From IMG/VR virus record IMGVR_UViG_3300010370_000015, positions 1-30,163 of that record: 30,163 nucleotides of DNA. The stretch is one strand, 5' to 3'. Shown one piece after another: positions 1 through 30,163 of the stretch; position 1 is the first letter of the stretch; each line of letters begins with the position of its first letter. This DNA comes from a virus. The notes below the pieces were generated by a model. It was not told the origin of the DNA and searched no databases. It saw nothing but the letters and a program-made list of their open reading frames with translations. Made by a program: the position numbers and the translations under genes.

Positions 1-123
1 GATGTAAGCACGTCTAAGCATGGTTTTGCACCTAAAGCACCAAATGATACTACAAAGTTTTTAAGAGGTGATGCAACATGGGCAGTAGTACCTGCAGGTG
101 GATTGACTAAATTCACCGAAGCA
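1..123. repeat. Terminal direct repeat, left copy (circular overlap)
   Basis: These 123 bases are identical to 30041-30163. The fibre reading frame runs through both copies in the same phase, so joining them rebuilds one uninterrupted gene. I read this as the overlap of a circular or circularly permuted molecule, not as physical phage ends, because it lies inside a coding region with no terminase or cos-like feature. A true terminal repeat of this exact length is possible but less likely. Confidence 0.95.
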
Positions 124-1122
124 GAAGCAACTACTTCACCAAATAACACGGTATATGTTGATAGTTTAACAGCTGCAGGAAGTACAACGAATGTTGATGT
201 GGCTATTGTACCAAAAGGTACAGGAGCATTTACTTTAGCTATTCCTGATTCGGGAGTTAATGGTGGTAATAAACGTGGTGCTAATGCTATTGATTTACAG
301 ACATCAAGAGGTTCTGCTACACAAGTAGCAAGTGGTCTTTATTCAGTAACGGCAGGTTATGGAAATACGGCTTCAAATAACATGAGTGTGGCACTTGGAA
401 GACAAAATGTATCAAGCGGCCCAGGTGGGTCTTTTTCAGCAGGTGATACAAATACATCTTCAGCAACATCATCTATTGCTTTGGGCGCAAGTAATACATC
501 AAGTGCTTTTGCATCAATAGCGGCAGGATCAGGTAATTCAGCATCAAATAATTATGCTGTTAGTTTAGGTTATTTCAACACGTCGTCGGGTATATCTTCT
601 GTTTCAGTGGGAAATATAAATACATCAAGTGGTGACTATTCATTTAGTTATGGCTCTTATGCTCATACTTTTGGTATATATGGCAGAAAATCATACGCAA
701 GTGGTAGAGAGTCAACAACTGGTGATGCTCAAACATCAAAGTTTATACTTCACGAAAGAACTACAGACGCAACAGCAACTACACTAACAACCAATTCAAG
801 CGCAGCTTCAACTACCAACCAAGTCATACTACAGAATCAAAATGCTTTTAGTTTCAAAGGAACTATTATAGGTAAGCAGTCAGGCTCTACAAATGCATCC
901 GTTTGGGATGTTGATGGATTTATTGTCAGAGGTGCAAACGCAGCGGCTACAACATTGAACGTGTCAAACGTTACATTGGTACAAAATACACCTGCATGGG
1001 GTACACCAACACTTGCAGCAGATACAACTAACGGAGGACTTAGAGTACAAGTAACAGGTGCAGCAGCAACTAACATACAATGGACAGCGGTTATAGAAAC
1101 AACAGAAGTAATTTACGCATAA
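1..1122 (+). CDS. Tail fibre / receptor-binding protein, main part (5' end at 29861)
   Basis: The frame is open from base 1 and continues from 29861-30040, giving a protein of about 433 residues. A TTG at 103 is not a credible start because coding clearly extends upstream. Early residues carry the phage-fibre motif SKHGFAPKAPND. The middle (358-654) has seven 14-residue YadA-like repeats. The last roughly 160 residues, from GDAQTSKFILHERTTDAT through FKGTIIGKQ and VWDVDGFIVRG to the end, resemble a C-terminal domain recurring in fibres of marine and Bacteroidota phages. The likely role is host recognition at the tail tip. It is the last fibre gene before the lysis cassette. The fibre assignment is firm; the receptor is unknown. 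Confidence 0.85.
   Translation, partial: DVSTSKHGFAPKAPNDTTKFLRGDATWAVVPAGGLTKFTEAEATTSPNNTVYVDSLTAAGSTTNVDVAIVPKGTGAFTLAIPDSGVNGGNKRGANAIDLQTSRGSATQVASGLYSVTAGYGNTASNNMSVALGRQNVSSGPGGSFSAGDTNTSSATSSIALGASNTSSAFASIAAGSGNSASNNYAVSLGYFNTSSGISSVSVGNINTSSGDYSFSYGSYAHTFGIYGRKSYASGRESTTGDAQTSKFILHERTTDATATTLTTNSSAASTTNQVILQNQNAFSFKGTIIGKQSGSTNASVWDVDGFIVRGANAAATTLNVSNVTLVQNTPAWGTPTLAADTTNGGLRVQVTGAAATNIQWTAVIETTEVIYA
358..654 (+). repeat. Seven tandem 14-residue YadA-like repeats in the fibre
   Basis: Successive units such as DTNTSSATSSIALG, ASNTSSAFASIAAG, SGNSASNNYAVSLG and YFNTSSGISSVSVG share an Asn-x-[Ser/Ala]-Ser core and end in Gly. Six units are 14 residues and one is 15. The pattern matches the left-handed beta-roll of trimeric autotransporter heads (YadA/Hia). 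It suggests a trimeric shaft or head and a segment that can grow or shrink by recombination. Confidence 0.75.
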
Positions 1123-1135
1123 TAAAAAAAATAAA

Positions 1136-1396
1136 ATGGCAAATTTTCAACTAAAAGAAGTACAAGCAGTAGGAACTGCGACGATACAAGCAGATGGATC
1201 ACTTGTTCAATCATGCATGGTAGTAACAGAGATTCAAGGTATTAAAGCACAAGGTAAGGTTTTAAGTGATTTAGCATCATTCGAAGTGCCTAACTCAGTA
1301 ATGGCAAACCAAGCAGAACCTCTTAAAGCTGCATGGGCGCACATTCAAAATGTACTTGCACCTGCATTCGTATTAGACAACTACGAAAATGCTTAA
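1136..1396 (+). CDS. Small protein downstream of the tail fibre
   Basis: This 86-residue protein starts 13 bases after the fibre stop, behind an A-rich leader (TAATAAAAAAAATAAA then ATG). I do not recognise the family. It has no signal peptide or membrane segment. A mixed beta-type N-terminal half (FQLKEVQAVGTATIQADGSL) is followed by a helical C-terminus (AEPLKAAWAHIQNVL). It overlaps the next gene by 8 bases. Position suggests a fibre chaperone, a small virion protein or the first gene of the lysis cassette; none can be chosen from sequence alone. Confidence 0.75.
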   Translation: MANFQLKEVQAVGTATIQADGSLVQSCMVVTEIQGIKAQGKVLSDLASFEVPNSVMANQAEPLKAAWAHIQNVLAPAFVLDNYENA

Positions 1397-1877
1397 GACA
1401 GGAGACATATTACATTGCTCTGGAAAGAGATTAATCCCGAAACTTATAAAGGCATTCACAAGGTCTCAGTTCTCACACTCTGCTCTTTTCGTGGAGTGTT
1501 GGGGGCAACCTTATATTATAGATGCTCAAAAAGATGGAGTTAATTTAAGGCCGTTTAAGGAATGGAAAGACAAGTATCAATATGATTATATAGTTCATCG
1601 TCAAATAAACGATTACAACGAAAAAGAACTAGCAATTAAGGCACTTTCTAAAGTAGGACATACTGCATACGATTTCGAGGGATTGATAGTTAAGCAACCA
1701 ATAGAACTTTTAACAGGAAGTTGGAAGAAGAAAAAAGACGAAGGACAAAGAATGTACTGTTCAGAGTTTGTAGCTTGGGTATGGGGTGCTAAAGAAAATT
1801 ATCGCATGTCACCTAGAGATTTATATGAATGGTGTTTAGTAAATAACTTTGTAGAGAAACAAGAAACTAATATCTAA
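1389..1877 (+). CDS. Permuted NlpC/P60-like (YiiX/YebB type) cysteine hydrolase
   Basis: The 162-residue product opens with the GDILHCSG turn of the permuted papain-like NlpC/P60 proteins. The candidate catalytic His is residue 30 (QFSHSALFV) and the nucleophile is Cys124 (YCSEFVAWVWG). The His-before-Cys order is the hallmark of the permuted group. Relatives act on amide or ester bonds in cell-wall peptides or lipids. No signal peptide is visible, so access to the wall would need a holin or release at lysis. It sits in a tightly overlapping cassette with a membrane protein and a second cysteine hydrolase, so a lysis role is inferred. It could instead act on lipids, as some relatives do. Confidence 0.75.
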   Translation: MLKTGDILHCSGKRLIPKLIKAFTRSQFSHSALFVECWGQPYIIDAQKDGVNLRPFKEWKDKYQYDYIVHRQINDYNEKELAIKALSKVGHTAYDFEGLIVKQPIELLTGSWKKKKDEGQRMYCSEFVAWVWGAKENYRMSPRDLYEWCLVNNFVEKQETNI

Positions 1878-2554
1878 TGGAAATATTCAGCTTTATAACT
1901 GAGTCAGGACTACCACCTCTATTATTGTTTATACTGTTTATTATTATAGCTGTGTTCTACTTTTTCGGTAAGAACATAAATCTATATATAAAGAGCAGAA
2001 TAGGAAACAAACAGAGGGCAGAGATTAAAGATTTAAAATCACACGATATATTCAACACCTTGCAACGAGTAAAGCAAGAAGTGTATTTTTTAAAGTTCTA
2101 CACACATGGAAACTTTGATGCAACAAAGACTGCTATGTGTCAAGACTTCGTAAAATACAAGTGCGAAATATGTGATGAACACTTTGAGAAGTTTGCAGAA
2201 AAGGACTTCAGTCTGGTAGGTATGGATCAGTTAAAAAGCATGATGTTAGATGCTATGTATGCGATGCATTCCGATTATATTAAAGCTACTAAGAACCATT
2301 GGTTAAATAGAGGCATATCTAAAGAGGATGCTGATTTTGTTATCTTATTGTTTGAGAAGTTTAGACACGATGTTGTTATGAGTTTCCAGCACCGTATAGA
2401 TGCCATATTTGCCTGTGAGCATTATGATACTAAGTTTAAGAAAATACTTGCTTGTTATGATATGTTTGCATTTGGTATAGATCTATTACCTAAAGACCTA
2501 CAAACAACATTTGAAGCAGTTAATGGCAGATTTGCACAAATAAATTACAGATGA
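1877..2554 (+). CDS. Membrane-anchored protein in the lysis cassette
   Basis: This 225-residue protein has one strong N-terminal membrane segment at about residues 12-32 (PLLLFILFIIIAVFYFF), a basic stretch (KSRIGNKQR), then a long, mostly helical soluble part with several Cys residues (MCQDFVKYKCEICDEHF). Its start overlaps the preceding stop as TAATG, and its stop overlaps the endolysin start as ATGA. Position between two hydrolases suggests a holin-like or spanin-like factor. The large soluble domain is unusual for a classical holin, so the role stays unassigned. Confidence 0.75.
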   Translation: MEIFSFITESGLPPLLLFILFIIIAVFYFFGKNINLYIKSRIGNKQRAEIKDLKSHDIFNTLQRVKQEVYFLKFYTHGNFDATKTAMCQDFVKYKCEICDEHFEKFAEKDFSLVGMDQLKSMMLDAMYAMHSDYIKATKNHWLNRGISKEDADFVILLFEKFRHDVVMSFQHRIDAIFACEHYDTKFKKILACYDMFAFGIDLLPKDLQTTFEAVNGRFAQINYR

Positions 2555-3033
2555 GTAAAATAGTAGAAATAGCAAAAGGTTATGTAGGACAGGAAGAACT
2601 ACCTAACAACTCAGGTTTTAAGAATAAGGACTTTGAAAAGAGAATGAAAGAGGTTGGATTCCAGAAGGGACAGGCTTGGTGTTCATACTTTGCAGAGTTA
2701 GTATGGAAAGAAGCAGGAGAAGATGTTAAGCCGTTTAGTGCATCGGCATTTAAAACCTATCTAAACTATGAGAAAGCAGGTAGAAAAGGCGAAGTAAAGC
2801 CTGTGCTTGGTTCTTTGGTGGTGTGGCGATCCGTAGTAAATGGGCAACCACAATGGACAGGACATATAGGTATTGTTGTAGAAGTTAGTGAGGATTCATT
2901 TAAAACTATCGAAGGTAATACTAATGCTAAAGGTGGCAGAGAGGGTGTACAAGTAGCTTTAAAAACAAGGCAATATAATTGGTCAGCAGAAAAAGGTTTA
3001 AGATTAATAGGTTTTATTCATCCGAATGATTAG
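2551..3033 (+). CDS. CHAP/NlpC-type endolysin
   Basis: The 160-residue product has the Cys-His order of CHAP amidases: Cys44 in QAWCSYFAELVWKEAG, His105 in WTGHIGIVVEV, and a polar residue around Glu121-Asn123 (IEGNTN) as third member. The N-terminus (IAKGYVGQEELPNNSG) is typical of small phage CHAP-like endolysins. Such enzymes cut peptidoglycan stem peptides or amide bonds. There is no signal peptide and no separate wall-binding domain. It is the last gene before a strong terminator, so it ends the late transcript. The single-domain layout fits a Gram-negative host. Confidence 0.85.
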   Translation: MSKIVEIAKGYVGQEELPNNSGFKNKDFEKRMKEVGFQKGQAWCSYFAELVWKEAGEDVKPFSASAFKTYLNYEKAGRKGEVKPVLGSLVVWRSVVNGQPQWTGHIGIVVEVSEDSFKTIEGNTNAKGGREGVQVALKTRQYNWSAEKGLRLIGFIHPND

Positions 3034-3068
3034 ATTTGTTGCTCCAAGATACGTTTAGATTGACAGTT

Positions 3069-3093
3069 AGGCCCTTAAGTGGGCCTTTCTTTT
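3069..3093 (+). terminator. Rho-independent terminator after the lysis cassette
   Basis: AGGCCC (3069-3074) pairs with GGGCCT (3081-3086) across a 6-base loop, and the stem is followed by TTCTTTT. It lies 36 bases after the endolysin stop and ahead of the early promoter, so it separates the late and early units. Confidence 0.85.
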
Positions 3094-3125
3094 ACCTACT
3101 AACTGAAAAATATTTTATTTTTTAT

Positions 3126-3155
3126 TTTGTAGTAATCAATAAAGTGTTATATTTG
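3126..3155 (+). promoter_or_regulatory. Bacteroidota-type promoter for the early region
   Basis: TTTG at 3126-3129 is followed after 18 bases by TATATTTG at 3148-3155, matching the Bacteroidota primary-sigma consensus (-33 TTTG, -7 TAnnTTTG). Transcription would start near 3160, leaving a leader of about 20 bases before the ATG at 3180. It follows the terminator directly. Confidence 0.8.
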
Positions 3156-3179
3156 TAGAGTCAATCAATAATAAACGTT

Positions 3180-3521
3180 ATGAAAAATCAATTAAAATTA
3201 CAGTATCGTTCGCTTAAGAGTGGCAATGCCAATATGTACTTAGAGCGCAACGGAGAAGAACTAGAATGCATTGTAGAGTTCAATGTGTCGATAGTTGGTA
3301 CACGCTTAGACAAGTACGTGTATGGTTATGAAAAGACCATTAACGTAGAAGACCTAATAATAGAGGATATAGATGTTGAGATAGTAGAGGTTTTATTGTA
3401 TGAACCTTATTGCCACGTGATAAACATAAATGCACGAAACGAAAAAAGGTTTATAGAAGAAATTACTAATGATTTCTTTACAAATGAAAGTGAGTGGTTA
3501 ATTGATTATGATGAGTTATGA
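3180..3521 (+). CDS. Unknown first early protein
   Basis: This 113-residue protein is the first gene after the early promoter, with an A-rich leader (AATAATAAACGTT then ATG). I do not recognise it. It is acidic overall, with alternating beta-type stretches (LECIVEFNVSIVG, VNVEDLIIEDIDVEIVEV) and no membrane segment or Cys cluster. It overlaps the exonuclease gene by 4 bases (ATGA). First-transcribed phage genes often encode host-takeover or recombination-associated proteins, but nothing in the sequence settles this. Confidence 0.8.
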   Translation: MKNQLKLQYRSLKSGNANMYLERNGEELECIVEFNVSIVGTRLDKYVYGYEKTINVEDLIIEDIDVEIVEVLLYEPYCHVININARNEKRFIEEITNDFFTNESEWLIDYDEL

Positions 3522-4228
3522 AACACGAATGGATAGTAAGAGCATCACAAGTAGGTGAGTTAATGACACAGGGCAGAAGTAAAGCCGATATGTGGGGAGA
3601 AACTGCAATGAAGTGCATACAGAAGGCAGTATTATTTAACAAGTACGGTATAGAGCATAATTTTACTTCTAAATATACTGAAAAGGGTATAGAGTTAGAG
3701 CAGGATGCTATATATTTAGCCAAGCGAGTATTAGGTTGGGATATTGATCCTGAAGCACCTAAACAACGATTAGTTAATGATTGGGCGATTGGTGAACCAG
3801 ATGTAAACCAAAGCATCTTAGCGGATATAAAAAACAGTTGGAGTGCAGATAGTTTTCCGTTTTTTGATGTAGATTTAAAAAATAAATCCTATCTATACCA
3901 ATTGCAGACCTATATGTGGTTGTCCGACAAGAGTGAGTCTGAACTAGTTTATTGCCTTTTATCGTGTACGGAAGCACAGATTCAAAATGAAGTAATAAGA
4001 TTAACTTACAAGTTGATGGAACGCAGTAGTAATATATCTAAAAGCATGGCAGACATAGAATATGAAGCACAGCGAATAGTAGACAGTCAACTACGGTTCG
4101 ATCATATACCTGAAATTTCACGTGTAAAGCGTTTTATTGTAAAAAGGGATGAGGACATCATTCAAGACATAAAAGAACGCATAGAAGCAGCTAGACCTAT
4201 TTACGATCAAATATATAATGCGATATGA
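3518..4228 (+). CDS. YqaJ-like PD-(D/E)XK exonuclease
   Basis: The 236-residue protein carries the YqaJ / lambda-Exo nuclease signature: acidic residues in TEKGIELEQDA (around Glu61), Asp95 in AIGEPDV, the Asp103-Ile-Lys105 core in ILADIKNSW, and the YLYQLQTYMWL motif (about 125-135) typical of the family. Such enzymes resect double-stranded DNA ends to give 3' single strands for an annealing protein. The partner is probably the ERF-family protein at 9678-10301. It overlaps both neighbours by 4 bases. The C-terminal third (ERIEAARPIYDQIYNAI) is helical. It could also act in repair or host DNA breakdown. Confidence 0.85.
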   Translation: MKHEWIVRASQVGELMTQGRSKADMWGETAMKCIQKAVLFNKYGIEHNFTSKYTEKGIELEQDAIYLAKRVLGWDIDPEAPKQRLVNDWAIGEPDVNQSILADIKNSWSADSFPFFDVDLKNKSYLYQLQTYMWLSDKSESELVYCLLSCTEAQIQNEVIRLTYKLMERSSNISKSMADIEYEAQRIVDSQLRFDHIPEISRVKRFIVKRDEDIIQDIKERIEAARPIYDQIYNAI

Positions 4229-4371
4229 ATATAATGCACATAGTACGTTTTTGGAAAAATAAAAGTATTCCACAGGACAAAGGAGGAAGTTTCAATTTAG
4301 AACTTTATTTAAGAATCTTAGAAATCAAGAACACATGTATAGACTTGAATACCACATTGGGCAAAAATTAG
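4225..4371 (+). CDS. Small unknown protein (48 aa)
   Basis: The ATG overlaps the exonuclease stop as ATGA, the coupling used throughout this genome. The 48-residue product (MNIMHIVRFWKNKS...) has no recognisable domain. Its last 37 bases overlap the next small gene in another frame. Translation is plausible because of the coupled start; function is unknown. Confidence 0.45.
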   Translation: MNIMHIVRFWKNKSIPQDKGGSFNLELYLRILEIKNTCIDLNTTLGKN

Positions 4372-4478
4372 TAGAATCGTTTTATTTCCCTTCGCGACAG
4401 TTGGCCTTATGGAAAAGAAACCAGTTGAAAGGAAGTGGACATTATCAGTTAGGAACATTTAAAATCACAATGACATGA
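4335..4478 (+). CDS. Small basic protein (47 aa)
   Basis: The product (MYRLEYHIGQKLVESFYF...) is basic and aromatic. Its stop overlaps the next start as ATGA at 4475-4478, which supports real translation. The start lies inside the 4225 gene in another frame, so one of the two could be spurious; the coupled stop favours this one. No family is recognised. Confidence 0.5.
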   Translation: MYRLEYHIGQKLVESFYFPSRQLALWKRNQLKGSGHYQLGTFKITMT

Positions 4479-4708
4479 CTATACAACCTAAACGCTTGGA
4501 ATTGAGTTTAACCTTTGTAGATAGGTTAGGACTTAAAAGAATGTTAGCCGAAGTAATAAACGGTTATATCAATGGTGTTTCGCAGGATCGTATGATTATA
4601 GCGGATGACATCTTAGATTATAAGATTACAGAACACTTTGACGAGAAGAAAATGCGCTTTGAAGAAATATCTGGCCGTAAGTGTATAGTTATAAAGAGTA
4701 GCGTGTAA
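4475..4708 (+). CDS. Unknown early protein (77 aa)
   Basis: A 77-residue protein with a predicted helix-rich middle (RLGLKRMLAEVINGYINGV) and charged C-terminal half (ITEHFDEKKMRFEEISGRK). It has no membrane segment or Cys motif. Its start overlaps the previous stop by 4 bases. Its last codons lie within a 20-base repeat that recurs at the end of the next gene. I do not recognise the family. Confidence 0.7.
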   Translation: MTIQPKRLELSLTFVDRLGLKRMLAEVINGYINGVSQDRMIIADDILDYKITEHFDEKKMRFEEISGRKCIVIKSSV

Positions 4709-4718
4709 CTAATAACTA
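4699..4718 (+). repeat. 20-bp gene-end direct repeat, copy 1
   Basis: TAGCGTGTAACTAATAACTA covers the last codons and stop (4706-4708) of the 4475 gene. An identical copy lies at 4863-4882. Confidence 0.9.
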
Positions 4719-4724
4719 GAAATC

Positions 4725-4865
4725 ATGTTTGAATTAACACATAAAGAAGGATGGAAGACACTTGCTCGAATGGTGGAAACAAGTGAAGGTATTAAATGGT
4801 TTGAATGGGATTCAGATTGGGAATTAAAAGATGACTGTTGGGTTTGGTGCGAAGAAATCAAATAG
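4725..4865 (+). CDS. Small Trp-rich acidic protein (46 aa)
   Basis: This 46-residue product is strikingly rich in Trp and acidic residues: six Trp, including GIKWFEWDSDWELKDDCWVWCEE near its end. The ATG follows the 4475 gene after 16 bases that contain part of the 20-bp repeat, and its own stop codon opens the second repeat copy. Small acidic early phage proteins are often inhibitors or nucleic-acid mimics, but that is only a possibility here. I do not recognise the family. Confidence 0.6.
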   Translation: MFELTHKEGWKTLARMVETSEGIKWFEWDSDWELKDDCWVWCEEIK

Positions 4866-4882
4866 CGTGTAACTAATAACTA
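4863..4882 (+). repeat. 20-bp gene-end direct repeat, copy 2
   Basis: Identical to 4699-4718. Here the first TAG is the stop codon of the 4725 gene, so the same sequence is read in a different phase than in copy 1. Confidence 0.9.
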
Positions 4883-4901
4883 ACCGACATATATCGCTTA
4901 T

Positions 4902-5087
4902 ATGGCATGTAGTAATTTTATATCTCCCAAACCAAAATGTTATGGGCATAAATCTATCAATCAAATGATGATAGATGATGTTATAAATTTTATACGTAAT
5001 TATAATTATATATTATATGACATTAAAACTAATCGCCTTATTAACACTTATATCTATAGTAATAGTGTTACTAGGTTTAATAACTAA
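4902..5087 (+). CDS. Possible small protein (61 aa)
   Basis: An open frame of 61 residues (MACSNFISPKPKCYGHKSIN...). The C-terminal third overlaps the 5017-5097 membrane peptide in another frame, and its composition (many Asn, Ile, Tyr) is what A+T-rich noncoding DNA tends to give. The ATG sits in a small hairpin (CATATA, loop, TATATG at 4888-4904). If translated it is a small unknown protein; I give it less weight than its neighbours. Confidence 0.35.
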   Translation: MACSNFISPKPKCYGHKSINQMMIDDVINFIRNYNYILYDIKTNRLINTYIYSNSVTRFNN

Positions 5088-5097
5088 AAATAATTAA
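5017..5097 (+). CDS. Single-span membrane peptide (26 aa)
   Basis: The 26-residue product is essentially one hydrophobic segment (LIALLTLISIVIVLLGLI) flanked by Lys3-4 and a KNN tail. It ends one base before the start of the 5099 gene, in keeping with the tight packing here. Small phage membrane peptides can alter host membrane functions or superinfection, but nothing shows that directly. It overlaps the 4902 frame. Confidence 0.45.
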   Translation: MTLKLIALLTLISIVIVLLGLITKNN

Positions 5098-5098
5098 G

Positions 5099-5323
5099 AT
5101 GAAACAAACAGCAGTAGAGTGGTTGTATGAAAAGATACTTTTAACTCCGTTAGATATACGTGAAATTAACAAGTGCCTTGAACAAGCCAAAGCAATGGAG
5201 AAGGAGCAGATAATTGAAGCGCATTTAAAAGGATATTTGGAAGAAATACCAAATCCATCTGCGTCTCATTACTATAAAGATATGGCAGAACAATACTACA
5301 ACGAAACCTTTAAATCAGAATAA
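5099..5323 (+). CDS. Small helical protein, QTAVEW family, copy 1
   Basis: This 74-residue protein begins MKQTAVEWLYEK and continues with a Glu/Lys/Gln-rich helix (INKCLEQAKAMEKEQIIEA), ending YYNETFKSE. Proteins of this style are common in Bacteroidota phages and prophages and have no assigned function to my knowledge. The neighbour at 5325 is a diverged tandem copy. Its end and junction sequence are shared with the unrelated gene ending at 5856. Confidence 0.75.
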   Translation: MKQTAVEWLYEKILLTPLDIREINKCLEQAKAMEKEQIIEAHLKGYLEEIPNPSASHYYKDMAEQYYNETFKSE

Positions 5324-5327
5324 GATG
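5305..5327 (+). repeat. Shared gene-junction repeat, copy 1
   Basis: Twenty-three bases, encoding the end TFKSE-stop then GATAAG-like spacer sequence and the next ATG, are identical to 5838-5860 and differ by one base from 5989-6011. Confidence 0.9.
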
Positions 5328-5546
5328 GAGCAGACAGCAGTAGAATGGTTTATAGAAGAATTAACCAAGCAAAATATGTTTATGCATTTATTTGCTAAAG
5401 AAATTGAACAAGCCAAAGAAATTGAGCAGAAGCAAATAGTTCAAGCTTTTAATCACGGAAGAAATGTAGGTAGTGTTGGAAGCCCTGGAGTAGATGGGAA
5501 CTATTATTATAAACAAATATTTGAATCAAAAGATGATAGCATATAA
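5325..5546 (+). CDS. Small helical protein, QTAVEW family, copy 2
   Basis: This 73-residue protein begins MEQTAVEWFIEEL and matches the 5099 gene product in layout: the QTAVEW start, a central KEIEQAKEIEQKQIVQAF helix and a Tyr-rich end (GNYYYKQIFESK). This indicates tandem duplication and divergence. It follows the first copy by one base. Function unknown. Confidence 0.75.
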   Translation: MEQTAVEWFIEELTKQNMFMHLFAKEIEQAKEIEQKQIVQAFNHGRNVGSVGSPGVDGNYYYKQIFESKDDSI

Positions 5547-5856
5547 ATTAATTAGGAAATTGAAAGATGGTAGTCTATCTCCATTGTTTATAAACAAAAA
5601 AAGTAGAATACCAATTGGAGTATGGTTAGATGCAGAAGAACATCCAACAAAAGGATTTGCAGTTAGAAAAGGTTGGCATTGCACACTACAACCAATAGCA
5701 CCACATCTTTCAACAAAAGACAGGGTTTGGGTAGAGGTTGAGGTAGAAGATACTGAATTGTATAACAGACCTGAATCACAAGGAGGAACCTGGGTACTAG
5801 CACAAAGAATGAAAATTATCAAGGAGTTAAAAGAATTAACCTTTAAATCAGAATAA
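5533..5856 (+). CDS. Conserved phage hypothetical protein (107 aa)
   Basis: I chose the ATG at 5533 (MIAYKLIRKLKDGSLSPLF) over the in-frame ATG at 5494, which would overlap the previous gene by 53 bases and add an unlikely N-terminus. The conserved core includes SLSPLFINKKSRIPIGVWL, HPTKGFAVRKGWHC and NRPESQGGTWVLA. That pattern recurs in Bacteroidota phage and prophage proteins and is predicted to be beta-rich. I do not know a function. It ends with the same TFKSE tail as the 5099 product. Confidence 0.8.
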   Translation: MIAYKLIRKLKDGSLSPLFINKKSRIPIGVWLDAEEHPTKGFAVRKGWHCTLQPIAPHLSTKDRVWVEVEVEDTELYNRPESQGGTWVLAQRMKIIKELKELTFKSE

Positions 5857-5860
5857 GATG
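5838..5860 (+). repeat. Shared gene-junction repeat, copy 2
   Basis: Identical over 23 bases to 5305-5327, spanning the end of the 5533 gene and the ATG of the 5858 gene. Confidence 0.9.
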
Positions 5861-6001
5861 AAAAAAATACTTTGTTGGTTAGGATGGCATAATTTTACTT
5901 GTAGCATTCAAGACTTAATAGATGAGTTTGGATATATTCCATTAGACAACAAAATGGCATCTAACTCAAAATGTGAAAGATGTGGTAAAACCTTTAAATA
6001 A
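5858..6001 (+). CDS. Small zinc-ribbon-like protein (DUF1660-like)
   Basis: The 47-residue product starts MKKILCWLGWHNFTC and ends SKCERCGKTFK. Paired Cys near both ends (Cys6/Cys15 and Cys39/Cys42) and a conserved Gly-Trp-His suggest one small zinc-binding unit. The layout recalls the DUF1660 prophage proteins (short, GHxW then CxRCG). Function is unknown. Its start and end both lie in copies of the shared junction repeat. Confidence 0.65.
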   Translation: MKKILCWLGWHNFTCSIQDLIDEFGYIPLDNKMASNSKCERCGKTFK

Positions 6002-6011
6002 GAATAAGATG
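5989..6011 (+). repeat. Shared gene-junction repeat, copy 3 (one base changed)
   Basis: It matches copies 1 and 2 except for one C to A change, which turns the Ser codon TCA into the stop TAA. The 5858 gene therefore ends TFK instead of TFKSE. Confidence 0.85.
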
Positions 6012-6239
6012 AAAACAAAAGAAATAGAACTAACAGCAGCTATCAGCATATTGCCAGTATTAGCTGATTACTTAGAAGACCAACCGTTCAATCAACTTAC
6101 TAAAATGAAAACTAATACATTGATTTCTATGATACGCAACCTTGATAGGCATTTCATGGATATAGCATCACTAGAAGCTATTGAACAACAACATAACATC
6201 GCGTTATGGTTTAGAAATGAAATAAAGAATAAGAAATGA
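6009..6239 (+). CDS. Small helical early protein (76 aa)
   Basis: I use the ATG at 6009 (MKTKEIELTAAISILPVLADYL), not the in-frame ATG at 5973, because 6009 follows the AATAAG junction used by the two genes upstream. The product is helical and amphipathic, with no membrane segment or cysteine. Its stop overlaps the next start as ATGA. I do not recognise the family. Confidence 0.7.
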   Translation: MKTKEIELTAAISILPVLADYLEDQPFNQLTKMKTNTLISMIRNLDRHFMDIASLEAIEQQHNIALWFRNEIKNKK

Positions 6240-6550
6240 GTTTGTATAGAATCGAGTTTGTCATAGATGGATTCCCTGGTTATTGGCAAGGAGTGGCAGA
6301 TAATAAACTACACGCAATAGAGAAATGTGGTGTTAAATATTCTCAAATCGTAAATATAGAAGTTATTATGGATTATTGGAAAGTTACTTACCTACAGAAT
6401 GGACTGTATGGTTACTGGATAGGAATGGCTTATGATCGTGATCATGCTATAAGCAAAGCAAATGTAAATGATTATGATTTAGTAAGTGCAGAATTATTTG
6501 ACGAAATAGAAACAAAAATTGATAAGCAATCAATTAAAAAATTAAATTAG
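6236..6550 (+). CDS. Protein with two internal GYW repeats
   Basis: The 104-residue product contains two copies of one unit: residues 4-30 (FPGYWQGVADNKLHAIEK at the end) and 48-74 (LYGYWIGMAYDRDHAISK at the end). Each runs beta-strand, beta-strand, helix, and they are offset by exactly 44 residues. Gly-Tyr-Trp, a following Gly, Ala, and His-Ala-Ile are conserved between copies. It looks like a duplicated small alpha/beta domain. I know no function for it. It is the last gene before the 6550-6623 structured gap. Confidence 0.75.
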   Translation: MSLYRIEFVIDGFPGYWQGVADNKLHAIEKCGVKYSQIVNIEVIMDYWKVTYLQNGLYGYWIGMAYDRDHAISKANVNDYDLVSAELFDEIETKIDKQSIKKLN

Positions 6551-6623
6551 CGTTCCTTTTAAACATACTCCCTCCTTTTGAAGTAGATGAACGCACTAAT
6601 TAAGGAGGGTAGTTAAATCTCCT
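6550..6623 (+). promoter_or_regulatory. Pseudoknot-capable intergenic segment before the lipoprotein gene
   Basis: Two inverted repeats interleave: GCGTTC (6550-6555) with GAACGC (6589-6594), and CCCTCCTT (6570-6577) with AAGGAGGG (6602-6609). That order is an H-type pseudoknot. AGGAG (6603-6607) can alternatively pair with CTCCT at 6619-6623, five bases before the ATG at 6628. No T-run follows, so this is not a simple terminator. Folding has not been tested. Confidence 0.55.
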
Positions 6624-6627
6624 AATC

Positions 6628-6882
6628 ATGAAAAGACTAATAATTTTAGCACTATTATTTGCTAGTTGTAATAAGCAAAGTGTACAGCCTTCCTCACAGG
6701 TAAAAGATTGCAATTGTGATAGAGTAGTGGAAAAGCATAAATTTAATATGGTAGGAAATCAGTCAGGGCAAGTAATTTATTTTGGTGATTACATTACTAT
6801 AAATGATTGTACAGGTATCCAAAAAAGTGGTGATTGGAATAGCACTAATGATCCAGAGCCAATAGTTGGACAATGTTATTAA
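6628..6882 (+). CDS. Small lipoprotein
   Basis: The 84-residue product has a classic lipoprotein signal: MKRLIILALLFASC, with Cys14 as the lipidation site. The mature part is Cys-containing and polar (KDCNCDRVVEKHKF, then VIYFGDYITINDCTGIQ), ending in GQCY. It should be exported and anchored in the inner or outer membrane. Phage lipoproteins expressed early often block superinfection by related phages; that role is inferred. It is preceded by the structured 6550-6623 segment and followed by a new promoter. Confidence 0.8.
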   Translation: MKRLIILALLFASCNKQSVQPSSQVKDCNCDRVVEKHKFNMVGNQSGQVIYFGDYITINDCTGIQKSGDWNSTNDPEPIVGQCY

Positions 6883-6887
6883 AATAG

Positions 6888-6916
6888 TTTGCATTTAAAA
6901 TAAATTATTATTTTTG
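6888..6916 (+). promoter_or_regulatory. Bacteroidota-type promoter for the replication operon
   Basis: TTTG at 6888-6891 is separated by 17 bases from TATTTTTG at 6909-6916, a good match to the TTTG / TAnnTTTG consensus. Transcription would start at about 6920, at the first hairpin of the leader described next. Confidence 0.8.
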
Positions 6917-6920
6917 TATC

Positions 6921-7025
6921 ATGTCGTGCAGGACATAGTTAAGAAGTTATTTAAAAGTCTAATGGTGAGTAGGGCTGCACCCCGAAAACTGTTAGGCTTT
7001 TGTCGTTTAAATAAGTGCAGTTATT
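6921..7025 (+). ncRNA. Structured 5' leader with kissing-loop potential
   Basis: Hairpin 1 is ATGTC (6921-6925) and GACAT (6932-6936), closing the 6-base loop GTGCAG. A 10-bp stem joins 6953-6962 to 6992-7001 with one G-U pair. Inside it, GGG (6972-6974) and CCC (6981-6983) enclose the loop CTGCAC, an exact complement of loop 1. A second GTGCAG at 7015-7020 lies five bases before the ATG at 7026 and can compete for CTGCAC. This looks like a regulatory leader, possibly translational control of the replication gene. I cannot match it to a named RNA family. Confidence 0.6.
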
Positions 7026-7688
7026 ATGGCAGAAAACAAGAAAGGATTTGTTTTATATGCAGATCAACGTAGCATAATAGATATGCTTTCAAATGAAAAG
7101 GCTGGAGAATTAATAAAACATATTTTTTCTTATGTCAATGATGAAAATCCAATTAATAATGATCCTCTAGTTTTATTAGCTTTTGAGCCTATTAAATTGC
7201 AATTAAAACGTGATTTAATTAAATGGGAAGATACACGTTCTAAACGTAGTAAAGCAGGTAAAATAAGTGCTGAAAAGAGGAGTAAACAAAATGAACACAT
7301 GTTAACACATGTTCAAAGTGTTGAACACAACTCAACAAATTCAACAGTAATAGTAAATGATACAGTAAATGTTACAGTAAAAGATATATATTCTTTTGAT
7401 GAGTTTTGGTCTACTTATGGTAAGTCAATTGATAAAAATAAATGCAAAGCTAAATTTGAAAAGTTATCTAACGAAGTAAAACTTAAAATAAAAGAGGTAT
7501 TACCTTTGTACGTTCAATCAACTCCAGATAAACAATTCCGTAAAAACCCACAAACATGGTTGAATGGTCAATGTTGGAATGACGAAGTAAAAACCATAAT
7601 GAAAGAAGAAACGGTTGAACAAATGAATGACCGAATGCTATACGAGAATGTAATGAAAAAAATAAACATGTACCATGCTAAAGACTAA
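7026..7688 (+). CDS. Replication initiation-like protein
   Basis: The 220-residue product begins KGFVLYADQRSIIDML and SNEKAGELIKHIFSYVND, a segment resembling the DUF6291-type N-terminus. A polar linker rich in Thr, Val and Asn follows (about 95-118). The C-terminal part has FDEFWSTYGK and FRKNPQTWLNGQCWND, the hallmark of phage replication organiser and helicase-loader proteins. It probably binds origin DNA and recruits the helicase encoded directly downstream, whose start it overlaps by 14 bases. It is the first gene behind the 6888 promoter and the structured leader, so its dosage is likely regulated. Confidence 0.75.
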   Translation: MAENKKGFVLYADQRSIIDMLSNEKAGELIKHIFSYVNDENPINNDPLVLLAFEPIKLQLKRDLIKWEDTRSKRSKAGKISAEKRSKQNEHMLTHVQSVEHNSTNSTVIVNDTVNVTVKDIYSFDEFWSTYGKSIDKNKCKAKFEKLSNEVKLKIKEVLPLYVQSTPDKQFRKNPQTWLNGQCWNDEVKTIMKEETVEQMNDRMLYENVMKKINMYHAKD

Positions 7689-8562
7689 AGGAAGCGATAT
7701 AGACTACCTACTAAACTATCATAGTGGTAAGATTAAGATGGGAGATGGAATAGGATGTCAAATAGATGACTATTTCAGACAGAAACGAGGTGAACTAAAT
7801 CTAATACTTGGACACGATAACGTTGGTAAGTCATACTGGATAAATTGGTTTTTCTTATGTCAAGCGATCATAAACAACCATAAAATCCTCATGTGGTCAG
7901 GTGAGAACAAAACGGGAACTATTTTAAGAGATATGGTACAAATGTACTGCGGTAGAAGTTTCAAAAGCTTAACAGTTAAAGAAATTAGAAACTACTCCAT
8001 GTACTTAGAACAGTATTTCGATTTTGTAGATAATTCAAAACTGTATAAACCAAATGAACTACTTAAATTATTTCAGGATTCAGATGCACAAATTTGCCTT
8101 ATTGATCCGTTTACAGGTTTAGATAGGGAAATGGGATACGAGAGTAACTATCGTTTCTTAAATCAAGCAAGACAGTTCGTAAATCAAACACAAAAGACAT
8201 TGTACATAAACACCCATCCAACATCGGAGAGTGGTAGAAACGGAAACTTATACACCGATGGCGAATGGAAAGGACATCTAAAGCCACCATTAAAGGATCA
8301 CGTAGAAGGTGGTAAGGCATTTTTAAATAGGATAGATAACATGCTAGTGATACATCGCCTTATCAAACATGAACACATGAAATTCATGACTATGGTAAAC
8401 GTAGAAAAAGTTAAAGACCAAGATACAGGTGGAAAGATCACAGGATTAAACAACCCTGTAATGTGTGAGTACAACTCTGGTTTAGGATTTAAAATTGAAT
8501 TTATAGATCCATTAGCTAAATTTAGACCGAAACCTGACACTTCTAATAATTTAATTTTTTGA
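7675..8562 (+). CDS. DnaB-like / RecA-fold replicative helicase ATPase
   Basis: The 295-residue protein is a RecA-fold ATPase: Walker A GHDNVGKS at 46-53, SGEN at 75-78 in the place of the catalytic acid of DnaB-like enzymes, Walker B ICLIDP ending at Asp144-Pro145, and a sensor-type INTHPTSE around His181. The late EGGKAFLNRIDNMLVIHR motif is typical of DnaB/Twinkle relatives. It lacks the N-terminal primase-interaction domain of full DnaB, so it resembles the single-domain ATPases of small phages. It probably unwinds phage DNA with the initiator encoded upstream. A RepA-like role is the main alternative. Confidence 0.8.
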   Translation: MLKTKGSDIDYLLNYHSGKIKMGDGIGCQIDDYFRQKRGELNLILGHDNVGKSYWINWFFLCQAIINNHKILMWSGENKTGTILRDMVQMYCGRSFKSLTVKEIRNYSMYLEQYFDFVDNSKLYKPNELLKLFQDSDAQICLIDPFTGLDREMGYESNYRFLNQARQFVNQTQKTLYINTHPTSESGRNGNLYTDGEWKGHLKPPLKDHVEGGKAFLNRIDNMLVIHRLIKHEHMKFMTMVNVEKVKDQDTGGKITGLNNPVMCEYNSGLGFKIEFIDPLAKFRPKPDTSNNLIF

Positions 8563-8564
8563 TT

Positions 8565-8861
8565 ATGGACATGGAACTATATACAATTCGAACACTATCT
8601 ACTTTAAACCTCATCTACTGGAAAGTAAAACTAAGCAGAGAGGATATAGAGAATAAGCATCCTAAACGAACGGACTTAATAAACTCCATGAAAGATACGG
8701 AGAAAGACCTGCTCGAAATAGTAGAAGCACTACAAGTGTTTAGTGATGAGGTTAGATTGTGCCATAAGCGAATGTTCGCACTTGAGAGCATGGCAACTAA
8801 ACTCACTCAGGAAGTAAAAGAAATAAAAGAACTAAACCAAAAACTAACCGAAGGACTATGA
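8565..8861 (+). CDS. Coiled-coil protein (98 aa)
   Basis: I chose the ATG at 8565 (MDMELYTIRTL); an in-frame TTG at 8559 would overlap the previous stop but is a weaker start. The product is almost entirely charged helix (DTEKDLLEIVEALQVF, TQEVKEIKELNQKLTE), a likely coiled coil. No catalytic motif is visible. It overlaps the NinG gene by 4 bases. Its place between helicase and NinG suggests replication or recombination, without further evidence. Confidence 0.75.
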   Translation: MDMELYTIRTLSTLNLIYWKVKLSREDIENKHPKRTDLINSMKDTEKDLLEIVEALQVFSDEVRLCHKRMFALESMATKLTQEVKEIKELNQKLTEGL

Positions 8862-9391
8862 AAGAAAGAAAGTGCAAAATATGTAGTGCCAACTTTAAAC
8901 CAGTTTACTCAACAACTCAAATGGTTTGCTCAGTCACTTGCAGCGTAGTATATAAAAATAAACTAAACGATAAAGCATGGGCGAAGAAAAAGAAAGACAT
9001 GAAAGAAAAACTCCTAACCGTTCAAGAGTTAATGAAAACGGCACAAATCGTCTTTAACAAATATATTCGTTTACGTGATACAGGAAGAAAATGTATAAGC
9101 TGCGGACAAGTGCCAAAGAAAGAAAACGCAGGACATTACTTTAGCGCAGGAACACATACAGCAGTTAGATACGATGAAAGGAACGTTCACCTGCAATGCG
9201 AACATTGTAACACTTATCTAAGTGGAAACCTAATTGAATATAGAAAAGGACTGCTAAGTAAAATTGGATATGATGACTATGCACTACTGGAAGCCAAAGC
9301 AAATGACACACGTAAATTCACCAAAGAAGAACTGTTTGAGATTATCAAAATCTACAAAGACAAAATAAATCAAATAAAAAATAAAAAATAA
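8858..9391 (+). CDS. ninG: NinG/Rap recombination protein
   Basis: The 177-residue protein shows the NinG layout: an N-terminal zinc ribbon (Cys6, Cys9, Cys24, Cys28), a basic linker, then CISCG (79-83), AGHYFSAGTHTAVRYDERN (91-109) and LQCEHCNTYLSGN (112-124), an HNH-like metal-binding region. In lambda this protein (Rap) is a Holliday-junction and D-loop endonuclease that stimulates Red recombination. The length suits the family, and it is encoded with an exonuclease, an ERF protein and an SSB-like protein. It is the last gene before a probable internal promoter. Confidence 0.9.
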   Translation: MKERKCKICSANFKPVYSTTQMVCSVTCSVVYKNKLNDKAWAKKKKDMKEKLLTVQELMKTAQIVFNKYIRLRDTGRKCISCGQVPKKENAGHYFSAGTHTAVRYDERNVHLQCEHCNTYLSGNLIEYRKGLLSKIGYDDYALLEAKANDTRKFTKEELFEIIKIYKDKINQIKNKK

Positions 9392-9402
9392 AATAAATTT
9401 AA

Positions 9403-9410
9403 TATATTTG
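9403..9410 (+). promoter_or_regulatory. -7 element TATATTTG four bases before an ATG
   Basis: TATATTTG matches the Bacteroidota -7 element and lies just after the ninG stop in an A/T-only stretch. The ATG follows after four bases, so a transcript from here would be nearly leaderless. I see no clear TTTG near -33. Confidence 0.5.
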
Positions 9411-9414
9411 TAGC

Positions 9415-9681
9415 ATGTTAAATAACGCAATCAAGGTAAGAGTAACCGATAAATTACGGAAAGAATTGGAGGATAAAGCATCTGAATTGAATATTCCCAT
9501 TGCTAGTTTAGTTCGTAAATGCATTTTAATAGCATTTAGAAGCGATTTAACGAACGATAATAGCAAAGATGATGCATTACACCACCAAAGCAAAAAGAAG
9601 TTGTTAGAGGGGAACTTTCATAATTGCGTTAAAGAGCGTGTAATAATAAGAATTGGAAAATTTAAAATCGTAAAATCATGA
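9415..9681 (+). CDS. Ribbon-helix-helix-like DNA-binding protein
   Basis: The 88-residue product starts NAIKVRVTDKLRKELEDKA followed by SELNIPIASLVRKCI. This matches a ribbon-helix-helix (Arc/CopG) fold: an N-terminal strand, helix, turn and second helix. The C-terminal part (KKKLLEGNFHNCVKERVIIRI) is basic and unfamiliar. Such proteins bind operators as dimers, often autoregulating. It is preceded by a -7 element and overlaps the ERF gene by 4 bases. A regulator of recombination or replication genes is the likely role. Confidence 0.65.
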   Translation: MLNNAIKVRVTDKLRKELEDKASELNIPIASLVRKCILIAFRSDLTNDNSKDDALHHQSKKKLLEGNFHNCVKERVIIRIGKFKIVKS

Positions 9682-10301
9682 GTAGAGTCAAACGTAAATT
9701 GGAAGAGTTGAGTGAAGAAATCGGAAATGAATTCCACCCAGCACCGTTCGGTGTTCCTTTGTATCAACAAAAGCATTGTATCTTTCAAAGTTTAGCAGCA
9801 TTTCAGTCTGAATGCCCTAATATCCACAAAACAACGCAAGGTTATGGATATAAGTTCGCAGATTTACCTACTATTTTAGGGATCATAAATCCGCTGTTAA
9901 GAAAGTATAACTTAGCAATAACACAACCTTTGGGTGGAACTACTGTAAAAACTATCCTATTTCATACTGAAACTGGAGAAACTATTGAAAGCGAAATAGA
10001 AATACCACAGGGAATACAGTTAAAAGGTCAAAACGATTTCCAAGTATTAGGATCGGCCATAACTTATTTAAGAAGATACTCCATCTCATCGCTATTGAAT
10101 ATAGTGGTGGATAACGATACGGATGTCGCAGGAGAGCAAGTTACTAAACTACCTAGTATAAAAGATGCTGATTTCGTTCGATTAGTTGGAGCCATAAACG
10201 CACAAAAGACAGATAAAGAAGGTAAGTTAATAGATTTAGCTTGGGCAAAAGCCAAATATAGCTTAACTGCTGAACAAATTAACACTATAGAGATGCTATG
10301 A
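9678..10301 (+). CDS. erf: ERF-family single-strand annealing protein
   Basis: The 207-residue protein has the ERF core: GYGYKFADLPTILGIINPLL, KYNLAITQPLGG, LFHTETGETIES, and QVLGSAITYLRRYSISSLL with the DNDTD acidic motif at its end. ERF proteins bind single-stranded DNA and anneal complementary strands during phage recombination and genome circularisation. The YqaJ-like exonuclease at 3518-4228 is the probable partner. The length is typical. The C-terminus (SIKDADFVRLVGAINAQ) resembles the flexible tail of annealers. Its stop overlaps the next start as ATGA. Confidence 0.9.
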   Translation: MSRVKRKLEELSEEIGNEFHPAPFGVPLYQQKHCIFQSLAAFQSECPNIHKTTQGYGYKFADLPTILGIINPLLRKYNLAITQPLGGTTVKTILFHTETGETIESEIEIPQGIQLKGQNDFQVLGSAITYLRRYSISSLLNIVVDNDTDVAGEQVTKLPSIKDADFVRLVGAINAQKTDKEGKLIDLAWAKAKYSLTAEQINTIEML

Positions 10302-10387
10302 GTACGGTGGAATGGGTGCTATATGGTTTATTTTTAATAGGATTGGTAGTAATATCTCATTGGATGTATGGAGAAGATGATGATTAG
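10298..10387 (+). CDS. Single-span membrane peptide (29 aa)
   Basis: The start is coupled to the ERF stop (ATGA). The 29-residue product (EWVLYGLFLIGLVVISHWMY, then GEDDD) is one hydrophobic helix with an acidic tail. It overlaps the lipoprotein gene that follows by 11 bases. The fused pair, membrane peptide then lipoprotein, resembles the gene arrangement of spanin pairs, though it is much smaller. Function unknown. Confidence 0.6.
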   Translation: MSTVEWVLYGLFLIGLVVISHWMYGEDDD

Positions 10388-10508
10388 CCTACTACTACTG
10401 GCAAGTTGCACAGCGTACCAACCTAAATTAAACGCTACCAACTACACTAAACAAATGAAAATAATTAAAAAACAGTCAATTAAAACAGCAAAAAAAGTAA
10501 GATTATGA
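10377..10508 (+). CDS. Small lipoprotein (43 aa)
   Basis: The product MMISLLLLASCTAYQPK has a lipobox with Cys11 (Cys10 if the second ATG is used). After it comes a basic segment (KQMKIIKKQSIKTAKKVR). It should be exported and lipid-anchored. Its start overlaps the membrane-peptide gene and its stop overlaps the SSB-like gene as ATGA. It could be an envelope-modifying or superinfection-exclusion peptide; the role is inferred only. Confidence 0.65.
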   Translation: MMISLLLLASCTAYQPKLNATNYTKQMKIIKKQSIKTAKKVRL

Positions 10509-10822
10509 AAATAGCAGGAAAAGTAATAGTAAAAGGAGAAAGAAAAAACGTTGGATCGAAGTACGTATTTCAGGACTTAGTAATTGAAACAGAGGATAAG
10601 TATCCACAAAAGATATGTTTACAGGCATCCAACGATAAAACAGAACTACTAACCAACCTAAATATAGGTGATGTTGTAGAAATTGATTTCTTTCTAAATG
10701 GTAGAGAGTGGCAAGGCAAGTACTACAATACGTTAAGTATTTGGAGCATTGCATTAAAATCACCAGCGGCCGTAACACCTACTCCAATAGTAGGAAATAA
10801 TGAATCAGATTTACCATTCTAA
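10505..10822 (+). CDS. ssb: DUF3127 / SSB-like single-strand DNA-binding protein
   Basis: The 105-residue product starts MKIAGKVIVKGERKN and continues with beta-strands and GREWQGKYYNTLSIW, the OB-fold pattern of the DUF3127 proteins common in Bacteroidota. It ends ESDLPF, an acidic tail with terminal Pro-Phe like the SSB tail that recruits partner proteins. It probably coats single-stranded DNA for replication and ERF-mediated annealing. It is shorter than bacterial SSB. The next gene starts at the last base of its stop (TAATG). Confidence 0.8.
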   Translation: MKIAGKVIVKGERKNVGSKYVFQDLVIETEDKYPQKICLQASNDKTELLTNLNIGDVVEIDFFLNGREWQGKYYNTLSIWSIALKSPAAVTPTPIVGNNESDLPF

Positions 10823-11037
10823 TGAGTATAGAAGAACTAGCAAATATTAATAAGCTATTTAAAGGAATTGTACTAGAGTATATTGAGAGCAAAGGTATAA
10901 CTATCAATAAGTTTGCCTATGCTACTCAAGTACAAGCTAATCAACTTTGGTGCTATCTAAATACGGATGACCAAAAGAAAGGCTTGCACACCTACACAAT
11001 GGAAAAAATAGCTAAGTACATCAAAGAAAATCCATAA
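10822..11037 (+). CDS. Small HTH-like regulator
   Basis: This 71-residue protein has a likely helix-turn-helix arrangement of the XRE/Cro type: KGITINKFAYATQVQANQL corresponds to scaffold, turn and recognition helix, followed by TYTMEKIAKYIKENP. It lies next to the sigma factor gene and may regulate the early-to-late switch. The assignment is moderate because XRE proteins of this size are poorly conserved. Confidence 0.55.
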   Translation: MSIEELANINKLFKGIVLEYIESKGITINKFAYATQVQANQLWCYLNTDDQKKGLHTYTMEKIAKYIKENP

Positions 11038-11042
11038 CTTTG
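11035..11042 (+). promoter_or_regulatory. -7 element TAACTTTG four bases before the sigma factor ATG
   Basis: TAACTTTG matches TAnnTTTG, and its TAA doubles as the stop codon of the HTH-like gene. The ATG at 11047 follows after four bases (AGTA), the same distance as at 9403-9415. I see no clear -33 TTTG at the expected spacing, so this is tentative. Confidence 0.45.
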
Positions 11043-11046
11043 AGTA

Positions 11047-11577
11047 ATGAATGCACTACTAAACGAACTTTCTAAGCATCACAAAGAATGGATTAAGATA
11101 GTGAGGTCTTTTGGTGAATCAAACTACACCGAAGACATAGTGCAAGAGATGTACATTCGCGCGGATAAATATATCAAACTAGAAAAGATAATGCCAGATG
11201 GAAAGCTAAACAAGTCATTCATCTGGCTTATGCTTAGAAACATATATTTAGATGCTGTAAAGAATAAAAACAGGGTAGAAAAAGTAAGCTTAACACAGTA
11301 CACTTTTGTAGCAGAACCAACAGAAACTATAAAGCACGAAAGCTATAAGAAATTATATGCAAAGATGAATGCAGAAATAGATAGTTGGCATTGGTATGAT
11401 AAGATGCTGTTTCAGTATTACAGAGATTCGGGAATGAGTTTGCGTCAATTGAGTGCAGCGACAAAAATAAGCACTCGTAGTATATTCTACACGATTAAAA
11501 TATGCAAGCAACGATTACTTGAGTCAGTAGGTGAAGATTACCAAGACTACATAAACCAAGACTTTGAATTAATATGA
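11047..11577 (+). CDS. Sigma-70-family (ECF-like) RNA polymerase sigma factor
   Basis: The 176-residue product fits a two-domain ECF sigma factor: region 2 near residues 27-75 (TEDIVQEMYIRADKYIKL, then SFIWLMLRNIYLDAVKNKNR) and region 4 near 114-160 (WYDKMLFQYYRDSGMSLRQL and SIFYTIKICKQRLLE), which contains the -35-binding helix-turn-helix. It would direct host RNA polymerase to phage promoters. It is at the end of the early region and just before the late genes, so it is a candidate late-gene activator. Weak similarity in both regions keeps this from certainty. Confidence 0.75.
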   Translation: MNALLNELSKHHKEWIKIVRSFGESNYTEDIVQEMYIRADKYIKLEKIMPDGKLNKSFIWLMLRNIYLDAVKNKNRVEKVSLTQYTFVAEPTETIKHESYKKLYAKMNAEIDSWHWYDKMLFQYYRDSGMSLRQLSAATKISTRSIFYTIKICKQRLLESVGEDYQDYINQDFELI

Positions 11578-11963
11578 CACAAAAAAGAAAAAGACGAACC
11601 AAAGCAGAAATACTTGCAGCTAAAAGCGAAGGCTTAGGAGATACACTAGAAAAGGTATTTGAAGCAACAGGAATTGCATCTGTGGTTAAATTCATTGCAG
11701 GAGATGACTGTGGATGTGCGGAAAGAAAAGACAAGCTAAATCAAATATTCCCCTATCATAAACCAAACTGCCTAGTAGAAGCAGAATACAACTACTTGTC
11801 GGACTTCTTTAATACCAATACTAACATGGTAACAGGAGAAACACAAAAAAGACTGCTAGAGATTTATAACCGAATCTTTAACCAGAAGAAACAACCTACT
11901 TCCTGTGGATCATGCCTAAGAGATGTAGTAAACCAATTAAAACGCGTACACAACACATACTAA
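11574..11963 (+). CDS. Conserved phage protein with CGC and CxxC motifs
   Basis: The 129-residue protein has a very basic start (KRKRRTKAEILAAK), then GLGDTLEKVFEATGI, DDCGCAERKDKLNQIFP and SCGSCLRDVV. The pattern recurs in Flavobacterium-type phages near the terminase genes. The cysteine pairs suggest a metal-binding or redox-sensitive site. It is coupled to the sigma factor gene by a 4-base overlap and to the next gene by TAATG. Function is unknown; a role in DNA packaging or transcription is possible. Confidence 0.75.
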   Translation: MTQKRKRRTKAEILAAKSEGLGDTLEKVFEATGIASVVKFIAGDDCGCAERKDKLNQIFPYHKPNCLVEAEYNYLSDFFNTNTNMVTGETQKRLLEIYNRIFNQKKQPTSCGSCLRDVVNQLKRVHNTY

Positions 11964-12079
11964 TGAAACTAGTTATTCTAATGTCAGCAATAGCCTTTTT
12001 AGGAATAATGTGCTACTCAATAGTAGAATTAGTAAAAGCTGTGAGAGATTCAGGAAATGATATAATTAACTTAGACTAA
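11963..12079 (+). CDS. Small membrane peptide (38 aa)
   Basis: The ATG shares an A with the preceding stop (TAATG). The product has an N-terminal hydrophobic segment (LVILMSAIAFLGIMCYSIV) and a polar C-terminal tail (KAVRDSGNDIINLD). It runs into the next gene by another TAATG. Function unknown. Possible roles include membrane modification or an anti-holin. Confidence 0.6.
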   Translation: MKLVILMSAIAFLGIMCYSIVELVKAVRDSGNDIINLD

Positions 12080-12234
12080 TGCCAATACCAGAACCAAAAC
12101 CCCAAGAAGAAAAAAAAGACTTTGTAATGAGATGTATGTCCGATCCTAAAATGGTAGAAGAATATGATCAAGAACAAAGACTAGCAATTTGTAGTAACCA
12201 ATATGAAGAGTTAAAAGATGGGAAGACCAAATAA
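12079..12234 (+). CDS. Small conserved protein near the terminase (51 aa)
   Basis: The product starts MPIPEPKPQEEKKDFVMRC, followed by MSDPKMVEEYDQEQRLAIC. This Pro-rich start, the MRCMSDPKMV motif and the QRLAIC helix match a short segment that recurs in phage head proteins, either free-standing or fused to larger proteins. The exact role is unknown. It overlaps the small terminase gene by 17 bases. Confidence 0.65.
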   Translation: MPIPEPKPQEEKKDFVMRCMSDPKMVEEYDQEQRLAICSNQYEELKDGKTK

Positions 12235-12640
12235 AATACAAAGCCCCGAATATCTATGGGAACTATTCCAAGAATATAAATTCCACGTAAAGAATAACCC
12301 TATACTTAAACATACCTTTGTAGGTAAAGAGGGAAGAAGCGAATATAGCGAATTAGAAAGACCTTTAACAATGGAAGGCTTTGATTGTTACTGTATGGAT
12401 AAGGGTGTGATACATGGACTAGAAAACTATTTTGCTAATACGAATAGAAGATATACTAAATTTTCAAGCATCTGTTCACGTATACGTAGAGAAATACGCC
12501 AAGACCAAATCTCTGGAGGTATGGCAGGCATCTATAATCCAAGCATAACACAGCGTTTGAACAACTTAGTTGACAAGGTAGAACAGACTATCGTAGAGCA
12601 ACCGTTGTTTAATTTGGATGACGATACAGATACTGAATAG
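12218..12640 (+). CDS. terS: Terminase small subunit
   Basis: The 140-residue product (MGRPNKIQSPEYLWELFQEY) resembles Bacteroidota phage small terminase subunits: an N-terminal helix-rich DNA-binding region, central LTMEGFDCYCMDKG and FSSICSRIRREIRQDQISGG, and an acidic tail (FNLDDDTDTE). It recognises the packaging site and regulates the large subunit. It is directly upstream of the large-subunit gene, separated by an 80-base gap with repeats. The Pro-Ser-Pro and Gly-Arg-Pro start is typical. Confidence 0.8.
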   Translation: MGRPNKIQSPEYLWELFQEYKFHVKNNPILKHTFVGKEGRSEYSELERPLTMEGFDCYCMDKGVIHGLENYFANTNRRYTKFSSICSRIRREIRQDQISGGMAGIYNPSITQRLNNLVDKVEQTIVEQPLFNLDDDTDTE

Positions 12641-12720
12641 GAATCCAATAATTAAATCCAATGTTTTGGGGATACTACCCCCGTGATTTTGGATACTAAA
12701 AACACTTTAGGAATACAAGA
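12641..12720 (+). other. Repeat-rich gap between terS and terL
   Basis: This is one of the few gaps in the late operon. It holds ATCCAAT twice (12643-12649, 12656-12662), TTTTGGGGATACTA (12664-12677), a shorter TTTTGGATACTA (12687-12698), and a small hairpin GGGG-ATACTA-CCCC (12668-12681). No gene or promoter consensus is visible. A packaging site or a phage-specific control element would fit. It could also be spacer DNA. Confidence 0.5.
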
Positions 12721-13881
12721 ATGTTCAAGACAACAACTGCCATAAAAAAAATGTTATCCTTAAAAAAGAGGATTAAAATTGTTCAAGGCGGAACATCGGC
12801 AGGGAAGACATTTGGAATACTACCTATCCTAATAGATAAAGCTGCACGCATAGATGGATTAGAAATAAGCGTAGTAGCAGAAACAATACCTCATCTACGT
12901 AGAGGTGCATTGCGTGATTTCCTAAAGATCATGAAATGGACTAACAGGTATATTGATGAACACTTTAATAAATCATTGCTACGTTACGAATTTCATAATG
13001 GTTCGGTAATAGAATTCTTTAGTGCTGATGATTCATCTAAATTAAGAGGTGCAAGGCGCGACATTCTATATGTAAATGAGTGTAACAATATCACATTCGA
13101 TGCGTATAACGAATTATCCATACGTACAAAAAAAGAAGTGTTCTTGGATTTTAACCCTACTACGGAGTTTTGGGTACATAAAGAATTAAAAGACGAACCA
13201 GATAGCGACTTTATAATACTCACCTATAAAGACAATGAAGCACTAGACCAATCTATAGTAGAACAAATAGAGAAGAATCGCGCCAAAGCAGAAACAAGTG
13301 CATATTGGAGCAATTGGTGGAAAGTGTACGGTGAAGGTCAAATAGGTAGTTTAGAAGGTGTAATATTTAGCAATTGGAAGCAGATAGATAAAATACCAGA
13401 GGAAGCAAAGTTAATCGGCATAGGTTTAGACTTTGGATATACAAACGATCCTACAGCTATAGTTGAGGTCTACAATTGGAACGGTCAACGGATTATAAAC
13501 GAACTGTGTTACCAAACAGGTATGTTAAATTCTGACATAGCTAAGATACTTCCTGCAAACATTCCAATATATGCAGATAGTTCCGAACCTAAATCAATTG
13601 AAGAGATTAGACGATTCGGTAAAACTATTCGAGGTGTAACAAAGGGTAAGGATTCAATAAACTACGGTATTCAAGTAATGCAATCACAAGAGTATTTAGT
13701 TACTTCTAACAGCACGAATCTAATCAAAGAACTAAGAGGATATATTTGGGATACAGATAAGTCAGGAACAAAGTTGAATAAACCTATCGACTATAATAAC
13801 CACGGACTGGATGCGCTTAGATACCACGAAATGGAAACGATAGGACTAAAGAATGCACAGGGGAAATACTACATATACTAA
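12721..13881 (+). CDS. terL: Terminase large subunit
   Basis: The 386-residue protein shows the packaging ATPase with Walker A GGTSAGKT (23-30) and Walker B DILYVNE (114-120). The C-terminal nuclease has Asp237 (GLDFGYTNDPTA), Asp286 (YADSSEP) and Asp364 (NHGLDALRY) as likely metal ligands. It belongs to the Terminase_3-like group. It powers DNA entry into the prohead and cuts the concatemer. It is at the lower end of the usual length, with both domains intact. The next gene starts at the last base of its stop (TAATG). Confidence 0.95.
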   Translation: MFKTTTAIKKMLSLKKRIKIVQGGTSAGKTFGILPILIDKAARIDGLEISVVAETIPHLRRGALRDFLKIMKWTNRYIDEHFNKSLLRYEFHNGSVIEFFSADDSSKLRGARRDILYVNECNNITFDAYNELSIRTKKEVFLDFNPTTEFWVHKELKDEPDSDFIILTYKDNEALDQSIVEQIEKNRAKAETSAYWSNWWKVYGEGQIGSLEGVIFSNWKQIDKIPEEAKLIGIGLDFGYTNDPTAIVEVYNWNGQRIINELCYQTGMLNSDIAKILPANIPIYADSSEPKSIEEIRRFGKTIRGVTKGKDSINYGIQVMQSQEYLVTSNSTNLIKELRGYIWDTDKSGTKLNKPIDYNNHGLDALRYHEMETIGLKNAQGKYYIY

Positions 13882-14051
13882 TGGAGATAGAAACAATGAA
13901 GGCCGTAGTAGAAGAGTATATCTACAAAATGACGAATCGCAGAGTAAAGATAGTATTAGATAATCCTATGAGTATGCGTAAACACTTTGTGCTGCTTTCT
14001 GAAGCTTACAGTTACGCACTTATGTATAACAATAATGAAAATAAAAGTTAA
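13881..14051 (+). CDS. Small unknown protein (56 aa)
   Basis: The 56-residue product (EIETMKAVVEEYIYKMTNRR) is helical and mixed-charge, and its start shares an A with the terL stop. It has no membrane segment or Cys. It sits between the terminase and tail chaperone genes; no family is recognised. Confidence 0.65.
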   Translation: MEIETMKAVVEEYIYKMTNRRVKIVLDNPMSMRKHFVLLSEAYSYALMYNNNENKS

Positions 14052-14057
14052 TAGAGT

Positions 14058-14807
14058 ATGAAGTTAGAACTTTTAGTGCCAACATCAACAGCAGAGATTC
14101 CATTGAAATCCTATCAAGAGTTTATGAAAATAAGCGAGGACTCCAATGATGATGAATTCATAGCACAGAAAATGATAGAAATATTTTGTGGTATAGAATT
14201 AAAGCATATCGTACAGATCAAGATGACTGATGTAAATAGATTGGTGGAAAAGTTTAGTGAGATGTTTAGCGAAAAGCCTAAATTCCAACATACGTTTAAA
14301 ATTGCAGATAAAGAATTTGGTTTTATTCCTGATCTTGAGAATATCTCATTCGGTGAGTATATAGATTTAGATACAAACTTTGGAGATGTACAGAATTTAC
14401 ATCGTGCAATGGCTGTAATGTATCGACCAATCACACGAAAGATCAAGGACAAATACGAAATAGAAGAATATAACGGTACTTCTACTTGGGCGGATGTCAT
14501 GAAGTATGCGCCTTTAAATGTAGCTTTGGGTGCTGTGGTTTTTTTTTACCATTTAAGAAACGAATTACTAGTAGCTACCCTAAACTATTTGGAGAAGAAA
14601 GTGGAGGAGATGACATCAACGAATACTCAGAAGAAGCACAATTCGGAAAACAATGGGGATGGTATCATTCAATATACGCAATTGCTAAAGGCGATCCAAC
14701 AAGATTTGACGATGTTACCAGAATGGGACTACTTAAGTGCCTCACCTACCTCACTTATGAAAAACAAAAAAACGAAATCGAAACAAGAAGACTTAAACGG
14801 CAAATAA
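14058..14807 (+). CDS. Tail assembly chaperone, zero-frame product (G-like)
   Basis: The 249-residue product (LELLVPTSTAEIPLKSYQEF, FGFIPDLENISFGEYIDLD, GAVVFFYHLRNELL) matches Bacteroidota tail assembly chaperones, which bind the tape measure during tail assembly. The end (NGDGIIQYTQLLKAIQQDL) is also conserved-looking, so the unshifted product is real. At 14539-14547 it contains nine T, where ribosomes can slip to -1 and enter the extension at 14546-14812. It is placed before the tail genes but far from the tail-tube gene, unusual for a chaperone. Confidence 0.8.
   Translation: MKLELLVPTSTAEIPLKSYQEFMKISEDSNDDEFIAQKMIEIFCGIELKHIVQIKMTDVNRLVEKFSEMFSEKPKFQHTFKIADKEFGFIPDLENISFGEYIDLDTNFGDVQNLHRAMAVMYRPITRKIKDKYEIEEYNGTSTWADVMKYAPLNVALGAVVFFYHLRNELLVATLNYLEKKVEEMTSTNTQKKHNSENNGDGIIQYTQLLKAIQQDLTMLPEWDYLSASPTSLMKNKKTKSKQEDLNGK
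14539..14547 (+). promoter_or_regulatory. -1 programmed frameshift site (nine T)
   Basis: In the zero frame the codons read GTT TTT TTT TAC. T TTT TTT at 14540-14546 is a classical X XXY YYZ slippery heptamer. A -1 slip enters the frame that ends at 14812. I see no convincing stimulatory stem just downstream; transcriptional slippage on the T-run would have the same effect. Confidence 0.7.
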
Positions 14808-14812
14808 AATGA
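14546..14812 (+). CDS. -1 frame extension of the tail chaperone (GT-like)
   Basis: Reading from the slippery site gives 88 residues. It starts LPFKKRITSSYPKLFGEES and then has QFGKQWGWYHSIYAIAKGD, PTRFDDVTRMGLLKCLTYL and TYEKQKNEIETRR. This is clearly protein-like and resembles tail-chaperone T domains. There is no ATG for it between the slippery site and the conserved part; the ATG at 14486 is upstream and would give a Cys-rich non-protein-like start. Its stop overlaps the next gene's start as ATGA. The fusion protein would be about 251 residues. Confidence 0.7.
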   Translation, partial: LPFKKRITSSYPKLFGEESGGDDINEYSEEAQFGKQWGWYHSIYAIAKGDPTRFDDVTRMGLLKCLTYLTYEKQKNEIETRRLKRQIK

Positions 14813-15258
14813 GTTATTACCACGTACTAGACACACTTAAAACCCATTTAGATAGTGATCCATTTGTAAACACAGTTAGTGAGGGATCGGTGTACAAGAT
14901 AGACCTAAACAAACAGACTATCTTTCCACTATCTCACATAGTGGTAAACTCATCCACGTTTATAGATAATGTTATTCAGTTGAATATATCTATCATGGCA
15001 ATGGATGTACTAGACATATCAAAAGAAGAGCCTGACGCGTTCAGAGGCAACGATAATGAGCAAGACATCATGAACACCCAATTAATGGTCTTAAATCGCC
15101 TGTATGAGTCTTTAAGAAGAGGAAATCTATATTCTAATAATTTCCAAGTAGTAGGTAGTGCAAGTTGCGAACCATTCACAGATAGGTTTGAGTCTGGTAT
15201 TGCAGGTTGGACTATGACTTTTGATGTACAGATACCTAATGAAATGACTATCTGCTAA
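14809..15258 (+). CDS. Tail protein (probable tail completion/terminator)
   Basis: The 149-residue product has a beta-rich pattern: TIFPLSHIVVNSSTF, VIQLNISIMAMDVLDISKE, GNDNEQDIMNTQLMVLNRL and ESGIAGWTMTFDVQIPNEMT. I recognise this as a conserved structural protein of Bacteroidota siphoviruses, encoded between the chaperone and the gp10-like protein, a position often taken by tail terminators. The role is inferred from location and fold pattern. Its stop shares a base with the next ATG. Confidence 0.65.
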   Translation: MSYYHVLDTLKTHLDSDPFVNTVSEGSVYKIDLNKQTIFPLSHIVVNSSTFIDNVIQLNISIMAMDVLDISKEEPDAFRGNDNEQDIMNTQLMVLNRLYESLRRGNLYSNNFQVVGSASCEPFTDRFESGIAGWTMTFDVQIPNEMTIC

Positions 15259-15788
15259 TGCAAGATAAAGAGAAAATACAGAAAGCTTTAGATAGGTTTG
15301 TTAAGCACGTTACAAGCAGAGCAAAGGCAAACCTAACAAATGGAGATAGGAACGTATCTAAAAAGTTATACAACTCCATTAAAGGCGAGGTTAAAGTAAT
15401 GCCTAACTCTATAGGTGTTTATTTCCAAATGGAAGAATACGGAGAGTTTCAAGATCAAGGTGTTAAGGGTAAAAGATCCAGTTCACGTGCGCCAAAATCC
15501 CCTTTTAAGTTTGGATCCGGTACAGGTAAGAAAGGTGGATTAACTGAAGCTATAGAGAAATGGGTAAAGGCACGAAGGTTTCAATTTAGAGATAAGAGAA
15601 GTAAAAAATTCATGTCTTATAAATCAACTGCATGGCTAATAACTAAGAGTATTTACGCTAAAGGATTGAAGCCAACTTTATTCTTTACAAAACCATTTCA
15701 GGAAGCATATAAGAACCTACCAGATGAATTAGCTAAGGAATACGGATTAGAGGCAACTCAGTTATTTAAAATGAGCATTAAGAAATAA
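15258..15788 (+). CDS. HK97 gp10-like neck/tail completion protein
   Basis: The 176-residue product opens with a long charged helix (IQKALDRFVKHVTSRAKANL), then VSKKLYNSIKGEVKV, YFQMEEYGEFQDQGVKG and a Gly/Ser/Lys-rich linker. The FQDQGVKG segment and the C-terminal TLFFTKPFQEAYKNL are typical of HK97 gp10-like proteins, which help join tail and head. It is basic. It is encoded next to the tail terminator-like gene. Confidence 0.65.
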   Translation: MQDKEKIQKALDRFVKHVTSRAKANLTNGDRNVSKKLYNSIKGEVKVMPNSIGVYFQMEEYGEFQDQGVKGKRSSSRAPKSPFKFGSGTGKKGGLTEAIEKWVKARRFQFRDKRSKKFMSYKSTAWLITKSIYAKGLKPTLFFTKPFQEAYKNLPDELAKEYGLEATQLFKMSIKK

Positions 15789-15789
15789 A

Positions 15790-16860
15790 ATGGCAAATAT
15801 ATTTTGTAGATCACCGTTTATAGTTACAATAAACGAAACAAGCCAAATCGAAACAAAAGTAGAGATTAGGATTTGGAATTCAGGGAGTGCGCCTGTGTCA
15901 CCTACTTACTCACTCAGTAAGTTAATACCAAGCACTTCTAACCGTGCGACATATTACAACGTTTCGCCATACATAAAGGAATATATTTCACATATATCTT
16001 TTCCTAATAACTATAACGTAGTAGGAGATTCACTAGCTACTGCACAGTATTGTAATGTAGAAATAAAGCGTTATAAAAAACTAACCTCATCCTTTACCTT
16101 GTTAGATACTACAACGTACTTAGCATTTGATGGATGGACTAATTACACCGATGGCTACAACTACGATAGAGGGAATTATTTACTTGATGAAGGTACTTAT
16201 CTTTATGAGTATGATAGTTCCGCTGTTCTATCTACTGACAAGTTAAAAAGAGCAGGAGATATTACGCTATATGTAACGGCAGGCTATAAAGTGAAATATA
16301 CCGAGTTAAAAACAGGATTAACACAAACCAATACATTTACGCAAACTGGTGTTAAAACATTCCCTAGAGTATATGTAAATTATTATGATAATGGATGCAT
16401 CACACAGGTAACAGATGCTTCTAATAACGTGCTGTGGGAGTCTACATTTAAGCCACAAATAGAATGTAAATATACTCCTATGGTTGTGGACTTCATTAAT
16501 AAGTATGGAGCATGGCAAAGGGAATTTTTCTTTAAAGCAAGCAAATCGAGCACAAGCAAAGAGAATAGTGTTTACAACCTACTACAAAGCACAGTAAATA
16601 ATTACGATGTTAGAGAGGGACAACGTAAAGCATTTAACACTATCACCAAAGAAAGTGTAGTAATTAACTCAGATTGGCGAGGTGATGACTACGCAGAGGT
16701 AATACGTGACATACTAATGAGTGAACGCATACTTTTGAATGATTCGCCTGTACAACTAATGACCAAGAATGTAGAACTACAAAAACACATAAACAACAAG
16801 ACTATCAATTACCAACTAGAGTTTGAGTACGCATATGACTTTAACAATACTGTAATATGA
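15790..16860 (+). CDS. Tail/baseplate structural protein
   Basis: The 356-residue protein is beta-rich (CRSPFIVTINETSQIETKVE; YYNVSPYIKEYISHISF) and has the conserved segment CKYTPMVVDFINKYGAWQRE, then FFFKASKSS. This pattern recurs in Bacteroidota phage tail regions, before the large distal-tail protein. A distal-tail or baseplate role is likely. The next gene starts inside its stop by 4 bases. Exact function is unassigned. Confidence 0.7.
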   Translation: MANIFCRSPFIVTINETSQIETKVEIRIWNSGSAPVSPTYSLSKLIPSTSNRATYYNVSPYIKEYISHISFPNNYNVVGDSLATAQYCNVEIKRYKKLTSSFTLLDTTTYLAFDGWTNYTDGYNYDRGNYLLDEGTYLYEYDSSAVLSTDKLKRAGDITLYVTAGYKVKYTELKTGLTQTNTFTQTGVKTFPRVYVNYYDNGCITQVTDASNNVLWESTFKPQIECKYTPMVVDFINKYGAWQREFFFKASKSSTSKENSVYNLLQSTVNNYDVREGQRKAFNTITKESVVINSDWRGDDYAEVIRDILMSERILLNDSPVQLMTKNVELQKHINNKTINYQLEFEYAYDFNNTVI

Positions 16861-19184
16861 GGAAGATAAGCGTATATATTGAAGGTGAAAGAATAGAACT
16901 ATTCAACGATGAGAATATAGTAGTAAACTCATCCTATCAAAATTATAAAGACTTAGCTAAGATATTTACAGATTTTAGCCAAAGCTTCACCGTACCAGCA
17001 AGTGAAAGAAACAACGAAATATTCCAACACTTCTACCAAACGGACGTAGATACTACTTTAAACTTTCAATTACGTAGGGAAGCAAAAATAGACATAGACC
17101 ATTCACCATTCAGAACAGGGAAGATTCAACTAGAAAAGGCTAACCTAAAGAATGGAATGCCTGAAAGTTATACTATAACGTTCTACGGTGATTTAAGAAG
17201 CTTATCGGATATATTTGGAGATGACAAGCTTATCTCTTTAGATATGTCGAACTACACACATACATATAATGGTACAGAAGTTCGTAATAGAGTGACTACT
17301 GCTACGGATTATGATGTGCGCTATCCTCTAATATCTAGTAAAAGAGTTTGGACATATGGAGATGGATCAACAACGGACATTGCTAATGCAATTCCTACTT
17401 ATCCAATAAGTTATACGGAGTTATTCCCTGCTATAAAAATCCAAAGAATATTTGATGCTATAGAAGATAAGTATGGTATTACATGGTCTGGAACATTCCT
17501 AAGCGACAAACGATTTACGGATTGCTTTTTATATCTAAAGAATAAAGAAAAGTTTGAAGTATATAGCCCTGTTTATCCTGTGGACTTTACTACAACGGAC
17601 AATAGTACATTCTTTAATACTACTACGGACTACTTACAAGTAGGTTATGTATCTATACCTAATGCTTCGCATAAAGTACAAGCACGTGTAACGGTATATA
17701 CTGGCACATGGTATTTACAGGTGTTTAAAAATGGATTGCTTTACACTACTTTAACAGGAGATTCAACTACAAACGGCAACACATTTGAATTCTTTAATAC
17801 GGATAATGTAAACGGATTAAACGAAAAATTCACCTTTAAGATATACGGCACGCAAACCACTCTTTACAATGTATATGTGTATTATGAAATAAGCAATCCT
17901 GTAGCACTCTTAAATGTGAGTTCTTATGCTTCTACAAATATTGCTTCACCTTCACAATTAGTAGTTACAAATGTTAACTTGGCAGATAATATGCCAGATA
18001 TGAAAGTGGCAGATTTTGTAGCAGGTGTATTTAAGCAGTTCAATTTGATGTGTACAGGAAAAACTACAGACACTTTCCAAATAGATACACTAGACGAATG
18101 GTATGCAAAAGGTTATTTATGGGATATAACTCAACATACAGATATAGATTCCATAGATGTAGAACGCATCAAACTATTCAAGCGTATAAGTTTTGAACAT
18201 GAGGAATCTAGGTCATTCATGAATACTGAATTCAAGCAAATGAATGATAGAGAATATGGTTCTTTAGAACAAGCATTTGATTATGATGGAGAAGAATATG
18301 TTACTAAAGTTCCTTTTGAAAACCTACTACAACAGCAATTTACTTATGAACAAGATGGAGATATACTTCCAACTGGTCTACAGGTAGGATATTGCTTAGA
18401 ACAAGACACATATAAGCCATATGTACCAAAACCTATTTTATTATATAAATATGATAGGACATATTCTACTGGTTTTTATTTTGATTCAGGTTCAGGTGGT
18501 TATTTTCAAGATTTTTATATTCCATTCGGACAAGACTTAAAATATAATAATTTGCAGTATTCTCTAAATTGGGGAAATGATATTTCATCTTTACTTTTAG
18601 AAAACATACCGAATAGTGCATATCAAGTATATTACTCTAATTATATCTTGAATTTATACCAAGCCAAAAATAGAGTATTAAATGTTAAGGCACATTTCCC
18701 TATTAGCTTAATGACAAAGCTGCGCCTAAATGATAGGTTAATAATTAGAGATAAACGCTATACTATAAATGAAATGAAGTCTAATCTTACTACTGGTGAG
18801 GTAGACTTACAACTAATATTAGACTTTAGACCTGTAAAAACAGTAAAACTACCTAAGATATGGTGGAAAGGTGGTGACATTAAATGGGCAGGATTCTTAC
18901 CAAACGGTGCTGTATTAGGTGAAATTGAAGTAGGTGCTAGTGGTATAACAGCTTCGCCTAGTACATTCACAGAGGAAGCTATTATAACATTTACAGTACC
19001 TGAGAATCCTACTCCAACAGAGTATATGATTACTGAAATAGAGGATAATTTTATTACTGAGGAAGGCCAAAACTATAGAACGGAAACAGGAGGAGAATTA
19101 GATTACGGGATTTATATCGATTATACCTATGAAAATGGGGATACGGAATCAATAGATATACCATTTATACAGTTAGGATCATGA
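16857..19184 (+). CDS. Large baseplate / tail-tip protein
   Basis: The 775-residue protein begins RKISVYIEGERIELFNDE and IFTDFSQSFTVPASERN, a start typical of large tail proteins in Bacteroidota siphoviruses. The middle (roughly 240-340) is a Thr/Tyr/Asn-rich beta region with YLQVGYVSIPNASHKVQARV, reminiscent of a carbohydrate-binding or jelly-roll domain. LRLNDRLIIRDKRYTINEMK near residue 625 resembles a baseplate-hub repeat, and the C-terminus is beta-rich and acidic. It probably forms the tail tip. The following gene overlaps by 4 bases. Confidence 0.7.
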   Translation: MRKISVYIEGERIELFNDENIVVNSSYQNYKDLAKIFTDFSQSFTVPASERNNEIFQHFYQTDVDTTLNFQLRREAKIDIDHSPFRTGKIQLEKANLKNGMPESYTITFYGDLRSLSDIFGDDKLISLDMSNYTHTYNGTEVRNRVTTATDYDVRYPLISSKRVWTYGDGSTTDIANAIPTYPISYTELFPAIKIQRIFDAIEDKYGITWSGTFLSDKRFTDCFLYLKNKEKFEVYSPVYPVDFTTTDNSTFFNTTTDYLQVGYVSIPNASHKVQARVTVYTGTWYLQVFKNGLLYTTLTGDSTTNGNTFEFFNTDNVNGLNEKFTFKIYGTQTTLYNVYVYYEISNPVALLNVSSYASTNIASPSQLVVTNVNLADNMPDMKVADFVAGVFKQFNLMCTGKTTDTFQIDTLDEWYAKGYLWDITQHTDIDSIDVERIKLFKRISFEHEESRSFMNTEFKQMNDREYGSLEQAFDYDGEEYVTKVPFENLLQQQFTYEQDGDILPTGLQVGYCLEQDTYKPYVPKPILLYKYDRTYSTGFYFDSGSGGYFQDFYIPFGQDLKYNNLQYSLNWGNDISSLLLENIPNSAYQVYYSNYILNLYQAKNRVLNVKAHFPISLMTKLRLNDRLIIRDKRYTINEMKSNLTTGEVDLQLILDFRPVKTVKLPKIWWKGGDIKWAGFLPNGAVLGEIEVGASGITASPSTFTEEAIITFTVPENPTPTEYMITEIEDNFITEEGQNYRTETGGELDYGIYIDYTYENGDTESIDIPFIQLGS

Positions 19185-19342
19185 TAAAGAGCATTATAGA
19201 CATGTTGCAAATAGATGATTTCATGGGCAAATCAAATGCAATAGACATAGCAAAGGGAAAGTATAAAATCCCATCAAGCATTAAAGAGATGTACAAACAA
19301 AGCCGAAGGGAGTTATTAAATAAAAAGAAGTTAAATGGCTGA
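19181..19342 (+). CDS. Small basic protein before the tape measure (53 aa)
   Basis: The product (MIKSIIDMLQIDDFMGKSN, then IKEMYKQSRRELLNKKKLNG) is helical and strongly basic at its end. Its start overlaps the previous stop and its end overlaps the tape-measure gene by 8 bases. The coupling supports translation. It may be a small tail chaperone or adaptor; I do not recognise it. Confidence 0.65.
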   Translation: MIKSIIDMLQIDDFMGKSNAIDIAKGKYKIPSSIKEMYKQSRRELLNKKKLNG

Positions 19343-21218
19343 AAAGGTAAATATAGAACTAGAGATTAAGGACAATGTAAAATCCTTAAAAGCACAACTC
19401 CGCGAAGCACAAAATGAAGTTACTCAACTATCAGAGAAATTTGGTGCCACATCAAAGGAAGCTGTACAAGCAGCAAAAAGAGCAGCAGAATTAAAAGATG
19501 CCATTGGAGATGCTAAAGCCTTAACAGATGCGTTTAACCCAGATGCAAAATTTAATGCATTAAGTAATTCTATTGGTGGAGTTCTAAACGGATTCCAAGC
19601 CTTTGAAGGTGCTTTAGGTTTAGTAGGTGTTGAGGGTGAAGCTGTACAGGAAACTTTATTGAAAGTACAGAGTGCTATGGCTGTATCGCAAGGTATTCAG
19701 GGATTGATGGAAGCTAAAGATTCTTTCAAACAACTCGGTGCTGTAGCAGTAGACGCATTAAAAGGAATTCGTACAGGTGTAGCAGCCACAGGTATAGGTG
19801 TGCTACTTGTTGCAGTAGGTACACTCGTAGCTTATTGGGATGACATTAAAGAGGCAATGTCTGGAGTAAGTGAAGAACAGGAAAAACTTAATGAGCAAGC
19901 GGTAAAGAATTACGAAACGGCGAAAGAATCACTACAGTTATTAAACAGTCAAGACAACATATTAAAGCTTCAAGGTAAATCCGAAAGGGAGATTCTACAA
20001 ATTAAGATAAAGAAAACACAGGAAACTATAAACGAAGGTGTTGAAGCATTAAAACTACAAAAGTTAAAACAAGAAGCAGAAGAAAAGGCAGCTATAGAAA
20101 ACTATAGTAGAGCAAAAAAAATAGCACAATTTTTAGTAGAGCAATCACTCTTCTTGCCTAAGTTAATGATGCTCCCTATAGATATGGCAATCAAAGGAGC
20201 AAATAAAGTTGCTGAAATATTAGGAATAGGTAAAATCATAACAGTAGACCTAACAGATGCTTTTAATCAAATGACTGAAAAAGCAGCAGGTTGGATTGCA
20301 GGTAGTTTATTCAATGTAGAAGAAATTAAGACAGAGGGGGCAAAGACACGTAAAGAAATACAAACCCAAATAGACGAACTTAAAAATGCTAGAGCAGGCT
20401 ATCAGTTATCAATACAACAGATAGATAAAGAAGCTGAAAATAAACGTAAACAAGCAGCAAAAGATGCCGAAGATAAAAGGCAAAAGGATTTACTAGAAAG
20501 TTTAAAAGAACGTGTTTTAACCGAGGAAGAAATAGAGAAAATGCGCTATGAGGAACTTGGTAAAATAGCTGCTGAACAAGAGCAAGCAAAACGCGATCAA
20601 ATGATGGCAGATGCATTGTTAGAAGGTCAATTAAGAACAGCAATATTTGAAAAGGAATTAGCAGATTTAGAAGAGCAAGATAGACTTAAACAAGAACGTA
20701 TAAAAAGAAACAAAGAATTTGCAATACAATCGTCTATAGATACTTTCCAAACTATTGCAGATGTAGCATCAGCATTTGCAGGTAAGGATAAAGAACAACA
20801 GAAGAAAGCATTTCAAATACAAAAAGCTGCAAACATAGCAAAGGCAACTGTAGAAACTTACAAATCCGCAACAGGTGCTTATGCATCACAACTTATAGCA
20901 GGTGATCCAACTTCACCAATTAGAGCAACTATCGCAGCAGCCATAGCAGTTGCAGCAGGTATAGCCAATGTTAAAAAAATTGCTTCTACGCAATTCGATG
21001 CTGGTGGTACTTCTGCTTCTGCTGGTGGTTCTATGGGATCAGGTGCAACAGGTGGAGGTGCTATTACAACACCTGCCAACTTCAACATAGTAGGTAACGC
21101 AGGAGCAAATCCATTAGCAGGATTAAACCAACCTATACAGGCATATGTAGTAAGTGGTCAAATAACAAGCGCACAGGAATTAGATAGAAAGCAAATAAGT
21201 TATTCTAGTTTCCCATAA
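19335..21218 (+). CDS. Tape measure protein
   Basis: The 627-residue product has an N-terminal coiled coil (LKAQLREAQNEVTQLSEKF), a hydrophobic segment at about 148-167 (TGVAATGIGVLLVAVGTLVA), long charged helices through residues 200-460, and a Gly/Ala-rich end (GGTSASAGGSMGSGATGGG). This is the usual tape-measure layout. At the common rule of about 0.15 nm per residue it would set a tail near 94 nm. The hydrophobic segment may insert into the host membrane at DNA injection. No peptidase domain is visible. Confidence 0.85.
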   Translation: MAEKVNIELEIKDNVKSLKAQLREAQNEVTQLSEKFGATSKEAVQAAKRAAELKDAIGDAKALTDAFNPDAKFNALSNSIGGVLNGFQAFEGALGLVGVEGEAVQETLLKVQSAMAVSQGIQGLMEAKDSFKQLGAVAVDALKGIRTGVAATGIGVLLVAVGTLVAYWDDIKEAMSGVSEEQEKLNEQAVKNYETAKESLQLLNSQDNILKLQGKSEREILQIKIKKTQETINEGVEALKLQKLKQEAEEKAAIENYSRAKKIAQFLVEQSLFLPKLMMLPIDMAIKGANKVAEILGIGKIITVDLTDAFNQMTEKAAGWIAGSLFNVEEIKTEGAKTRKEIQTQIDELKNARAGYQLSIQQIDKEAENKRKQAAKDAEDKRQKDLLESLKERVLTEEEIEKMRYEELGKIAAEQEQAKRDQMMADALLEGQLRTAIFEKELADLEEQDRLKQERIKRNKEFAIQSSIDTFQTIADVASAFAGKDKEQQKKAFQIQKAANIAKATVETYKSATGAYASQLIAGDPTSPIRATIAAAIAVAAGIANVKKIASTQFDAGGTSASAGGSMGSGATGGGAITTPANFNIVGNAGANPLAGLNQPIQAYVVSGQITSAQELDRKQISYSSFP

Positions 21219-21251
21219 TGCAACAAAATTAACTTTTAAGGTTTTTAAGAT

Positions 21252-22148
21252 ATGAATAAGATAATCGAGTTAGTTATAAATGAGGATGATTCTTTGAGTG
21301 GAATTGAAGCAGTTAGTGTGGTAGAAAATCCTGCGATACAAGAAAACTTCATAGCATTGAATAAGCATGAAGTAATGCTTAAAGAAATAGATTCCGAGAA
21401 ACGCTTATTGATGGGTGCAGCGTTAATACCAAACAAGCACATATACAGACGAAACGAAAAGGATGAGGAATACTATATCTATTTTTCTGAGCAGACTGTA
21501 CGCAAAGCTTCTGAGTTATTCTTAATGCGATCTAACCAGAACAACGCTACCTACGAACATAAGGATAAATTGAATGGACTGAGTGTTGTTGAGTCTTGGA
21601 TTATAGAGGATGAGAAACACGATAAATCCAAGAAGTATGGTTTCGATTTACCTGTGGGAACATGGATGATTTCCATGAAGGTAAATAATGACAAGGTTTG
21701 GAGTGATGTCAAAGAAGGGAAAGTTAAAGGTTTTTCTATCGAAGGATATTTTGCAGACAAATTAGAGATGAGCCTACAGAATGAGGATGAGGTACTACTT
21801 GAGGCCATAAGAAAGATCATTGTAGATGCTGAACGCCAAGAATTAAGGTCATATACAGACTATCCTAAAGCAGCTGTTGAGAACGCAAAAATAGCACTTA
21901 GATGGGTAGAGGAACATGGATGGGGATCGTGCGGAACAGCTGTAGGTAAAATTCGTGCAAGCCAGTTAGCAAATAATGAACCCATCTCAGAGGAAACGAT
22001 TTCACGCATGGCAGCATTTGAAAGACATAGACAAAACTCGCAAAAGGAGTTAGGAGATGGATGTGGTAGATTGATGTGGTTAGCATGGGGTGGTGATGAA
22101 GGTGTTGAATGGGCGCAACGTAAACTTGAAAGCTTAAGAAATGGATAA
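21252..22148 (+). CDS. XkdF-like prohead serine protease with extra C-terminal domain
   Basis: The 298-residue protein has an N-terminal XkdF-type (S78_2) protease domain with candidate catalytic His103 (TYEHKDKLNG) and Ser162 (VKGFSIEGYF). It probably cuts scaffold or capsid N-termini during head maturation. Residues from about 201 form a second domain (SYTDYPKAAVENAKIALRW; CGTAVGKIRASQLAN; CGRLMWLAWGGDEGVEW). That domain recurs in Bacteroidota phage proteins with no known function to me. It sits between the tape measure and fibre genes, away from the portal, which is unusual. Confidence 0.85.
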   Translation: MNKIIELVINEDDSLSGIEAVSVVENPAIQENFIALNKHEVMLKEIDSEKRLLMGAALIPNKHIYRRNEKDEEYYIYFSEQTVRKASELFLMRSNQNNATYEHKDKLNGLSVVESWIIEDEKHDKSKKYGFDLPVGTWMISMKVNNDKVWSDVKEGKVKGFSIEGYFADKLEMSLQNEDEVLLEAIRKIIVDAERQELRSYTDYPKAAVENAKIALRWVEEHGWGSCGTAVGKIRASQLANNEPISEETISRMAAFERHRQNSQKELGDGCGRLMWLAWGGDEGVEWAQRKLESLRNG

Positions 22149-22335
22149 AATACCATACTATATAAGGTATAACGAAACTACTTCCATAAGTAATACCGAC
22201 TTTTTGTATTATGATAATAACACAGAAACGGCACAGAGTATAAGTTATGCAGACCTATTAACTCAGTTAGAAAATGATTTAGTAGTAACTGCGACAACCG
22301 ATTATAAAACAGTCTTTTTATTTCAAGGATGTTAG
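22141..22335 (+). CDS. Small fibre-adaptor-like protein
   Basis: The 64-residue product (NTDFLYYDNNTETAQSISYA, then DLLTQLENDLVV) resembles the N-terminal adaptor segment of the fibre at 29861 (ADTDIVAISESAGGGTYTSK, then SVTGANIKALV): a turn, a Ser-rich strand and a short helix. It overlaps both neighbours by 7-8 bases. It may link a fibre or decoration protein to the virion. Weak similarity only. Confidence 0.55.
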   Translation: MDKIPYYIRYNETTSISNTDFLYYDNNTETAQSISYADLLTQLENDLVVTATTDYKTVFLFQGC

Positions 22336-22634
22336 GCAACGCAAGATTAAAACCAAGTGCAACAACATTAAGCACATTATATACAGCTACGGCAGATTGC
22401 GTAGTAAGTTCTATTTCTATATGCAACCTTGGTGGTACTGCAACTACATTTAGAATTGCTCTAAGGCCATTAGGCGCAGCAATAGACGATTCACACTATT
22501 TGTATTATGATCTTCCAATAGATGCAAATGATACATTTATTTTAACAGGTGGAGTTGTGCTTAAAAACACGGACATAGTATCTGTTTACTCAGGCAATGC
22601 AAACCTATCTTATAACCTATTTTATACTACGTAA
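22329..22634 (+). CDS. Small beta-sandwich virion protein
   Basis: The 101-residue product (STLYTATADCVVSSISICNL, GGTATTFRIALRPLG, NDTFILTGGVVLKNTDIV, VYSGNANLSYNLF) follows the pattern of a small beta-sandwich found in many phages as a virion or decoration protein. It precedes a fibre gene directly, with no gap. Function is inferred as a head decoration or fibre-associated protein. Confidence 0.7.
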   Translation: MLGNARLKPSATTLSTLYTATADCVVSSISICNLGGTATTFRIALRPLGAAIDDSHYLYYDLPIDANDTFILTGGVVLKNTDIVSVYSGNANLSYNLFYTT

Positions 22635-24044
22635 ATGGCACAGAATAGCGCAAAAGGAAGTTCATATATAACACCAAGTTTGGATAACTTAACGGATGTT
22701 ACAATAGCAGGTGCAACTACTAACCAGGTATTGACTTATAACGGATCGCAATGGGTTAACTCAGCAACTCAAGGAGATATGTTAAAATCGGTTTATGATA
22801 CCGACAATGACGGAGTAGTTGATAGTGCAGAAAAAGAAGTATTAGATGTAAGAAATACAACAGGCTCAACCATACTAAAAGCATCTGTAGTTTATATAGG
22901 TGGTGCTACGGGACAAATGCCAACGATACTTTTAGCCGATGCAGACACGGAAGCAACAAGTTCAAAAACTATAGGATTAACTTTAGATGCAATTGCGAAT
23001 AATACCAACGGAACAATTATAACAAGTGGTTTATTTCACGATGTAGATACAAGTGCATTTAGTGACGGAGATAGTCTTTGGTTAAGTTCTACGGCTGGTG
23101 GCATGGTTGCAAATACTCCACCTGCGGAACCTGCACATTCTGTGTATATTGGGCGTGTGGCTTATGCTCATCCAACAAATGGTAAAATAGTTGTTGCCAT
23201 TCAAAATGGGTATGAACTAACTGAACTGCATGGAGTAGAGATCACTTCGCCATTACAAGGTGATGTATTAAGTTATAATGCTAGTACGGGTTTATGGGTT
23301 AATAGCCCAAGCGGTGGGTTAATGCCTGCGGTAACTGCACATGAAACATTTAGAGGTGTAATGTATGCAAACAACTCAACCACGGAAACAACATCTGGAG
23401 GTATAACCATAGCGACTACAGGATCAACAATCGCACGTTCAGTTGCATCTACAAGTTTTGCAACTAAACAAATAAGAAAAGGATTTTATGCGTCTGTGGT
23501 AAGTACAGGAAGGTATACAGGAACAAGAGGCTCTGCATTGCTTTGGTTTTTAGGTGGTGGGTTTAGATATGTGTGTGAGGTGTACATAAGTGACACGGCT
23601 TATGGTAGTGGATGTCGACAATTCTACGGAATGATTGGACAAACTACAGATTTAACATACAACGATACTACAACGGTTGCTTCAATGCTTAATGTTATTG
23701 GTGTGGGATCAGATGCTGCGGATTCTAACCTGCAAATATTCCACAACGATGGATCGGGAACTTGCACAAAAGTAGATTTAGGAGCAAACTTCCCAGCTAA
23801 CAGAACGGCAGGAGCAGCAATGACTACAACTTATTCAATAGAGTTATATAATGCAAATAGTGGAACGGATGTAATTTATCGAGTTACTAATAACGAATTA
23901 GGAGAAATTGCAGAAGGTACAATAAGCACAGATTTACCTTTAAACACACAAGGACTTAACTTTTGTGCATCTCGTTGTATGGGTACGGCTATCACAAATA
24001 CAGGGCAGTTTGATTTATCATTATTAGGGGTTTATTCATTATAA
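22635..24044 (+). CDS. Fibre or capsid-spike protein
   Basis: The 469-residue protein starts with short fibre motifs (LTYNGSQWVN; GDMLKSVYDTDNDGVVDSAE, which carries a DxDxDGxxD-like calcium site at residues 55-66). A middle domain runs from RNTTGSTILKASVVYIGGA through HSVYIGRVAYAHPTNGKIVV and resembles a phage fibre domain. The last roughly 230 residues look like a beta-rich head with several Cys and LNFCASRCMG near the end. It is a second receptor-binding or decoration protein, next to the capsid genes rather than the tail tip, so a head fibre is possible. Confidence 0.7.
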   Translation: MAQNSAKGSSYITPSLDNLTDVTIAGATTNQVLTYNGSQWVNSATQGDMLKSVYDTDNDGVVDSAEKEVLDVRNTTGSTILKASVVYIGGATGQMPTILLADADTEATSSKTIGLTLDAIANNTNGTIITSGLFHDVDTSAFSDGDSLWLSSTAGGMVANTPPAEPAHSVYIGRVAYAHPTNGKIVVAIQNGYELTELHGVEITSPLQGDVLSYNASTGLWVNSPSGGLMPAVTAHETFRGVMYANNSTTETTSGGITIATTGSTIARSVASTSFATKQIRKGFYASVVSTGRYTGTRGSALLWFLGGGFRYVCEVYISDTAYGSGCRQFYGMIGQTTDLTYNDTTTVASMLNVIGVGSDAADSNLQIFHNDGSGTCTKVDLGANFPANRTAGAAMTTTYSIELYNANSGTDVIYRVTNNELGEIAEGTISTDLPLNTQGLNFCASRCMGTAITNTGQFDLSLLGVYSL

Positions 24045-24045
24045 T

Positions 24046-24288
24046 ATGGCAACATTTACATTAGAGTGCATTCAAGAAGAAATTAACTATGAGCAATCGC
24101 AGTTAATAGTAAAACCTACTACAATGGAAATATGTCACTATGTAGACAGTAGAAAGGTTTTAAACACAGTAGATATAACACCAACGGTAATTGCAGATTT
24201 TATATCGGAGCAAACACCGTTATTATTCGGGGTATTCCAAAACATGGAAAATATCCATTTAGAAACACGTAACAATTATACACTATAA
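24046..24288 (+). CDS. Unknown protein between fibre and scaffold genes (80 aa)
   Basis: The 80-residue product has mixed helix and strand (ECIQEEINYEQSQLIVKPTT; ADFISEQTPLLFGVFQNM). No domain is recognised. It starts one base after the fibre stop behind an ATAT spacer. A fibre chaperone is a possible role. Confidence 0.65.
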   Translation: MATFTLECIQEEINYEQSQLIVKPTTMEICHYVDSRKVLNTVDITPTVIADFISEQTPLLFGVFQNMENIHLETRNNYTL

Positions 24289-24290
24289 AT

Positions 24291-24479
24291 ATGGCAAAGA
24301 AAAAAACAACAAGTCCAGTAGGCGGTAACAGAGGATGCCTATGTAAAGATGGCACTTATTCAAAAGAATGTTGTGAGGGCGAACTATCGCAGCAAGGTAT
24401 TGGAGCAACTGAAGGACAAGGAGTATCCAATGTTACAAACACGAATGCAGTACGCACAATTACAAGCGTAAGCAACTAA
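24291..24479 (+). CDS. Small Cys-rich conserved phage protein (62 aa)
   Basis: The 62-residue product contains GNRGCLCKDGTYSKECCEG, four Cys in the first half, then a Gln/Gly-rich segment (ELSQQGIGATEGQG). This CLCKDGTYSKECC pattern recurs in Bacteroidota phages near structural genes. The cysteines may bind metal or form disulfides. Function unknown. Confidence 0.7.
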   Translation: MAKKKTTSPVGGNRGCLCKDGTYSKECCEGELSQQGIGATEGQGVSNVTNTNAVRTITSVSN

Positions 24480-24525
24480 AAATGTAACAGATAAAAAAAG
24501 TCTAAGTTTTTAAATAAAAAATAAA

Positions 24526-25149
24526 ATGAACGCGAAAGAAATAGTAAACCAAGTTAAGACACTTCTAGGAATGGAAGTAAAATTAGCTACAATGAAACTA
24601 TCAGACGGTGTTACCGTGTTAGAGGCAGAAATGTTTGAAGCAGGTGCAGAAGTATTTGTTTTGGCAGAAGATCAAAAAATTGCTTTGCCTGTAGGTGAGT
24701 ACGAACTTGAAGACGGAAAGATTCTAGTAGTACAACAAGAAGGTATTATTGCTGAGGTTAAAGAAGCAGAGGTTAAAGAAGAAATGCCAGAAGCTGAAGC
24801 GGAGCCACAAGTTGAAGTAGAAGTAGAAGCTGAAGCAGAAGTATCTACACCTAAAAAGACTGTAGAATCTATTATTAAGGAAACTTTCTTCGCTGAAATG
24901 GAAAAACTTAAAGCAGAGAATGAAGAACTTAAATCCAAATTGGAAACGCTTAGCGCAACTAATCCTGAAGAAGTTGCTGCTGAAACTACTGAAGAAACAA
25001 CTGCAACAACTACAACAGAGGTGGAACTTGAAGAAGTAAAACCTATCACTTTCAATCCAGAAAGAACTAACGAAGTAGAAGGATTTAAATATGCTTCTAA
25101 AAGACCACGTTCTACTATGGATGCAATCTTAGAAAAATTAAACAAGTAA
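24526..25149 (+). CDS. Capsid scaffold-like protein
   Basis: The 207-residue protein begins with a compact folded part (MEVKLATMKLSDGVTVLEAE; EVFVLAEDQKIALPVGEYEL), then an acidic low-complexity region rich in Glu, Ala and Val (about 83-110), a coiled-coil segment (EMEKLKAENEELKSKLETL) and a basic end (KRPRSTMDAILEKLN). The layout, size and place directly before the major capsid gene suggest a scaffold protein, probably processed by the XkdF-like protease. A decoration protein is the alternative. Confidence 0.7.
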   Translation: MNAKEIVNQVKTLLGMEVKLATMKLSDGVTVLEAEMFEAGAEVFVLAEDQKIALPVGEYELEDGKILVVQQEGIIAEVKEAEVKEEMPEAEAEPQVEVEVEAEAEVSTPKKTVESIIKETFFAEMEKLKAENEELKSKLETLSATNPEEVAAETTEETTATTTTEVELEEVKPITFNPERTNEVEGFKYASKRPRSTMDAILEKLNK

Positions 25150-25170
25150 TCAATATTTTAAATTAATAAA

Positions 25171-26115
25171 ATGGCAACAACAACTTCAATTACAACTACT
25201 TACGCAGGCGAGTTCGCAGGTAAGTACATTGCAGCAGCATTATTGTCTGCACCAACTTTAGAAAAAGGAGGGATGACTATCCATCCGAATATCGTATATA
25301 AGGAGGTAATTCAACGATTCGCAACTGATGACATTGTTAAAAACTCCACTTGCGACTTCGATCCTACTTCAACAATCACTTTAACTGAAAGAGTCTTAAA
25401 CCCTGAGGAATTTCAAGTTAATTTGCAATTGTGCAAAAAAACGTTTGTTAGCTCATGGCAAGCGGCTGAGTTAGGTTACTCTGCATTCGCATCTATTCCA
25501 AAATCATTAAACGATTTCTTGATTGCTTATGTAGCTGAGAAAGTTGCTGCTTCAATGGAGTCTACAATTTGGACAGGTGTTAACGCAACTGCTGGACAAT
25601 TTGATGGCATCTCTACTTTGATCGCTGCTGACGCTGCTTTACCTGCTGCTCAAGAGGTTGCTGGGGCTGCAGTATCGGCGAGTACAATAATTACGGAGTT
25701 AGGTAAGATAATCGATGCAATTCCAGCACGTTTGTACGGACAGCCTGATTTGAAATTGTACCTTTCTCAAAATATGTATAAAGCATATGTTAGGGCGTTG
25801 GGCGGATTCGCTTCTACAGGCGCTAACGGATACGATAACAAAGGAACTAACCAAGTATTAGGAGATTTAGTATTTGATGGTGTACCTGTATTCATGGCAA
25901 ATGGATTAGCTGCAGGAACTGCAATTGCAACTACAACTTCTAACTTACACTTTGCGACATCTTTACTTTCGGATATGAATGAAGTTAAGGTCTTGGATAT
26001 GAGTGATTTGGATGGTTCACAAAATTTCCGAGTAATCATGAGATTCCGAGCTACGGCAAATTATGGATTTGCTGAGGACATGGTTACATATGGAATCACG
26101 AACTCTGCTAACTAA
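25171..26115 (+). CDS. Major capsid protein (HK97 fold)
   Basis: The 314-residue product has N-terminal YAGEFAGKYIAAALLSAPTL, and central STIITELGKIIDAIPARLYG followed by DLKLYLSQNMYKAYVRAL. Its C-terminal P-domain-like region is GTNQVLGDLVFDGVPVFMAN and YGFAEDMVTYGITNSA. This pattern matches Bacteroidota phage major capsid proteins of the HK97 type. Its start uses an A-rich leader (TTAATAAA then ATG). There is no long N-terminal delta region, so the protease may act mainly on the scaffold. A strong terminator follows. Confidence 0.85.
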   Translation: MATTTSITTTYAGEFAGKYIAAALLSAPTLEKGGMTIHPNIVYKEVIQRFATDDIVKNSTCDFDPTSTITLTERVLNPEEFQVNLQLCKKTFVSSWQAAELGYSAFASIPKSLNDFLIAYVAEKVAASMESTIWTGVNATAGQFDGISTLIAADAALPAAQEVAGAAVSASTIITELGKIIDAIPARLYGQPDLKLYLSQNMYKAYVRALGGFASTGANGYDNKGTNQVLGDLVFDGVPVFMANGLAAGTAIATTTSNLHFATSLLSDMNEVKVLDMSDLDGSQNFRVIMRFRATANYGFAEDMVTYGITNSAN

Positions 26116-26132
26116 TAACTATACTAACTAAC

Positions 26133-26165
26133 AAAAGGGTGGTGCAATAAACACCACCTTTTTTT
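26133..26165 (+). terminator. Strong terminator after the major capsid gene
   Basis: GGTGGTG (26138-26144) pairs with CACCACC (26152-26158) across a 7-base loop, extended by A-T pairs, and is followed by seven T. It is 22 bases after the capsid stop. Genes further on would need readthrough or another promoter. Confidence 0.9.
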
Positions 26166-26190
26166 ATACAAACATTTAAAATTTTAATAT

Positions 26191-26742
26191 ATGAGCTGTG
26201 ATATATCAAACGGAAGACTTGAGCAATGCAAAGACTCAGTTTCTGGTCTTGAGGCAATTTTCTTTGTAAACTATGGCGATTATAACGCTGAAACGGACAT
26301 CACGTATGATGCAACTAATACGGATCAAATCAATGACATCAACGGAGTTTCTTCACTTTACAAGTATGAGTTGAAAGGTGCGAACTCTTTTGAGCAAACT
26401 ATTAACTCTTCTAGAGATAATGGTACTACGTTTATCGAGCAAGTATTGACTATCCAATTGAAAAAGCAAGATGCTGCAACGCATAAAAACGTTAAGTTGC
26501 TTGCTTATGGTAGACCTCATATCGTGGTAAAAACACGTTCTAACCAATATTTCTTAATGGGATTGGAAAGAGGTGCAGATGTTACTGCTGGTACTATTTC
26601 AAGCGGAACGCAAATGGGTGATTTCAATGGGTATTCTTTGACATTTACTGCAATGGAAAATATCCCTGCAAACTTCTTGAACTGCTCTACGGATGCAGGT
26701 CTAGCTACTGTGTTTAGTGCTGCTACTATAGTAACTTCATAG
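26191..26742 (+). CDS. Major tail tube protein
   Basis: The 183-residue product begins CDISNGRLEQCKDSVSGLEA and continues IFFVNYGDY, a start I associate with tail-tube proteins of Bacteroidota siphoviruses. The rest is beta-rich (SLYKYELKGANSFEQTINSS; VKLLAYGRPHIVVKTRSNQY; GTQMGDFNGYSLTFTAMENI), as expected for a tube subunit. It lies directly after the capsid gene, flanked by terminators, and is far from the chaperone and tape-measure genes. High expression is likely. Confidence 0.75.
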   Translation: MSCDISNGRLEQCKDSVSGLEAIFFVNYGDYNAETDITYDATNTDQINDINGVSSLYKYELKGANSFEQTINSSRDNGTTFIEQVLTIQLKKQDAATHKNVKLLAYGRPHIVVKTRSNQYFLMGLERGADVTAGTISSGTQMGDFNGYSLTFTAMENIPANFLNCSTDAGLATVFSAATIVTS

Positions 26743-26762
26743 TAAGTAAATAAATTATCGAG

Positions 26763-26790
26763 AAGGGGAGTGTAACAACTCCCTTTTTTT
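26763..26790 (+). terminator. Terminator after the tail tube gene
   Basis: GGGAGT (26766-26771) pairs with ACTCCC (26778-26783) across a 6-base loop and is followed by seven T. The stem can be extended by A-T and G-U pairs. It lies 20 bases after the tail tube stop. Confidence 0.85.
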
Positions 26791-26836
26791 ATTACATTTA
26801 TACGCGACACTTTAGATTTTTCCACTTAGGTAAGAG

Positions 26837-26880
26837 AAGGAGGTATATGCCTCCTTTTGTTTTGAAACAAAAATACCTCC
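26837..26880 (+). promoter_or_regulatory. Second hairpin with alternative pairing
   Basis: AAGGAGG (26837-26843) pairs with CCTCCTT (26850-26856), followed by TTGTTTTG. GGAGGTAT (26839-26846) can instead pair with ATACCTCC (26873-26880). The two foldings exclude each other, a terminator/antiterminator-like layout, just before the 26897 gene. No promoter consensus is visible nearby. Confidence 0.55.
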
Positions 26881-26896
26881 CTTTAGTTTATAGGTT

Positions 26897-27229
26897 ATGA
26901 TTATACTTCAAGAAAGTGCATCTAACCAGACGATTAATTTCATTCCGCGAGCAGGTGGATATGATACGCTTGTCATTACAGATGAGCAGACAGGAGATGT
27001 ACAGACTATAACAACCTTTACAAGTACACAGGGTGACTATTATGATACGATTACAGCGATCTTTACGCTAGTTCAAAATAGATTCTACTCTTTAGTAATT
27101 AAAGACGGCACAGTCGATTTATTTAAAGATAAGATTTTTTGCACTAATCAATCTATACCTACCTACTCCGTAAATAGCGGACAGTATACAAATTATTCAA
27201 GTAACAACGATTTCATTCTATATGAGTAA
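26897..27229 (+). CDS. Conserved structural protein before the portal (110 aa)
   Basis: The 110-residue product (IILQESASNQTINFIPRAGG; YDTITAIFTLVQNRFYSLVI; KDKIFCTNQSIPTYSVNSGQY) matches a small beta-rich protein recurring before portal or head genes in Bacteroidota phages. It overlaps the portal gene by 8 bases. A head or neck role is inferred. Confidence 0.7.
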   Translation: MIILQESASNQTINFIPRAGGYDTLVITDEQTGDVQTITTFTSTQGDYYDTITAIFTLVQNRFYSLVIKDGTVDLFKDKIFCTNQSIPTYSVNSGQYTNYSSNNDFILYE

Positions 27230-29054
27230 CGTACACATTTTAAACTTGGCAGCCTATGAAACGCCAACTATTCAGGAGTCTAAACGTGATGAATGGGTAG
27301 AGTATGGCGAGGGTAATGACTATTTTAGTTTTTTAATAGACCGATACACGAACAGCCCAACAAATAACGCTATTATAAACAACATTTCAAGACTTGTTTA
27401 TGGTAAAGGATTAAGTGCTACAGATGCATCACGCAAGCCGAATGAGTATGCACAAATGATGGCAATGATCAACAAGGAAGATATACGAAAAGTAGTTAAA
27501 GACTTCAAGATGTTAGGTAATGCAGCAATGCAAATACACTACACTAAAGACCGTAAAAAAATACAGAAGGTGTATCATATCCCTGTTAATCTTATACGTG
27601 CGGAAAAGTGCAATAAAGATGGCGAGATTGAAGGCTATTACTACTCGGATAATTGGAGGGATGTAAAAAAGTATGCGCCTAAAAGAATACCTGCATTTGG
27701 ATATTCAAACGAGCAGATAGAAATACTTTACATCATGCCTTATTCGGTAGGGATGAAGTATTACGCTTATCCTGATTATTTAGGAGCATTACCTTATGCA
27801 ACACTAGAAGAGGAGATTGCAGACTATTTAGTGAATGAGGTGCAAAATGGCTTCTCTGGAACTAAAGTGGTTAACTTTAATTCGGGTGTACCATCGGAAG
27901 AACAACAGCAAATCATTAGTTCTAAGGTATTAGGGAAGTTAACGGGATCACGAGGGCAAAAAGTGATCGTTGCATTTAATAATAACGAAACAGAGAAAAC
28001 AACTGTAGACGATATTCCTTTAAACGATGCTGCTGAACAATATCAGTATTTGAGTGATGAGTGTATGCGTAAATTAATGTTAGCGCATAACGTTACATCT
28101 CCTTTATTGTTTGGTATTGCTTCAACAAATGGATTTAGTTCTAATGCTGATGAGTTGAGAAACTCGGCTATCTTGTTTGAGAACATGGTTATTAAACCAA
28201 TTCAAGAACTTTTGATTGATGCATTTGATAGAATCTTAGCTTACAACGGAATTAGTTTAGACTTGAAGTTTGAAGGTCTTAATCCATTAGATGCAGAAGG
28301 AGATTTAACAAATACAGAAGGTAGCAAAGTAATTGAAGGTATTAACTCACTTTCTCCATTGGTTGCTAATAAAGTTCTTGAGTCAATGACACCTAATGAG
28401 ATTCGTGCATTGGTAGGATTAGCACCAGAGCAAGGAGGTAGCGACTTAGCACCTGCACAACTTAGCGCCATTGATAAATTAGATGTGGACCAATACGGAG
28501 AGGACATTGACTTGGACCAATGGGAATTGATTGATTCACGTATTGTAGACTATGACATGGAAGAGGACTATGATAAACTCATTGATAGCGCAAATAAACC
28601 TACATTAATGAGTAGAATAGTTAGCTTGGTTAAGACAGGTACAGCATACGCAAAAAGAAACTCAGAACAAGACAATGAAGTCTTTAGAACACGATACAGA
28701 TACATTGGTGAAATAAGTGATAAATCAAGACCTTTCTGTAAGGCAATGATTAAAGCTAACAAGCTATATCGTAAAGAAGATATTATTGCTATGGGGGACC
28801 AAGTAGTTAATGAAGGTTTTGGTCCTAAAGGTTCGGATAAATATTCGGTTTGGTTATATAAAGGAGGGGGTGCATGCCATCATGCTTGGCAGCGTGAAAC
28901 ATATAGAAGAAAAGGAACTGATTTAACTTCTCCTTTAGCTAAGACCGTAACACCTGCACAGCAACGAAAAGAAGGATATATAGCGCCTGTAAACGATAAG
29001 AAAGTATATCAAAGACCAATAGATATGCCAAACCAAGGATTTTTACCTAAATAA
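27222..29054 (+). CDS. Portal protein fused to a MuF-like head domain
   Basis: The 610-residue protein has a portal-like region over about residues 1-430 (YTNSPTNNAIINNISRLVYG; FKMLGNAAMQIHYT; LAHNVTSPLLFGIASTNGF; DELRNSAILFENMVIKPIQE). The C-terminal part has FRTRYRYIGEISDKSRPFC and GGGACHHAW at about 548-556, typical of the MuF-type minor head domain. The portal is the dodecameric DNA entry channel; the MuF domain is a small inner-head protein in Mu and SPP1. Fusion is common in this phage group. The gene lies far downstream of the terminase, unlike usual. Confidence 0.85.
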   Translation: MSNVHILNLAAYETPTIQESKRDEWVEYGEGNDYFSFLIDRYTNSPTNNAIINNISRLVYGKGLSATDASRKPNEYAQMMAMINKEDIRKVVKDFKMLGNAAMQIHYTKDRKKIQKVYHIPVNLIRAEKCNKDGEIEGYYYSDNWRDVKKYAPKRIPAFGYSNEQIEILYIMPYSVGMKYYAYPDYLGALPYATLEEEIADYLVNEVQNGFSGTKVVNFNSGVPSEEQQQIISSKVLGKLTGSRGQKVIVAFNNNETEKTTVDDIPLNDAAEQYQYLSDECMRKLMLAHNVTSPLLFGIASTNGFSSNADELRNSAILFENMVIKPIQELLIDAFDRILAYNGISLDLKFEGLNPLDAEGDLTNTEGSKVIEGINSLSPLVANKVLESMTPNEIRALVGLAPEQGGSDLAPAQLSAIDKLDVDQYGEDIDLDQWELIDSRIVDYDMEEDYDKLIDSANKPTLMSRIVSLVKTGTAYAKRNSEQDNEVFRTRYRYIGEISDKSRPFCKAMIKANKLYRKEDIIAMGDQVVNEGFGPKGSDKYSVWLYKGGGACHHAWQRETYRRKGTDLTSPLAKTVTPAQQRKEGYIAPVNDKKVYQRPIDMPNQGFLPK

Positions 29055-29056
29055 AC

Positions 29057-29566
29057 ATGGAAGCACTACTCATAACACGTAACGATTTAGTAAAATTTAC
29101 AGCGCTAAACGGAAACCTTGATCCTGACAAGTTCATGTTTTGCATCAAAATAGCGCAAGATATTCATATTCAAAACTACTTAGGTACACAGCTATTTAAC
29201 AAGCTAAAACAATTGATTGTAGATGGAGATGTGGACGATGTCGGAAATGCTGATTATAAGACTTTATTAGTGGACTACGTAAAGCCTTGTTTGATTCACT
29301 ACGCAATGGTGGAGTTATTACCTAATACAGCGTATACAATCTCAAATAAAGGCGTTTACAAGCATAACTCTGAGAATTCGGATACAGCTACCAAAGAAGA
29401 GATTGATAGCCTTATATCTAAAGAAAGGATATTAGCACAGCAATATACTGAAAGACTACTTGATTTCTTAGGAAACAATAGTATAGATTTCCCTGAGTAC
29501 AACTCAAATGGAGCAGGGGATGTATTTCCAGATAGTAACAATAATAACATTGGTTGGTTTATATAA
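29057..29566 (+). CDS. Head-tail connector protein
   Basis: The 169-residue product (LVKFTALNGNLDPDKFMFCI; KIAQDIHIQNYLGTQLFNKL; DYVKPCLIHYAMVELLPNTA) has the mostly helical pattern of DUF6712-like / gp6-like connectors, which attach to the portal and receive the tail. Position directly after the portal supports this. The C-terminus is Asn/Ser-rich (SIDFPEYNSNGAGDVFPD). Confidence 0.7.
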   Translation: MEALLITRNDLVKFTALNGNLDPDKFMFCIKIAQDIHIQNYLGTQLFNKLKQLIVDGDVDDVGNADYKTLLVDYVKPCLIHYAMVELLPNTAYTISNKGVYKHNSENSDTATKEEIDSLISKERILAQQYTERLLDFLGNNSIDFPEYNSNGAGDVFPDSNNNNIGWFI

Positions 29567-29567
29567 T

Positions 29568-29642
29568 ATGGCGTACAAACCTAAACAAGAGAACATAATT
29601 AAGTTGCAAATCTTTTTAAGCACAGTTAAAGATGGCAAATAG
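29568..29642 (+). CDS. Possible small peptide (24 aa)
   Basis: The 24-residue frame (MAYKPKQENIIKLQIFLSTV, then KDGK) starts one base after the connector stop and overlaps the next gene by 11 bases. It fills an otherwise empty gap in a tightly packed operon, which supports translation, but it is too short to judge by composition. Confidence 0.4.
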   Translation: MAYKPKQENIIKLQIFLSTVKDGK

Positions 29643-29850
29643 CATTGGATGGGGAGCAGCAGTAAGTAACCTTATTGGCTACGGAAAAGCTAATGAAGAA
29701 GGAGATAACTTTAAGGATGAGTCATCTGTCTTTTTGTTAGAAACTGAAAGCGATGATTTTCTAATCACTCAAAGTGCAAGTGTTGACCTTGCAGGTTGGG
29801 GTGAGGTTTACGATACCACATGGTGGGGAGATACAATTGACGAACGATAA
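29632..29850 (+). CDS. Small Trp-rich structural protein (72 aa)
   Basis: The 72-residue product begins MANSIGWGAAVSNLIGYGKA and ends GWGEVYDTTWWGDTID. Repeated GWG and WWG turns resemble small proteins encoded before fibres in Bacteroidota phages. It may be a fibre-associated virion protein. The fibre gene follows after 10 bases. Confidence 0.65.
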   Translation: MANSIGWGAAVSNLIGYGKANEEGDNFKDESSVFLLETESDDFLITQSASVDLAGWGEVYDTTWWGDTIDER

Positions 29851-29860
29851 ATAATAAAAA

Positions 29861-30163
29861 ATGGCAGAAAAAAAGTTTAGCGAATTAACCGCAAAAGGTG
29901 CTACTATTGCAGATACGGACATTGTCGCAATATCAGAAAGTGCAGGTGGTGGTACATACACTTCTAAAAGTGTAACTGGGGCAAACATTAAAGCATTGGT
30001 AACAGATGCTAACCTAACAACTACAGACATTACAACAAACGATGTAAGCACGTCTAAGCATGGTTTTGCACCTAAAGCACCAAATGATACTACAAAGTTT
30101 TTAAGAGGTGATGCAACATGGGCAGTAGTACCTGCAGGTGGATTGACTAAATTCACCGAAGCA
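29861..30163 (+). CDS. Tail fibre, N-terminal part (continues at base 1)
   Basis: The ATG at 29861 follows an A-rich leader (ATAATAAAAA). It encodes MAEKKFSELTAKGATIADTD and an adaptor-like segment (GGGTYTSKSVTGANIKALV). The frame reaches the window end open and, because 30041-30163 equals 1-123, continues in phase into 1-1122. Residues 61-101 here duplicate the start of the window. The N-terminal part probably attaches the fibre to the tail. Confidence 0.85.
   Translation, partial: MAEKKFSELTAKGATIADTDIVAISESAGGGTYTSKSVTGANIKALVTDANLTTTDITTNDVSTSKHGFAPKAPNDTTKFLRGDATWAVVPAGGLTKFTEA
30041..30163. repeat. Terminal direct repeat, right copy (circular overlap)
   Basis: Exact copy of 1-123, in the same reading phase of the fibre gene. 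It should be counted once in the circular genome of about 30,040 bases. Confidence 0.95.

Follow-up and report, generated by a model that had tools for sequence, protein, structure and literature searches.

In phage P4, a hairpin RNA from the leader of the replication genes pairs with an upstream sequence of the same leader, seqA, and this results in premature termination of the replication genes (PMC4825925). Kissing hairpins with internal loops beneath the apical loop occur in antisense systems, in which the internal loops aid pairing (PMC4878617), and the homing endonucleases of phage T4 are restrained by RNA structure in the leader (PMC2988022). We compared with these systems a leader that lies before a replication gene in an IMG/VR virus record of 30,163 bases, hereafter the window (the whole stretch of DNA that was analysed, to which positions refer throughout). 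It carries two hairpins with mutually complementary loops, an arrangement that recurs, with other loop sequences, in many related phages.

The leader in the window

All features of the leader lie on the plus strand. A promoter of the Bacteroidota type spans positions 6888-6916, with TTTG at 6888-6891, a 17-nt spacer and TATTTTTG at 6909-6916; as the preliminary description had proposed, it points at the first hairpin, and transcription would start near position 6920, approximately at that hairpin. This 5′ hairpin, P1 (ATGTC-GTGCAG-GACAT, 6921-6936), has the stem ATGTC/GACAT and the apical loop GTGCAG (loop A, 6926-6931). It is followed by a single-stranded, A/U-rich linker (6937-6951) containing GAAGTTATT, with GAAGTTATTA in the linker being recurrent among the type-1 relatives described below, and by a predicted terminator-like hairpin, P2 (6952-7002), the stems of which covary in alignment A2 (see below). 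The outer stem of P2 has a 10-bp core, AAAAGTCTAA/TTAGGCTTTT (6953-6962/6992-7001), which the MFE fold lengthens to 15 pairs (6952-6966/6988-7002); the same fold contains a purine internal loop, GAGUA (6967-6971) and GAAA (6984-6987), and the inner hairpin GGG-CTGCAC-CCC (6972-6983), with an inner stem GGG/CCC of 3 bp. Its loop, CTGCAC (loop B, 6975-6980), is the exact complement of loop A. The U-run after P2 consists of four U only (6998-7001), and a simple terminator scan makes no call at this site in the window. A third GTGCAG is located at 7015-7020, five bases 5′ of the ATG at 7026. On re-check, the positions that had been assigned to both hairpins, the outer stem, the third GTGCAG and the ATG all proved correct.

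The first gene of the operon (7026-7688) codes for a replication-initiation-type protein, as judged from PHROGs replication initiation families, with DUF6291 at its N-terminus (PF19808, E 1.7e-23). The second (7675-8562) is of the DnaB-like helicase or primase-helicase type (phrog_18375, E 2e-20), and a gene of this type is the second one behind the leader in most relatives (cluster c1). Directly 5′ of the leader there is a small ORF (6628-6882) with a lipoprotein-like start, MKRLIILALLFASCNK, and without a PHROG match.

Taken alone, the loop match in the window is only suggestive. When the upstream region was shuffled 40 times with dinucleotides preserved, 2 shuffles, or about 1 in 20, reproduced a loop-loop match of at least 6, and the fold energy of the window, with a z of -1.5, is not unusual.

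Complementary loops across relatives

Relatives of the replication gene were collected from IMG/VR by protein similarity, and many of them share the same layout, with loops that are different yet match each other. Type-1 elements were sought with a terminator-core pattern free of loop letters, followed by a 7-nt complement filter on the matches, and at least 32 distinct elements were recovered. The 28 sequences of alignment A1 leave no cell of the loop-loop helix unpaired (100% pairing), with both-sided change in six of the eight loop-loop pairs and one-sided change in none, and the covariation score was reached by 0 of 500 shuffles. Weak second R1 matches in G010, G018, G019 and G022 were not elements when inspected.

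For the window type, IMG/VR was searched with the internal loop and inner stem of the window as a pattern, the loop letters being left free, and elements were selected if their outer stem reached 6 bp or more and a T-run was present; loop A was not used in the choice. Among the matches listed, a stretch of 6-8 nt that is perfectly complementary to loop B lies upstream in all 50 selected elements, which contain at least 24 different loop sequences, as against no complement in 34 of the remaining 46 listed pattern matches. Moreover, loop A is closed by a P1 of at least 4 bp in 46 of the 50 listed relatives, compared with 5% at displaced positions. Internal loops differ between subfamilies, and the conservation of the GAGUA/GAAA letters within the window type was partly imposed by the search pattern, whereas the stems and loops were not. 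Two loose-core search patterns yielded many matches in coding DNA, which were discarded on manual inspection or through the outer-stem test.

Alignment A2, composed of 24 sequences with the window placed first, exhibits covariation in all five helices (P1, outer, inner and loop-loop included), with 98.7% of cells pairing. Its loop-loop helix is 100% paired; six of the seven pairs are double-changed, one-sided change never occurs, and none of the A2 measures was reached by any of 500 shuffles. The inner stem of 3 bp, which had been remarked upon for its shortness, is a kept feature of the window-type family and is among the covarying helices. Model R2, which was built from A2, assigns 61 bits to the window, itself a member of the training set; members outside the training set include Harreka_1, mumin6-1, L062, L016, L042 and L006. 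It is this comparative evidence, namely the complements in 50 of 50 elements and the A2 covariation, that is decisive for the reality of the loop pairing, unlike the window alone. The exact 6-nt complementarity noted in the preliminary description is thus borne out by selection on the pair in both alignments, and the compensatory changes that it proposed to look for in homologous leaders are indeed present. Comparison of sequences shows both hairpins and the strict covariation of the complementary loops, and the leader is almost certainly a conserved one in which A pairs with B.

The family has a fixed order on the coding strand: promoter, P1, P2, U-run. The motif TAnnTTTG lies at most 22 nt from P1 in 32 of 32 type-1 and 35 of 50 window-type elements among the matches listed, as opposed to 1-2% at displaced positions. 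In most relatives P2 is a stable hairpin with a U-run, mostly of 5-9 U, before the coding region, and P2 is predicted to stop transcription. The first reading had overlooked this terminator shape, as well as the homing-endonuclease sites and the loop switching among near-identical phages described below. Inverted repeats are typical of protein-binding and origin sites, and the elements precede a replication initiator, so that A and B could be imagined as inverted copies of such a site in DNA, with the hairpins being incidental. However, the covariation in P1 and in the inner and outer stems is independent of that in the loops, the order of features on the coding strand is fixed, and the element also heads homing endonuclease genes, all of which make a DNA-level feature extremely improbable.

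The third GTGCAG had been viewed as a possible competing partner; loop B would then alternate between it and loop A to open and close the ribosome site. Such a translational switch would suit the short U-run of the window and the presence of the third copy in the window and in its close lineage, L016/L017/L018, as well as that of an equivalent, GGTATCA, in L012. As a family feature, however, the third copy is absent: among the matches listed, the window is the only one of 50 window-type elements to have it, as against 0 of 32 type-1 elements, the sister lineage L210/L220/L229 lacks it despite an equally short U-run, and L230 has a strong U-run without it. The switch is therefore unlikely, and the third GTGCAG is possibly lineage-specific. 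Of the kissing-loop switch or copy-control-like RNA that had been envisaged, the paired loops stand and the copy-control-like part is the best reading, while a GTGCAG competitor is no feature of the family.

Loop switching and a possible attenuator

Across 29 leaders, loops match their own partners over 6-10 nt (median 8), and the cross-leader median is 4; in this comparison L005 was cut from the wrong promoter, its true loop pair being CTTCCTAC/GTAGGAAG. Near-identical phages, with downstream DNA 94-100% identical, often possess wholly different loop pairs in which complementarity is kept. L300 and L406, with identities of 100% and 99.8% in the downstream DNA and of 92-94% in the upstream DNA, differ on both sides in three of seven loop pairs, and a similar paired change is seen in L345/L377, L323/L338 and L030/L034. 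The changes hit three to five loop positions together, on both sides, with no intermediates among near-identical phages. A tree built from the A1 columns other than the loops contains 10 loop switches, and in type-1 elements the variability of loops A and B is approximately twice that of the linker and outer stem. Each of the loop types GTAACGG, GTTGCAG and GTCGTGG is found before three different genes.

If compensation were neutral, it should lag behind change in unpaired sequence. Since the paired loops change faster than the rest of the leader, selection for differing specificity, rather than drift, would be at work, and the fast paired switching seen by comparison points to selected specificity, perhaps aided by recombination, the compared element pairs not being independent of each other. 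Other sources of loop switching could be recombination with neutral donors or escape from foreign antisense RNA. If the loops diversified to escape antisense RNA made against the leader by a host or a satellite, and not for self-recognition, switching between near-identical phages would be accommodated too; escape alone, however, needs no complementarity between A and B, yet this complementarity is kept without exception. We know of no host or satellite antisense RNA against the leader, and an arms race of this kind is very unlikely.

The leader could also be a purely structural one acting in cis, in which an intramolecular A-B kiss builds a fixed fold; this fold would either determine how strong the terminator is or serve to bind a protein or a small molecule, the loops being subject to neutral compensated drift. 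A binding site is suggested by the conservation of the purine internal loop and of the linker, linker lengths permit pairing in cis in many members, and kissing pairs of known cis RNAs covary too. These points have to be weighed against the simultaneous both-sided changes without intermediates, the recurrence of a few loop types in different gene backgrounds, the rapid variation of the loops, and the dissimilarity of internal loops between subfamilies, and we regard action in cis only as possible but doubtful. A hammerhead or a kink-turn was rejected for the internal loop, since the core residues and the bulge misfit by eye. The variation of internal loops between subfamilies would tend to speak against a single aptamer core common to all members, as in a metabolite riboswitch, and a ligand-binding switch is not the best reading.

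The reading that we favor, to which we would give an even chance, is a kissing-loop attenuator that governs early phage operons, perhaps in part in trans as a self-specific antisense control. Transcription would begin at P1, which exposes loop A; about 45-58 nt after P1, P2, terminator-shaped in most relatives, would offer the complementary loop B; and A-B pairing, be it within one molecule or between molecules, would determine whether the polymerase stops at P2 or enters the replication genes. Stopping would yield a leader RNA of about 85-100 nt with the same loops, able to pair in trans with freshly transcribed leaders of identical loop type; such pairing would exert dosage feedback on the replication genes and would allow a phage to repress, self-specifically, co-infecting phages of its own type. 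We infer the direction of the A-B effect, the control of termination by A-B pairing and the action of the leader in trans from sequence comparisons. Control of operon read-through or expression by the leader is probable, while for self-specific action in trans the chances may fall just short of even. If action in trans holds true, close virulent relatives would differ in RNA-coded compatibility types, and the outcome of competition in co-infection would be predictable from seven or eight bases. More tentatively, the loop pair may represent a polymorphic self/non-self code of mostly virulent phages, in which leader RNA with the same loop shuts the replication operon; loop types would then be RNA immunity or incompatibility groups, with their diversity maintained by selection.

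Genomic setting and comparison with known systems

A full-layout scanner, applied to 1.5 kb upstream of the replication gene at 62 distinct loci, detected the element at 41 of them, versus 2 in reversed sequence, and at least six of the 21 scanner misses (L014, L015, L041, L042, L046 and L056) carry the element as judged by other means. Among loci found by the RNA pattern alone, the gene for rep or a helicase is one of the first ORFs in 23 of 24. The placement of the leader before a replication gene in the preliminary description can therefore be extended: by comparison, the element sits at the head of the replication operon. Window-type elements also head VapE-like and prim-pol replication genes, as well as genes for homing endonucleases that contain NUMOD4-HNH or GIY-YIG domains. 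Two elements, unlike in their loops, are present in some phages. Second kissing leaders, with loops GTTACGG or GTCGTCG, are found directly 5′ of NUMOD4/HNH homing-endonuclease genes in L087 (3512-3610), L114 (3937-4030), L072 (4322-4430) and mumin6-1 (11677-11759), each of which has another leader before its replication genes. In L155 (1333-1440) and L176 (minus strand), the gene behind a kissing leader with GTCTTCAC/GTGAAGAC is an unclassified ORF of 383 aa, and the element thus reaches beyond replication and endonuclease genes. A small hairpin, GGTWATCTTAAAACC or a form that differs in the stem, for example CCGTAGCTTAAAACGG, abuts the start codon of a 70-80-aa ORF in L082 (about 2165-2186), L249, L247, L248, L061, L300 and L406, and looks like a separate translational element.

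The layout is present, each time with its own loop pair, in the cultured phages morran9-1, mumin6-1, lillamy9-1, phi18:3, phi19:1, phi19:3, Harreka_1 and elemoA, including virulent Flavobacterium phages; by name, the hosts are Cellulophaga for phi18:3, phi19:1 and phi19:3, Olleya for Harreka_1 and Flavobacterium for elemoA. The RNA leader of morran9-1 (MN812219; 14157-14300) shares sequence with gp042, which is annotated as a hypothetical protein but is probably no real gene. The tyrosine recombinase domain PF00589 was found in two of 24 element-bearing records, many of which are fragments: Cellulophaga phi18:3 (17656-18183) and phi19:3 (17385-17909), at about 31 bits, the other 22 records being without it. 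The mumin phages, which belong to the LMO phages, are reported to replicate only lytically (PMC7077304). Lysogenic immunity as a general role is weakened by these observations, because many of the element-bearing phages appear to be virulent. Neither model gave a prophage or host copy in 395 Bacteroidota genomes, a search with strict filters and no positive control that consequently shows little.

Neither the window nor 20 related loci matched any family at Rfam 15 gathering thresholds, in agreement with the earlier failure to match the leader to a known one, and a permissive Rfam scan gave only chance-level snoRNA and leader-family matches. The literature searched, with few subscription papers among it, contains no earlier description of the element. 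This large RNA family is new relative to Rfam 15 and to the literature searched, and it adds an unnamed family to Bacteroidota phages at the entry to DNA replication, the regulation of which is, to our knowledge, almost unstudied in this phylum. The element counts given here are lower bounds for its size. Its presence in the cultured morran9-1, lillamy9-1, mumin6-1, Harreka_1, phi18:3 and elemoA makes it testable.

Like the P4 cI RNA and the C4 antisense RNA of P1/P7 (RF01695), the element resides in the leader of a phage replication operon and has a hairpin complementary to an upstream target in the same leader. However, P4 cI/C4 has a downstream target, seqC, of which a general equivalent is absent here (1 of 50 and 0 of 32 elements among the matches listed; the window/L016 lineage and L012 have one); in the present family, target A is the loop of a 5′-terminal hairpin and comes in many types; and P4 cI/C4 is a processed, stable RNA that causes termination in trans and confers lysogenic immunity, whereas the present element is found in phages described as virulent. 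The window was not matched by the RF01695 (C4) model, either at gathering or with E values of up to 10 allowed, nor were 20 related loci at gathering. Because the downstream target and the Rfam model fail while one feature is shared, we do not file the element as a P4 cI member, although it may work similarly. The leaders of T4 endonucleases have a parallel in those family members that precede free-standing HNH and GIY-YIG genes, but the T4 structures mask the ribosome binding site, as opposed to the terminator shape and kissing loops of this family. Attenuators of the pT181 type share with it the position in a rep-gene leader, an intrinsic terminator and kissing hairpins with internal loops (PMC4878617). 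In pT181 the antisense RNA is made from the opposite strand and is fully complementary to the leader; here, one transcript contains both loops, and an opposite-strand antisense RNA is therefore not required by the layout. In its working, the element would be like the P4 cI RNA or pT181 attenuation, while being a member of neither.
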